DNA from: Syntrophomonadaceae bacterium
GTDB taxonomy: Bacteria > Bacillota > Syntrophomonadia > Syntrophomonadales > DTU052
DNA: 52,419 nucleotides
Assembly (NCBI GenBank): GCA_012728655.1
Contig: JAAYEQ010000063.1
Coordinates: forward strand, 1-52,419
Reading direction: 5' to 3'
The position numbers and the translations under genes are program-made. Under the pieces are notes generated by a model, which was not told the DNA's origin, made no database searches, and saw nothing but the letters and a program-made list of their open reading frames with translations. Below are positions 1 to 52,419 of this stretch, in pieces. Every line of letters begins with the position of its first letter. Position 1 is the first letter of the stretch.

Positions 1-156
1 CTTTGCCACTGCTGGAAGGACCATCATCGGGCCAAATGTGGGTCAAATACGTTCTGCGGCCATTAACCTCAGCCAGTTATCTAATTGCTTGAGGTTGGAA
101 AAAACTATGCGGGAGTTTACCCACTTAATCTTGACAGGGACGAGTTTCAAAAATGA

Positions 157-185
157 TTGACAAATCCTATAGTTTTACTTATATT
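157..185 (+). promoter_or_regulatory. Sigma-A promoter of the feo region
   Basis: A perfect -35 box TTGACA (157-162) and the -10 box TATATT (180-185) are separated by exactly 17 bases. The predicted start of transcription is near 192, just before the DtxR-type palindrome at 197-210, so a bound repressor would block initiation or early elongation. No gene is visible in 1-156. Confidence 0.8.
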
Positions 186-196
186 TAATTTAAAAG

Positions 197-210
197 TTAG
201 TCTTACCTAA
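197..210. promoter_or_regulatory. DtxR/MntR-family operator upstream of dtxR-feoA
   Basis: TTAGTCTTACCTAA is an interrupted palindrome (TTAG...CTAA) of the kind bound by iron- or manganese-dependent DtxR-family repressors. It sits directly downstream of the predicted transcription start and 16 bases before the gene for such a repressor, which suggests autoregulation. A better copy lies at 939-952. Confidence 0.7.
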
Positions 211-226
211 CAATGAGGTGCGTTGA

Positions 227-919
227 ATGCCCAAGAAGTTGTCTCCGTCAATGCAGGACTACCTGGAAACGATACTGGACCTTTCCGCAACCGAAGACGA
301 GGTAAGGATTACCGACATTGCCAACCGGCTTAATATATCCAAAGCCAGCACCAACCAGGCGATAGGAGGGCTGGTGAAGCGCGGTATGGTAACGCACCCC
401 CATTACGGACCGGTGACCTTGACCGAAAAGGGAAGGTTGGAAGCGGAGAAGATCCGTTATCGCCACGATGTACTGAAAAAACTGTTGACTGACGTCATGA
501 AAGTGGATCCGGAAGTGGCGGAACGGGATGCCTGCTTGATGGAACATACCATCAGCCAGGAAACGTTAACCAAACTGGTTAGTTTTATGGAGAGTTATAC
601 CGCTGGAAAGGAGGAGACCGAAATGGCAGAGAAGGCGGGAAGCACAGCAAGCATTGAAAGCACAGAAAACGCCGAAAGCACAGAAAGCACCTATACCAAG
701 TTGAGCGATCTCATGGTGGGAACCAAAGGGATAATCAGAAAAATTGTTTCCGGCGGCAGCATTAAGAAGAGAATACTGGAAATGGGTCTTACCGTAGGAA
801 CCACAGTTGAAGTAAAGGGCGTAGCCCCCATGGGAGATCCAATTGATGTGCTGGTCAAAGGTTATCATCTGAGTCTTCGCAAAAAGGAAGCATCGTTAGT
901 CTTGGTTGAGGTAATATAA
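227..919 (+). CDS. DtxR-family metal-dependent repressor fused to a FeoA domain
   Basis: The 230-residue protein has an N-terminal winged-helix and dimerisation region typical of DtxR/IdeR/MntR regulators (about residues 5-130; helix-turn-helix near ITDIANRLNISKAS). A low-complexity Ser/Glu/Thr linker follows (about 132-156), then an SH3-like FeoA domain (about 157-230; KKRILEMGLTVG). FeoA domains normally assist the FeoB Fe(II) transporter. Fused to a repressor, the domain may help sense metal, as in IdeR-type proteins that end in an SH3-like domain. The ATG has a GAGGTG ribosome site. The gene lies directly before feoB, and DtxR-type palindromes flank it, so it most likely represses its own operon when iron is plentiful. 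That regulatory role is inference. Confidence 0.9.
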   Translation: MPKKLSPSMQDYLETILDLSATEDEVRITDIANRLNISKASTNQAIGGLVKRGMVTHPHYGPVTLTEKGRLEAEKIRYRHDVLKKLLTDVMKVDPEVAERDACLMEHTISQETLTKLVSFMESYTAGKEETEMAEKAGSTASIESTENAESTESTYTKLSDLMVGTKGIIRKIVSGGSIKKRILEMGLTVGTTVEVKGVAPMGDPIDVLVKGYHLSLRKKEASLVLVEVI

Positions 920-938
920 ATTTTATTTTGCGATAAAG

Positions 939-952
939 TTAGGTATTCCTAA
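939..952. promoter_or_regulatory. DtxR-family operator upstream of feoB
   Basis: TTAGGTATTCCTAA is a perfect five-base-arm palindrome (TTAGG/CCTAA), a closer match to the DtxR/IdeR box than the site at 197. It lies between the dtxR-feoA stop and the feoB start, so feoB probably has separate iron control in addition to readthrough from the upstream promoter. Confidence 0.75.
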
Positions 953-970
953 CAATCGGGAGGGTTGTCC

Positions 971-3034
971 ATGAGCATTATGCCGGGAAAAAAGCCGGAG
1001 TGTCAGCAAAGACCGGCCCCCGTTACCGTGGCGGTAGCGGGGAATCCCAACAGCGGCAAGACTTCAATTTTCAATAATCTAACCGGGTCCCACCAGCAGG
1101 TGGGCAACTGGCCGGGGGTTACGGTGACCAAGAAGGAAGGCCAGTTGGTGATGGGGTCTACCAAGGCCCGGATTGTTGATCTGCCGGGAATCTACAGCCT
1201 GGGAGCTTACAGTGAAGATGAAATGGTAGCCCTGGATTACATCCTGAGCGGGGAGCCGGATGTAATCATTGATGTTGTGGATGCGGGGAACATAGAGCGC
1301 AACCTCTATCTTACCACCCAAATACTGGAGGCGGGCGGGAATATCGTCATTGCTTTGAATATGCTGGATGAGGCCAGGAGACAGAACATCCGGATTGACA
1401 TACCCGCTCTGGCCAGGCGATTGGGGGTTCCAGTGGTACCGACGGTTGCCCGACTGCAGCAGGGGATGAAGGAACTGGTGGATGCTGTGCGAGAAGCGGC
1501 GAAGGTTTCCAACCCCAAACCGTTTCGCATCTACTACGGAGAACTGATTGAAGCCGAATTGGAGGCCTTAGAGGAACTGGTGAAAACGGTTCCGGAATTA
1601 ACGGCCCGTTTTCATCCCCGCTATGTAGCGGTCAAACTCCTGGAGGGCGAAGATTGGCTGCATAAGAAGATTGAGACCCTGGACGGAGATACCGGGAAAC
1701 GCCTGATGACGGCAGCCGGCGACAGCATTAACCGTCTGAAAATGCATTACGGGGACGACCTTGATTCCGCGCTGATCGAACAGCGGTACCGTTTTATTGC
1801 CGACCTCTTAAAGGGAGTTGTGACCAGAGCTGAGGACACGAAGAAAAAAGATACGGTTACCGAAGCTATTGACAGAGTGGTGCTCAATCGCTACCTGGGA
1901 ATCCCGATATTCCTCCTGGTGATGTATGGGATGTTCCAGATCACCTTTACCCTGGGCAGTCCATTGAGCGATATGATCGATGCCTTCTTTGCCTGGTTGG
2001 GAGGTTGGGCGGCAGGAGTAATAAGCAACCCGCTGATGTCTTCGCTTATCGTGGATGCAGTGATCGGCGGGGTGGGATCGGTTCTGGTATTTGTGCCTCC
2101 CATCTTCCTGTTGTTCCTCATAATATCCATATTGGAGGACAGCGGTTACATGGCAAGAGCCGCCTATATAATGGACCGGTTCATGCAGAACCTGGGATTG
2201 CACGGCCGCTCTTTTATTCCGCTGCTGATCGGGTTTGGCTGTAACGTGCCCGCGGTAATGGCGGCTCGTACCCTGGAAAACAAAGGGGACCGGCTGACTA
2301 CGATTCTAATCGCACCCTTGATGTCATGTGCGGCGCGGCTTCCGGTTTATGTTCTGTTTGTCGGGATCTTTTTCACCGCCTATCAGGGCTTGGTGCTGTT
2401 CTCACTGTATTTCCTGGGCATTATGCTGGCAATTATTGCCGCCCATTTGTTTAAGAAGGTCCTGTTTAAGGGGGAAGAGGCCCCGTTTATACTGGAGATC
2501 CCACCTTACCGCATCCCGACCCTGAAAACGGCTCTGCTGCATATGTGGCAGCGGGGGAGTCAATTCCTGAAAAAGGCGGGAACCATAATCTTTGCGGCGG
2601 TGGTCCTGGTGTGGGCTATGTCCATTCTGCCGTGGGGTGTGGAATATGCCAGCCGAGATAGCCTCATGGGTATGCTGGGAGGTTGGCTGGCCCCGGTTTT
2701 TGAACCGTTGGGGTTTGGCACTTGGCAGGCGGCTTCGGCTCTCATCTTCGGCCTGCTGGCCAAAGAGATAGTGGTGGGAACCCTGGCCGTGGTCTACGGC
2801 GTCGGCGAAGCCGGTCTGGCGGCTACTATTTCCAGTGTTTTCACTCCCTTGAGCGCGTTCAGCTTTATGGTCATGGTGCTGGTATACAGCCCGTGTGTGG
2901 CCACCATTGCCGCCATCAGACGCGAAACCGACTCCCGCGGGTGGACTGCTTTCGCCATCGGTTACAGTCTGGTATTGGGATGGTTGCTGGCCTTTGCGGT
3001 ATACCAGGGTGGAAAACTGCTTGGTTTAGGATAG
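971..3034 (+). CDS. feoB: Ferrous iron transport protein B (FeoB)
   Basis: FeoB is the G-protein-coupled inner-membrane Fe(II) importer. The cytosolic GTPase domain shows G1 GNPNSGKT (residues 24-31), G3 DLPGIYSL and G4 NMLDE. A helical linker follows, then a multi-pass membrane part with the conserved gate motifs [16 protein letters not shown] and [13 protein letters not shown] and a C-terminal core ending in [10 protein letters not shown]. Length is 687 residues, normal for a FeoB. I choose ATG 971 because the GGGAGG site ends seven bases before it; an in-frame TTG at 965 would sit almost on the ribosome site. It follows a repressor fused to FeoA and precedes a small FeoB-associated protein, so the iron system is complete. 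Confidence 0.97.
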
Positions 3035-3054
3035 TTTGAAGGGAGGGTTATCAG

Positions 3055-3234
3055 ATGGAAACCGTTATTATCTTAATTATAGGGGCACTGGCTTTGTTTC
3101 TGATTATAAAAAGAGTGTTTTCACGAGCCGGCGGTCCCGGCGATTGCGATGCGCCCTGCAATTGCGGCTGTTCGGATTATTCATGCACATACAACACGAG
3201 CCAGAGGGCTGAGGCGACGGATTCGAACCAATAG
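3055..3234 (+). CDS. FeoB-associated Cys-rich membrane protein
   Basis: A 59-codon gene begins at ATG 3055, ten bases after a GGGAGGG ribosome site and 20 bases after feoB. The protein has one N-terminal membrane helix (about residues 3-19, rich in Ile/Leu), a short basic stretch (KRVFSR), then a cluster of cysteines (CDAPCNCGCSDYSC). This is the layout of the FeoB-associated Cys-rich membrane protein family (PF12669) found beside feoB in Firmicutes and other anaerobes. Its role is unproven; the cysteines could bind Fe(II) or an FeS cluster during transport. Identification rests on layout and position. Confidence 0.85.
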   Translation: METVIILIIGALALFLIIKRVFSRAGGPGDCDAPCNCGCSDYSCTYNTSQRAEATDSNQ

Positions 3235-3689
3235 AACCAAAACAGGTGCCGGCAAAGCTGTTGAGCAGGCAACGGCAGGGGGACGGATTGGGACAATTAG
3301 ATAGAAACGAACGAGAGAGTCGAATTATCGGAGGAGGAGAGCAGAGAACGGCGGATTTTGACCAAGTAGAATCAGAACGGGAACCGACAGGGGGAGCACT
3401 GCAGAGTGCTCCCCCTGTCTGATCCTGGACCAGAAAAAGTCTTCGTGGGAAGAGTAGAGGTCGGTTACCGGGTTTGACTGCTCCATAACCGGCCCCGGGT
3501 GCAGCTCCAAAAAACTTGACAGCGTGCGACCTTCCCTGTTTGCTCTTGCCTGGGATGCCACAGATATCCTTGGCTGTAAACGGGATTTCCCGAGTAAAGA
3601 AGGGGCAACCAGATAAGAATAATGAAAGAGCACTTTCGATGTGCAAGGGGGAAGGCAGTTTCAAACCATAGTGTGAAGGAGGTGTGACT
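3235..3689 (+). other. Non-coding interval after the feo genes
   Basis: About 450 bases hold no convincing gene. Open frames on the minus strand here have no ribosome site and no recognisable protein. The main structure is the strong hairpin at 3386-3419. An AAGGAGG site at its right end belongs to the gene starting at 3690. Confidence 0.6.
3386..3419. terminator. Strong hairpin, possible end of the feo transcript
   Basis: GACAGGGGGAGCACT (3386-3400) and AGTGCTCCCCCTGTC (3405-3419) form a perfect 15-bp stem around a GCAG loop. No T run follows on either strand, so it may be a transcript-stabilising or bidirectional hairpin and not a classical intrinsic terminator. Confidence 0.5.
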
Positions 3690-4013
3690 TTGGCCAGAGC
3701 GGAGATTGAGGGGGGAGTAATTGCCACCCCGGTTCCCATTACCGCCGGTGAATCGGTGCACATCATTTATACCGGCCTTTTGTCGCAACATGGGGCGGAT
3801 CGAGTTTTCCTGCATGCAGGGTACGGTCCCAACCATAATTGGACCAAGGTGCATGAATATGAAATGACTCCCAGCAAATGGGGCTGGGAAGCGGTAATTG
3901 ATATAGAGGATGAGAGCCGGTTTAATTTCTGTTTTCGCGACAGTGCCAACAACTGGGACAATAATAACGGCCGCAATTGGAGCTATCAGATCCATAACGG
4001 GCGCCTCTCCTAA
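3690..4013 (+). CDS. Stand-alone carbohydrate-binding protein (CBM25-like)
   Basis: This 107-residue protein consists almost wholly of a beta-sandwich domain resembling CBM25, the starch/glycogen-binding modules seen on amylases and starch synthases: VHIIYTGLLSQHGADRVFLHAGYG, the Trp-rich NHNWTKVHEYEM and KWGWEAVIDI, and FNFCFRDSANNWDNNNGRNWSY. There is no signal peptide and no catalytic part. The TTG at 3690 is chosen because AAGGAGG ends seven bases before it; a GTG at 3684 is too close. It precedes a cluster of glycosyltransferases with glgA, so it may tether or regulate glycogen enzymes. That role is inference. Confidence 0.75.
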   Translation: MARAEIEGGVIATPVPITAGESVHIIYTGLLSQHGADRVFLHAGYGPNHNWTKVHEYEMTPSKWGWEAVIDIEDESRFNFCFRDSANNWDNNNGRNWSYQIHNGRLS

Positions 4014-4056
4014 CCCCGATTAGAGGCCACGGCTTTCAGAATTATAATTTGACGGT

Positions 4057-4090
4057 AAAAAGCTCATTCTATGGAATGAGCTTTTTCGTT
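4057..4090 (+). terminator. Intrinsic terminator after the CBM25-like gene
   Basis: AAAAAGCTCATTC and GAATGAGCTTTTT form a 13-bp stem with loop TATG, ending in a T run. It separates the small carbohydrate-binding gene from the glycosyltransferase at 4105, whose own ribosome site follows directly. Confidence 0.9.
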
Positions 4091-4104
4091 ACAGGAGGAA
4101 TGCT

Positions 4105-5364
4105 ATGAGAGTCGCCATGCTTACCTGGGAGTACCCTCCCCGGATAGTGGGAGGCCTGGCTATGCACGTTTACGATTTGTCAGCCGCTCTCGCCCGCAGC
4201 GGGATGGATGTGACGGTGATAACCGTAAATGATCAGGGATTGGCGGAAAGGGAAGTATTGGATGGGGTCAAAGTCATACGGGTGTACCCGTACGACCTGC
4301 CTTCCCGGGATATCGTCAACTGGGCGGTCCAGTTTAATGTAGCCATGCTGGAAAAGGCGGTTCAGGAAATCAATCGAGAGGGACCGTTTCATATAGTTCA
4401 TGCCCATGACTGGCTGGTGGCCTATGCCGGCCGGGCTTTGAAACACTCTTATCAGGTACCCCTGATTGCTACGATCCACGCTACCGAACACGGGCGCAAT
4501 AACGGGCTTCATAATGATGTCCAGCGCGACATCAGCAACATCGAGTGGTGGTTAACCTATGAAGCCTGGAAAGTCATCTGCTGTTCCAGGTATATGGTCG
4601 ATGAATTAAGCCGGGTTTTTAACCTTCCCCGGGATAAGATGGTACACATTCCCAATGGTGTTCACGCGGAACGGTTCAGGGATCGGCAGGTACCGGCCGA
4701 TTTCAAAAACCGATTCGCTCTCCCCCACGAGAAGATCATTTATTACATCGGTCGGCTGGTGCGGGAGAAGGGGGTTCAGGTGCTGATTGATGCGGCTTTT
4801 AAGATACTCGCCCATGAACCTGATGCCAAGTTTGTTATCGCCGGTACCGGCCCTTATGAGAACTACCTCCGCAACAAAGCCCGTGATATGGGTCTGGGCG
4901 ACAAGATGTTCTTTACCGGTTACCTCAGCAACGATGACCGCGATATGCTCTACCTGACAGCCAGCGTTGCCGTCTTTCCCAGCCTTTACGAACCTTTTGG
5001 CATCGTGGCCTTGGAGGCCATGGCCGCGGGTACGCCGGTGGTGGTATCGGACAGCGGAGGTCTGGCCGAGATCGTGAAGCATGAGGAGGATGGGTTGCAT
5101 GCCATAACCGGTTCCGCCAGTTCTCTGGCCGACCAGATATTGAGGGTATTGAAGAACGATTTCCTGGCCAAAAAGCTCCGGGATAATGCGCTGCAGAAGA
5201 TCAAAACCATGTATGACTGGCGGGTAATTGCCAGAAAGACCGCCGAAGTATATGATGCGGTGGTTCGGGAAAACTCTGCCCGATGGCGGGACGCGGGCCG
5301 TATATCCTGGATACCGTCACGTTCCAAAAAGTACGACTACCGGGGCAAGGGGGTGATCAGTTGA
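4105..5364 (+). CDS. Glycosyltransferase family 4 (glycogen synthase-like)
   Basis: A 419-residue GT-B glycosyltransferase. The N-terminal domain opens with [20 protein letters not shown], the glycine-rich acceptor loop typical of GT4 starch/glycogen synthase-like enzymes. The C-terminal nucleotide-sugar domain has [18 protein letters not shown] and the retaining-enzyme E-x7-E signature in [19 protein letters not shown]. The donor could be ADP-glucose, UDP-glucose or GDP-mannose; sequence alone does not decide. A perfect AGGAGG precedes ATG 4105. The stop overlaps the next start (TTGA at 5361), so it is translationally coupled to the nucleotidyltransferase fusion, which suggests that protein supplies its donor sugar. 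Confidence 0.88.
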
Positions 5365-7802
5365 AGGCGGTTGTGATGGCAGGCGGCGAAGGAACCCGCC
5401 TAAGACCACTGACCTGCAACATACCCAAACCGATGATGCCGGTGTTTGACAAGCCGGTTATGGAGTACAGCCTCGAATTATTGAAGAAGTACGGTATCAA
5501 GGATATAGCGGTCACCCTGCAGTATTTGCCCGAAGCGGTTGAGGGGTATTTTCGGGACGGCCGGGATAGGGGCCTGAATATCAGATACTTTGTTGAGGAT
5601 ACCCCGCTTGGAACCGCAGGCAGTGTCAAGAATGCCGAAGAATTCCTGGATGAAACCTTCATAGTTATCAGCGGTGACGCCCTGACTGATTTTCCGCTCG
5701 ATGAGGCCTTCGAATTCCACCGTTCCCGGGGAGCCCTGGCGACTCTGGTGCTGACCAGGGTGGAATCACCACTGGAATATGGTTTGGTGCTTACCGATCG
5801 GGAAGGACGTATACGGCGCTTCCTGGAGAAGCCTTCCTGGGGGGAAGTGTTCAGCGATACGGTTAACACCGGGATCTACATCCTGGAACCGGAAGCCCTG
5901 CAGTATATAAAACCGGGAACCCGGTTCGACTTTTCCCGGGACCTGTTTCCCTTTTTCCTGGCTCAGGGCAAGGCCCTTTACGGGTGCATTTTGCAGGGAT
6001 ACTGGTGCGATATCGGAAACTGCCGGCAGTACCGTCAGGTTCATATTGATATTCTGGACGGGAAGGTGAAAGTGGATATCCCAGGAGAGCGGGAAGGCAA
6101 CATCATAATTGGGACAGGCAGCCATATTGCTCCCGGGGTTAGCCTGGAAGGTCCCCTTTACCTTGGCGCCAACTCCTATGTTGCTGCCGGTGCCCGCATC
6201 CTGGCCTACACAGTACTGGGACAGGGGACCCTGGTGGAGTTGAATGCCTCGATCAAGAGGTCGGTGATCGGTCAGGATTCCCTTATCGGTCCCGGGGTCG
6301 AGATCAGAGGGGCCATCCTGGGGACAGGGGTTCGGGCCAAGAACCGGAGTTCAATTTTTGAAGGCGCCGTCATCGGCGACCGGACGGTGATCGAGGAAGA
6401 CGCGGTAATTAAACCCGAGGTCAAGATATGGCCGCAGAAGGTGATTGAAGCCGGTTCGGTAGTGGGGGAGAGTGTGGTCTGGTCGGAAAGAGTACCCCGC
6501 AGCCTCTTCACCCGCCGCGGGATTGTCGGTGACGTTAACGGACAACTGGCGCCGGAGCGGCTGGCGCAGTTGGGAAGGGCCATTGGAAGCCTCCTGCCGC
6601 TGGATTCAAGAGTGGTGGTGGGATACGACTGGTCGATACCCGGCCGCATGGCCAAACAGTCCCTGGAAGCCGGGCTCATGGCGTCCGGGCTGGAGGTTTT
6701 CGACATCGGACGGGTTCCGGTGACCGCTTTTCGCTATGCTACCAGTGAGTTGAAGGGCCGGCAGGGGTTTCACCTGATGTCCAGGGGGGACCAACTGCAG
6801 GTCAAGATCGTCAACCAGCAGGGGATCGACCTCACGAAATCCGAAGAACGCAGTATAGAAAACCTCCTCAACCGGGAGGAGTACCGCCCGATTGCGGCCG
6901 AGCGGATGCGGGAGCCCCAATACGTCCCGGATATGGTAAGGGCCTATCTTAACAGTATTATCCGGGAGGTTGATACCGGACTGATAGCCCGTCAACGGTT
7001 CCGGGTAGCCGTGGGTGCCGACAGCGGCGGGCTTACCGATCTGGCGGTGAAGCTGCTGGACCGGATCGACTGTGATGTGGTCCGGGTGGATGGCGGCAGT
7101 TCCCGGTCAACATTTGACGGGGATGCAGAGATGGCCGTGGACCACCTGGCCTCCGCCAGTTCCCGAGCGGGAGCGGATCTGGGCATCTACCTGGTTGACG
7201 GTGGTCAGCAACTGTGTCTCATATCACCGCAGGGGCGGGTGATAAGGGACGAGTATATGCTGGCGGTTATTTCTCTGCTTTTTGCCGAACGTTACGGTGC
7301 TGTTTACCTGCCGACCGATGCTCCTCTGATTATCGAACGCTTTGCCAGGCAGATGGGGAAAGAGGTAAGGAGAACCCGAGCGGCGTCCGGTGAATTCATG
7401 AGCGAGCTGGTTGCGGGCGGTGAATGGGAACAGCTCCGATTCTACTGGGACGGATTTTACCTCGCAGCCAAGCTGCTGGAGCAGATGGCCCGCCTGGATG
7501 CGGATCTGGATGAACTGCTGACCGGGCTGCCCCTGTTCTTCTATGACAAACGAGAGCTTCCGGTTTCCTGGAGACAGAAGGGCATGGTAATACGGCGCCT
7601 CGCGGAGACTTCCCCCGACAGCGAGGTCCAGGAACTTGAAGGGATCCGGTTGCGGAGTGAAGCGGGGAGCAGTCTCATCCTGCCCGATGAGGACCGTCCC
7701 ATCTGCCGGATTTACTCGGAGGCTTTCTCTCAGGAAATAGCGCAATCCCTGAGCGAATTTTGTGTTGAGACCATAAAGAAGATATGTCAGGAAAAGGAAT
7801 AA
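5361..7802 (+). CDS. Sugar-phosphate nucleotidyltransferase fused to a degenerate phosphomannomutase domain
   Basis: An 813-residue protein. Residues 1-235 are a nucleotidyltransferase ([28 protein letters not shown]), probably mannose-1-phosphate guanylyltransferase or glucose-1-phosphate type. Residues about 245-385 are left-handed beta-helix repeats. Residues about 405-813 have the phosphohexomutase fold, including [15 protein letters not shown] near the end. The mutase part lacks the usual phosphoserine loop TASHNP (here MSRGDQ, about residue 472) and the metal site DGDADR (here VDGGQQ, about residue 611), so it is probably inactive as a mutase. The TTG start at 5361 has an AAGGGGG site and overlaps the upstream stop; open frame further upstream is not used. 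Related fusions are known in cyanobacteria and Firmicutes. Confidence 0.88.
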
Positions 7803-7871
7803 TCTGCGGGGGATAGATTTACACGATCTACCCATGCTAAAGAATGAGTACCCGGTATAGGAGGTAGAAAC

Positions 7872-8867
7872 ATGCCTGAGTTAAGGCAGGAGCCGCTTAG
7901 CGGGCGGTGGGTCATAATATCGACCGAGCGCGCCAAAAGACCTCATGATTTTAAGCCCAGACCGATTGCATCCCATGCCGACGACTGCGTGTTCTGTGCC
8001 GGCAATGAAGAAAAAACTCCGCCCGAGATATGGGCGTACCGTTCACCGGGCACCGGCCGGGACCAGCCGGGATGGTGGGTGCGAACCATTCCCAACAAGT
8101 TCCCGGCTCTTGGAATCGAGGGGGAATTGAATGAAAGGGCGGATGGTCTTTATAAAACTCTCAACGGCATCGGCGCCCATGAGGTGATTGTTGAGACTCC
8201 CAACCACCAGGTGGAGTTCTTTCATCACCCGGTCCAGCAAATAGAAGAGATCATCAGGATGTGGCGGGACCGTTACCTGGACCTGCGTCAGGATAAAAGG
8301 CTGAAATACATTCTGGTATTCAAGAATGAAGGCCCGGAAGCCGGGGCGTCGCTGGAACACGCCCACAGTCAGTTGGTGGCTCTGCCTCTTCTGCCCAAGG
8401 CGGTAGAGGAGGAAATCGCGGGACTCAAGAGGCATCTGGGGGCCACCAACCGTTGTCTGTTCTGTGATATTGTTTACCGGGAAAGCCGGGCCGGGACAAG
8501 AATAGTGGCCGAATCCGACACCATGCTGGCTTTCTGTCCCTATGCCTCCCGTTTTCCCTTTGAGACCTGGATCATTCCCAAACGGCATGAACCTGATTTC
8601 GGTCTGATTCCGGAGAACGAGGTTCATGATCTGGGAATAACCCTAAGAGAGGTTTTGGTCAAGTTTTCTATGGCCCTGGGCAGTGCCCCCTATAACCTTC
8701 TGCTCCACTCCACACCGGTTAATGTGGATATCGGGGTGTCCTATCACTGGCATATAGAAATCCTTCCGCGTTTGACCAAGACCGCGGGTTTCGAGTTCGG
8801 TACGGACATTTTTATCAATCCCACCCCTCCGGAGGTGGCAGCCGAGTCCCTGCGGGGTTATCACTGA
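7872..8867 (+). CDS. galT: Galactose-1-phosphate uridylyltransferase family protein
   Basis: This 331-residue HIT-superfamily nucleotidylyltransferase has a zinc-type CxxC (CVFCAGNEEKTPPE, about residue 37), the active-site histidine motif HAHSQ (about 162-166) where the histidine carries the nucleotidyl intermediate, and a second CxxC (CLFCDIVY). GalT swaps UMP between UDP-glucose and galactose-1-phosphate. Homologues in this compact group can instead act on ADP-glucose, which would fit the glycogen setting, so the exact substrate is uncertain. ATG 7872 follows AGGAGG. The gene lies 69 bases after the nucleotidyltransferase fusion and before glgA, likely in one operon. Confidence 0.88.
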   Translation: MPELRQEPLSGRWVIISTERAKRPHDFKPRPIASHADDCVFCAGNEEKTPPEIWAYRSPGTGRDQPGWWVRTIPNKFPALGIEGELNERADGLYKTLNGIGAHEVIVETPNHQVEFFHHPVQQIEEIIRMWRDRYLDLRQDKRLKYILVFKNEGPEAGASLEHAHSQLVALPLLPKAVEEEIAGLKRHLGATNRCLFCDIVYRESRAGTRIVAESDTMLAFCPYASRFPFETWIIPKRHEPDFGLIPENEVHDLGITLREVLVKFSMALGSAPYNLLLHSTPVNVDIGVSYHWHIEILPRLTKTAGFEFGTDIFINPTPPEVAAESLRGYH

Positions 8868-8934
8868 TTACGCCGGGACCGGGGCAAAACCTGCGTTGAT
8901 TTTCGAGGCCTGGAAAGGAGCGATTTGTGAGTAG

Positions 8935-10386
8935 ATGAAGATACTGATAGCGGCGTCGGAGATGACACCCTTTGCGAAGACGGGCGGGTTGGCAGATGTG
9001 GTGGGATCTCTGCCCAAAGAGATAAAAAACCTGGGACACGATGTCCGGGTGGTCATCCCCTGCTATAAGGAAGTGATGGCGGGGGAATACCTCACGGATC
9101 TTCCGGTTCCCATGGACGGTCATTTGGAAACTGCAATCATTCGTCGGGCAGAGGTAAAATCACGCAACAGCGAAATACCGGTTTACCTGGTGGACAACTA
9201 CCGCTATTTCTACCGGGACCGGATGTACGGGTACCATGATGAGTTTGACCGCTTCAACTTCTTCACCAAGGCCAGTCTGGCGATGCTCCCATATATCGAC
9301 TTTCAGCCGGATGTGATCCACTGTAACGACTGGCATACAGCTCTGATTCCCCTGTTTCTGAAAACAAAGTTTATGGAGGAACCGTTCTTTCAGAAGACAG
9401 CCACCATCTTCACCATCCACAACCTGCAGTACCAGGGAAAGTTTCCTCGGGAAGTCCTGAGAGCCCTGGGTCTGGACGATTCCTTCTTTACTCCCGAGGA
9501 ACTCGAGTATTACGGGGAAGTAAACTTCATGAAGGCGGGAATCCTGTATGGTGATGTCATCAACACCGTAAGCAAGAAATATGCCACCGAGATTCAAACC
9601 CCCGAACTGGGAGAAGGCCTGGACGGACTGCTCCGGAAACGGGCCCTTGATCTTTACGGGATATTGAATGGTCTCGATTACGATGAGTTTAACCCGAGCA
9701 AGGATGAGAGGATTCATGTAAAGTACGATGTCAATTCGCTCGATAAAAAAAGGGAAAACAAGTACCGCTTGCAGAAGGAACTGGGTCTCAGCATGGGTGA
9801 TGTTCCTCTGGTCGGGATCATCACTCGCCTGACAACCCAAAAAGGGCTGGACCTGATCGCGGCGGTTATCGACCAGATAATCGGTCTGGGGGTGCAGTTT
9901 GTATTGTTGGGGACCGGTGATGATTACTATGAAAGGTTGTTTGCCGAAGTAAAGATGCGATACCCCCAGCAAACCTCCATCAATCTGGGGTTTGATGCGG
10001 TATTGGCTCAAAAGATCTACGCCGGCTCCGACATTTTTCTGATGCCTTCGCGATTTGAACCATGCGGGCTGGGACAGCTTATCTCCCTGCGTTACGGTAC
10101 CATTCCGGTAGTCAGGCGCACCGGGGGATTGGAGGATACTATAAAGAATTACGATCCGGAAACCGGATACGGTAATGGATTTGATTTCGTGGAATATCGT
10201 CCGGAAGGTCTTCTTGAGGCTTTGAAGCGGGCGGTTACTCTCTATAGAACCAATCCCAAAGCATGGAACAAGCTGGTTCGATCCGCCATGAATATGGATT
10301 TCTCTTGGAACCGCTCGGCGATTAAATACCTGGAACTGTACGAGAAGGCCATCAACAAACACAAAATGCTTATTAGGGCGGTTTAG
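8935..10386 (+). CDS. glgA: Glycogen synthase, ADP-glucose type
   Basis: A 483-residue GT5 enzyme that adds glucose from ADP-glucose to the non-reducing end of alpha-1,4-glucan. The N-terminus has the ADP-glucose-binding motif KTGGLADVVGSLP (residues 15-27). The C-terminal domain has GIITRLTTQKGLDLI, LMPSRFEPCGLGQL and RRTGGLEDTI, all diagnostic. Length is normal. The ATG at 8935 is fixed by an in-frame stop directly before it, yet the nearest good ribosome site (AAAGGAG) is about 14 bases away, wider than usual. No glgC or glgB lies in this window, so the donor and branching enzymes must be encoded elsewhere. Confidence 0.96.
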   Translation: MKILIAASEMTPFAKTGGLADVVGSLPKEIKNLGHDVRVVIPCYKEVMAGEYLTDLPVPMDGHLETAIIRRAEVKSRNSEIPVYLVDNYRYFYRDRMYGYHDEFDRFNFFTKASLAMLPYIDFQPDVIHCNDWHTALIPLFLKTKFMEEPFFQKTATIFTIHNLQYQGKFPREVLRALGLDDSFFTPEELEYYGEVNFMKAGILYGDVINTVSKKYATEIQTPELGEGLDGLLRKRALDLYGILNGLDYDEFNPSKDERIHVKYDVNSLDKKRENKYRLQKELGLSMGDVPLVGIITRLTTQKGLDLIAAVIDQIIGLGVQFVLLGTGDDYYERLFAEVKMRYPQQTSINLGFDAVLAQKIYAGSDIFLMPSRFEPCGLGQLISLRYGTIPVVRRTGGLEDTIKNYDPETGYGNGFDFVEYRPEGLLEALKRAVTLYRTNPKAWNKLVRSAMNMDFSWNRSAIKYLELYEKAINKHKMLIRAV

Positions 10387-10431
10387 GAACCGGCGAACAA
10401 CCGGTAATTGGTGGCTGGGGTTTGGGATTTT

Positions 10432-10461
10432 TTGCGGTTAAAAGCAATTACCTGATATTAT
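10432..10461 (+). promoter_or_regulatory. Possible promoter of the CBS-domain gene
   Basis: TTGCGG (10432-10437) and TATTAT (10456-10461) are 18 bases apart, 39 bases before the start at 10501. This is a reasonable sigma-A match in an AT-rich gap. Confidence 0.45.
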
Positions 10462-10500
10462 AGAATTAATAGCCGAAGTGGTTTGAGAGGAGGGAGGCGT

Positions 10501-10893
10501 TTGATCAAAGTAAGGGATATAATGTCCAGTCCGGTAATTACGGTTTCACCACGCAATTCCATTCAGCAAGCTCTGGAGATAATGAAGGAAAACGATACCC
10601 GACGCCTGCCGGTAACTGATGGGGGGCAACTGGTGGGTATATTGGTTCAGCACGACATTGAAAAGGCGTTGCGCAGCCCGGGGAGGATACCACATACCCC
10701 GGTAGAATGGGTAATGACCAAAAAAGTCCATTATGTGTCCCCGGATCAACCGGTAAATGAAGCTGCCCGCATGATGACCTATTATAAGATTAGCGCCCTG
10801 CCGGTAATTGATTCCGGAAATCTCGTGGGTATTGTAACTGATACAGATATGCTGCACTTATTAATTGAAATGCTCGAACAGAAGCAAGCCTGA
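10501..10893 (+). CDS. Tandem CBS-domain protein
   Basis: A 130-residue protein made of one pair of CBS motifs (about residues 1-60 and 68-128), each beginning with a V-R/M-D-I-M-type segment (VRDIMSSPVITV; VEWVMTKKVHYV) and including the typical DTRRLPVTD and ISALPVIDSGNLVGIVTDTD. Such Bateman modules bind adenine nucleotides and act as energy sensors. The TTG at 10501 is preferred because AGGAGGG stands before it; the earlier in-frame TTG at 10483 would lie upstream of that site. It follows glgA and may sense nucleotide status, but no partner is fused, so its target is unknown. Confidence 0.88.
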   Translation: MIKVRDIMSSPVITVSPRNSIQQALEIMKENDTRRLPVTDGGQLVGILVQHDIEKALRSPGRIPHTPVEWVMTKKVHYVSPDQPVNEAARMMTYYKISALPVIDSGNLVGIVTDTDMLHLLIEMLEQKQA

Positions 10894-10921
10894 CTGGCGG
10901 TTTCGCTGCCTGCAGTCAGGC
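10888..10921 (+). terminator. Hairpin over the CBS gene stop codon
   Basis: GCCTGACTG (10888-10896) pairs with CAGTCAGGC (10913-10921), a perfect 9-bp stem that includes the TGA stop. No T run follows, so it is a terminator-like or mRNA-end hairpin. It isolates the CBS gene from the structured region that follows. Confidence 0.5.
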
Positions 10922-10939
10922 TGCATTCCGGTCATCAAA

Positions 10940-11150
10940 CAGTATAGAAAAATAGTAGGCCCACAGGCCATCTATATCAAAACCGGTAAAAACCGAATCT
11001 GAAGCTCACGAATGAGCAGGAAGCCTGTGGGCCTGATGGAAGCCAGCGACGTAAACTCCTCAGAAGGAGCGGTCAGGATTTATTCCACCTAAAGTGGAGA
11101 CCTGACCTTGGGTCCGAAGACCGGTCGCTGGCTTCTGCGTATATTATGAC
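10940..11150 (+). ncRNA. Structured element, copy 1 of a tandem pair (candidate RNA)
   Basis: No gene fits this stretch, but long helices nest as in a folded RNA. P1: 10955-10966 with 11021-11032 (12 bp). Inside it are small hairpins 10982-10993 and 11002-11015. P2: 11037-11048 with 11122-11133 (12 bp). Within P2: hairpin 11054-11067, P4 11069-11075 with 11099-11105 (capped by 11082-11096), and a GGTC-CGAA-GACC tetraloop hairpin at 11109-11120. The element ends in TATTATGACCA (11140-11150). A second, diverged copy follows at 11232-11430 in the same order. Strand is assigned by the neighbouring genes only. I do not recognise the family. Confidence 0.6.
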
Positions 11151-11231
11151 CACCGCCCAAAGATTCTATGCAAAAAATAACTTGTTTTTGGGTGGAAATA
11201 TAAAAGGCCCGGGTGGGTCCGGACCTGGGAA

Positions 11232-11430
11232 GCGGTATAAAAGCGTAGAAAACCCGCAGATTCCCGAATCAAATCGATATACCAGAATCGAAATTGAAGC
11301 TCTGGGAAGAGCCGGGACATCTGCGGGTCATCTGGAGACCGGCGGTAAGAGCGTCCAGGAATTACTCCGCAAGGGAAACCTGGACTTTGGGTCCGAAGAC
11401 CACCGCCGGCCTCTATCGGTATTATGACCA
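11232..11430 (+). ncRNA. Structured element, copy 2 of a tandem pair (candidate RNA)
   Basis: It has the same architecture as copy 1 with different bases in the stems. P1: 11252-11261 with 11319-11328, extended by TCCCG (11262-11266) with CGGGA (11313-11317). Inner hairpins are TCGAT/ATCGA (11274-11291) and GCTC/GAGC (11299-11312). P2: 11335-11346 with 11402-11413 (11 of 12 pairs). P4: 11353-11359 with 11379-11385. The GGTC-CGAA-GACC hairpin (11390-11401) and the terminal TATTATGACCA (11420-11430) are identical to copy 1. P1, P2 and P4 differ in sequence on both strands yet still pair, which is covariation. The small hairpin next to P4 in copy 1 is missing here. An extra hairpin (11208-11229) precedes it. 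Confidence 0.6.
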
Positions 11431-11703
11431 GGGGATTACAAGTGTATACAACCTGCAATGCATAATTTTTTGGTTGGAAAACAATAAATTTGCAAGTAAC
11501 CGATTTGAGGGTTGGCGGGAAGGGAACCGGTGTGCGTCGGAAGACCCATAGCCAGATTGCGAACCCGCCGAAACTAACTGAGATTTTGTACGAGCTCGAT
11601 TCTGGGTTCAGAGTTGGGCTTTTAATTTTTTCGCCCCTTTTCTCGACCGGGAGGTTGAAAACGGGGCCAGACGAATAACTTCCTGTTATTTCTGTTTATC
11701 GCC
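11431..11703. other. Non-coding interval with a possible third, decayed element
   Basis: No credible gene. GGCGGG (11514-11519) can pair with CCCGCC (11564-11569), and a GTC-GGAA-GAC tetraloop hairpin lies at 11535-11544, echoing the loop region of the two elements upstream. The match is too weak to call a third copy. Confidence 0.3.
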
Positions 11704-11732
11704 AAATTTTTATCGATAAACGATAAAAATTT
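11704..11732. promoter_or_regulatory. Inverted repeat, probable operator of the DUF2975/HTH operon
   Basis: AAATTTTTATCG (11704-11715) and CGATAAAAATTT (11721-11732) are perfect inverted arms around ATAAA, with a further half-site TTTATCG at 11696-11702. It lies about 60 bases before the DUF2975 gene, whose operon encodes a small HTH repressor, so autoregulation at this site is likely. Confidence 0.55.
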
Positions 11733-11794
11733 ATTGATTAATAAGTAATGACCGGCTACAATGTTTATAAGCTTAACAGTTGGGAGGCCGTGGT

Positions 11795-12247
11795 ATGTAC
11801 AAACCCAGTTTTGTTCATTATCTCACCAAGCTGTTGGTAGACATAATGTTCTACGGTGGGATCGTCTGCTGTATACTGGTGCCGTTTTTGGTCAAGTGGG
11901 GCAGCCAATACTTTGGCTACGAGGAGAGCGTCAGAATTCCATTCACTGTTGTCCTGTTTTGCTCGGGCATTGCGGCGGTTTACATCATGTACAATCTCAA
12001 GACGATGTTCAAAACCCTTTTGGGGGGCAACCCGTTTGTCTGGGAGAATGTCAGCAGTTTTCGGAAATTGGCTGTTGCCAGCTTTGTAATTGCCATACTT
12101 TTCCTGGTCAAGTGTTTCTTCTGGTTTACGCTGGCCACGGCGTTAATCGTTATTGTATTCGTTATTGCCGGCCTCTTCTGCCTGACCCTGAAAGATGTTT
12201 TCAAACAGGCCGTTTACTACAAAGAAGAAAACGATTATACCGTGTGA
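11795..12247 (+). CDS. DUF2975 membrane protein
   Basis: A 150-residue integral membrane protein with about four hydrophobic helices (roughly residues 15-37, 52-72, 93-112, 115-135), matching the DUF2975 family often encoded just before a YozG-like HTH regulator in Firmicutes. Its biochemical role is unknown. ATG 11795 is chosen because GGGAGG lies eight bases upstream; the in-frame TTG at 11780 precedes that site. It is followed after 15 bases by the HTH gene and then by a DUF4173 membrane protein, forming a three-gene operon behind the palindrome at 11704-11732. Confidence 0.85.
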   Translation: MYKPSFVHYLTKLLVDIMFYGGIVCCILVPFLVKWGSQYFGYEESVRIPFTVVLFCSGIAAVYIMYNLKTMFKTLLGGNPFVWENVSSFRKLAVASFVIAILFLVKCFFWFTLATALIVIVFVIAGLFCLTLKDVFKQAVYYKEENDYTV

Positions 12248-12262
12248 GGAAGTGAGACAGAG

Positions 12263-12493
12263 ATGCCGATAAAGGTAAATCTCGATGTGATGATGGCCAA
12301 ACGAAAAATCGGCCTCATGGAGCTGGCGGAAAAAATTAACATATCCCCCGCCAACCTCTCAATACTTAAAAACAACAAGGCCAGGGCCATTCGCTTCTCA
12401 ACCCTGGAGGCAATATGTAAAGCGTTGGACTGTCAGCCCGCCGATATCCTGGAATACGAGGAGGAAGAAAATGGAAAAGACCATGCGGAATAA
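12263..12493 (+). CDS. Small XRE-family HTH regulator (YozG-like)
   Basis: A 76-residue DNA-binding protein that is little more than a Cro/C1-type HTH: LDVMMAKRKIGLMELAEKINISPANLSILKNNK..., then FSTLEAICKALDCQPADILEYEEEE, the signature of the YozG group. It very probably represses its own operon and may be controlled by the DUF2975 membrane partner. The 3' end overlaps the next gene by 23 bases, so the two are translationally coupled. The best operator candidate is the inverted repeat at 11704-11732. Confidence 0.9.
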   Translation: MPIKVNLDVMMAKRKIGLMELAEKINISPANLSILKNNKARAIRFSTLEAICKALDCQPADILEYEEEENGKDHAE

Positions 12494-13889
12494 ACTCCTG
12501 TTATATGCGCTAATCTCTGCCGTTGGCTTGGTATTGCTTGTAATGACCGACCATGCCGGGATCAGCGTCCCGTTGTTCTTCGTTCTGCAGTTTGCCTGCT
12601 GGTACTGGTTGGCCCCTGAAAAAAAGGCGTTATGGCTTTTTGTTCCGATATTTATTATTTCCCTGAACTCATTCATCAGCGCCAGCCCCATCTGGCAGGG
12701 ATCCAATGTATTGGTCATCATCGCTCTCTACAGCGTTATGGTGCTGGTGATGATTGACAGATTCCCGATCAAGGAGGACTCGCTCCGGTTTATCTTTGAG
12801 ACCATCGTCAATGTCTTCAAACCCATACAATATGCGCTGCTCCCCTTTAAATGGTGGAGTGAGGTTGATGAGGACAAAACCAGAATGGTTAAGCGGGTTT
12901 TAAAGGGTATTGCGGTTACCGTTCCCTGCCTGTTTATCCTGATAGTTATGCTGTCGTCGGCAGACCTGGTTTTCTTAAAGGGAACCGCAACCTTTATTAA
13001 TAATCTAGGGAATTTATTGGATTCGGAAATGGTTTTTAAAGCCATCTTTGGAGCAATAGGCGGCCTGTATCTGTTTGGTTTCATGTACATCGCCTGCACT
13101 CCTCCGCAGCAAGAAGAGCAGCAACCGGCAGCTACAGCCTCCAGTGCCGATCTGGCAATTTTGAATGCCCTGCTGATCTCCATCCTGACGGTGTACACCC
13201 TGTTTGTATTCATCCAGTTCCGGTACCTTTTTGCCGGAGCCGAGCTCCCCTATGGATTGAGCTACGCGGAATACGCCCGCAGAGGGTTTTTTGAACTGTT
13301 GTTCTTGAGCGGGTTTAACATCATGCTTATCCTGATCTCCGTACGTCTGACCAGATTAAGAGAAGGTTTGGGGCCGAAGATCGCCGGGTACCTGTGCCAC
13401 TATCTCTGTGTGGTTACCATAATACTGCTGACCTCTTCCTTCTACCGTTTATGGCTGTACAGCGCGGATTTCGGTTTGACCAGATTACGGCTGCTTGTGT
13501 TTGGGTTCCTGATTTTTGAAGCCGTAGGCCTGCTCATTACCTTCTTATATATCCAAAAACCGAAGTTTAACATCGTCGCAGTGTATCTTTCCATCGGACT
13601 GCTTTACTACCTCATACTGAACATTGTGCCCATTGACAACCTGATTGCGAAAAACCAGGTAGACAGGTATTTTGCTGACAGGAAACAGGGCATCGAATAC
13701 ATCATGACCCTGTCGCCGGATGCAGCCCCGCAGATTTCCCGTTTGCTTGACAGCGGAAAAGTGGATGACCAAACAAGACAGATGGCCCGTACGTATTTTT
13801 CCGACCTCAATGCCAGATACTCGGTTGGAGAACGGGGCTGGCAGGGATACAACCTGTCAATTGAGCGGGCAGCCCGGATACGGTATTAA
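12471..13889 (+). CDS. DUF4173/DUF4153 multi-pass membrane protein
   Basis: A 472-residue polytopic membrane protein with about ten to twelve helices and a short soluble tail. The tail motif RYFADRKQGIEYIMTLSPDAAPQISRLLDSG and the overall layout fit the DUF4173/DUF4153 family, which often travels with DUF2975 and a YozG-like repressor in Firmicutes. Function is unknown. ATG 12471 lies inside the 3' end of the HTH gene after a GAGGAAG-type ribosome site, pointing to coupled translation. Together the three genes look like a repressor plus two membrane proteins, possibly an envelope-stress or sensory unit; that is inference. Confidence 0.82.
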   Translation: MEKTMRNKLLLYALISAVGLVLLVMTDHAGISVPLFFVLQFACWYWLAPEKKALWLFVPIFIISLNSFISASPIWQGSNVLVIIALYSVMVLVMIDRFPIKEDSLRFIFETIVNVFKPIQYALLPFKWWSEVDEDKTRMVKRVLKGIAVTVPCLFILIVMLSSADLVFLKGTATFINNLGNLLDSEMVFKAIFGAIGGLYLFGFMYIACTPPQQEEQQPAATASSADLAILNALLISILTVYTLFVFIQFRYLFAGAELPYGLSYAEYARRGFFELLFLSGFNIMLILISVRLTRLREGLGPKIAGYLCHYLCVVTIILLTSSFYRLWLYSADFGLTRLRLLVFGFLIFEAVGLLITFLYIQKPKFNIVAVYLSIGLLYYLILNIVPIDNLIAKNQVDRYFADRKQGIEYIMTLSPDAAPQISRLLDSGKVDDQTRQMARTYFSDLNARYSVGERGWQGYNLSIERAARIRY

Positions 13890-13940
13890 TTAATACTGAG
13901 TTCACCCATGCGGGATCACGGTTTTCAGCGGACCCTGGCA

Positions 13941-13965
13941 CCGCGGCTTCATTCTGCAGCCGCGG
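13941..13965. terminator. GC-rich hairpin after the DUF4173 gene
   Basis: CCGCGGCT (13941-13948) pairs perfectly with AGCCGCGG (13958-13965). It stands between the convergent DUF4173 and thiamine-binding-type genes. No T run follows, so its terminator role is uncertain. A second stem, GAAAGTCAGC (14026-14035) with GCTGACTTTC (14043-14052), overlaps the end of the minus-strand gene. Confidence 0.45.
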
Positions 13966-14030
13966 ACCTCATGCGGACCGACCGGCTGTTCCCGAATCAA
14001 CAAAGCCGGTGCCGTCAAGGCTGAGGAAAG

Positions 14031-14315
14031 TCAGCGGTATTTGCTGACTTTCTCATCAATGGTTACCCCGCCCGCCCGGTAATCGATCTTGACCACGGAT
14101 ATGACCCGGCTCGCACCCTCGGCCAGGCAGATCTCCTGGGCTTTCTCCACTATGGCCAGAAGTTGAGAGAGTTCCCCCTCCATGGTGGTTTCCATGGGAC
14201 CTACCTCATACCTGACCCCCGAGTCGCGGATTAGGTCTATAACCCTGTCAACCACCGCATACAATCGGTCTTCAGGGACATTGGGGATAACCTGGAGACT
14301 GAGATTGCATTTCAT
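14031..14315 (-). CDS. MTH1187/YkoF-type thiamine-binding protein
   Basis: A 94-residue alpha/beta protein of the MTH1187 (formerly DUF77) family, with the typical pattern of two strands and a long helix, SGVRYEVGPMETTMEGE, and a second half including GASRVISVVKIDYR. Some family members bind thiamine or hydroxymethylpyrimidine; others have no assigned ligand. There is no signal peptide, so it acts in the cytosol. An AGGGAG site precedes the start. It is transcribed alone, away from the hdr operon. No thiamine genes or TPP riboswitch are visible nearby, so the ligand assignment is by family only. Confidence 0.8.
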   Translation of the reverse strand: MKCNLSLQVIPNVPEDRLYAVVDRVIDLIRDSGVRYEVGPMETTMEGELSQLLAIVEKAQEICLAEGASRVISVVKIDYRAGGVTIDEKVSKYR

Positions 14316-14794
14316 TAAGCTATCGCTCCCTCATTAAAGTAAAAACCGTTCCCAAAGGATAACCCTTAGACACGAAACCGTTTCGCGGTGGGCACATCCT
14401 GGGCCGTATATAAATCAGGTTAAGGGTCAGAGCTTTGCTTCCGTTCTTTGCAGATTTTTCAGCTTTCCGTTGCCCGGGTTTTATTGTATTGTTGCGGTGA
14501 AGGGATTAAATGTGTTTGCCATCCGGCCAATATGTTACATTATTCCATGTTTGTGACGCAAGTAGGATCCAATTTGCTGATTTTACTATAAATTGGGACA
14601 ACACTTTACATACATTTAACACCGCTGATTGACATGATTAGTTATAATAAAGTAATAGTTACTTGGCGTTACCGGGAATTGTTGTTTGCAATTGTGATTG
14701 GCCTGATTAGTGCGCTCAAATTGCAGGGATCCGTGGCCGGATTCTGTTTCATATTTAATGACCGGTATCAGACTTGACGAAGGGAGAGGAGTAA
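14316..14794. other. Intergenic control region upstream of the hdr-flx operon
   Basis: About 480 AT-rich bases without a gene. Inverted repeats are visible: CCAATTT/AAATTGG (14569-14596), and AAGTAA-TAG-TTACTT (14650-14664) just after a TATAAT (14643-14648). The operon promoter probably lies here, but I cannot fix its -35 box: TTGACA at 14629 is only eight bases from the TATAAT. The AAGTAA palindrome is a candidate operator. Confidence 0.4.
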
Positions 14795-15361
14795 ATGGGA
14801 GAACTTGTCTTGTCCGCCCACCCAGAATCACGGGAATTGGTTAAAGCCATTGAAGCGGCCAGCAGGACCAAGACCAGCCTCTGTTACCAGTGCGGAAAGT
14901 GCTCGGCAGGCTGCCCAGTCGTTTTTGCCATGGATTACACACCGCGGCAGATAATCCGCCTGTTGCAGTTGGGCTTGATTGAGACAGCCCTGCAGGCGAA
15001 AAGCATATGGATCTGTGCGACCTGTGATACCTGCAGCACCCGGTGTCCACGGGGGGTGGATATAGCCTCCATAATGGATGCTCTGCGCCGGGAGGCCTTG
15101 AAGCAGGGTAAAGTGGTGAAAGAAGTAGCGGCTTTTAATCAGGCTTTTCTTAACTCGGTGAAGCGCTATGGTCGGAATCACGAGGCCTCATTGGTTCTCG
15201 AATACAACGCCCGCATCATGAAACCCTTCAAGAATGCTGAACAGGGACCGATGATGATGTCCAAAGGGAAGCTTAAGATCTTCCCCGAGTTCATCAAGGG
15301 CAGGGGCGAAGTCAACCGCATCTTCGAAAAAGTCAAGGCAATGGGAGGTGATCACGAGTGA
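14795..15361 (+). CDS. hdrC: Heterodisulfide reductase subunit C-like protein
   Basis: A 188-residue soluble iron-sulfur protein with two [4Fe-4S] motifs: CYQCGKCSAGCP (about residues 29-40) and CATCDTCSTRCP (about 73-84). HdrC passes electrons between HdrA and the HdrB active site. In syntrophs and sulfate reducers without methanogenic heterodisulfide, the HdrBC substrate may be another disulfide or thiol protein. ATG 14795 follows GGAGAGGAG. The stop overlaps the hdrB start (GTGA at 15358), so translation is coupled. This is the first gene of a seven-gene hdrCBA-flx operon. Confidence 0.93.
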   Translation: MGELVLSAHPESRELVKAIEAASRTKTSLCYQCGKCSAGCPVVFAMDYTPRQIIRLLQLGLIETALQAKSIWICATCDTCSTRCPRGVDIASIMDALRREALKQGKVVKEVAAFNQAFLNSVKRYGRNHEASLVLEYNARIMKPFKNAEQGPMMMSKGKLKIFPEFIKGRGEVNRIFEKVKAMGGDHE

Positions 15362-16545
15362 GATTGGCATATTACCCCGGATGCTCCCTGGACGCGACCG
15401 CCATTGAGTATGGGATGTCAACCCAGAAGATGGCCAAGCTTCTCGACATTGATCTCTGGGAGATTCCTGACTGGAGCTGCTGCGGGGCCAGCTCTGCTCA
15501 CCAGACCGACCACCTCCTGGCGATATCCCTGCCGGCGAGGAACCTGGCAATAGCTGAAAGAGAGGGCCTTGATGTTCTGGCTCCTTGCGCCGCCTGCTAC
15601 AACCGCATGCGGGCTACGGAATATGAGGTAAGGGCCAGCGCCAAAACCCGCAGTCAGGTGGAGGAAGCCCTGGGTATGCCCTATCAGGCCGCCCACAGCA
15701 CCATATCCGTCCTGGAACTCCTGGATGCCCGCTATGGGCTGGATAACCTGGCGGCCAGGGTCACCAACCCGTTGAAGGGCATGACGCCGGCCTGCTACTA
15801 CGGTTGCCTTTTGGTGCGTCCGGTTGCGGTCACGGGCTTTGATGATCCGGAGAACCCCCAGAGTATGGATCGGATTATGAAGACACTGGGTGCTTCTCCG
15901 GTGGATTGGGCTTTTAAAACTGAATGCTGTGGAGCGGGCCTGGGAGTAACCCAGACCGACATCTGTCTGGAAATGACCTACCAGATACTGAGGAACGCCA
16001 AGGAGGCGGGAGCGGACAGCATTGTTACCGCCTGCCCGGTGTGTCACCTTAACCTGGACATGCGGCAGAAGGCTATCGAGAAGAAGTACCAAACCCAGTT
16101 CAACCTGCCGGTGTACTATGTGACGGAACTGGTGGCCATAGCCTGTGGTGCTGAACCGCCGGCGGTAGGTGCCAACCGCCACTTTGTCGAGGCGGTTTCC
16201 ATCTTCCAACAGCTTCCGGCCAAAGCCAAGGCCATGGAGGAAGCAGCGGCTCAGGCCGCCAAGGCGGGTAAGGGTGCGGCCAAGGCGAAGGCGGCCAAAC
16301 CTGCGGGCGAGAGTGAAGAACCCGCAGCAGATGAGGATGCCGGCTTAGCCCTGGCCAGGAAGCTTTACGATGACGAGAGCAAGGCTGCTCAATTGGCGGA
16401 AATCCTCAAGCAGGAACCGGCCCGAGCCGAAAAGCTGGCGGAGATGCTGGAACAGGATAAAAGCAAGGCTCTTAAAGTGGCCGATGCCTTGTTGGCCAAG
16501 AAGGCCAAAGAGAAATCTGCGGGAGAGGAGGGGAATAAAGCGTGA
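15358..16545 (+). CDS. hdrB: Heterodisulfide reductase subunit B-like protein with helical C-terminal extension
   Basis: A 395-residue protein. Residues 1-290 are HdrB with two CCG domains that bind the catalytic non-cubane clusters: SCCGASS...CAACYNR and ECCGAGLG...ACPVCHLN, each with an upstream cysteine segment (YYPGCSLDAT; ACYYGC). Usual HdrB length is about 290-300, so about 100 residues are extra. That tail is Ala/Lys/Glu-rich, with a low-complexity part (KAAKAGKGAAKAKAAK) followed by three similar helical units of about 14 residues (SKAAQLAEIL, ARAEKLAEML, SKALKVADALL). The GTG start overlaps hdrC and the stop overlaps hdrA. The tail may be a docking or oligomerisation helix; that is inference. 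Confidence 0.92.
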   Translation: MRLAYYPGCSLDATAIEYGMSTQKMAKLLDIDLWEIPDWSCCGASSAHQTDHLLAISLPARNLAIAEREGLDVLAPCAACYNRMRATEYEVRASAKTRSQVEEALGMPYQAAHSTISVLELLDARYGLDNLAARVTNPLKGMTPACYYGCLLVRPVAVTGFDDPENPQSMDRIMKTLGASPVDWAFKTECCGAGLGVTQTDICLEMTYQILRNAKEAGADSIVTACPVCHLNLDMRQKAIEKKYQTQFNLPVYYVTELVAIACGAEPPAVGANRHFVEAVSIFQQLPAKAKAMEEAAAQAAKAGKGAAKAKAAKPAGESEEPAADEDAGLALARKLYDDESKAAQLAEILKQEPARAEKLAEMLEQDKSKALKVADALLAKKAKEKSAGEEGNKA

Positions 16546-18521
16546 AACGAGTAGGAGTATTTGTTTGTGAATGCGGCACCAACATCGGGTCAGTGGTGGA
16601 TGCAGCCAAAGTGGCTGAGACAGCTATGAACATGCCCGGGGTAGCATTCGCTACCAGCTATAAATACATGTGTTCCGATCCGGGGCAGGACCTGATAAAG
16701 AAGGCCGCCGAGGAACACAATCTGGAACAGGTGGTTGTTGCTTCCTGTTCGCCGCGTATGCATGAGAATACTTTCCGCAAAGCCATGTCCGCAGCCGGAT
16801 TGAACCCCTACCAGTTTGAGATGGTCAATATCCGCGAACATGTTTCCTGGGTTCACAGCGACAAGGACGAGGCAACGCAAAAGGCTATTGACCTGGTGCG
16901 GATGGCGGTGGCCAAGGTTGTGCGCAACAGGCCGCTGCAGGTTTCTTATATACCGATAACCAAGAAAGCCCTGGTAATCGGGGGCGGGATTGCCGGTATG
17001 CAGGCAGCGCTTGACATAGCGGAAACCGGACACCAGGTAATTCTGGTGGAGAGGGAACCTACCATTGGGGGGAAGATGGCACAACTGGACAAGACCTTCC
17101 CCACGATGGACTGCTCGGCCTGAATTAGCACCCCCAAGATGGTTGCTGTGGCACAGCATCCTAATATTAAACTCTATAGCTACTCGGAAGTGGTTGGACT
17201 CTCCGGATACATCGGCAACTTTACCGTGACGATCAAGGAGAAGGCCAAATACGTTGATTACGATAAGTGTACCGGTTGCGGACTCTGTGAAACCAAATGT
17301 CCGAGCAGGGTAAAAAGCGAATTTGACCTGGGGCTGGGAGAACGTCATGCGATCTACAAGGCCTTCCCCCAGGCGGTACCCAATAAACCGGTAATCGATG
17401 CCAAGAACTGCCGTAAACTGCAGACCGGAAAGTGCGGAATCTGTGAAAAGCTCTGTCCGGTAAAAGCCATTAATTTCGAAGACCAGGACAGGTTTGTTAC
17501 CGAGGAGGTAGGGGCCATTGTTATGGCCACCGGCTATGACCTGTTTGAATGGGAAAAGGCTTACGGAGAGTACGGTTACGGCAAGTATCCCGACGTTATA
17601 AGCGGGCTTCATTTTGAACGGCTGGTCAACGCCTCCGGGCCTACCGGAGGCAAGATTAAACGTCCATCCGACGGGAAGATACCGCAGGCAGTAGCCTTTA
17701 TCAAGTGTGTCGGCTCCCGTGACGACACCAAGGGCAAGAGCTACTGTTCACGCGCCTGCTGCATGTATACCGCCAAGCACGCCATGCAGGTGGTGGAGAA
17801 GATTCCCGGCGGCGAAGCCTATGTATTCTATATGGACGTACGTACGGCGGGGAAAGGGTACGAGGAGTTCTACCAGCGTTCGGTCGAACGGGGCGCCCAG
17901 TACATCAGGGGCCGGGTCAGCAAGATCTACCCGCGGGGCGACCGGCTGGTGGTAAAAAGCGAGGACACCCTAATCGGCAAACCGATTGAGGTGGAAGTGG
18001 ATATGGTGGTCCTGGCCACCGCGATGGTTCCGGCAGCCGGTGCGGAGGAGATAGCGAAACTCGTAGGTTTCTCCACCGACAAGGATGGGTTCTTCCAGGA
18101 GGCTCACCCCAAACTGCAACCGGTTGAAACCTTTACCGGCGGGGTTTTCCTGGCGGGTGCCTGCCAGGGTCCCAAGGATATCCCGGACACCGTGGCTCAG
18201 GCCAGTGCCGCGGCGGTCAAGGTAGTGGCTTTGTTGTCCAAGGACCAACTGGCTACCGAGCCCATGATTGCTTATGTGGATGAAACCAAGTGCACCGGAT
18301 GCGAATTCTGTGTACCGATTTGTCCTTATCAGGCTATAAGCATGAAACCGATCAAGACGAGAGTTCACGGTGAGACGGTGGAACGCCAGGTGGCAGAGGT
18401 TAACAAGGGATTGTGTCAGGGCTGCGGCGCCTGTGTAGCCGCCTGTCGCCCCTGTGCTCTGAACCTGAACGGTTTTACCAATGATCAAATAGTAGCGGAG
18501 GTGGATGCACTGTGTCTGTAG
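16542..18521 (+). CDS. hdrA: Heterodisulfide reductase subunit A, selenocysteine-containing
   Basis: Read through the in-frame TGA at 17121-17123, this is a full-length 659-residue HdrA with Sec at residue 194. The residues just before are TFPTMDCSA and just after are ISTPKM; HdrA proteins normally have Cys here (DCSxC.LTPKM). Other features are the FAD-binding [15 protein letters not shown] (about 147), four cluster motifs including [41 protein letters not shown] and [11 protein letters not shown], and an N-terminal domain with cysteines (FVCECG). HdrA holds the flavin where electron bifurcation occurs. The reading frame, spacing and overlaps with hdrB (GTGA) and flxD are intact, so this is not a pseudogene. 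A SECIS-like hairpin follows the UGA at 17141-17161. Confidence 0.95.
17141..17161 (+). promoter_or_regulatory. SECIS-like hairpin for the HdrA selenocysteine
   Basis: Stem TGCTG (17144-17148) pairs with CAGCA (17154-17158) around loop TGGCA. The base adds GG (17141-17142) with CC (17160-17161) across a U-U mismatch. The loop G is at 17150, 27 bases after the UGA, inside the spacing typical for bacterial SECIS elements, and the second loop base is G as expected. Confidence 0.75.
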
Positions 18522-18949
18522 AGACAAGTAAAGGCTGGGAGCCCAAAATTGTGGCCTTTGCCTGCAACTGGTGTTCCTACGCCGGGGGCGATCTGGCTGG
18601 GCTTAACCGGCTGCAGTATCCCTCCAATGTAAGGATTATCAGAGTGCCTTGTTCAGGGAGAATAGACCCCCAGTTTATCCTGCGGGCTTTTGCGATGGGA
18701 GCCGACGGTGTTCTGGTCTCGGGGTGACACCCCGGTGACTGCCACTATGGTAGTGGCAATTATTTCGCCCGCCGGCGGCACACATTGATGAAGAGTTTCC
18801 TGCAGTACCTGGGGATTGAGCCCGAGCGCTACCAGTTGGCCTGGATTTCAGGATCCGAGGGTCAGAAGTTCGCTGACATCATGACCCATGTGGTAGCCGA
18901 GGTAAAAAAGGTTGGTCCCAACAGAAAGCTGAGGGAAGAGCATGAGTGA
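18512..18949 (+). CDS. flxD: MvhD/FlxD-type [2Fe-2S] electron-transfer subunit, selenocysteine-containing
   Basis: Read through TGA 18725-18727, this is a 145-residue MvhD-family protein with Sec at residue 72. The context is GVLVSG before and [17 protein letters not shown] after; family members usually have Cys in GVLVSGCHPGDCHY. Further cysteines are FACNWCSY (about 17-20) and VPCSGR. The C-terminal 73 residues (ending KLREEHE) keep the family sequence, so the gene is intact. MvhD/FlxD links the electron-input module to HdrA. GTG 18512 lies inside the 3' end of hdrA after a GGAGG site, and the stop overlaps the next gene. A perfect 8-bp SECIS-like stem follows the UGA. Confidence 0.94.
18740..18758 (+). 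promoter_or_regulatory. SECIS-like hairpin for the FlxD selenocysteine
   Basis: TGCCACTA (18740-18747) pairs perfectly with TAGTGGCA (18751-18758) around a TGG loop. The loop G at 18749 is 22 bases after the UGA. Perfect pairing inside a coding region, a short loop with G in second position and the correct distance all fit a bacterial SECIS element. Confidence 0.85.
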
Positions 18950-19841
18950 TTATACAGCCAAAGCCAGAGAAATAGCGAAGAAACTCTTACAGGACGGGAC
19001 CGTGGCCATGGTCCTGGGGTGGGAGAAAGGCGATGAGCCTTTTGTCAGCGCTCCTGCCGTGATAAGAGACGCCGCCGATGTGGATCGGCTGGTGGTTGAT
19101 GAGTACTGCATTCATGACCTGGCGACACTGCTGCCGGATTACCGCGACCGCAGCGAAAAGATCGCCATCTTCGCCAAGGGCTGCGATTCTCGCGGTATCG
19201 TCAGGCTGATTCAAGACCGGGTGATGCCCAGGGATCGTCTCTATATCATCGGAATCAACTGCCCCGGCATGAAGGACCCCAACGAGTTCATCCGGGCGGC
19301 CTCGGGTTTGAGCAAGGCCAAGCCGGCTGACAAAGCGGTCAAGTGCCTGTACTGTCAGTATCCCAACCCGGTGCTCTATGATGAGGTGATCGGGGAAATC
19401 CAGCAGCCCGGGGAAGATAAGCGCTTTGCAGAAGTTGACAAGATCGAAAGCATGTCGGCTGATGAGCGTTACGAATTCTTTATCAAGGAGTTCAGCAGGT
19501 GTATCAGGTGTTATGCCTGTCGTAACGCTTGTGTGGCCTGCAACTGCCGAACCTGCATTTTCGATGAAACCAAACCCCAGTGGGTGGGCAGATCCACGGA
19601 TCCGGTCAACAATATTTTGTATCAGATTGTGCGGTCCATGCATGTGGCCGGACGATGTGTTGAATGTGGTGAGTGCGAACGGGCATGCCCGGTAGGCATA
19701 CCCCTGATGCTCTTTAACCGCAAACTGATCAAGGACGTAGACAAATTCTTCGGTCCCTATCAAGCCGGGATAAGCCTGGAGGATGATGCAGTTCCTCCGC
19801 TCAGCCGCTACCGGGTTGATGATCCCGACGAGTTTATGTAG
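18942..19841 (+). CDS. flxB: Iron-sulfur protein of the Flx module (FlxB-like)
   Basis: A 299-residue soluble ferredoxin-domain protein. The N-terminal half resembles the CoF420-hydrogenase beta/FlxB group (KIAIFAKGCDSRGIVRLIQD; IIGINCPGM), with an unusual CLYCQYP. The C-terminal half has [4Fe-4S] motifs CIRCYACRNACVACNCRTC and CVECGECERACPVGIP. In Flx-Hdr complexes such a subunit relays electrons from the NAD(P)H-oxidising flavoprotein to FlxD and HdrA. The ATG overlaps the flxD stop by eight bases. The letter B is assigned by resemblance and order and could be exchanged with the next gene. Confidence 0.82.
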   Translation: MSDYTAKAREIAKKLLQDGTVAMVLGWEKGDEPFVSAPAVIRDAADVDRLVVDEYCIHDLATLLPDYRDRSEKIAIFAKGCDSRGIVRLIQDRVMPRDRLYIIGINCPGMKDPNEFIRAASGLSKAKPADKAVKCLYCQYPNPVLYDEVIGEIQQPGEDKRFAEVDKIESMSADERYEFFIKEFSRCIRCYACRNACVACNCRTCIFDETKPQWVGRSTDPVNNILYQIVRSMHVAGRCVECGECERACPVGIPLMLFNRKLIKDVDKFFGPYQAGISLEDDAVPPLSRYRVDDPDEFM

Positions 19842-19852
19842 GGGGTGAGGCT

Positions 19853-20863
19853 ATGAAAGTACTACCAGCAGACAAGATCAGAGAGGCCTTGAATATCCTG
19901 GCTGGGGAGGCCGAGGTTTACGCCCCCTTGGTGCGAGGGGATGTCAGCGGTTATATCAAGTGGACTGATGGTCCCGGTGATGAGTTGGCCCTGGATATCC
20001 TTAACACCTATATGCCACCCAAGCATATCGTAATGCCGCAGACCGAGAATATGTACAAATTCATTGCTACGGGCAAAGACGCTCAGGTGACCGAGATCGT
20101 CACGGCGGAAGGTCCCAGGATCATCTTTGGAATCAGGGGCTGTGATCTTCAGGCCTTGCATGCACTGGACCTGGCGTTTTTGACCAGAGGATATGAAGAT
20201 GAATTCTACAAGGCCCGCCGTCAGGACCTGGCGGTTATTGCCCGGGCTTGCTATCAACCGGGCCCGGCTTGCTTCTGCGAGTCCATGGGTGTTGACCGTC
20301 TGAATCCGGAGGCTGATGTAGTGATCCATGTCCTGGGGGAACAGGGTCTGGCCTGGGAGCCGAAGACCCCCAAGGGTAAGGATATCACCGCCAAACTGCA
20401 GGGAATCCTGGTTGATAAGGAAGTTGCGCTGCCTCAGGCGGCCGACATGAAGGTTAAGGTTGATATAACCGGACTCAGCGAAAAGCTGGCCGGGATGTTC
20501 GAACACCCGGTTTGGGATGAACTCTCTTCCCGGTGTATGAACTGCGGGGTCTGTACCTATGTGTGCCCCACCTGCTACTGTTTCGACATTCAGGTTCACA
20601 ACCGGGGAGAAGCGGGCAACCGTTTCCGCTGCTGGGATTCCTGTATGTACAAAGAATATACGCAGATGGCCGGCGGACATAACCCGAGAGAATTCAAGAA
20701 AGAGAGATTCCGCCAGCGCTTCCTGCATAAATTGCAGTACTTCAATGAACGCTACGGTGCCAATCTCTGCATCGGATGTGGGCGTTGCATAATTATGTGT
20801 CCCAACGAAGTTAACATCCTGGAGATCATAAACAAGCTAAAGGAGGTGCAGGTGGATGCCTGA
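19853..20863 (+). CDS. flxC: 4Fe-4S dicluster protein of the Flx module (FlxC/AsrA-like)
   Basis: A 336-residue protein resembling anaerobic sulfite reductase subunit A. It has an N-terminal domain with KHIVMPQTENMYKF and IIFGIRGCDLQALHALD, then two [4Fe-4S] motifs CMNCGVCTYVCPTCYC (about 226-241) and CIGCGRCIIMCPNEV (about 306-320). AsrA-like subunits accept electrons from the partner flavoprotein AsrB. Here no catalytic AsrC sulfite reductase follows, so the AsrA/AsrB-like pair feeds the Hdr complex instead. ATG 19853 has GGGGGTGAGG upstream and the stop overlaps the next start by eight bases. The symbol is tentative. Confidence 0.82.
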   Translation: MKVLPADKIREALNILAGEAEVYAPLVRGDVSGYIKWTDGPGDELALDILNTYMPPKHIVMPQTENMYKFIATGKDAQVTEIVTAEGPRIIFGIRGCDLQALHALDLAFLTRGYEDEFYKARRQDLAVIARACYQPGPACFCESMGVDRLNPEADVVIHVLGEQGLAWEPKTPKGKDITAKLQGILVDKEVALPQAADMKVKVDITGLSEKLAGMFEHPVWDELSSRCMNCGVCTYVCPTCYCFDIQVHNRGEAGNRFRCWDSCMYKEYTQMAGGHNPREFKKERFRQRFLHKLQYFNERYGANLCIGCGRCIIMCPNEVNILEIINKLKEVQVDA

Positions 20864-21689
20864 TCTCGACCGTCATACTAACCCCCTGGTCCCAACCATG
20901 GTAAAGGTGGTAAAAATCATCGAGGAAACTCCTGATGTAAAGACCTTTTATGTAACCACGGACGAAGGCATTCCCTTTAAGGTTATGCCGGGACAACTGG
21001 CCATGGTTTCGCAGCTTCCGGTAGGCGAGGGCATGTTTTCCGTCTCCTGGCAGGCGGAGGATCACCTGCAGTTTGCCATCAAGAGGGTGGGGCTCCTGAC
21101 CGAAGCTCTGCACGAAATTGAACCGGGTCAGACCCTGGGAATCAGAGGTCCTTATGGCAACGGCTTCCCGGTTGATGAGTGCAAGGGCAAAGACATGCTG
21201 TTTATCGGCGGCGGCATCGGCCTGGCACCTTTGCGTTCCTTTATTAAATACTGCTTTGCCCACCGCGAGGATTACGGCAAGATCACGATCCTGTACGGTG
21301 CCCGCAGTTATGCAGATCTGTGCTTCAAGAAGGAACTCTTTGAGGAGTGGCCGCAGGTTCCGAACTGCGAGGTTTTTGTGACCATTGACAATCCGGAAGA
21401 AGGGTGGGATGGCCATGTAGGTTTTGTTCCCGCTTACCTGGAAGAGATCAACCCCTCACCCCAGGGCACCATTGCCGTTACCTGCGGACCGCCCATCATG
21501 ATCAAGTTTGTCCTGCAGGCTCTGGAGAAGATGGGCTTTACCGATGACCAGGTAATAACCACCCTGGAGATGAGGATGAAATGCGGTATCGGCAAGTGCG
21601 GCCGCTGCAACATCGGCAGCGAATTCATCTGCCTGGACGGTCCGGTTTTTACCCTGGCCCAGCTTAAGAAACTGCCTCCGGAGTGGTAG
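20856..21689 (+). CDS. flxA: FAD/NAD(P)-binding oxidoreductase subunit (FlxA/AsrB-like)
   Basis: A 277-residue ferredoxin-reductase-type flavoprotein. The order is an FAD-binding beta-barrel (VMPGQLAMVSQLPVGEGMFSV), an NAD(P)-binding Rossmann domain (LFIGGGIGLAPLRSFI; VTCGPPIMIKF), and a C-terminal [2Fe-2S] motif of the PyrK/AsrB type (CGIGKCGRCNIG...C). It is the probable electron entry point, oxidising NAD(P)H. The ATG overlaps the upstream stop and AAAGGAGG precedes it. It is the last gene of the operon and is followed by an intrinsic terminator. With HdrABC this would form a bifurcating NADH-dependent complex as described for sulfate reducers. Confidence 0.88.
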   Translation: MPDLDRHTNPLVPTMVKVVKIIEETPDVKTFYVTTDEGIPFKVMPGQLAMVSQLPVGEGMFSVSWQAEDHLQFAIKRVGLLTEALHEIEPGQTLGIRGPYGNGFPVDECKGKDMLFIGGGIGLAPLRSFIKYCFAHREDYGKITILYGARSYADLCFKKELFEEWPQVPNCEVFVTIDNPEEGWDGHVGFVPAYLEEINPSPQGTIAVTCGPPIMIKFVLQALEKMGFTDDQVITTLEMRMKCGIGKCGRCNIGSEFICLDGPVFTLAQLKKLPPEW

Positions 21690-21722
21690 ATAGCGCCTGT
21701 TAAAGCAGAGCTTGAGCGGGAA

Positions 21723-21756
21723 AAGGGTCTCGCCCAGGGGCGGGACCCTTAAATTT
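21723..21756 (+). terminator. Intrinsic terminator of the hdr-flx operon
   Basis: AAGGGTCTCGCC (21723-21734) pairs with GGCGGGACCCTT (21739-21750), a 12-bp stem with one G-U pair and loop CAGG, followed by AAATTTTA. It closes the seven-gene operon. Confidence 0.75.
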
Positions 21757-21834
21757 TATGTCTTTTCCGGGGATGTGGAGGACAGCGAAATACGCTTGCA
21801 TTTGGCGGCCTTACAGCGGGCATATGGAGATGGC

Positions 21835-21975
21835 TTAACGGGCAAAGATCTCAGGACCAAAAAGATAACCCAGGTAAAAGACTAGAACAATGGCAACTAT
21901 GTGCAGAATCCACCACCCGGTCTGGAGAAAACCCCAGGTTTTCAGATCGTATCGGTTGCTGATCTGCTCGCTCAT
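21835..21975 (-). CDS. Small single-pass membrane protein
   Basis: A 46-codon gene starts at an ATG (minus strand, 21975) nine bases after AAAGGAGG, a very strong ribosome site. The protein has a polar N-terminus (MSEQISNRYDLK), then a hydrophobic helix (about residues 18-38, WWILHIVAIVLVFYLGYLFG) and a short tail. I know no family name for it. It lies alone between the terminator of the hdr-flx operon and the divergent alpha-oxoamine synthase gene. An open frame upstream of this ATG has no ribosome site and is not used. Strong translation signals make it credible despite its size. Confidence 0.65.
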   Translation of the reverse strand: MSEQISNRYDLKTWGFLQTGWWILHIVAIVLVFYLGYLFGPEIFAR

Positions 21976-22075
21976 CAATGCACCTCCTTTTTCAACATTT
22001 CGCAGTAATGACTTACTTTCCCATAGATTTTCCCTTAATACCGTTATTTTATGTGATTGAGGAGGCTCCGAAGGG

Positions 22076-22103
22076 TTTACAAAGTGCGGGGCATGAATAC
22101 AAT
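22076..22103 (+). promoter_or_regulatory. Possible promoter of the alpha-oxoamine synthase gene
   Basis: TTTACA (22076-22081) and TACAAT (22098-22103) are 16 bases apart and end 48 bases before ATG 22152, a fair sigma-A match. Confidence 0.45.
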
Positions 22104-22151
22104 AGAGACGTATAAGTACACAAAACTGTGCACAAGAAGGAGGCATTCCCA

Positions 22152-23399
22152 ATGGATTCAACCAAATACACCCAGGCCGATTTCGCCTCGATTGAAGGTA
22201 AGGACATTATGGAACGAGCCGCTATCTTCGCGGAATTCTTAAAGGATACCAAGGACAGGCGCCACCTTCAGTATCGGCGGGTTTCCCTCTCCGGCTCGGC
22301 TCCGGTGATGCAGGTGCTGGATCCTTACACCGGACAGATACGCGAGATGATATATTTCGGGTCCAATGATTATCTGAACCTGACCCGACACCCCCGGGTG
22401 ATAAAAGCGGGGCATGAAGCCCTGGACAAGTATGGGGCCGGAGCCGGCAGCGTGCCGCTCCTGGGGGGAACCCTGGATATCCATGTTCGGCTCGAGGAGG
22501 AGTTGGCCCGGTTTAAAGGGTGTGAGGCGGCGATGATTTACACCTCCGGATTTGGATCCAATGCCGGAACCCTGATATCCCTGCTGCAGAAAGAGGATTG
22601 TGCAATCCTGGATATGCTGGTTCACGCCTCGATAGTTGATGGCTGCGTCAATACCAACATCCGGTATTTCAGCCACAACAACATGGAATCCCTGGAGAGG
22701 GTGCTTAAGCGCAGCCGGGATAAATACCGCACCAAACTGGTAGTGGTGGACGGAGTATATTCGATGGACGGGGATATCGCCAAACTGGACCAAATAGTGG
22801 AGTTGGCCCATCACTACGGTGCTTATGTTATGGTTGATGAAGCCCACGCTACCGGTGTTATCGGGGAAAACGGGCGGGGGACCCCGGAACATTTCCACAT
22901 CGAAGGCAAGGTTGACATCGTGGCCGGAACCCTGTCCAAGGCCCTGGGAGCAGTAGGGGGCTTTATTGCCGCCAGCAAACCCTTGATTGACCTGATCAGG
23001 TTCTATTCCCGGTCGTATATCTTCTCGACGGCTATGACCCCTCAGGCAGCCGGTTCACTGATCGAAGCCATAAAGGTGATTGAGGAGGAACCGGAACTGC
23101 GGCAAAAACTCTGGGACAACATCCGGTACTTCCGCAAGGGACTTGAAACCATCGGATTCGATCTGGGGAATGCCGAGACCGCTATCTTCCCCATCATCAT
23201 CGGGGATGACCTGAAAGTGAAAGAGATCTGTCGGCGCTGTCATGAAGAAAACCTCTATGTCAATCCGGTTGTATACCCGGCCGTCTCCAAAAAGCTCTCC
23301 CGCATCAGGATCAGCCTGACCGCCGGCCACACCAAGGAACACATGGATCGGGCTCTGGATATCCTGGAGAGCCTGGGCAAGGAATACAATATAGTCTAA
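22152..23399 (+). CDS. PLP-dependent alpha-oxoamine synthase (KBL/BioF/SPT family)
   Basis: A 415-residue class II aminotransferase-fold enzyme. Family marks are YFGSNDYLNLTRHPRV, YGAGAGSVPLLGGT, the PLP-phosphate contact DEAHATGVIG, and the lysine motif GTLSKALGAVGG that forms the Schiff base. Members condense an amino acid with an acyl-CoA (2-amino-3-ketobutyrate CoA ligase, 8-amino-7-oxononanoate synthase, serine palmitoyltransferase). The N-terminal extension of about 45 residues (QYRRVSLSGSAPVMQVLDP) is more like KBL/SPT-type proteins than BioF. No threonine dehydrogenase or biotin gene is adjacent, so the substrate is open. AAGGAGG fixes ATG 22152; earlier in-frame codons precede that site. 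Transcribed alone with a terminator-like hairpin after it. Confidence 0.85.
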   Translation: MDSTKYTQADFASIEGKDIMERAAIFAEFLKDTKDRRHLQYRRVSLSGSAPVMQVLDPYTGQIREMIYFGSNDYLNLTRHPRVIKAGHEALDKYGAGAGSVPLLGGTLDIHVRLEEELARFKGCEAAMIYTSGFGSNAGTLISLLQKEDCAILDMLVHASIVDGCVNTNIRYFSHNNMESLERVLKRSRDKYRTKLVVVDGVYSMDGDIAKLDQIVELAHHYGAYVMVDEAHATGVIGENGRGTPEHFHIEGKVDIVAGTLSKALGAVGGFIAASKPLIDLIRFYSRSYIFSTAMTPQAAGSLIEAIKVIEEEPELRQKLWDNIRYFRKGLETIGFDLGNAETAIFPIIIGDDLKVKEICRRCHEENLYVNPVVYPAVSKKLSRIRISLTAGHTKEHMDRALDILESLGKEYNIV

Positions 23400-23407
23400 A
23401 GTGCGTA

Positions 23408-23437
23408 GGGAAGCAGGAGGTCAAACTCCTGCTTCCC
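23408..23437 (+). terminator. Hairpin after the alpha-oxoamine synthase gene
   Basis: GGGAAGCAGGAG (23408-23419) pairs perfectly with CTCCTGCTTCCC (23426-23437) around GTCAAA. There is no T run, but its position 8 bases after the stop suggests termination or mRNA-end protection. The rest of the gap to 23673 has smaller inverted repeats and no gene. Confidence 0.6.
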
Positions 23438-23673
23438 CATTGCCCTCAAACTGTCCTCTCTGCGGCTCTCCCGGTTGCGGTGCTCTGGTCCATTACGCTT
23501 TACTTGAAGCGTGATTAGCTTCACAGCAGACGCACGCCATTTCTCAAGCCGAACCCCTTCGCGTTTATTGCTGCGGCTTTCAACACGATTCTCGTTAATG
23601 CCCCCTGCTATGTTAAACTCTCCTATTTTTTGTTACCATAAATTAAGCAACAGTTTTCAGGAGGCATACTTAA

Positions 23674-24090
23674 ATGTCGGTGCAGGAGATAAGAATCAAG
23701 AACGACGGAAAGTGGTACGCAGACGATCGCCTTATGTTTCGTAAGCCGATTGTAAAACTCTTTGCCACCAACTTGATGCGGGATGAAAATTATCAGTACT
23801 TCATCAGCCTGGGGCAGGAAACTTTCCCGGTAGTTGTAGAGGATGTACCTTTTCTGGCTACGGATGCCTATGTGGATGAGGGCGCGATCGTTTTTGTTCT
23901 GTACGACGAGCAGGAACTGAGGATTGAAAAAGAAGTCCCGGTGGTATTCATCGACGACACTCCCTACCTCAGTTTCAGATGGGAAAACGATACCCGTATC
24001 AGCCGTTCTGCGTTTTGGATGGTGAGCAACTTCCTGGTGGAGAGAGACAACCAGGTGTATTTGGTTCCTCCTGGAAAGCTGCATGATTAG
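23674..24090 (+). CDS. Hypothetical protein, DUF1285-like
   Basis: A 138-residue beta-rich soluble protein. It opens with IRIKNDGKWYADDRLMFRKPIVKLFATNLMRDENYQYFI and continues with VVVEDVPFLATDAYV, a pattern resembling DUF1285 proteins (DGxWY...V.LF...L..D..Y.L...VEDVPFVA). That similarity is by eye and not certain. It has no signal peptide, membrane segment or catalytic motif that I can see. ATG 23674 follows AGGAGG. The degV gene begins 12 bases after its stop, so the two form an operon. Nothing indicates its role. Confidence 0.65.
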   Translation: MSVQEIRIKNDGKWYADDRLMFRKPIVKLFATNLMRDENYQYFISLGQETFPVVVEDVPFLATDAYVDEGAIVFVLYDEQELRIEKEVPVVFIDDTPYLSFRWENDTRISRSAFWMVSNFLVERDNQVYLVPPGKLHD

Positions 24091-24102
24091 GGGGAGTGAA
24101 GC

Positions 24103-24936
24103 ATGATCAGGGTTATTACTGACAGCGGGTGTGACCTGCCGATGGAGGTCCTGGTGGAAAACCAGATTGAGATGGTCCCTCTCAAAGTTACTTTTGAGGA
24201 TGGGGAGAGTTACCTGGACCGAGTGGAGATAAGCCCCAGTGAATTCAGAGAAAAGATGTACCGCAGCAAGGAACTTCCGAAAACAGCAGCGCCCGATCCC
24301 AATACTTTTATGGAGGTTTTTCGCCGGGCATTGAATGAAGCCGGGGAAGCAGTCTGTATATGTATATCATCAGGGCTGAGCAGTACTTACCAGTCGGCTA
24401 TGCTTGCCCGTGATATGCTGGGGACCGAGAAGGTCAAGATCATCGACTCGCTGTCCGCTTCTCTGGGTGAGGGCATCCTGGCCATTAGAGCGGCTGAGCT
24501 GGTGAGGCAGGGACTGCCTCTGAATACGGTGTTCGAGATGATCATAAACTACCGCGACAACCTGAAGACGGTTTTTACCCTCGATACCCTGGAAAATATA
24601 GTCAAGGGGGGACGGCTCACCAAGTTTCAAGGGTTGGTGGGTAATATCCTGGATATTAAACCGTTGTTTCACGGAGTGGAAGGCAAGGTAGAGGTCCTGG
24701 AAAAGCTGAGGGGACGGCGCCGCGCCCTGCGCCGGATGGTTTCCCTGATCGGGGAGATGTCCAAAGAGGTTGAAAAGTGCATCATCGGATTGTCCCATAT
24801 GGACTGCCTGGGAGAAGTGACTGAACTCAAAAACGAAATTGAAAGGCTGTATAAACCGGCTCGGATACTGGTAGCTGAGATGGGAAGCACCCTCGGCACC
24901 TATGCCGGGAAGGGCGGCATTATTATGGCTTTTTAG
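24103..24936 (+). CDS. DegV family fatty-acid-binding protein
   Basis: A 277-residue two-domain DegV/FakB-like protein. The N-terminal segment VITDSGCDLP, the VPLKVTFEDGESYLD strand, KTAAPDPNTFMEVFRRAL and ISSGLSSTYQSAMLA are family hallmarks; the SGLSST serines and the later region bind the fatty-acid carboxylate. In Gram-positive bacteria such proteins present fatty acids to the FakA kinase for phospholipid synthesis. No fakA is adjacent. ATG 24103 follows GGGGGAGTG and lies just after the DUF1285-like gene. A hairpin follows the stop. Function in this organism is inferred from the family. Confidence 0.92.
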   Translation: MIRVITDSGCDLPMEVLVENQIEMVPLKVTFEDGESYLDRVEISPSEFREKMYRSKELPKTAAPDPNTFMEVFRRALNEAGEAVCICISSGLSSTYQSAMLARDMLGTEKVKIIDSLSASLGEGILAIRAAELVRQGLPLNTVFEMIINYRDNLKTVFTLDTLENIVKGGRLTKFQGLVGNILDIKPLFHGVEGKVEVLEKLRGRRRALRRMVSLIGEMSKEVEKCIIGLSHMDCLGEVTELKNEIERLYKPARILVAEMGSTLGTYAGKGGIIMAF

Positions 24937-24944
24937 GCATCAAA

Positions 24945-24985
24945 GGGAAAGACGGTGCGAAGTTTTCACACCGTCCGAGTTTTCC
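24945..24985. terminator. Hairpin between convergent degV and radical SAM genes
   Basis: GACGGTG (24951-24957) pairs with CACCGTC (24969-24975), and GGGAAA (24945-24950) with TTTCCC (24980-24985) extends the stem across a bulge. It could end transcripts from both sides, since the genes converge here. Confidence 0.6.
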
Positions 24986-25000
24986 CATGATGCAAAAGCA

Positions 25001-25876
25001 TTAAAGGTAATACAGGTCCGCAGGTCGGAAATGCTCCTCGGGAATTTTCAGAGCCCGGTCGATTTCGGCCAGCATCTTCTCCCGGTCATGAGGCATCTGA
25101 CCGGTGATGTTCCAGTAGTTGGATACATGGTCGCTCACTATCCAACTGCCATCTACATTCAACTCCTGCAGCAGGAGCCGGATTTCTTCCAAGGCCTGGT
25201 GTGGACTGAGCAATTGAAAACGGCCTTCCCGGTAATCCTCGAACAGAGGAGTGTTGGGTACCGGCACCAGGGTCCTTAGCCTGATAAACTCCGGGTTGAT
25301 GGCGGAAAGCACCCGGGCGCTCTCACTGGCGTGTTCGACGGTTCTTTCCAAACCGCCGACGCCTACCAGGTAGTATTCGCTTAGTTCGATCCCGGCCTCA
25401 CGCACTTTGGTTCCGGCTCGAATGATCTGCTCCGAGGTGGTTCCCTTTTTCACCCTTTCCAGGGTAACGTCGTCACCGGTTTCCATCCCCATATGGATGC
25501 GGGTTAACCCTGCCTCGCGCAATCGTTTGAGATCCTCGAGGGATTTCTTGTCAACAAAGCGGGCGGCGCCGTAGACGGTGATCCGCTCCAGGCGGGGGAA
25601 AAGGGTACGGGCGAACTCAAAGATTTGAACCAAATCATCGGTTTTCATTATAATTGTATTACCGTCGGGCAAAAACAGGGATTTTACCCAGGTACCGTAG
25701 TAATCCCGCGCCATCCATAAATCGGCTTTGATCTCGTTTACAGGTCGCAGCCGGAAACGGGTGCCTTTGTACATATCACAAAAAGTACATTTATTATGGG
25801 GGCAACCGATTGTTGCCTGAATCAGCAGACTGTTGGCCTCACTCGGGGGCCGGTAAATAGTACCTTCATAGCGCAT
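25001..25876 (-). CDS. Radical SAM protein
   Basis: A 291-residue radical SAM enzyme. The cluster motif is GCPHNKCTFCDMYK (about residues 26-39), spaced C-x4-C-x2-C, unlike the common C-x3-C-x2-C but known in this Elp3/MiaB-like group. Further features are YGAARFVDKKSLEDLKRLREAGLTRIHMGMETGDD (SAM-binding and beta-strand regions) and LRTLVPVPNTPLFEDY. The product is unknown; no substrate peptide or partner is visible. The start at 25876 follows GGAGG on the minus strand with seven bases between; a longer open frame upstream lacks a ribosome site. The gene stands alone, divergent from the isochorismatase-like gene. Confidence 0.85.
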   Translation of the reverse strand: MRYEGTIYRPPSEANSLLIQATIGCPHNKCTFCDMYKGTRFRLRPVNEIKADLWMARDYYGTWVKSLFLPDGNTIIMKTDDLVQIFEFARTLFPRLERITVYGAARFVDKKSLEDLKRLREAGLTRIHMGMETGDDVTLERVKKGTTSEQIIRAGTKVREAGIELSEYYLVGVGGLERTVEHASESARVLSAINPEFIRLRTLVPVPNTPLFEDYREGRFQLLSPHQALEEIRLLLQELNVDGSWIVSDHVSNYWNITGQMPHDREKMLAEIDRALKIPEEHFRPADLYYL

Positions 25877-26072
25877 TATCGTACCTCCATCTGTGGGTTG
25901 TTTGATATAACAGCCAGGTTTCGGCCTGTGATTGGCGAAACTTGATGAGTCAGGATGCAAAGGATAAAATTCCGGGCAGGGAATAGTAGATGTATTGGAA
26001 TTCAATTACCCTTCAAATGCCTACATATAAAATAGCAGAATACAAATTTTTTGAATAGAGGAGGACTGGCAC

Positions 26073-26612
26073 ATGTACCGAGCTTACCCGGAGGAGTCCG
26101 TACTTGTGGTAATTGATCTCCAGGAGAGGTTAATGAGGGTAATGCCCGACCGGGAGCAGGTCATACGCAATACCCTGATCCTTCTGGAATTGGCCAACCA
26201 GTTTCAGATCCCGGTAATCGTCACCGAACAGTATCCCAAAGGATTGGGCCCTACTGTTCCCGAAATTGCACCGAAAATTCAGGGGAACAAGTTGTTGGAG
26301 AAGATAACCTTTTCCGCCTGCCCGGAACTGGTTGAACTGATTAAGGAAACCGGCCGTACGCAGGTATTGCTGGTGGGAAGTGAAACTCACGTCTGTGTAT
26401 ATCAGACCGTGCGGGATCTTCTGGAGGCCGGTTATAAGGTGCAGGTCCCATGTGATGCGGTATGTTCCCGCCGCACCTTAAATCATGAGAACGGGTTATC
26501 CCTAATGAGGGAGTTGGGAGCGGTCATTACCAACACCGAAACCCTGGTTTTCGACATGCTAAAAACCTCGGGAACCAAGGAGTTCAAAGCAATGTCTGCG
26601 CTGGTTAAGTAA
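26073..26612 (+). CDS. Isochorismatase-like cysteine hydrolase
   Basis: A 179-residue hydrolase of the isochorismatase/nicotinamidase fold. The catalytic set is visible: Asp in LVVIDLQERLM (about residue 13), Lys in KITFSACPELVEL (about 76), and the nucleophile Cys in VGSETHVCVYQTVRDL (about 112), preceded by the cis-peptide-type segment. Members hydrolyse amides or vinyl ethers; this short form resembles the YcaC/hydrolase group with unknown substrate. ATG 26073 has GAGGAGG upstream. The LytTR regulator follows after 20 bases with its own ribosome site, so they may share a transcript. Confidence 0.88.
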   Translation: MYRAYPEESVLVVIDLQERLMRVMPDREQVIRNTLILLELANQFQIPVIVTEQYPKGLGPTVPEIAPKIQGNKLLEKITFSACPELVELIKETGRTQVLLVGSETHVCVYQTVRDLLEAGYKVQVPCDAVCSRRTLNHENGLSLMRELGAVITNTETLVFDMLKTSGTKEFKAMSALVK

Positions 26613-26632
26613 CGCCCTGCGGAGGTGGCGGT

Positions 26633-27418
26633 ATGGCCATTAAAGTTCTGATAATAGATGATGATGAACGGGAAAGGATTGTTCTCCGCTATATCATTGA
26701 ACAGATGGATGATGTAAAGATAATAGGCGAAGCCAGCAATGGAATTGAAGGGGTGATGCTGGCCAAGGAAAAGAAGCCCGACCTGGTACTGCTCGATATC
26801 TTTATGCCGGAACTGAACGGTATTGAGACTGCCCGTCGGCTGCGGGAACTTCCCCAACCTCCCTTATTTGTTTTTGTCACCATGCACGCGGAAATGGCGG
26901 TGGAGGCATTTGAGGTTGGCGCTTTGGATTATATTGTTAAGCCCATTGAACCTGGGCGGATAAGGGAAACCATTGAAAGAGCCAACAAGAGCCTGGCTCA
27001 TGAGAAATACATATCCGCCAGGGTGGAGGAAAAGCTTCGGGAGCGGATCAACGCCCTGTTAAGGAGCATGCGGCGAGAAGACATCACTTACTCCAAGCTG
27101 CCGATTAAGGAGCGGGGCAGGATAGTACTTCTCAATCAGGAGGATATCATATACGCGGAAGCCCGGGATAAAAAGGTCTACATTTATACTGATGAGGGTG
27201 AGTATGCCTCCGGCTATACCCTTAATCAGTTGGAAAACAGGCTGGACAGCACCATATTCTTCAGGGTTCATCAGGCTTTTATCGTCAATCTCAACCGGGC
27301 CAAGGAGATAGTACCTTTCGGTGAGGGCTCCTATATGATCACTCTGGAAGAGAGTGACAAACAGATTATATTAAGCCGGGCGCGAGCTCGGGTCTTGAAG
27401 AACAAGCTGGGCATATAA
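26633..27418 (+). CDS. LytTR-family response regulator
   Basis: A 261-residue regulator. The receiver domain covers about residues 3-120, with acidic pocket D9-D11, phospho-acceptor D55 (LVLLDIFMPELNG) and the KPIEPGR lysine near 105. A helical linker follows (about 125-150), then a LytTR DNA-binding domain (about 155-260; IIYAEARDKKVYIYT, FFRVHQAFIVNLNRAKEI). Such regulators usually pair with a GHKL histidine kinase, but no kinase gene is adjacent, so it is an orphan here. ATG 26633 follows GGAGGTGG. A terminator-like inverted repeat (CCGTTCGTCG with CGACCGAATGG, 27425-27453) follows. Confidence 0.92.
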   Translation: MAIKVLIIDDDERERIVLRYIIEQMDDVKIIGEASNGIEGVMLAKEKKPDLVLLDIFMPELNGIETARRLRELPQPPLFVFVTMHAEMAVEAFEVGALDYIVKPIEPGRIRETIERANKSLAHEKYISARVEEKLRERINALLRSMRREDITYSKLPIKERGRIVLLNQEDIIYAEARDKKVYIYTDEGEYASGYTLNQLENRLDSTIFFRVHQAFIVNLNRAKEIVPFGEGSYMITLEESDKQIILSRARARVLKNKLGI

Positions 27419-27720
27419 AAATTACCGTTCGTCGGCCAAAATCGACCGAATGGAAGTTGATTTATCAAATATATCCTTTTTGTCAACCCGCAAAAATATT
27501 CAAATCGGTTATCGCCAACCCCCAAATACCCCGGTTTTATTGAGTATGTTATTACATTGTGTAGTATTTTTGGGACTACCTTTGTGAAAGAACTAACTAT
27601 CCCTTATTTCCGACCAAATAGCGGTGGAGATAGTGAAAAATTTAACAATGATTGCTATCATGATAATAGCATATTAGCGGATCGGACGAAAAAATTAAAT
27701 AGGAAAGGAGGAGTGGGCCA
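27419..27720. other. Intergenic region between the LytTR gene and the AAA+/VWA cassette
   Basis: About 300 AT-rich bases with no gene. The left end holds a terminator-like inverted repeat at 27425-27453. The right end holds a TTTAAC/TAATAG pair 17 bases apart (about 27640-27668), a weak promoter candidate for the cassette, and a very strong AAAGGAGG before ATG 27721. Confidence 0.4.
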
Positions 27721-27951
27721 ATGAGAGGACGAAACGGTACATACGGGGGAGCGGCCATTGACCCGTATGAGGATTTGTACCTCAGGGATGACTTCGAACT
27801 CGATGACTTGGAAGATGATGACGTAGTTACGGTTTATGACGTGGACACCGTGCTCGGCTATACGGTGGACATATTCAAGGTCGGTTACCCGTTTCTGTTT
27901 CTGGTTGCTCTTTTCTTGAGCTTGATTTTTGTGTTCGGATTGTATTTCTAA
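27721..27951 (+). CDS. Small acidic single-pass membrane protein
   Basis: A 76-residue protein. Residues 1-50 are strikingly acidic (DDFELDDLEDDDVVTVYDVD) after a short Gly/Arg-rich start. Residues about 56-75 form one hydrophobic helix (FLFLVALFLSLIFVFGLYF), so the C-terminus is membrane-anchored and the acidic part probably faces the cytosol. I recognise no family. AAAGGAGG gives strong translation. It precedes an AAA+ ATPase gene by 34 bases and a VWA gene after that, so it may anchor or recruit that pair. That role is inference. Confidence 0.7.
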   Translation: MRGRNGTYGGAAIDPYEDLYLRDDFELDDLEDDDVVTVYDVDTVLGYTVDIFKVGYPFLFLVALFLSLIFVFGLYF

Positions 27952-27985
27952 GCGGGATTTGTGAATTCCGCAGAGGGAGGGCAGA

Positions 27986-29188
27986 ATGAAACCATATTAT
28001 GCCTTGGCCAGGCATGATGGCAATCAGCCATTATTTAACCTGGTAGAAATGTCCATCGTGTCAACCCTGGCCGGTGAACCCTTGCACCTGCATGCGGAAG
28101 GTCTGAGAGGAACCGGCAAGACCACCATTATGAGAGCGGCCCGGGAATTGATGCCCAAGATAACGCGCATAGCCGGCTGTATCTACAACTGCGACCCGGA
28201 AAAGCCGCATTGCCCGTTGCATCAGCATATGTCTCGGGAAGAGATTATGGCACTGGGGACGGAAGAGATTGACATGCCTTTTCTCGAGATATCTCATTCA
28301 GCAAAGGTCGGCACCGTAGCTGGAAGTATTGACCTGGCCAAGATAACCGATGTCAATAACCCCAAGGCAGCTCTGCTGCCCGGGATCATACCCCAGGCGC
28401 ACCGCGGGATACTCTTTATCGATGAGATAAACAGGTTGGCTGATACCTCGCCGGAGATAACCGATATCCTGCTCGATGTTATGGGTAACAAGCCGGGGCG
28501 CCTGCAGATTGAAGAAGCCGGTTTGCCAACCGTAGAACTTACCGTCCAGGTTTCCGTCTGGGCGGCATCAAATCCCGATGAGGACCCCGGACCGCTGGAA
28601 GAGGTAAGAAGGCAGCTTTCGGACCGGTTTGATATGGTAGTTTACATGGGGCGTCCCAGTTCGGTAGATGTGGTTGTTAAGATGTTGGAGGGTAGCGACC
28701 GTGCCCGAAGGGAAGAGGTTGATCCCCGGATCTATGAAGCCAGAAACCGTGAATTTCAACAGCGCGCTTTAGAGATGGCCGAAGCATACAAGTCAACGGA
28801 ACTTCCTGACTTCCTGCGCAGTTTTATCGCCAGGATTTACATCAAACACAACCTGGAAAGCATAAGGGCTATCGAAGCCGTTCAGCAAGGGGCTGTTCTG
28901 TACAGTATTCTTAAGAAACACAAACAGATAATGATAAATGATGTTATCGAAATGCTTCCTCTGGCCCTCAAACATCGGGTCGACGGTGATACCCTCCTCA
29001 AGATCATGAACGGACTGGAGAGCAGATCATCCCGGGACAGCATTTTGAATATCAAGGACAGGCGAATCAGCAAGGCTACCAAAGAAAGGGAGGAGGTATA
29101 CTTCGAAGGCGGGGCGCGCCGTCTGAAGGACATGGGGCGCCAGGAGATTATCGCCACCGAGAAGGCGCTGAACCCCAACGATTTCTGA
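27986..29188 (+). CDS. AAA+ ATPase, magnesium-chelatase ChlI-like
   Basis: A 400-residue ATPase. Walker A is GLRGTGKTT (39-47), Walker B ILFIDEINRLAD (about 138-149), followed by sensor and lid regions (SVWAASNPDED; RRQLSDRFDMVVYMG). The fold is that of ChlI/BchI and related MoxR-type ATPases. An insert at about residues 62-78 (AGCIYNCDPEKPHCPLHQH) has Cys and His residues that could bind a metal; comparable CDP-type loops occur in chelatase subunits. A VWA-domain partner follows, but no ChlH/CobN chelatase is present, so this is not a complete Mg chelatase. More likely it is a MoxR-VWA-type remodelling pair. GGGAGGG precedes ATG 27986. Confidence 0.85.
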   Translation: MKPYYALARHDGNQPLFNLVEMSIVSTLAGEPLHLHAEGLRGTGKTTIMRAARELMPKITRIAGCIYNCDPEKPHCPLHQHMSREEIMALGTEEIDMPFLEISHSAKVGTVAGSIDLAKITDVNNPKAALLPGIIPQAHRGILFIDEINRLADTSPEITDILLDVMGNKPGRLQIEEAGLPTVELTVQVSVWAASNPDEDPGPLEEVRRQLSDRFDMVVYMGRPSSVDVVVKMLEGSDRARREEVDPRIYEARNREFQQRALEMAEAYKSTELPDFLRSFIARIYIKHNLESIRAIEAVQQGAVLYSILKKHKQIMINDVIEMLPLALKHRVDGDTLLKIMNGLESRSSRDSILNIKDRRISKATKEREEVYFEGGARRLKDMGRQEIIATEKALNPNDF

Positions 29189-29300
29189 CGCCGGGTATCG
29201 GAGGATAAGGGCCTATTGCACATGACCATGAGATTATGAAGCGACTCAGTAACCATCAAACCATTATCAGCAATAATGGATCGTTCCAGGGGTGAAAGCA

Positions 29301-31052
29301 GTGAAATCAAACCGGAAAGAGGTTTTTGATACTTCCAGTGTGATAGGCAACTATCTGAGGATCTACTTCGGACAGGAACAGGGGGTTCGGTTGGGTGAGT
29401 CCGGTGTGGTAAGCCTGAAGGAACATCAGGTGGTCCCGGGGCGTAAAGGTCAGGTTAGAATTCTGACCAACCGCGATGCCGGACAGTGTTTTTTGGACTA
29501 TATTGATCCCGGCCGGGTGGTTCATCTGAGCGTTTTCCATCAACGTGGCAGCATTTGTCCAAAAGAAGTAGCAAAACGGATATTCTGGAGCATTGAAGAA
29601 TATATACAGCAAGAGAGCCCATCGTTGAGTTTCGTGGAAAGCGACAGAGCACGGAAAGCAGTTGATTTGGCACTTAAGATTCAGGTGGTCACCTGTGAGG
29701 GCAAAGGTTTAGTATACGATTTGTTTCAGGGACATGTTGAGCCGTTAGAACCAGGAGAACAGGTATTAAATCATGTAAGAGTTCTTATCAAAGTCGACAG
29801 TAACGGATATGACATTATTCTTCCTATCGCAGCAGCAGTCGAAGAAGCCATCATAGCATCAGGCCTTGAATTGAGCAAGGTACGTAAAATCATTCACACC
29901 AAAGCCAAAGAACAGGAAAAAAGATTGTCAAACTATGTAATGTTTCCCTGGAGACATTTAAAGAACGTGAACCATTTTACCCTCAGGGAAAACCAGAACC
30001 AGTTGGTGATGAGACTTGCCGACAGATTTGGCAGCATTGAAGAAGTAGAGGAATTATTGGCCAGCTATACTCCAAGTGTTTTCCACCGCATGAGCAAGGA
30101 ACAACAGCATAAGAAGTGGGGCAATATGGAAGAACATCTGCAGCAATTGGAGGAGCTGGGCATAGTCAAAACAACGATTTTCGGAACTTATCTAACCAGG
30201 GACGGCAAGGAACTGAAAGACTTCATCAACCATCATAAGTGCGAGTTGGAAGCAGAAATAAGACGCAGCATCAGACGGAAACCCAGGAAATCTGGCAAGA
30301 TTCGCAGACTAGGAGAGAATACCGATAAACCAACCACCGTACAATACGTAAACTACAATAAGGTGAAAAGGCAAAATGATGACACCTGGTCGGGAAATTT
30401 AGCCATACCCCAGACGGTGTTACAGGCGAGAAAATCGAGCCTGTTAAGAGGAGAAAACCGTTTAATCATACAAAAGGAAGATCTTTATCAATATCAAAAG
30501 CGGCATTACATCCCCATGGATGTCTGTCTGCTGATAGACGCCAGCGGCAGCATGGCCGGCGAGAAGAGACAGGCGGCCTGTTATCTGGCACAACACCTGC
30601 TCCTGAGCGGGCGGGAAAAGGTCGCGGTGGTTACATTCCAGGAGATGAAAGCCCAACTGGCGGTGCCGTTTACCAAAAACCAAAAAGTCCTTTCCCGGGG
30701 TTTAAGCAACATTCGCCCCGGAGGGTTGACACCGCTGGCAGATGGAATAGTAACCAGTATTGAAGTAATAGAATCAACCCGGGTCAGTAACCCGGTTCTG
30801 ATCCTGATAACCGACGGAATGCCAAACTTCCCCCTGTGGAGTTTTGACGCCAAGAAAGATGCTCTGGAGGCGGCTTACAAGATCGCCGAAGCCAAAATAA
30901 GATTCATCTGTATTGGGGTGGAATCCAACAAGGAATACCTGAAGAAGCTGGCCCGTAACGGGAAAGGAAAACTGTACATAGTTGATGACCTGAACAAGAG
31001 CAACTTGGTTGACATAATGGCCTATGAAAAGAGGATAGCTGCCTCACATTAA
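29301..31052 (+). CDS. VWA-domain protein (ChlD-like partner of the AAA+ ATPase)
   Basis: A 583-residue protein. Residues about 405-580 are a von Willebrand A domain with an intact MIDAS metal site: DASGSMAGEK, the Thr in GGLTPLADGI and the Asp in LILITDGMPNF. The N-terminal 400 residues have no family I recognise; they include a helical, charged region and a basic stretch (RRSIRRKPRKSGKIRR). VWA proteins of this sort act with AAA+ ATPases such as the preceding gene to load metals or remodel targets. I choose GTG 29301, after AGGGGTGA; another GTG at 29292 lacks spacing for a ribosome site. A CCATTAT/ATAATGG hairpin lies at 29261-29279, just upstream. Confidence 0.82.
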   Translation: MKSNRKEVFDTSSVIGNYLRIYFGQEQGVRLGESGVVSLKEHQVVPGRKGQVRILTNRDAGQCFLDYIDPGRVVHLSVFHQRGSICPKEVAKRIFWSIEEYIQQESPSLSFVESDRARKAVDLALKIQVVTCEGKGLVYDLFQGHVEPLEPGEQVLNHVRVLIKVDSNGYDIILPIAAAVEEAIIASGLELSKVRKIIHTKAKEQEKRLSNYVMFPWRHLKNVNHFTLRENQNQLVMRLADRFGSIEEVEELLASYTPSVFHRMSKEQQHKKWGNMEEHLQQLEELGIVKTTIFGTYLTRDGKELKDFINHHKCELEAEIRRSIRRKPRKSGKIRRLGENTDKPTTVQYVNYNKVKRQNDDTWSGNLAIPQTVLQARKSSLLRGENRLIIQKEDLYQYQKRHYIPMDVCLLIDASGSMAGEKRQAACYLAQHLLLSGREKVAVVTFQEMKAQLAVPFTKNQKVLSRGLSNIRPGGLTPLADGIVTSIEVIESTRVSNPVLILITDGMPNFPLWSFDAKKDALEAAYKIAEAKIRFICIGVESNKEYLKKLARNGKGKLYIVDDLNKSNLVDIMAYEKRIAASH

Positions 31053-31058
31053 GTTGGC

Positions 31059-31085
31059 TTAAAGCAGACCAAAGGTTTGCTTTAA
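31059..31085 (+). terminator. Hairpin just after the VWA gene
   Basis: TTAAAGCA (31059-31066) pairs with TGCTTTAA (31078-31085), with ACC/GGT continuing inside around AAA. It begins six bases after the stop and is followed by a second, stronger terminator at 31107. Confidence 0.6.
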
Positions 31086-31106
31086 TAACTCCTCCTTCAT
31101 AATGGC

Positions 31107-31137
31107 GAGCGCATTTTATATGCGCTCTCTTTTTTTG
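31107..31137 (+). terminator. Intrinsic terminator of the AAA+/VWA cassette
   Basis: GAGCGCAT (31107-31114) pairs with ATGCGCTC (31120-31127), loop TTTAT, followed by TCTTTTTTT. A classical strong terminator. Confidence 0.9.
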
Positions 31138-31231
31138 GGCTGATAATGGATAAATGTGGAATAAAGACCCGGCTTACGCTGTACACTTTAGAAGGCGTTA
31201 TTTAAGGCATGAAGGGTTGGAGGTGAAGTCA

Positions 31232-31822
31232 TTGGGCCGTTATATTGCTCTGGCTTTGGTATTGATGCTGTTGATGGGAACGGCGGGGTGCGGATGGACG
31301 GCGGCTCTGGATGACCGGATTGCATCGTGGAAGGAGATGGTTAAGGAACCCATTGATCAACCACCGGATGATGTGATAGATGAACTGTTGCAGGAACCCG
31401 AACCTGAAGAAACCGAAACGATTACGGTAAAGCTCTATTTTGCCCGGGAGAAAGGTGACGGCTTGGAGGTAGAGGAACGGGAGATTCCCAAGGTGGAGGG
31501 AATTGCGCGGGCCACGATTGAGGAACTGCTGAAAGGGCCCCGTACGGAAGGTTTGAAATCGGCCTTGCCGCCCGGCACCCGCCTGTTGGATATCAATATT
31601 ACGCCTGAGGGCACCTGTATTGTAGATTTCAGCTCTCACATCAAGGAAGTATCCGGTTCCAAGGCCGAAGCTTTAGCCGTGTTTTCCATTGTCAATACTT
31701 TAAGCCAGTTTCCAACAGTCAATAATGTGTCCTTTATGGTGGAAGGGGAAAAGGTGGATTCGATTGGGGGCAATATCAGCACTGCGGAGCCGGTGACGGC
31801 GGATTACGGTTTGAGCGAATAG
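31232..31822 (+). CDS. GerMN-domain lipoprotein
   Basis: A 196-residue lipoprotein. A basic/hydrophobic N-terminus (MGRYIALALVLMLLMGTAGC) ends in a lipobox-like TAGC at Cys 20. An acidic linker follows (PPDDVIDELLQEPEPEETET), then a GerMN domain (about 65-180; VKLYFAREKGDG, GIARATIEELLKGP, GTRLLDINI, TCIVDFSS). GerM proteins belong to spore and germination envelope assembly; the domain also occurs in vegetative lipoproteins. TTG 31232 is chosen because GGAGGTGA stands before it; an ATG at 31154 gives a non-signal leader and lacks a site. The gene begins a run with murI, which fits an envelope role. Confidence 0.85.
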   Translation: MGRYIALALVLMLLMGTAGCGWTAALDDRIASWKEMVKEPIDQPPDDVIDELLQEPEPEETETITVKLYFAREKGDGLEVEEREIPKVEGIARATIEELLKGPRTEGLKSALPPGTRLLDINITPEGTCIVDFSSHIKEVSGSKAEALAVFSIVNTLSQFPTVNNVSFMVEGEKVDSIGGNISTAEPVTADYGLSE

Positions 31823-31916
31823 AGCAACCCTTGGAGCGACATTAACAATAGAAATGGCCCCTGGGCATTTGCAACAATGACCGGGGGCCAGTTGATTTTG
31901 TGCCAGTTGCCGAATC

Positions 31917-32555
31917 CTATGACTTGGGTGCCCACGGACCGAAGGGCTTTCCTACCGGCAGGACCACGGTTCCACAGTGGGTGTTCAAGACCGAGGCCGC
32001 CGAAGCGTAGAAGGAGCATATGGCTATTCCCAGTTCCGACCAGGCAGCCAGCTTATGCCAGAACTCACCGCCAAGCCCCAGAGTGTTCATAAAAAGACCC
32101 AGGAAGAGGAGATCGATCAAAACAAATATGGTAAATAAAACCTTGTGAGTGCTCATGGCACCGACAGTCATATAGAGGGTGAAGATGAAGTAGCCGAGAA
32201 AAGCAAAACCAAGCTGGTTTATATCAGCGGCGGCCGCGGCGTTCGCGCCGAACATTCCCATGTTAATCATCCAGGTCATTGCTACTCCGCACCAGAATAA
32301 ACCATATCCGCAGAATGCAGTGGCGCCAAAGGTGTTGTTGTGTTTGAAATCATATAAACCGGCCACCAATTGGGCGATGGCTCCCAGGAATATTGCCCAG
32401 GGCAAAACCAGAGCCACGCTATGGGTGTCTCCTCCGGTAATTCCAAGTTTCTGAGATGAGGCCACCAGGGTGACCATGGCCAAACCCAGAAGACCAAGCG
32501 CTGACGGGTTCGCTACGACCTCTTGTACCCGTTTGATTTCTCCTTGAACCGACAC
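31917..32555 (-). CDS. GPR1/FUN34/YaaH (SatP) family acetate transporter
   Basis: A 212-residue membrane protein with six predicted helices. The family signature is the N-terminal NPSALGLLGLAMVT (matching NPxPLGLxGF), with GIAQLVAGLYDFKHNNTFGATAF and later FTIFVLIDLLFLGLF. SatP/YaaH proteins move acetate or succinate with protons and could export acetate from fermentation here. GTG at 32555 is preferred since GGAGG lies nine bases before it; an ATG at 32564 abuts that site. It is transcribed alone on the minus strand. A minus-strand promoter must lie in 32565-32700 but I cannot fix it. Confidence 0.9.
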   Translation of the reverse strand: MSVQGEIKRVQEVVANPSALGLLGLAMVTLVASSQKLGITGGDTHSVALVLPWAIFLGAIAQLVAGLYDFKHNNTFGATAFCGYGLFWCGVAMTWMINMGMFGANAAAAADINQLGFAFLGYFIFTLYMTVGAMSTHKVLFTIFVLIDLLFLGLFMNTLGLGGEFWHKLAAWSELGIAICSFYASAASVLNTHCGTVVLPVGKPFGPWAPKS

Positions 32556-33044
32556 AACTACCATCCTCCATCAACAAATATTGCCAGGTTTCAGCCCTTA
32601 TCTGTCAATCTGCCGACATGTTTCACTCCCCTCGTTAATAATTTCACAAAAAGATACAGAATCATGATACCATCTCACATATTGACCGGGCAATAAAAAT
32701 AATACAGAAGAAGAAAAAACAGAAATCCCAAGGTTAACTGGGGGTGATGACAACGGGTGTCGGTTGAAGGAGAAGCATTCTTCACCGGTTGCGGCTGCCG
32801 GCTGCTTACAAGGTCCCTGTTGCCAGGGAATAAAAAGGGGTGGGTTCCGTATTACCCGGAACATATTTTCCGGGATTGGATAGACCCCAAAAAGGAAGTC
32901 ACAGCAAATGTGTTTCTTGTCTGGCGAAACATATTTTCCAGGGCCGGGTTGGTAGATTATAAGGGGGAGAAGTGATAAATTATTAAAAGGTGTTCGAATA
33001 AAGCTCTTTATTCCTCAGATCGAAGTGAGAGAGGTGCTTCATGC
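32556..33044. other. Intergenic region between the acetate transporter and murI
   Basis: About 490 bases. A 72-codon plus-strand frame (GTG 32757 to 32975) has a GGGGGTGA upstream but no recognisable protein, and I do not call it. CCCGGAA (32855-32861) and TTCCGGG (32868-32874) form an inverted repeat around CATATT. The segment AACATATTTTCC recurs at 32928-32939. These may be regulator sites for murI or the transporter. Confidence 0.4.
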
Positions 33045-33845
33045 TTGCCGTTTGATAATCGGCCCATCGGGGTTTTTGATTCGGGAATAGGAGGGCTTAC
33101 TGTTGCTCGTCTTATTCAGGAACAACTCCCCGGTGAGGATATCATATATATTGGCGATACGGCTCACCTCCCCTACGGAGAAAAGTCGGTTTCTCAACTG
33201 ATAGAATATGCCCGGCGGATTATGGATTTTCTTGTGAAAAACCGGGTTAAAGTCATTGTGGCCGCTTGTAATACCAGTTCTTCCGTATCCATTGATATCT
33301 TGCGGGATCGCTATCCGGTCCCCATTATCGGCGTGGTCAAGCCGGGGGCCCGGGCGGCGGTAAGGGTCAGTAAAAACCTGCGCATCGGCGTACTGGCAAC
33401 GGAGGCTACCGTCAAAAGTTCCGCCTACCGCCGCGAGATCCTAAGCATTGAAGAGAACGCCAGGGTATGGGAGATCCCCTGCCCGCTGCTGGTACCGGCG
33501 GTGGAGCAAGGACGGACCGCTGACCCCGAAATCAAGGAAGCGATAGCTTCGTATCTTGACCTGCCCCTGCAGAACCAAGCGGATACAATTGTTCTGGGAT
33601 GTACGCACTATCCGTATCTGCAGTCGGTTATCGCCGAGGTTTGCGGAGAACAAGTCAGCATTGTGGACCCTGCGCTGGAGACCGTAGCCGAACTGAAGAA
33701 GGTTCTATCTGATATGCAGGGATATGCCCGCCGGGAATCGGGAAGGGCGAGTTTTTTCGCTACCGGAACCACTTGTTCGTTCACCGAAATCGGAGCCAGG
33801 TTTTACGGGAGGGACCTGGGAAGGGTAGAGACCGTTGATATCTAA
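33045..33845 (+). CDS. murI: Glutamate racemase
   Basis: A 266-residue enzyme that makes D-glutamate for peptidoglycan. Substrate and catalytic motifs are complete: GVFDSGIGGLTV with the first catalytic region, IVAACNTSSS with catalytic Cys (about residue 74), and VLGCTHYPYL with the second Cys (about 186). Length is typical. The start is TTG 33045, nine bases after GAGAGGTG; no ATG is available in this frame. It lies between the GerMN-lipoprotein region and the fumarase genes. Its own promoter is probably in the preceding gap. Confidence 0.95.
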   Translation: MPFDNRPIGVFDSGIGGLTVARLIQEQLPGEDIIYIGDTAHLPYGEKSVSQLIEYARRIMDFLVKNRVKVIVAACNTSSSVSIDILRDRYPVPIIGVVKPGARAAVRVSKNLRIGVLATEATVKSSAYRREILSIEENARVWEIPCPLLVPAVEQGRTADPEIKEAIASYLDLPLQNQADTIVLGCTHYPYLQSVIAEVCGEQVSIVDPALETVAELKKVLSDMQGYARRESGRASFFATGTTCSFTEIGARFYGRDLGRVETVDI

Positions 33846-34009
33846 TTATTCATCACGAAGGTTAAGCCGGTTGTAATCGAGAATTCGTGCGTATTGCCGG
33901 AGGTCAAGAAAGCAGCGATACTCCGTACTGCGGCTGCAGCCTCCGGTGCGGTTCGAGAATCCGACCGGCGCTCACCGGCATGGCAAAATGTTTTGGGAAA
34001 GGGAACGGA

Positions 34010-34840
34010 ATGCGTATCATTCAGGCGGAGGACATAACCAGGGCGGTGGCGACAGCGGTAATCGAGGCCAATACCGTGTTGCCCCCTGATATCTGCCAGG
34101 CATTGAAACAAGCGTATGAGAAAGAAAGAATGCCGCGGGCTCGGTACCTGCTGCAAGTCCTGCTGGAGAATGCCGAGATTGCAAAAAAAGAGGGATTGGC
34201 CCTGTGTCAGGATACGGGCATGACAGTAGTTGACATAATGATCGGGCAGGAGGTACACATCACCGGAGATTTACGGGAGGCGGTTAATGAAGGAATAAGG
34301 GTGGGTTACCATCAGGGCCACTTTCGAGCTTCGGTGGTAAAGGATCCCCTCATCCGGGTTAACACCGGTGACAACACCCCCTGCATCATGCACACGGAGA
34401 TCGTTCCCGGCGACAAGATGCGGATAACCGTATTCCCGAAGGGAGCCGGCAGTGAGAACATGGCCCGGGCGGCAATGCTCAAACCCGGTGCGGGAGAACA
34501 GGGGATTATCGATTTTGTATTGGAGACAGTGGAGATCGCGGGGGGAAATCCCTGCCCGCCGCTGGTAGTGGGTGTTGGGATTGGCGGCAATATGGAGCTG
34601 GCTTGCTACCTGGCCAAGAAGGCAATAATGAAGCCTCTGGGAGCGTCGAGTCCTTATCCGGAACTGCAGCGCAAGCTGTTGGAGTCGATTAACAAGACCG
34701 GGATCGGTCCTCAGGGATTGGGGGGAGATACCACTGCTCTGGGGGTTAACATTGAGTCCTATCCAACACATATAGCCAGCCTGCCGGTAGCCGTTAACCT
34801 GGGTTGCCACTCAACCCGGCGCTGCACCCTGGAACTCTAA
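34010..34840 (+). CDS. Fumarate hydratase, alpha subunit (class I, Fe-S)
   Basis: A 276-residue alpha chain of the two-subunit oxygen-sensitive fumarase (or tartrate dehydratase) that interconverts fumarate and malate. Cluster-ligand and core motifs are LALCQDTGMTVVDI, DNTPCIMHTEIVPGD, FPKGAGSEN, VGVGIGGNMELACYLAKKA and NLGCHSTRR. Three cysteines (CQDTG, GGNMELAC or a neighbour, and LGCHS) can hold a [4Fe-4S] cluster. ATG 34010 is chosen over the longer frame because a fumarase normally begins with this IIQAEDI segment. The beta chain follows 26 bases later. In syntrophs this enzyme serves succinate/propionate metabolism. Confidence 0.93.
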   Translation: MRIIQAEDITRAVATAVIEANTVLPPDICQALKQAYEKERMPRARYLLQVLLENAEIAKKEGLALCQDTGMTVVDIMIGQEVHITGDLREAVNEGIRVGYHQGHFRASVVKDPLIRVNTGDNTPCIMHTEIVPGDKMRITVFPKGAGSENMARAAMLKPGAGEQGIIDFVLETVEIAGGNPCPPLVVGVGIGGNMELACYLAKKAIMKPLGASSPYPELQRKLLESINKTGIGPQGLGGDTTALGVNIESYPTHIASLPVAVNLGCHSTRRCTLEL

Positions 34841-34866
34841 AGGCGTAAAATATGCGGAGGTCTTAA

Positions 34867-35415
34867 ATGGAATTCAAGGTGTTAAAAACGCCTCTAACCA
34901 CAGAGGTGGTGCGGTCACTGCGAGCCGGTGACTTTGTAGCACTGTATGGGGTTGTATATACCGCCCGCGATGCGGCTCACCGGCGAATGGTCCAAGCCAT
35001 AGCCTCTGGAGAGCCGCTGCCGTTTGATCCGGCGGGTCAGGTGATTTATTACACCGGACCCTGTCCCGGTTTTAACCACCACCCGGTGGGATCGTGCGGA
35101 CCTACCACCAGTGGGCGGATGGACGGTTATACGGTCGAGCTTCTAAAACTTGGAATTAAGGGAATGATAGGCAAAGGAGAGAGATCCGCCGAGGTCAGGG
35201 CGGCGATGCAGGAGTGCCAGGCCGTGTACCTGGCAACTATCGGCGGTGCCGGAGCCTATTTGTCCCGGAAGGTGCTCCGGGCGGAGATTGTGGCCTATCC
35301 GGATCTGGGACCGGAGGCGGTTATGAAGCTGGAAGTGGCTGATTTCCCATGTATTGTGGCAACGGATGTCCATGGGGGCAATCTCTATCGAGATCAAGAC
35401 AAGGGGGCTATATAA
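34867..35415 (+). CDS. Fumarate hydratase, beta subunit (class I)
   Basis: A 182-residue beta chain carrying the swivel domain of class I fumarase. It shows [34 protein letters not shown], the conserved [16 protein letters not shown] loop and [13 protein letters not shown]. Length matches separate-subunit fumarases. ATG 34867 follows GGAGG. It directly follows the alpha gene and precedes rph by two bases, so fumarase and tRNA/nucleotide-quality genes share a transcript. The pair is annotated as fumarase, though tartrate dehydratase uses the same fold. Confidence 0.93.
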
Positions 35416-35417
35416 AG

Positions 35418-36143
35418 ATGCGTATTAACGGAAGACGGCCGGATGAAATGAGGCCGGTTAAAATAACGCCCAATTACCTGAAATATGCGGAAGGCTCGGT
35501 ATTGATCGAGGCCGGGGACACGCGAGTCATATGTGCGGCATCGGTTGAGGACAAGGTACCGCCTTTTTTGAAGGGGACGGGTTCAGGCTGGGTGACAGCC
35601 GAATACGGCCTGTTGCCGCGTTCAACTGAGACGCGGAACGTCAGGGAAGCATCCCGGGGAAAGGTAAGCGGTCGAACTTCGGAGATTCAACGTCTGGTGG
35701 GAAGATCTCTTAGGGCGGTAGTGGATATTGAGGCCCTGGGCGAAAGGACCATCTGGATTGATTGTGATGTCATCCAGGCCGACGGAGGTACCCGCACCGC
35801 TTCAATAACCGGGTCCTTCGTGGCGATGTGCCTGGCTGTGAGAAAACTGAAGGAGCAGGGATTAATTGAAAGGATGCCGGTTAAAGACTATGTAGCCGCC
35901 ATCAGTGTCGGCATTGTTGACGGTGAGGTTGTGCTTGACCTTGATTATGCGGAAGACTCCCGGGCCGAGGTGGACATGAACGTGGTCATGAACAGCAAGG
36001 GGGAGTTTATAGAGATTCAGGGAACGGCCGAGCGCAACCCTTTTACCCGGTCCCAGATGGATAGGCTTCTCGATCTGGCTGCCGGGGGTATCAAGGAACT
36101 TATTGCCATACAAATGGGTATCATAGGAGAAATAGGGGAATGA
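35418..36143 (+). CDS. rph: Ribonuclease PH
   Basis: A 241-residue phosphorolytic 3'-5' exonuclease that trims tRNA precursors. It begins [16 protein letters not shown] and contains [16 protein letters not shown], the RNA-binding arginines of [19 protein letters not shown], and [20 protein letters not shown] with the phosphate/metal-site acids. It is full length, unlike the truncated Rph of some E. coli strains. ATG 35418 follows AAGGGGG by ten bases; the longer upstream frame overlaps fumarase. The last four bases overlap the rdgB start (ATGA), the common rph-rdgB coupling. Confidence 0.97.
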
Positions 36144-36742
36144 AAGCAAGACTGGTGATAGCCTCGAATAACGAGAAAAAGAAAAGAGAACTGCTGCAGA
36201 TTATCGGGGACCTGGACCTGGAAATCGCCACCTTAAAAGAATTTCCTCAGGCACCGGTGGTTGAAGAGGATGGTTTGACCTTTCAAGAGAATGCGGTCAA
36301 AAAGGCTCGCGAGATTGCTGAATTCACCGGGTGCCTGACTCTGGCAGACGATTCCGGTCTTGAGGTGGATGCCCTGGGAGGGCTCCCCGGGGTGCACTCG
36401 GCCCGTTTCGCCGGCGAACCCTCCGATGACGAGCGCAATAATAGGAAACTCCTGGAGATGTTGGAGGGCGTCCCCGCTCAGGAACGAACGGCCCGCTTCC
36501 GCTGTGTGATTGCCATCGCTTTCCCCGACGGCCGGGTTGAAACTGCTGAAGGTACCTGCGAAGGCCGGATTGGTTTTGAACCCAGAGGCCAGGGGGGATT
36601 CGGTTATGATCCTCTGTTTATCCCCGATGGATATGATCTGACCTTTGCCGAATTGAACCCGGAGGTAAAGAACAGCATCAGCCACCGGGGGAAGGCATTA
36701 CAAAAGGCAATAAAGCTGCTGCAAAGTATTCACAGCGGTTAA
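36140..36742 (+). CDS. rdgB: XTP/dITP pyrophosphatase
   Basis: A 200-residue Ham1/RdgB enzyme that removes xanthosine and inosine triphosphates from the nucleotide pool. Signatures are [59 protein letters not shown], and [11 protein letters not shown]...TFAEL...[11 protein letters not shown]. The start overlaps the rph stop by four bases. Length and all nucleotide-binding motifs are normal. Confidence 0.96.
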
Positions 36743-36851
36743 CCGGGTTTGCGTATCGCCTAGCCGGTCTTTGCCAAAGGCGGTTCCGGGTAAACGGTTT
36801 GTAATGGCGGTCGGTTTTGTTAACAACGCTGCTGGTGGGGAGGGTTTTCCG

Positions 36852-37328
36852 TTGCTGGTTGTGGTGGTCGGTGATACCCATGGCCGTTGGGAACCTGTAC
36901 ATAAAGAGATTAGGTCGCTCCCCGGCTTAAATGTTTTGCTCCATACCGGGGATCATTACCAGGATGGCGGGGCTTTGGCCCGCAAGCTCAAAATCAAGGG
37001 GTATTCGGTGGTCGGCAACTGTGACCGTGCCGACGGAGCGAGAGAGAATACACTGGAACTCGAAGGGCACCGAATTCTTCTTACCCACGGACACCTTTAT
37101 CGGGTAAAACAGACCATGAACCACCTCTACTACAAGGCCAAAGAGGCCGGATACGATATTGTTGTCTTCGGACATACCCATGTTCCCTTCCTGGAAAAGG
37201 CGGATGGCATCTGGTTTTTCAATCCGGGAAGTCCCACTTTTCCCCGTAACGGTCGACCCACCTACGGCCTGATGGAGCTCCGTCCAGGCCATGCCGAACT
37301 GCGGATCGTGGAGATGAAACGGGCCTAG
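36852..37328 (+). CDS. YfcE/MJ0936-family phosphodiesterase
   Basis: A 158-residue calcineurin-like metallophosphoesterase. Metal ligands are visible in VVVVGDTHGRWE (D/H), LLHTGDHYQDG (D), VVGNCDRA (N), LLTHGHLYRV (H) and VVFGHTHVPF (H/H). Related enzymes cleave phosphodiester bonds of unknown cellular substrates. TTG 36852 follows GGGGAGGG by eight bases; the longer frame upstream has no site. It completes the common rph-rdgB-yfcE gene order and lies 60 bases before tRNA-Pro. Confidence 0.92.
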   Translation: MLVVVVGDTHGRWEPVHKEIRSLPGLNVLLHTGDHYQDGGALARKLKIKGYSVVGNCDRADGARENTLELEGHRILLTHGHLYRVKQTMNHLYYKAKEAGYDIVVFGHTHVPFLEKADGIWFFNPGSPTFPRNGRPTYGLMELRPGHAELRIVEMKRA

Positions 37329-37388
37329 AGCCCGCCTGGCGGCTTCATTGACAAGAGTTCGGCTTTGAAGGTACAATAAATGTTGCGT

Positions 37389-37466
37389 CGGGGTGTAGCG
37401 CAGTTTGGCTAGCGCGCCTGCCTTGGGAGCAGGAGGTCGAAGGTTCAAATCCTTTCACCCCGACCA
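37389..37466 (+). tRNA. tRNA-Pro (anticodon TGG)
   Basis: A complete cloverleaf. Acceptor CGGGGTG (37389-37395) pairs with CACCCCG (37456-37462), followed by discriminator A and encoded CCA. D-stem GCGC/GCGC, anticodon stem CCTGC/GCAGG with loop CTTGGGA (anticodon TGG, proline), and T-arm GAAGG-TTCAAAT-CCTTT are all present. Confidence 0.97.
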
Positions 37467-37619
37467 TTTTTGTGTCCAGAAAAGCCTAAATATCGTCGTT
37501 TGTGGAGCATAAGAGATTTGTGGAAGGGCCGATTATAGCTCCGCAAGGATCCCGTAATATCCGTATGTATCCGAAAGTACGGTAGCGAGTGGGTAGCAAA
37601 ATGGTTAGCAAGAAGGACG

Positions 37620-37656
37620 ATCTCCAAACTAGACGGTTTGGAGATTTTTGTTTTTA
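37620..37656 (+). terminator. Intrinsic terminator downstream of tRNA-Pro
   Basis: ATCTCCAAAC (37620-37629) pairs with GTTTGGAGAT (37636-37645), followed by TTTTGTTTTTAT. The 150 bases between the tRNA and this hairpin hold no gene that I can identify. Confidence 0.85.
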
Positions 37657-37849
37657 TAATTCCGGCCGGTTATGTTCAGGGTATTCATTGTTTTTTATCT
37701 CTGTCTGGGTCTATGATAAGGTACAATAAGTTTCGCAATTTGCATAGCGTCCTAACGACATGAACATGAGACCTACCTGTATGATGTAGTTGGCTATGTT
37801 AGTTTCCAAGCGGTTGCATTCACGAAAAAATCTTGACGGTACCTCGTTC

Positions 37850-37928
37850 TACAGCATAAACCGACGTATACCGAACGGTACGTACGGTGGTGTGAGAGGA
37901 CGGGGGTTAGCCGCCCCCTCCTACTCGA
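37850..37928 (+). mobile_element. Group II intron 3' remnant (domains V and VI)
   Basis: The stretch contains a domain-V-like hairpin CCGACGTATACCG-AA-CGGTACGTACGG (37861-37887), the linker GGTGTGAGAGG, and a domain-VI-like stem ACGGGGG...CGCCCCC (37900-37918) followed by CTCCTACTCGAT. This is the sequence commonly found at the 3' end of bacterial group II introns in Clostridia. No reverse transcriptase gene or 5' intron part is present in the 200 bases upstream, so it is a decayed remnant. Confidence 0.75.
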
Positions 37929-37937
37929 TTTCAATTC

Positions 37938-38249
37938 TTATTTTTTTAACAACGCTACCCTGATGACGCCCTTGGGGTCGGTTATGAGTAAGGACACGAG
38001 CCAGATAATCAATCCCAGCGCAACAACGGATAGCCCCAGATAGAAATCGTTGAGCATATCAAGCGGCGCGGGAGTGAAATACTCTGCGCCCAACTCCGCG
38101 TATTCGTAAATCGCGTCCACCAGCCACATCAGCGAAGCGCCCCAGTACATCCAGCAGAGGATGCCGATTTTCATTTCGTTATGGGGAGCGTTCTTATACC
38201 AGATGACTGTGCAAATGATGGCCGCAAAAACGGTGGTCAGCAGAGTCAT
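37938..38249 (-). CDS. Hypothetical membrane protein (three helices)
   Basis: A 103-residue protein with three hydrophobic helices (about residues 2-18, 28-45 and 68-91) and a short polar loop between the second and third (EYAELGAEYFTPAPLDM). I do not recognise a named family; similar small proteins occur beside homologues of the next gene in Clostridia. It starts 12 bases after the stop of that gene with GGAGGG upstream, so the two form an operon behind the leader at 38694-38849. Its C-terminal codons end just next to the group II intron remnant. Confidence 0.75.
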   Translation of the reverse strand: MTLLTTVFAAIICTVIWYKNAPHNEMKIGILCWMYWGASLMWLVDAIYEYAELGAEYFTPAPLDMLNDFYLGLSVVALGLIIWLVSLLITDPKGVIRVALLKK

Positions 38250-38261
38250 TTACAGCCCTCC

Positions 38262-38663
38262 TTAATTTGAAGCGCGTTGCGCTTCACTCTCCATCGCATT
38301 CGTTACCAGTAGCATCACGCCCCAAACGGCGGTGACGAGGGCCGCCATCGACACGCCGACGGTCGCCATTTCCGAGAGCATCACCGACGCTGCGGCTGGA
38401 TCGGATGCCGCAGTCAGGAACGGGAACCAGGGCACTACCTCCCCGTGCCATAGATGCTCAAAGGCAAGCAGTGCAGAACCGCCCCACAGCAAATTATTGA
38501 GCCATTTCAGCTTTCTGGAGAAAGGTATTCTGGTCTCCATCTCCAAACTGCTGTTTTCATTGGCGCCCTTCAAGGCTGCCTGTTTTGTTTCTTGAGATTC
38601 TACAACTTTGGTGATAACTGTGGTTACGACCGCCTCGGCCACAGGTACAAGAAAACATGCCAT
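38262..38663 (-). CDS. Hypothetical membrane protein, first gene of a two-gene operon
   Basis: A 133-residue protein. The N-terminus is MACFLVPVAEAVVTTVITKVV, hydrophobic and probably membrane-inserting, followed by a charged segment and two further hydrophobic helices (LNNLLWGGSALLAFEHLW; VGVSMAALVTAVWGVMLLV). No named domain is recognised. The start at 38663 follows GAGGAGGG; a longer open frame upstream lies across the structured leader and is not used. It is cotranscribed with the next small membrane protein. The pair may form a two-subunit membrane complex; this is inference from context. Confidence 0.75.
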   Translation of the reverse strand: MACFLVPVAEAVVTTVITKVVESQETKQAALKGANENSSLEMETRIPFSRKLKWLNNLLWGGSALLAFEHLWHGEVVPWFPFLTAASDPAAASVMLSEMATVGVSMAALVTAVWGVMLLVTNAMESEAQRASN

Positions 38664-38693
38664 AATAAACCCTCCTCTTGATAATGATAATCC

Positions 38694-38849
38694 TGTGCAG
38701 CAATCATGATTATCGAGATTGCCATTGCACGTCGTTATAAAAACCAAAAAGGCATACGGTTCTTCTTCTGAAAAACCGTATGCCTTCAATGGCATACATT
38801 CAACTCCGATTGCTGCACATTGTATAAAAGCCGGAACGCGTCAGCGTTC
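38694..38849 (-). promoter_or_regulatory. Structured leader with competing terminator and antiterminator stems
   Basis: Arms on the plus strand nest as follows: 38694-38705 with 38808-38819 (12 bp), 38720-38727 with 38787-38794 (8 bp), and the hairpin 38749-38761 with 38774-38786 (13 bp). On the minus strand the 13-bp hairpin is followed by TTTTTGGTTTTTATAA, a good intrinsic terminator. GTATGCC (38778-38784) can instead pair with GGCATAC (38791-38797), which would break the terminator. A further GAACGC/GCGTTC hairpin is at 38834-38849. This leader precedes the minus-strand membrane genes and looks like an attenuator. No known riboswitch is recognised. Confidence 0.55.
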
Positions 38850-39056
38850 TTAAACCTACTTCATGTAGATTTTTTCTCTAATTTTACTATGAAAGGTGAC
38901 CTTGATCAAGGGCCTCCATAGGGATCGGCACAAACGCCTCGGTTATTTAACATCCCCTGAACTGCCTATAATTACCATGTTTCCAGGGCAGGACCTGGCA
39001 ATTCGGTGTCGAAGCAAATTGAAACAGCATACCTTTTGCAATACATACGGAACATT

Positions 39057-40331
39057 ATGGTTAACGCTAAAGGCTCACTCATCAACAAAGCTTTATACAT
39101 AATCATTCTGGCAGTTTTGGCGTTATTTGTCAGCCCATGGCTTTCCACTGCATCCGCGGCCGCCGGCTCAAGCTCGCCGCGGGTTATCCTCAATGGCAGA
39201 CAACTGTATTTCGAAGTTCCACCGATTATTCAAGACTCCCGGACTTTGGTCCCATTGCGGGGCGTATTTGAAGCCATGGGGGCAAATGTTGACTGGAACG
39301 CTGCCAGCCGTGTTGTCACCGCCAGCAAAGGAGCCATTACGGTCATACTGCCGGTTGACTCCAGCACTGCCTTGGTGAACGGCAACCCGTGCATCCTGGA
39401 TGTTCCCCCCAGGATAGTAAACGGCCGAACATTGGCTCCGCTGCGTTTTGTCGGTGAAGCCTTCGGCGGCAGGGTTACCTGGGACGGTAAGACCAAGACT
39501 GTTTACATAAACAACACCTCGGTTGATAAACCGGATGCGGTAAAGGTAAACGTCAACCGGATTAACCTTAGAAATGGACCGTCAACGCTTGCAGCAGTGA
39601 TAGGCTATGCTGAGTCGGGTGAAATATTTGAAGTCCTGGAAGAACAGGATGGCTGGTTTCAGATCAGACGAGGGGACAAAACCGCTTGGCTGGCGGGTTG
39701 GCTGGTTGTAGCCGTTTCCCCGGACGGTACGCCCGAGCCCGAACCCGAACCTCAACATCCGGAAAGAATCGTGGTCCTGGATGCCGGGCATGGTGGGTTT
39801 GATCCGGGCGCAAGCGGAAGAATACTCAAGGAAAAGGATATAAACCTGAAAATAACTCAGGGCGTGGGAAGGCTGCTTGAGCAAAATGACATTACGGTTG
39901 TCTATACTCGTAATGATGACCGCTATGTTGGTCTGGAAGAACGGAGCAACATGGCGAATCAGTTAAACGCCAGCATTTTTGTATCAATACATAATAACGC
40001 CAGCAACCTGCCCTCCGTATCGGGCACCGAGACTTACTTCTATGCTCCGGCAAGTGAGCCGGAACTGTTTGCCCAACGTGACGCCAGAGCCAGGTTGGCC
40101 AAAGCCATACAGACAGAATTGGTTTCCATGCTGTCGAGAAACGACCGCGGAGTAAAGGAGGCCAATTTATCGGTCTTAAGAAATACGAAGATGCCTTCAG
40201 CGTTAGTTGAGGTGGCTTTCCTGAGCAATCCCACGGACGAAGCTCTGCTGCAAAACAACGATTTTGTCAATCGGGCGGCATTGGCCATTGCCAACGGCAT
40301 AATGGCTTTCATGAACGATTATTATAGATAG
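39057..40331 (+). CDS. Secreted N-acetylmuramoyl-L-alanine amidase with copper amine oxidase-type and SH3 domains
   Basis: A 424-residue cell-wall hydrolase. The N-terminal signal peptide (KALYIIILAVLALFVSPWLSTASAAA) is followed by a copper-amine-oxidase N-domain used as a wall-binding module in Clostridia (about 36-135; RTLVPLRGVFEAMGA, RTLAPLRFVGEAFGG). An SH3-like domain (about 148-205; INLRNGPSTLAAVIG) and the Amidase_3 catalytic domain (about 232-420) follow. Zinc and catalytic residues are His in VLDAGHGGFDPG, Glu in KEKDINLKI, His in FVSIHNNAS and Glu in ALVEVAFLSN. An in-frame GTG at 39006 is the alternative start; ATG 39057 gives the better signal peptide. Confidence 0.9.
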   Translation: MVNAKGSLINKALYIIILAVLALFVSPWLSTASAAAGSSSPRVILNGRQLYFEVPPIIQDSRTLVPLRGVFEAMGANVDWNAASRVVTASKGAITVILPVDSSTALVNGNPCILDVPPRIVNGRTLAPLRFVGEAFGGRVTWDGKTKTVYINNTSVDKPDAVKVNVNRINLRNGPSTLAAVIGYAESGEIFEVLEEQDGWFQIRRGDKTAWLAGWLVVAVSPDGTPEPEPEPQHPERIVVLDAGHGGFDPGASGRILKEKDINLKITQGVGRLLEQNDITVVYTRNDDRYVGLEERSNMANQLNASIFVSIHNNASNLPSVSGTETYFYAPASEPELFAQRDARARLAKAIQTELVSMLSRNDRGVKEANLSVLRNTKMPSALVEVAFLSNPTDEALLQNNDFVNRAALAIANGIMAFMNDYYR

Positions 40332-40430
40332 CGGGCATTTGCACATTTCCAACCTTATTTATATTAACATTTATATTAACCAAAAGGAATCAGGAGGGTT
40401 TAATCGAACATGCATTTCAGAGGTGGTTAG

Positions 40431-41249
40431 ATGCGCCCTTTCCTGAAATGGCCGGGGAGCAAGTATCGCATAGTTGGTGCCATTAAGGCGCGCCTCCCCA
40501 AAGGGGAGCGGTTGGTTGAGCCTTTCGTCGGTTCCGGAGCCGTGTTTCTTAATACCGATTACAACCGGTATCTATTGAACGATAACAATCCGGACCTGAT
40601 CAATCTTTACCGGATCCTCAAAAAAGAAGGCGAGCCCTTCATCCAATTCTGCAGGACTTTCTTTACTCCGGAAAACAATACCGCGACCAGGTATTACGAA
40701 TTCCGCCATCTATTTAACACCACCGACGATCTGCGGCTGAAATCAGCGTTATTGATTTACCTGAATCGCCACGGATACAACGGTCTGATTCGTTACAATC
40801 AACAGCACGAGTTTAACGTACCCTTTGGAGAGTATAAGAAACCTTACTTTCCGCTCGAAGAGATGCGATTCTTCTGGAGAAAATCCAAGAAGGCTACGTT
40901 TACCTGCAATGACTTCACCGTGACTATGAGCAGGGCAAAAAGAGGCGACGTTTTGTACTGTGACCCGCCCTATGTTCCCCTCTCCGCAACCTCAAACTTT
41001 ACAAGCTACAGTGCCGGCGGGTTTTCAATGGCCCAACAGGCCAAGCTGGCAGAGTTGGCTGAAAGACTTTCTCGAAAGGGTATACCGGTTTTAATATCCA
41101 ACCACGATACGGCCTTTACCGCTGTTACTTATCAGAACGCAGAGGTATCACATTTGCAGGTGCGGCGTTTCATTAGCTGTGATGGCGATAACCGGAATCA
41201 AGTGGGTGAAATTTTAGCGCTCTTTAAACCTGGGGAGGAAGCGATATAA
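40431..41249 (+). CDS. dam: Dam-type DNA adenine methyltransferase (D12 class)
   Basis: A 272-residue N6-adenine methyltransferase. The N-terminal FLKWPGSKYRI and PFVGSGAVFLN are the SAM-binding motifs of the alpha (D12) class; DPPYVPLSATSNFTSY carries the catalytic DPPY. GATC-type specificity is likely by resemblance to Dam but not proven. No restriction endonuclease lies beside it, so it is solitary and may regulate gene expression or replication. ATG 40431 is preceded by AGAGGTGG. The downstream genes are on the other strand and converge, without a visible terminator between them. Confidence 0.9.
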   Translation: MRPFLKWPGSKYRIVGAIKARLPKGERLVEPFVGSGAVFLNTDYNRYLLNDNNPDLINLYRILKKEGEPFIQFCRTFFTPENNTATRYYEFRHLFNTTDDLRLKSALLIYLNRHGYNGLIRYNQQHEFNVPFGEYKKPYFPLEEMRFFWRKSKKATFTCNDFTVTMSRAKRGDVLYCDPPYVPLSATSNFTSYSAGGFSMAQQAKLAELAERLSRKGIPVLISNHDTAFTAVTYQNAEVSHLQVRRFISCDGDNRNQVGEILALFKPGEEAI

Positions 41250-41294
41250 GTCAGGCGGTTTGGCATATGACACAGGGGAGCATGAAGGGAACGG

Positions 41295-42026
41295 TTAAAT
41301 TGAAGAAGCAAACAGCTCCTTATATTCTTCATACTTGTAACGACTCATTAGAGCGGGCTTATCATACCCCTGGAAAATAATTTCCCAGGATCTGTTGCCT
41401 ATATTGCGTACCTTTCGGATCCGATTGATGTTGACGATGTAAGACTTATGGGTTCGCACGAATTCCTTGGGCAACAACTCAGCCAGGCTGCTCAGACTCC
41501 GGGCAAGCTCGTAAACTCCATTACGGGTATGTACCAGAGTTGTTTTCCCCTGCCTTTCGAAAAAGAAGATTTCTGAAGGAACGAGAAAGACCATCTCCTG
41601 CCGTCCGCTTTGAACGACTATCCGTTTCGGCCGGCTTTGGCTTTGCTGTTTGTATTCACGGGCCAATCCGTACAGAGTATCAAAAACCTTATCCTTTGTT
41701 ATCGGCTTCAGGATGTAATCATAAGGATGCACCGCAAATGAATCCAGAGCGTATTGGGTATAACCGGTGACGAAGACAAATCTGGTGGCCGGGCTTATTT
41801 CGGCAATAATGCCGGCGACCTCCAGACCCGTGTAATCGTCTTCGGGAGACAACTCTATGTCAAGCAAAGCCACATCAGGTTGCTGTTCCCGCGCCAGTTG
41901 AACGGCGTCCCGCCCGTTACCGGCCCCGAAAACACTTTTAACCATTGGATGCTCCGATACTATGGTCTGTAAATACCGCAGGGTATATACTTCATCTTCA
42001 AGAATAAGCACGTCGAGCATTAACAT
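41295..42026 (-). CDS. LytTR-family response regulator
   Basis: A 243-residue regulator. The receiver domain (about 4-122) has acidic residues E10-D11, phospho-acceptor D56 (VALLDIELSPEDD) and the KPITKDK lysine. The LytTR DNA-binding domain covers about 137-240 (IVVQSGRQEMVFLVP, IFFFERQGKTTLVHT, FVRTHKSYIVNINRIRKVRN). It is encoded 77 bases after a GHKL kinase on the same strand, its probable partner. LytTR regulators usually control envelope, adhesion, competence or secreted products. The secreted hydrolase at 43557 lies nearby but the link is only positional. Confidence 0.92.
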   Translation of the reverse strand: MLMLDVLILEDEVYTLRYLQTIVSEHPMVKSVFGAGNGRDAVQLAREQQPDVALLDIELSPEDDYTGLEVAGIIAEISPATRFVFVTGYTQYALDSFAVHPYDYILKPITKDKVFDTLYGLAREYKQQSQSRPKRIVVQSGRQEMVFLVPSEIFFFERQGKTTLVHTRNGVYELARSLSSLAELLPKEFVRTHKSYIVNINRIRKVRNIGNRSWEIIFQGYDKPALMSRYKYEEYKELFASSI

Positions 42027-42103
42027 ACATACCTACCTACCCTCACGCACTTAATGATGCCCGCTTCATAAAGCGGACCAAGTTGTCTGGCAGGACAGGT
42101 TTA

Positions 42104-42928
42104 TTATGATAATGCTTCTTTCTTGGGCAAGGAAACAATAAACGTAGTTTCCGGTTTTCTGATTACGGTAATCCTGCCCCGGTATGAATCTACCAGATTC
42201 TTGACAATATACAGACCAAACCCTCTGGTATCAGATTCTTTGGTGGTATAACCCGGCACGAAAAGCATGGGTAATTGTTCATCTGTAATCATTGCACCGG
42301 TATTGGAAACACAGAGCGTGATCCAGTTGTCCTCATCTTTCATCACCAGGGAGACCCTTCGGTTCGTTTGTTCGTGAACTGCCGCTTCCAGGGCGTTGTC
42401 CAGAAGGTTTCCCAAAATGCTCTGGAGTTCCCAGAAAGGAACAGCGATCTCGTTTGTGTTGCACTTGATTGAAAACGTAAATTCTACATTCCGGTTGGCC
42501 GCAATCTTGTGCCAGCAGTTGAGCAGTGCCGCAAGAGACTGATTGCCCGCATACATGGGTTCACGGTTGTACCCGTATAACTCGGCGATCTCTGCCAGAT
42601 AATCCCGGGCTGCGTCCACTTCATTCAGGTTAAGTATGGCCTGAAGGGTTTGGATATGGCGAATATGTTCATGCCTTTCGGTTAAATAATCAAAGTAGTG
42701 TATTCTGTTTAATCTTCTTCCTGTGTGCATCCGCCTTTGCCGTCTGATATTTAGAATTGATACTATCGCCAATAGACTTAAAACCATTACGGCCAAATTA
42801 ATAAGAGGAAGCACCTTCCTTAGCAGCATCAGGTTGGTACTGCTATAGACCTCTATATTTATCCACGCCAGTAACAGGCACTGTATCACTATTGTCGATA
42901 CCGGTATCGCCAGGCTGCCTTTACGCAT
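42104..42928 (-). CDS. Sensor histidine kinase (GHKL, Spo0B/CitA-type dimerisation)
   Basis: A 274-residue kinase. Two membrane helices near the N-terminus (about 8-30 and 36-58) have almost no extracellular loop. A phospho-acceptor helix follows (HEHIRHIQTLQAILNL, about 86-101) and a GHKL ATPase domain with N-box ILGNLLDNALEAA, G1 VSNTGAMI, G2 DTRGFGLYIVKNL. The lack of a sensory domain suggests membrane-embedded or intracellular sensing, as in AgrC-like kinases. ATG 42928 follows AAAGGG by eight bases; the ATG six bases earlier is too close to that site. It pairs with the LytTR regulator downstream. Confidence 0.9.
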   Translation of the reverse strand: MRKGSLAIPVSTIVIQCLLLAWINIEVYSSTNLMLLRKVLPLINLAVMVLSLLAIVSILNIRRQRRMHTGRRLNRIHYFDYLTERHEHIRHIQTLQAILNLNEVDAARDYLAEIAELYGYNREPMYAGNQSLAALLNCWHKIAANRNVEFTFSIKCNTNEIAVPFWELQSILGNLLDNALEAAVHEQTNRRVSLVMKDEDNWITLCVSNTGAMITDEQLPMLFVPGYTTKESDTRGFGLYIVKNLVDSYRGRITVIRKPETTFIVSLPKKEALS

Positions 42929-43556
42929 ATTCATGTCCCTTTATCCCGGTCAATCGGTTATTGGTTGCCAGAAAAACATTACCCGGGATTTGGCGGGGTA
43001 CCGCCACGAACAGCAGCCTTTGGCAGGTGTAAGAATGTAGCCGGGTGGATAGTTGTGTTTGGTCCCCAACATCAACGGTTGCTACTTAGTGCTGTTGGGA
43101 CTACTTTGAGAACGGTCAAACCCGGATATTTCTGGTTTAAACATCCGAGACCGTATAATTGTCAGAAACTTCACATTATTAAATATAACATACCAGGAAA
43201 ACAATTGCTAGAAATACAGTAATTGCGGGCTGAAAGCAAGAATAACATGGAATGCCTTGCTAGGACCTAATTCCTACAAGATATACATCGAGATATGGAT
43301 GATATTAACTGAATTGTGGTTATTGGTGACTGGAAGCAGGCTATTCGTGCACACCATATTTTAACAGTACATAAGACATGCTACCATCAGTTTACAACCG
43401 GTTGTGAAACCAAAACGTAAAAGGAGGTGGGACAAGACAGAAAGATTTGACCCGCTTGTGCTCTCAATACCGCAAAATACCGGACAGTTAATAGCACCTT
43501 TTCATAGGAAGATTTTTTTAGGGTTTTAAAATCTATCTTTATGGGAGGTGTGTTTT
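42929..43556. other. Long intergenic region before the secreted hydrolase
   Basis: About 630 bases with no gene. A TGGCGG-GGTA-CCGCCA hairpin is at 42991-43006. A perfect 12-base palindrome ACAACCGGTTGT lies at 43394-43405. AGATTTT (43510-43516) and AAAATCT (43528-43534) form a stem just before the hydrolase start. An AAAAGGAGG at 43420-43428 is followed by no credible gene. The palindrome is the best operator candidate. Confidence 0.4.
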
Positions 43557-44456
43557 ATGTCAAATCGGTTATTCAGAGCGAGAAAAACAGCGTTTTCGGT
43601 TCTGATTCTGTTTGCCTTCGTATTTTCCTTTGTTGTTGCTATTCCCGGAGTGAGTTATGCTTCTCCGCCAATAGTGCGCTATGACTACGCTCCCGGGAAG
43701 TATTCAGGCAATGGGCCATACTCGTACAGCACGTACCAGCTGCCCGGGTGGTCTCCAGGTGCTACCGTTTATTATCCAACCAATGCCAGTCCTCCCTTCT
43801 CCGGCATAGTGTTCTGCCCGCCATATACGGGAACTCAATCTAATTTTGCCGCCTGGGGTCCATTTTTCGCTTCTCACGGTATTGTATTGGTCACCATGGA
43901 TACCAGCAGCACTCTGATCAGTGTCGATCAGAGGGCAATTGAGCAAAGAATGGTTCTCGACTTGCTGAAAGCGGAAAGAAACCGTCCAGGCAGCCCGCTT
44001 TACAACAAAATTGACCCGGAAAGAGTAGGTGCTATGGGTTGGTCCATGGGCGGTGGCGCCTCCTGGATTAACTCTGCGGAGTATCCGGGGCTGAAAACCG
44101 CCATGTCACTGGCCGGACACCATCTGACTGCGATAAATCCCAATGCCAAGGGTTACGGCACCCAATGTCCCACCATTATTTTCTGTGGATTATTAGATCA
44201 GACCATTCTCGGTGGTATGTTACAGTCAGAGACAGTTTACTATAATATACCCAGCGGTATCCCCAAGGTTTTCTATGAAGTTTCAACTGCCGGTCACTTT
44301 GTCTGGTACAGTCCCACCGCTGCCAATGACCATGTGGCAGAGCTGGCCCTGGCGTTCCAGAAGACCTTCCTGGATGGCGACACCCGCTGGGAGCAGTATA
44401 TCGAAGAACCTCTATTTGACTTTTCAATCTTCAGAAGCGCCTACATAAACAACTGA
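43557..44456 (+). CDS. Secreted PETase/cutinase-like polyester hydrolase
   Basis: A 299-residue alpha/beta hydrolase. A signal peptide ends near ASYA (predicted cut after residue 35). The mature part resembles actinobacterial cutinases and PET hydrolases: YYPTNASPPFSGIVFCPPYT with the oxyanion Tyr90, GWSMGGG with nucleophile Ser163 and Met164, LLDQT with Asp214, and GHF with His247, then DTRWEQYI near the end. Trp162 before the serine matches the residue in IsPETase (GWSMGG), where most cutinases have His, while HF after the catalytic His is cutinase-like. The C-terminal cysteine pair of type I cutinases is absent. ATG 43557 follows GGGAGG. The natural substrate is unknown; esterase or polyester activity is inferred. 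Confidence 0.82.
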   Translation: MSNRLFRARKTAFSVLILFAFVFSFVVAIPGVSYASPPIVRYDYAPGKYSGNGPYSYSTYQLPGWSPGATVYYPTNASPPFSGIVFCPPYTGTQSNFAAWGPFFASHGIVLVTMDTSSTLISVDQRAIEQRMVLDLLKAERNRPGSPLYNKIDPERVGAMGWSMGGGASWINSAEYPGLKTAMSLAGHHLTAINPNAKGYGTQCPTIIFCGLLDQTILGGMLQSETVYYNIPSGIPKVFYEVSTAGHFVWYSPTAANDHVAELALAFQKTFLDGDTRWEQYIEEPLFDFSIFRSAYINN

Positions 44457-44518
44457 ACCCGATGATTGATCAAACTGCATGCATAGTCCCGTGTGAGCCC
44501 GGGGCGACATAAGTCAAT

Positions 44519-44555
44519 AAGTCGCTGGGCGGAAACCCCGCTCAGTGACTTTTTA
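44519..44555 (+). terminator. Intrinsic terminator of the hydrolase gene
   Basis: AAGTCGCTGGGCGG (44519-44532) pairs with CCGCTCAGTGACTT (44538-44551), 14 bp with two G-U pairs, followed by a T run ending TTTTTA. The 120 bases that follow up to 44675 hold no gene. Confidence 0.8.
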
Positions 44556-44675
44556 TGGGGACTATTGTCAGTCCCGTATTGATTGGAAAGCCGTTGGCAA
44601 ATTGTACAGACATTTCTTGTGCCATCGAAGGAAAGATATTAGAATTAATTAAGCAGTGTAATTCTCGCCAAAGGA

Positions 44676-47597
44676 ATGATTACAAGAGTGTTAGGGCAAA
44701 AAACGGTATGGTTGATTGTGTCCTGGGTGGCAGCCCTGGCAGTAGCAGGGTACTGCCATTATTACCTGGGCATTGATGTTGTGTATACACATTTCTTTTA
44801 TTTTGTTTTGGTATTAACGGCTTTTTATAACAGCCGTTATATTATACCTACGGCTGCTTTTCTCGGCATTTTACATATTGCACTGGGTTACTTAAGTAAC
44901 GGGACCATTACCGGCGCGACATTGGCGAGAGCCTTGATGATGATGGTGGTAGGTATCGTCATCAATGCACTGGTTAATCACTTTTATTCGCGAGAGAGGG
45001 TATTAAAAGAGGATTATGACAAACTGCAACTGCTGATGGAAAATATTTCCGATGTGCCCTGGATACTTAACTTGACAACCGGAAAGTGGGAGTATATGAG
45101 CCCGGCAATCGAACAGTTAACGGGTTATAGCCTTGAAGAGTTTATAAACCAGCCGGTGGAGCAAATTTTCGTCCCGGAAGCCTTCCCCGTAGTTATGGAG
45201 AGGCTTGCGGAACGCATCGATAGTTTTTTAAAGGATGACGGCCGTCCCCACACGTACAGGGATTGGATCGAACACACCCGCAAAGACGGATCAACGATCG
45301 CGGTAGAGTTTACATCCAAGTATATGAAAAATGATAACGGGGATCTGCTTTTGATTGGCATATCCCGAGATATATCAGAGCGTCAGGAAATGGCGATGAA
45401 ACTGGCGACAAATAATGAAATCATGGAGTCGTTGTTGAAAAATACCCCCAGCCTGATGGCGTTTATAGATAAAAATGAAAAATGTATCGCCATATCCAAA
45501 ACCTTGGCTGATGTCTTAGGAGTATCGCCCGAGGAAGTCAAGGAAAAACACCTTGATGAGGTTATGCCTTCTCTGATGGTGTCCAAATTAGAGAAACTTT
45601 TGGCCGATATTGCGGACAAAAAAGAACCCGTGGTTAAGGTGGAAACCATTCCGACACCGGATGGAGAAAAGGTATTTGAAATATGGGGGTTCCCATTAAT
45701 TAAATCGGAAGAGCAGGTGGAACTGACCTGCTTAAAAGGAATGGATATAACAGAACGTTGGAGGGCGCAGGAGAAGATCCGGCAGCAAAACCTGGAGATC
45801 ATTGCCCTTAACAACAATGTTTCCGATATCATTGCCAGGTTTGACAGGAACCTCCGTTATGTATATACCAACCAGAAAAAGAAAGCCGACCGTCTTATGG
45901 GCAAGACCAACCGGGAATTGGGCATGCCCGAACCGGCTGTGACCGCCTGGGAACGAGCAATCCGTGCAGCCTTTGCAACCGGAGTTGAACAGATACTGGA
46001 AACCAGCAACCTTGGACCCCGCGGCATAAGATATTACCACTCGATTATCACACCGGAGCGGGATGAGAACGGCGAGGTAGTGACGGTAGTAACCGTTACC
46101 CGCGACATTACGGATTTGAAGGAACTGCAGTTGGCTCTGGAACTGGAGAGGCAGAACCTGTACATAACGCTGGAGAGCATCGGCGACGGCGTAATTTCCA
46201 CCAATCGCCAGGGGCAGATCACTCTAATTAACAGGGTGGCGGAGAAACTGACCGGGTGGACTCAAGATGAGGCGTGTGGACGGCGGTTTGAGGAAGTCTT
46301 TCATATTGTGGATGAGAACACCGGGAAACGCTGTGAAAGCCCGATTGAGCAGGTGTTGAACACCCGAAAAACGGTTGAATTGAGTAATAACACTATTCTG
46401 ATATCCAAACAGGGTACACATATACCCATCGAAGACACCGCCGCACCCATAATTGATACCGAAGGGAACATCCACGGGGTGGTGGTTGTATTCCGGGATT
46501 TCACTGATAAGAAAGAAAAGCAGAAGAGGATAATATATCTCAGCTACCATGACCAGCTTACCGGTTTGTACAATCGCCGGTTTTTCGAGGAGGAAAAGAA
46601 AAGGCTGGATACCCCAAGAAATATTCCCATAACCCTGATTATGGCCGATGTCAACGGGCTTAAGATGACCAACGACGCGTTTGGCCACAGTGTGGGCGAC
46701 GAGCTGTTGCGGAAAGCCGCCGAGGTGATAAAAAAAGAGTGTCGCGCCGATGATATTGTCGCCCGTATTGGGGGTGACGAATTCTGCATCCTCTTGCCCA
46801 AGACCAGCCGGGAGGAAGCCGAAGGGATTATAAAGCGAATAAAGAAAGCGGCCGCCAGGGAGAAAATTGGAAACGCCGTCCTATCCATCTCTTTCGGCTG
46901 TGAGACCAAGCGGCATCCCGATGAAAACATGGAGGCGATCTTTAAGAAGGCCGAGGACAATATGTACAGAGCCAAACTGTCGGAAAGCCCTACTATGAGA
47001 TTTCAGACCATATTAATGGTTATCGAGGCCTTATATGCCAAACACCAGCGGGAGAAGGAGCACTCTTATAACGTCAGCCGGCTGTGCGAGAAGATTGGCA
47101 CGGCGTTAAACTTGAGACCGGAAACTATTCAAGAGCTTAGAACGGGCGGGCTGATGCATGATATCGGGAAAATTGCTATTGACCAGTCAATACTGGAAAA
47201 ACCAGAGCCGTTAACTGAGGCTGAGAAGTTGGAAGTGCAGCGTCATGTGGAAACCGGATATCGTATCCTCAGCTCCGTCAGCGGATTCGCCAATATAGCG
47301 GAACATGTCCTGGCCCACCATGAAAGATGGGACGGTCAAGGGTATCCCAAAGGGCTCAAAGGTGAAGAGATACCGTTGGAGGCGAGAATCATCGCTATAG
47401 CTGAAGCTTATGATGCCATGACAGCAGAGATGCCTTTCCGCCGGGCGCTCAGCAAAAAAGAGGCTGTCAGGGAAATACGACAGAATGCCGGCACCCAGTT
47501 TGACCCCGAGGTCGCCAGGGTGTTCATTACCAAGGTTCTGGAGGTTGAAAACGGGGCGACTGACCCCACCCCTTCTGAACCTGGTTTTGCCTACTAG
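44676..47597 (+). CDS. Membrane sensor with PAS domains, GGDEF and HD-GYP (cyclic di-GMP synthesis and hydrolysis)
   Basis: A 973-residue protein. The N-terminus has about four membrane helices (roughly 10-108). Four PAS regions follow (about 115-240, 248-365, 375-485, 495-615), e.g. WEYMSPAIEQLTGYS and LINRVAEKLTGWTQ. A diguanylate cyclase domain has an intact RIGGDEFCILLP (about 697). A C-terminal HD-GYP phosphodiesterase keeps MHDIGKIAID (about 825) and HHERWDGQGYPKGL (about 880). Both active sites look intact, so it could make or break down c-di-GMP depending on PAS input. The ATG abuts an AAAGGA site; an in-frame GTG at 44688 is an alternative start. Confidence 0.93.
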   Translation: MITRVLGQKTVWLIVSWVAALAVAGYCHYYLGIDVVYTHFFYFVLVLTAFYNSRYIIPTAAFLGILHIALGYLSNGTITGATLARALMMMVVGIVINALVNHFYSRERVLKEDYDKLQLLMENISDVPWILNLTTGKWEYMSPAIEQLTGYSLEEFINQPVEQIFVPEAFPVVMERLAERIDSFLKDDGRPHTYRDWIEHTRKDGSTIAVEFTSKYMKNDNGDLLLIGISRDISERQEMAMKLATNNEIMESLLKNTPSLMAFIDKNEKCIAISKTLADVLGVSPEEVKEKHLDEVMPSLMVSKLEKLLADIADKKEPVVKVETIPTPDGEKVFEIWGFPLIKSEEQVELTCLKGMDITERWRAQEKIRQQNLEIIALNNNVSDIIARFDRNLRYVYTNQKKKADRLMGKTNRELGMPEPAVTAWERAIRAAFATGVEQILETSNLGPRGIRYYHSIITPERDENGEVVTVVTVTRDITDLKELQLALELERQNLYITLESIGDGVISTNRQGQITLINRVAEKLTGWTQDEACGRRFEEVFHIVDENTGKRCESPIEQVLNTRKTVELSNNTILISKQGTHIPIEDTAAPIIDTEGNIHGVVVVFRDFTDKKEKQKRIIYLSYHDQLTGLYNRRFFEEEKKRLDTPRNIPITLIMADVNGLKMTNDAFGHSVGDELLRKAAEVIKKECRADDIVARIGGDEFCILLPKTSREEAEGIIKRIKKAAAREKIGNAVLSISFGCETKRHPDENMEAIFKKAEDNMYRAKLSESPTMRFQTILMVIEALYAKHQREKEHSYNVSRLCEKIGTALNLRPETIQELRTGGLMHDIGKIAIDQSILEKPEPLTEAEKLEVQRHVETGYRILSSVSGFANIAEHVLAHHERWDGQGYPKGLKGEEIPLEARIIAIAEAYDAMTAEMPFRRALSKKEAVREIRQNAGTQFDPEVARVFITKVLEVENGATDPTPSEPGFAY

Positions 47598-47728
47598 CAC
47601 CGGCAGAACTTTAGGATTATACCTCAAGTTGACATAATAACCTTCCTGCATTCTTTCCGGTTGTTACTTTAAACAGATATTGGCTACCTTCGGGGGATTG
47701 TTTGCCTGACTGCGATTATTCCCGCCAG

Positions 47729-47751
47729 GCAGGGATTCCCTGCTTTTTTTG
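47729..47751 (+). terminator. Intrinsic terminator after the GGDEF/HD-GYP gene
   Basis: GCAGG (47729-47733) and CCTGC (47739-47743) form a short stem around GATTC inside a longer palindrome, directly followed by seven T. A second stem GCCTG/CAGGC (about 47704-47730) lies just upstream. Confidence 0.75.
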
Positions 47752-47852
47752 TATTGGCAGTGGCATCGGTGGACTCTGACAGGGGTGGCTACATAAAAAC
47801 GCGGGATGACGCGAATGATACATAGAGAGAACTTGGATAAGAGGTTGTTCCT

Positions 47853-48530
47853 ATGCTCCTGGTTATCCTGCGTACGGTGATACTGTTCACGGTTGTGGTT
47901 GTTTTTCTCCGTTTGATGGGGAAAAGACAGATTGGGCAACTGCAGCCTTATGAGTTGGCAATAGTAATCCTCATTTCCGAATTGGCGGTTATCCCCATGG
48001 AGAACACGTCCATCCCGATTATGGGAGGGCTGATCCCCATTTTTGTTCTGTTTACGGCCCAGGTGCTGTTGGCTTACATATCGCTGAAGAGTGAAAAGGC
48101 TCGCGGACTGATCTGCGGAACCCCCAGTGTTTTGATTGAGAACTCCAGGATTGTTGAAGCGGAGATGAGGAGGCAGCGTTACAACATAAATGACCTGCTG
48201 GAGCAGTTGCGTTCCAAAAACGTGGTTAACCTTTCGGATGTGGAGTACGCCATATTGGAAACCAGCGGGGAGTTGAGTGTGATCCTTAAGTCCCAGAAAA
48301 GGCCGCTGACGCCGGAGGATCTCAATATACCCACCGCATATGAGGGGCTTCCTACCACCCTGATCATCGATGGGTTTGTATTTCGGGACAACCTGCAAAA
48401 AATTAACCTCAGTGAGGAGTGGCTGATGACGGAGTTGAGTAAATTGGGGGTTAAAACCCCGCGCGATGTACTCTTTTCCTACATCGATACCCAGGGAAAC
48501 CTGTTCTGCCAGAAGAAGGATAGAGCTTAA
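47853..48530 (+). CDS. DUF421 membrane protein (YetF/YrbG family)
   Basis: A 225-residue protein. Three N-terminal membrane helices (about 2-22, 32-53, 58-78) include FLRLMGKRQIGQLQPYELAIVILISELA, the DUF421 signature. The soluble C-terminal part has IENSRIVEAEMRRQRYNINDLLEQLRSKNV and VEYAILETSGELSVI. Family members such as YetF occur in spore-forming Firmicutes and some affect spores or envelope properties. ATG 47853 follows AGAGG. A DUF4363 gene follows 17 bases after, the usual partner. Confidence 0.92.
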   Translation: MLLVILRTVILFTVVVVFLRLMGKRQIGQLQPYELAIVILISELAVIPMENTSIPIMGGLIPIFVLFTAQVLLAYISLKSEKARGLICGTPSVLIENSRIVEAEMRRQRYNINDLLEQLRSKNVVNLSDVEYAILETSGELSVILKSQKRPLTPEDLNIPTAYEGLPTTLIIDGFVFRDNLQKINLSEEWLMTELSKLGVKTPRDVLFSYIDTQGNLFCQKKDRA

Positions 48531-48547
48531 GGAGCAGAGGAGTCAAG

Positions 48548-48928
48548 ATGAGACAGGTAGCCGTGTCTGTGGTTATATTGGGGCTTATATGCGGTTTGGG
48601 CTGCTGGACCAATAAAATGCTGCAGGAATCGGCCCAGAATTTGGTGTTCCATATAAACCTGGTTGTGGATGAGATTAAAGCTGAACGCTGGTCAGAGGCT
48701 GAAAACCATATCGGGGAACTGGAGGAGGCCTGGAAGCGGTACGTCGGCTGGTGGCCCATTATACTGAATCACCAGGAGATTGATAATATCGAGTTTTCCC
48801 TGGCCAGATGCCGGGAATACGTAACCAGTCGTAGTAAACCCCTATCGCTGGGACAGTTGTCAGAACTAAAGAGAATGGTTGAACATATCCCGGCCAAGGA
48901 AGCCGTCACCTGGAAAAACATCCTGTGA
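48548..48928 (+). CDS. DUF4363 protein
   Basis: A 126-residue protein with an N-terminal signal or anchor helix (VSVVILGLICGLGCW) and a helical extracytoplasmic part (INLVVDEIKAERWSEAENHIGELEEAWKRYVGWW, IEFSLARCREYV). This matches DUF4363, encoded directly after DUF421 in many Clostridia. Function is unknown; a role with DUF421 at the spore or cell envelope is inference. AAGGAGCAGAGGAG precedes ATG 48548. The gap after it (48929-49179) holds no gene. Confidence 0.88.
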   Translation: MRQVAVSVVILGLICGLGCWTNKMLQESAQNLVFHINLVVDEIKAERWSEAENHIGELEEAWKRYVGWWPIILNHQEIDNIEFSLARCREYVTSRSKPLSLGQLSELKRMVEHIPAKEAVTWKNIL

Positions 48929-49179
48929 ACAGGAATTGAAACGGCAGCTTTAAAGGACCGGCCGCTGCACACAGATACAGACAGGTTTCCAAAAGGGCAT
49001 GTCTCATATATTTTGCCAATCTTATTTATCCTGTCTCATGTAAAGGATTCTCCCGACCTACCGAGAAAAGATAATACTATAGTAATCGACACCTCCGTAA
49101 GTATCAACGTGATTAGGATCCAAGGATACGGTTCCACCCAAGAGGCTTTTGACCTGTACAGGAAAAGGAGATGAATGAA

Positions 49180-49959
49180 TTGAGGAGCATCAGAGAGCTG
49201 TTTGATTTGTCCGGGCAGGTTGCTATTGTTACTGGAGGCGCCGCCGGTATCGGTGTGCAGATGGCATATGCCCTGGGGGAGGCGGGCGCGAATCTGGTTC
49301 TGGCCGCGCGGAAGGTAGACCGATGCGTCGAAGCCGCCCAAACGATGGAGAAGGAATTGGGGGTTAGGGTGTTGCCCGCCCGCTGCGATGTGAGCAAAGC
49401 AGAAGAGATAGATGAATTGTACAAAAACGTAATGCAGGAATTCGGCCGGGTTGATATTCTGGTCAACAATTCCGGAGCCAATTGGGGTGCGCCGTCGTTG
49501 GATTATCCGATTGACGGGTGGAACAAGGTGATAAATACGAACGTGACCGGTACATGGCTGATGTGTCAGAAAGCCGGGCAGATAATGTCGCGGCGGATGT
49601 ACGGTCGCATAATTAATGTGGCATCGCTGGCCTCATTCGTCGGCGCCGATCCGGAGGTTATGGATGCGGTGGCTTACCAGACCAGCAAGGCCGCGGTGGC
49701 GGGTCTCACCAGGGATCTGGCCGTCAAATGGGCCAGGTACAACATAACCGTCAATGCCATAGCTCCGGGATGGTTTCCCAGCAAGATGAGCCAGGCTACC
49801 CTCGATAAAAGCGGGGAAAAGATATTGTCGTTCATTCCCATGAAGAGGTTCGGCGGAGACGACGAGTTAAAAGCCGCCACCCTTTTCCTGGCATCGCCCG
49901 GAGCCAGTTACTGTACCGGAGTGGTCCTGAGTGTGGACGGCGGCTGGGTTGCTATGTAA
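49180..49959 (+). CDS. Short-chain dehydrogenase/reductase
   Basis: A 259-residue classical SDR. The NAD(P)-binding motif is TGGAAGIG (about 18-25), followed by NNSGA in place of the usual NNAG, the catalytic Ser region IINVASLASFVG and the active-site YQTSK (about 166-170), and a C-terminal YCTGVVLSVDGGW. Similarity to gluconate 5-dehydrogenase or 3-oxoacyl-ACP reductase-type SDRs is plain, but the substrate cannot be told. TTG 49180 is preferred because AAAAGGAG ends nine bases before it; an ATG at 49171 directly abuts that site. Confidence 0.9.
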   Translation: MRSIRELFDLSGQVAIVTGGAAGIGVQMAYALGEAGANLVLAARKVDRCVEAAQTMEKELGVRVLPARCDVSKAEEIDELYKNVMQEFGRVDILVNNSGANWGAPSLDYPIDGWNKVINTNVTGTWLMCQKAGQIMSRRMYGRIINVASLASFVGADPEVMDAVAYQTSKAAVAGLTRDLAVKWARYNITVNAIAPGWFPSKMSQATLDKSGEKILSFIPMKRFGGDDELKAATLFLASPGASYCTGVVLSVDGGWVAM

Positions 49960-49991
49960 GCACAAACATTCTACGTGAAGAAAGGTTGGAA

Positions 49992-50519
49992 ATGGTGAAA
50001 AAGCTACCACCAAACCTGTTAAGAACCCCGAATGCGTATATCGATGGCCAGGTAAAAAAGATTTTTGAAAAGTCCGGGTTCGGAGGGATTCCATTATGGA
50101 CCGAATCGGGGTGTACCATATTTGTTCATACCCGGACCGGTACCATAGAAACTACGAAGGAAGCCGATTTGTTCGTTCAGATTGAGTTCGAGGAAGTGGA
50201 CGGGGTTCCCCTTATCTGGCTGGAGTTCGAGATCGCCCTTGCGGATGACGATCGTCATCGTGTCAGCATATTTCTAAACATTCTCGACGACCATGCAGTA
50301 TCATGCTTGCGAGCCTTGCCCTACCAGCACTGGATCGTTATTCACTGGTACAATGAAGAACGGGAATACTCCGGTTCGAGTGCGGTGGAATGGACTCCCG
50401 AAAACCAGGAGAAAGCCAGGAAGGTAACCGAGCAGGCCTGGGAGGTTATCCAAAGGACCGGAGGCGGGGATTTTGAGGAGGTCCTCAACCGGATCAAGAA
50501 AGACAGTTATCTGTCGTAG
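49992..50519 (+). CDS. Hypothetical protein, alpha/beta
   Basis: A 175-residue soluble protein that I do not recognise. It has a central beta-rich part (VDGVPLIWLEFEIALADDDRHRVSIFLNI, WIVIHWYN), an acidic overall character, and a helical C-terminal end (NQEKARKVTEQAWEVIQRTGGGDFEEVLNRIKKD). No signal peptide, membrane segment or catalytic motif is visible. ATG 49992 lies after AAAGGTTGG; the TTG six bases earlier is within that site. It follows the SDR gene by 32 bases, so the two may be cotranscribed. A hairpin follows the stop. Confidence 0.7.
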   Translation: MVKKLPPNLLRTPNAYIDGQVKKIFEKSGFGGIPLWTESGCTIFVHTRTGTIETTKEADLFVQIEFEEVDGVPLIWLEFEIALADDDRHRVSIFLNILDDHAVSCLRALPYQHWIVIHWYNEEREYSGSSAVEWTPENQEKARKVTEQAWEVIQRTGGGDFEEVLNRIKKDSYLS

Positions 50520-50521
50520 TG

Positions 50522-50560
50522 CGGTCAGGTGATTCCCGGCTTTGGGCCGTGTCCTGACCG
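50522..50560. terminator. Hairpin between convergent genes
   Basis: CGGTCAGG (50522-50529) pairs with CCTGACCG (50553-50560), with GGC/GCC pairing inside. It directly follows the stop of the hypothetical gene and faces the minus-strand gene ending at 50582, so it may end both transcripts. Confidence 0.55.
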
Positions 50561-50581
50561 AGCCGGCTTTCTAGGGGTTCT

Positions 50582-51034
50582 TCATCGGCGGTTCAGCTTA
50601 CGGGGCTTCTTTTGCTTTTTGGCCTCAGTTGGATCACTAGTGTACGCAGGAGCGGCAGAGCTGACGTTCCCGTTATCCAGGTCGTATTTTTTCAACAGTT
50701 CCTGTTCGGCCGTGATAAGGGCTTGATGTACTGATTGTTGGGCCAAAAAGATGGTCAGGAGCTGCCGGCGCAGCATTTCCAGTTGCTCGACCTCATCCAA
50801 AAGGACCTTTCTGTTGGCATCGCTGATGTCCAACACGTCGGCCTTATGCCTAAGGTATCTCTTTTTGGATTGAATCCATCGGGTAACTGTCTTAAGGTCT
50901 TCTTCGCTTTTTGATAATGCTTCTTTCAGGAAGGCCGCCAGACCGTTGATCCCAACTTCAATGTCGTCATTTTCGATGTCCGCCGTAATCTGCGAATGGG
51001 TCTTATATATACGGCTGACAGGTTCCTTGCTCAC
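50582..51034 (-). CDS. Hypothetical coiled-coil protein
   Basis: A 150-residue, strongly charged helical protein. Residues about 20-120 show heptad-like spacing (LKTVTRWIQSKKRYLRHKADVL, VLLDEVEQLEMLRRQLLTIFLAQQSVHQALITAEQELL), typical of a coiled coil. The C-terminus is Lys/Arg-rich (KKQKKPRKLNRR) and may bind nucleic acid. No family is recognised and there is no membrane segment. GTG 51034 follows AAAGGAG by nine bases on the minus strand. It is alone, divergent from the metallophosphoesterase gene. Confidence 0.7.
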   Translation of the reverse strand: MSKEPVSRIYKTHSQITADIENDDIEVGINGLAAFLKEALSKSEEDLKTVTRWIQSKKRYLRHKADVLDISDANRKVLLDEVEQLEMLRRQLLTIFLAQQSVHQALITAEQELLKKYDLDNGNVSSAAPAYTSDPTEAKKQKKPRKLNRR

Positions 51035-51194
51035 CTGTGGAAGCTCCTTTCGGTTGATTACTCGCCATAGTCTATCCTATTCGTGAACAGGCACCGGTGC
51101 TACCGGGCGGCACGATGCGCACCGCTTGCCAGAATTATGGCAATGATGGTATAAAATCAGTATCTGACCGCAGTTTTGCAGAAGGAGAATAGCG

Positions 51195-51884
51195 GTGGGA
51201 ATATTTGCGATAGGAGATCTTCATCTTTCAAACGGCACCAAACCGATGGATGTTTTCGGGGAAGAATGGCACAACCATGACCAAAAGATTGCCTTAAACT
51301 GGGACCGGGTGGTCAAACCCGAGGATACGGTATTGATCGCGGGGGATACCTCCTGGGCCATGCGGTTACCGGAAGCGGTTCCTGATTTTGAGTGGATTGC
51401 CGCCCGACCGGGAAGAAAAATAATGGCCAAGGGCAACCACTGTTACTTCTGGAGCACACAGCGCAAGATGAGGGAAATCCTTGATCCTCTGGGAATTGAA
51501 CCGCTCAATGCGGATTGTACCATGGTGGGAGGAACTGCCGTAGCTGCGACCCGCGGATGGATCACTCCAAGTGATCCGCGTTTTGACCCGGCCAAGGACC
51601 AGGTGGTTTACCAGAGAGAGATACAGCGGTTGGAAAGGGCCTTATCCCGAGTGCCTGAAGATGCGGAACAGGTCATCGCCTTGTTGCACTTCCCCCCTTA
51701 CGCCAATCAGGGGGAGGAGACCGATTTTATCAAGATTTTGGCCGATAACGCGGTTGATATTGTGGTATACGGCCATCTCCACGGCCGGTACCTGCAAAAT
51801 GTGCTGACGGGAATTCACTGGAACATGCAGTTCTATTGCGTTTCAGCCGATTACCTTGATTTTACGCCATGCCGGATACTATAG
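51195..51884 (+). CDS. Metallophosphoesterase
   Basis: A 229-residue calcineurin-like phosphoesterase. Metal-binding motifs are IGDLHLS, LIAGDTSWAM, KGNHCYFW (GNH), ALLHFPP and VYGHLHG. The Asp that usually follows GNH is replaced by Cys-Tyr, as in some related proteins. The substrate is unknown. GTG 51195 follows AAGGAG. A strong terminator follows. The gene is divergent from the coiled-coil gene. Confidence 0.9.
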   Translation: MGIFAIGDLHLSNGTKPMDVFGEEWHNHDQKIALNWDRVVKPEDTVLIAGDTSWAMRLPEAVPDFEWIAARPGRKIMAKGNHCYFWSTQRKMREILDPLGIEPLNADCTMVGGTAVAATRGWITPSDPRFDPAKDQVVYQREIQRLERALSRVPEDAEQVIALLHFPPYANQGEETDFIKILADNAVDIVVYGHLHGRYLQNVLTGIHWNMQFYCVSADYLDFTPCRIL

Positions 51885-51903
51885 GCGTTAAAACGAGAGT
51901 GGG

Positions 51904-51934
51904 GGGGGAGCCGGTTAATTCTCCCCCGTTTTTT
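51904..51934 (+). terminator. Intrinsic terminator after the metallophosphoesterase gene
   Basis: GGGGGAG (51904-51910) pairs with CTCCCCC (51921-51927), followed by GTTTTTT. The reverse reading could also end the minus-strand ferritin-like transcript. Confidence 0.85.
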
Positions 51935-51941
51935 AATATAG

Positions 51942-52256
51942 TTACTGCATGGGTGGCTGGAAATTCTGGGCCTGTTGATCCATGACTTCTTGATGCCCCT
52001 GCTGAATTGCCTTCTGGTCGTTGGGGCTTAACATGTAGATCAGTTGCTGCAGCTCTCCCACGTGATGTTTTTCCTCTTCGGCAATGTGGTACAGGACCTT
52101 CTTTACCCGTTCATCATTGGTGGCCAAAGCATGGGCCTCGTAAACGATGATGGCCTCCAGTTCGCCTGCCAAATCCACCCTGAGGGCTTGAAGCAATTCT
52201 TCCTTGGACATCTGTCGAGGAATGCTGCCGACAAACGGATCGCCGATCTGAACCAT
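51942..52256 (-). CDS. Encapsulated-ferritin-like (EncFtn-type) protein
   Basis: A 104-residue ferritin-superfamily protein made of two helices with GELEAIIVYEAHALATND and AEEEKHHVGELQQLIY. Glu32, Glu62 and His65 fall at the positions of the iron ligands described for the encapsulated ferritin of Rhodospirillum rubrum. Such proteins form ring assemblies inside encapsulin shells and oxidise Fe(II). No encapsulin gene lies in this window, and the tail (QQAQNFQPPMQ) is not an obvious cargo peptide. The start at 52256 follows AAGGAGG by eight bases. The region upstream (52257-52419) shows no gene. Confidence 0.8.
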   Translation of the reverse strand: MVQIGDPFVGSIPRQMSKEELLQALRVDLAGELEAIIVYEAHALATNDERVKKVLYHIAEEEKHHVGELQQLIYMLSPNDQKAIQQGHQEVMDQQAQNFQPPMQ

Positions 52257-52419
52257 CTTGATCGCCTCCTTGGTTTTTATGATATTGTTTGTAGCAGAGG
52301 CATAATTATGTGCTGGAACAATTTGATTTGTTTTCCCGTTTAAAAACAGCATGTTCTTAATTCCGAACGGGTTCCTGTATGCCCAAGTGGGCAAAATTCG
52401 CCGCACGCCGCCGCCAGGC

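Follow-up and report, generated by a model that had tools for sequence, protein, structure and literature searches.

To our knowledge, the forespore small RNAs described so far are few and come nearly all from Bacillus. CsfG of B. subtilis, represented in Rfam by RF00516 (ylbH leader), was at first annotated as an opposite-strand leader, and Northern blotting later revealed that it is transcribed from the reverse strand, under the control of sigma-F and sigma-G (PMC3574147). As of 2022, no mRNA targets were known for CsfG (PMC9147052). A second example, Bvs196 of B. velezensis (S547 in B. subtilis), is a 294-nt forespore small RNA with a stable conserved fold that also depends on sigma-F and sigma-G (PMC9147052).

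Here we describe two tandem elements in a stretch of 52,419 nucleotides (the window) from a bacterium of the Syntrophomonadaceae, which are very probably minus-strand genes for forespore small RNAs. On our comparison, the closest known RNAs by function are CsfG and Bvs196. The likeness to CsfG lies in the kind of RNA, a forespore small RNA, and in its having been read first on the wrong strand, as these elements were. In contrast, CsfG lies between ylbG and ylbH, whereas the RNAs described here have other neighbours (CBS, HAD, amidase/membrane-protein and OYE-type genes), and their core, built from a closing helix and a 2x6 internal loop, is unlike that of CsfG. The RF00516 model and the gene neighbours together set the two apart: RF00516 matched neither the window nor any of nine homologous loci, and in 41 related genomes it gave nothing above its cut-off and no weak match at these loci. 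Bvs196/S547, compared by description only, shares the forespore setting and the stable conserved fold, but is 294 nt long and was described in Bacillus.

Two tandem elements and their transcribed strand

The window carries two structured copies in tandem (approximately 10946-11152 and 11236-11430) with a common helix order, located between a CBS-domain gene ending at 10893 and a DUF2975 gene starting at 11798. As the sequence-only reading had noticed, the copies share an identical hairpin, GGTCCGAAGACC (11111-11122 and 11390-11401), and an identical TATTATGACCA (11142-11152 and 11420-11430). The units extend past the coordinates given by that reading, by the promoter (to 11171 and 11449) and the tail. 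Compared with dinucleotide shuffles, the fold reaches z-scores of -7.3 (copy 1) and -4.7 (copy 2) on the plus strand, and of -8.9 and -5.2 on the minus strand. In the long stems, the copies differ by two-sided changes that preserve the pairing. In a MAFFT alignment of nine copies from five genomes, made without use of the structure, 97.4% of the cells are paired and 17 pairs show changes on both sides; none of 500 shuffles equalled its pairing score, and pairing fell below 48% when the partner was shifted by one column. The earlier proposal of covarying helices under selection on RNA structure is thus borne out, well beyond what chance would give.

The same pair, following the same CBS gene, is kept in three congeneric genomes, and a single copy is found in a second genus of the window's family. 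A recent imperfect duplication had been named as an alternative; however, copy 1 of a sister species matches copy 1 of the window better than copy 2 of the window does, which indicates that the tandem duplication is old.

The element folds similarly on both strands, and energy alone therefore cannot decide which of them is transcribed. On the minus strand, the hairpin first read as GGTC-CGAA-GACC becomes the UUCG hairpin GGUC-UUCG-GACC, and TATTATGACCA...TATGC becomes GCATA-N18-CATAATA in RNA 1 and GTATA-N18-CATAATA in RNA 2, both promoters being immediately upstream of the first helix of each RNA. What had been taken for an identical RNA end is in fact the reverse complement of a forespore promoter -10. 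For the helices conserved across the order, the minus-strand reading gives 28 G.U and 4 A.C cells, and the numbers are swapped on the plus strand. A T-tract follows the terminal stem in the minus direction only; TACTATTTTTCT comes after the last stem of RNA 1, and homologues end, for example, in CTTTTTTTT or CCCTTTTTG. Because of the promoter, the T-tract and the G.U asymmetry, the assignment of the minus strand as the transcribed one is well supported, and the plus strand implied earlier has to be given up. As with CsfG, near-palindromic structured RNAs are easily misread on the wrong strand.

The same evidence makes it exceedingly unlikely that we are dealing with a plus-strand cis-regulatory element (riboswitch or leader) or a plus-strand noncoding RNA ending at TATTATGACCA. 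The plus-strand fold is stable too, but this holds for any near-palindromic element. The position of a riboswitch or leader is not found on either side: the next co-directional start on the plus strand, at 11798, is about 370 nt away, leaving none close downstream, and the next gene on the minus side is the CBS gene, in the opposite orientation. Furthermore, homologues score far higher with minus-strand than with plus-strand models, although partly by construction.

The predicted parts of the two RNA genes, which would be transcribed independently of each other, are listed in Table 1. Transcription in vivo and the RNA ends are predicted from the sequence, the 5' end of RNA 1 being expected 6-8 nt past the -10 and its 3' end within the T-tract behind the last stem. 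A terminator of its own (stem and T-tract, minus strand) is present in RNA 1 and in many homologues. In RNA 2, the T-tract is weaker than that of RNA 1 and most of the third inner hairpin is missing; the hairpin that lies between RNA 2 and the promoter of RNA 1 may possibly serve RNA 2 as a back-up terminator. Elsewhere in the intergenic region, a 13-bp stem with a TTAATTTTTT tail (11592-11621, plus strand), upstream of the DUF2975 gene, is a candidate plus-strand terminator or attenuator.

Table 1 Features of the two predicted RNA genes and the adjacent gene in the window.
Feature	Position	Strand	Description
RNA 1 promoter	11142..11171	-	-35 GCATA 11167-11171, 18-nt spacer, -10 CATAATA 11142-11148
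RNA 1 (copy 1), ~190 nt	10946..11136	-	Predicted ends
RNA 1 core domain P2	11038..11135	-	12-bp closing helix, three inner hairpins; order-wide part
GGUC-UUCG-GACC hairpin	11111..11122	-	
Hairpin with invariant 2x6 internal loop	11078..11100	-	5' UC 11100-11099; 3' AUAAAU 11083-11078
RNA 1 second domain P1	10946..11034	-	12-bp perfect inverted repeat 10957-10968/11023-11034, then TACTATTTTTCT, terminator-like
RNA 2 promoter	11420..11449	-	-35 GTATA 11445-11449, 18-nt spacer, -10 CATAATA 11420-11426
RNA 2 (copy 2), ~180 nt	11236..11414	-	Predicted two-domain fold as in RNA 1
RNA 2 internal loop, 3' side GUAAUU	11360..11365	-	
Terminator-like hairpin, TTTATATTT tail	11205..11226	-	Between RNA 2 and RNA 1 promoter
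CBS-domain protein gene	10507..10893	+	Convergent with RNA 1; conserved neighbour

Family and locus across the order

A minus-strand model of the -10 and the core domain (R3), built on 12 sequences, was run on 63 genomes of the order and matched in 28 of them at E <= 0.5. Homologues with conserved pairing, on which the earlier structural claim had been staked, were found in 27 genomes from 11 genera, the hosts being mostly metagenome-assembled genomes. The remaining match, L107 in the complete genome G005, was discarded since it has neither a -35 nor the core motif; over half of the 63 genomes, G005 included, gave no convincing R3 match. When 28 sequences of the family were aligned by fitting to the model, 94.2% of the cells were paired, 25 of the 28 pairs showed two-sided change and none of 500 shuffles scored as high, and smaller model-free alignments agree with these values.

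Other searches were less sensitive. R1, a plus-strand model, nonetheless recovered the family because it contained the -10. R2, which lacks the promoter, was too weak for other genera at default filters and found genus g15 with the filters off; with a model this insensitive, its search of 398 genomes of the phylum says little on the spread past the order. A scan of 85,000 genomes with an exact pattern gave convincing matches solely in the already known congeners and in the species of G004, and the remaining matches failed R3.

Neither the elements of the window nor nine homologous loci reached the gathering threshold of any Rfam 15 family, and a scan of the window at E up to 5 returned just matches far under the gathering scores there. 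The sole Rfam match in the window is a tRNA gene (37389-37463, plus strand). In the open-access literature, no paper was found that connects Syntrophomonas with noncoding RNA and sporulation. The elements had been called an RNA of unrecognised type, which holds as far as Rfam is concerned and can now be narrowed to a putative forespore-specific small RNA; the best reading is a new family of compact forespore small RNAs that is not in Rfam. In the other genera of the order, the RNA consists of the core domain alone (about 110-140 nt), often with the T-tract directly after it. The second stem domain, ending in a terminator, is found in the window's family and in one member of a third family (G008).

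The genes around the RNA are also conserved. In all 15 second-family loci read (L066-L068, L088, L089, L092, L095-L099, L101 and L103-L105), the RNA faces a convergent operon of two genes, which encode an amidase (NlpC/P60- or LnsA-like) and a membrane protein of 150 aa that has no match in Pfam, and a functional link between this operon and the RNA is possible. A CBS gene comes next in genera g20 and g21, and the opposite side of the RNA carries a HAD gene in g20. Between the window's family and g20, the CBS proteins are 50% and the HAD proteins 52% identical, and both flank the RNA. Because these neighbours are shared, the RNA occupies one orthologous locus. A mobile element was rejected, as no match was found in plasmids or phages and the locus is constant. 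Collectively, the conservation of both family and locus is well supported, and the retention of a covarying family at a single locus in an order of syntrophic anaerobes would suggest that RNAs of the forespore are also important in distant spore formers.

A forespore-type promoter

The pattern GNATA-N17/18-CATNNTA occurs three times in the window (52 kb, or 105 kb with both strands), and two of these occurrences are exactly at the two RNAs. G-N-ATA lies 17 or 18 nt before the -10 in all 33 elements examined from the 27 genomes, R3 having included the -10 and not the -35. The last T and A of the -10 are invariant (28 of 28 sequences), the conservation of the -10 among weak matches being partly by construction because R3 contains it. 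In Clostridioides difficile, a G upstream of the -10 marks the promoters of sigma-F and an A on the downstream side of the -10 those of sigma-G, and promoters with both, such as that of spoVT, may serve both factors (PMC3789822). By this rule, the window promoters, GGTCATAATA, have the sigma-F G as well as the sigma-G A; in RNA 1, GGT precedes the -10 and the promoter fits the rules for both factors. The promoter of genus g15 is without the G typical of sigma-F, and the use of sigma-F may therefore differ among genera.

The sigma-E -10 has the consensus CATACAnT. A sigma-E or sigma-K promoter was rejected because the TA ending of the -10, which sigma-G requires, is invariant. The host genome encodes sigG, which exceeds the curated cut-off, and a sigF-like factor; with a trimmed sequence, the latter matches SigF best, at 297 bits against a cut-off of 321. 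Upstream of the two clear SASP genes of the host are GTATA-N17-CATACTA (an ssp gene) and GCATG-N17-AACAATA; these promoters are of the same class as those of the RNAs, but drive spore proteins instead of RNA. The assignment to the forespore class (sigma-F/sigma-G) is well supported, and the timing predicted from it is that the RNA would accumulate in the forespore only.

Core loop and proposed function

The core is composed of the closing helix, a hairpin whose internal loop has UY opposite RUAAWU, and further hairpins that vary by genus. Its most conserved inner bases lie in or beside the internal loop (G, U; UAA; C; 27 of 27), and the helices flanking the loop change by compensation. The RNAs are nearly fully paired, with only short loops open. 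This asymmetric loop, placed between freely changing helices, is most likely the working site, and it may bind a forespore protein; any regulatory effect would likewise be a prediction from the sequence. Since few bases are free in the compact fold and the conservation is placed in the internal loop, we favour protein binding as the mechanism at slightly less than even chances. The fuller proposal, in which the 2x6 loop is the protein site, the forespore RNA binds or sequesters a protein (or forms a stored spore RNP) instead of pairing with mRNAs, and tandem second copies have appeared repeatedly, is more tentative. The invariant internal loop offers a concrete site for testing.

Comparably tentative, and the main alternative for the mechanism, is the idea that the product of the same RNA gene acts in trans, as small RNAs usually do, by pairing with forespore mRNAs via C/U-rich segments. 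Such runs do recur (the third hairpin has CUCCUU and the core hairpin GUCCCUU), and CsfG, with C/U-rich stretches in loops or between helices, co-purifies with Hfq (PMC3574147). However, the runs in the RNAs described here are mostly paired within stems, and the unpaired positions conserved best are the UAA within the internal loop, which is no C/U seed. A terminator that acts in both directions between convergent genes and is conserved for this role alone would agree with the stem, the T-tract and the convergent membrane-protein gene at the 15 second-family loci, but termination needs neither a conserved promoter at exact spacing nor an invariant internal loop, nor does it call for two tandem copies with separate promoters, which makes this explanation very unlikely. 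The least credible alternative is a forespore mRNA, transcribed from this promoter, that encodes a small peptide. Many small spore proteins are indeed driven by sigma-G; yet the changes in the helices compensate pairwise, no ORF is shared among the members, and three of them are without any ATG, GTG or TTG ORF, in agreement with the sequence-only reading, which had seen no coding gene here.

Two copies of the RNA are also present in G008 and G021, and additional promoters follow the RNA at other loci, so the tandem organisation recurs. At L085, the second promoter after the RNA is at 1634 in the RNA orientation. At L099 (1635-1790) and L100 (minus strand), a second forespore-type promoter comes directly after the RNA, and behind it a stem, GCCAGTAAACT/AGTTTACTGGC, with a T-tract, possibly another small RNA that has diverged and lacks the conserved loop. 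About 10 nt past the 3' end of the RNA, ATCCGCTGG or ATCCGTTGG is found at L095, L101, L103, L104, L105 and the second copy of L098. This second copy of G021 (L098, 1721-1973) carries an insert of about 130 nt in the apical core hairpin and retains both halves of the internal loop.
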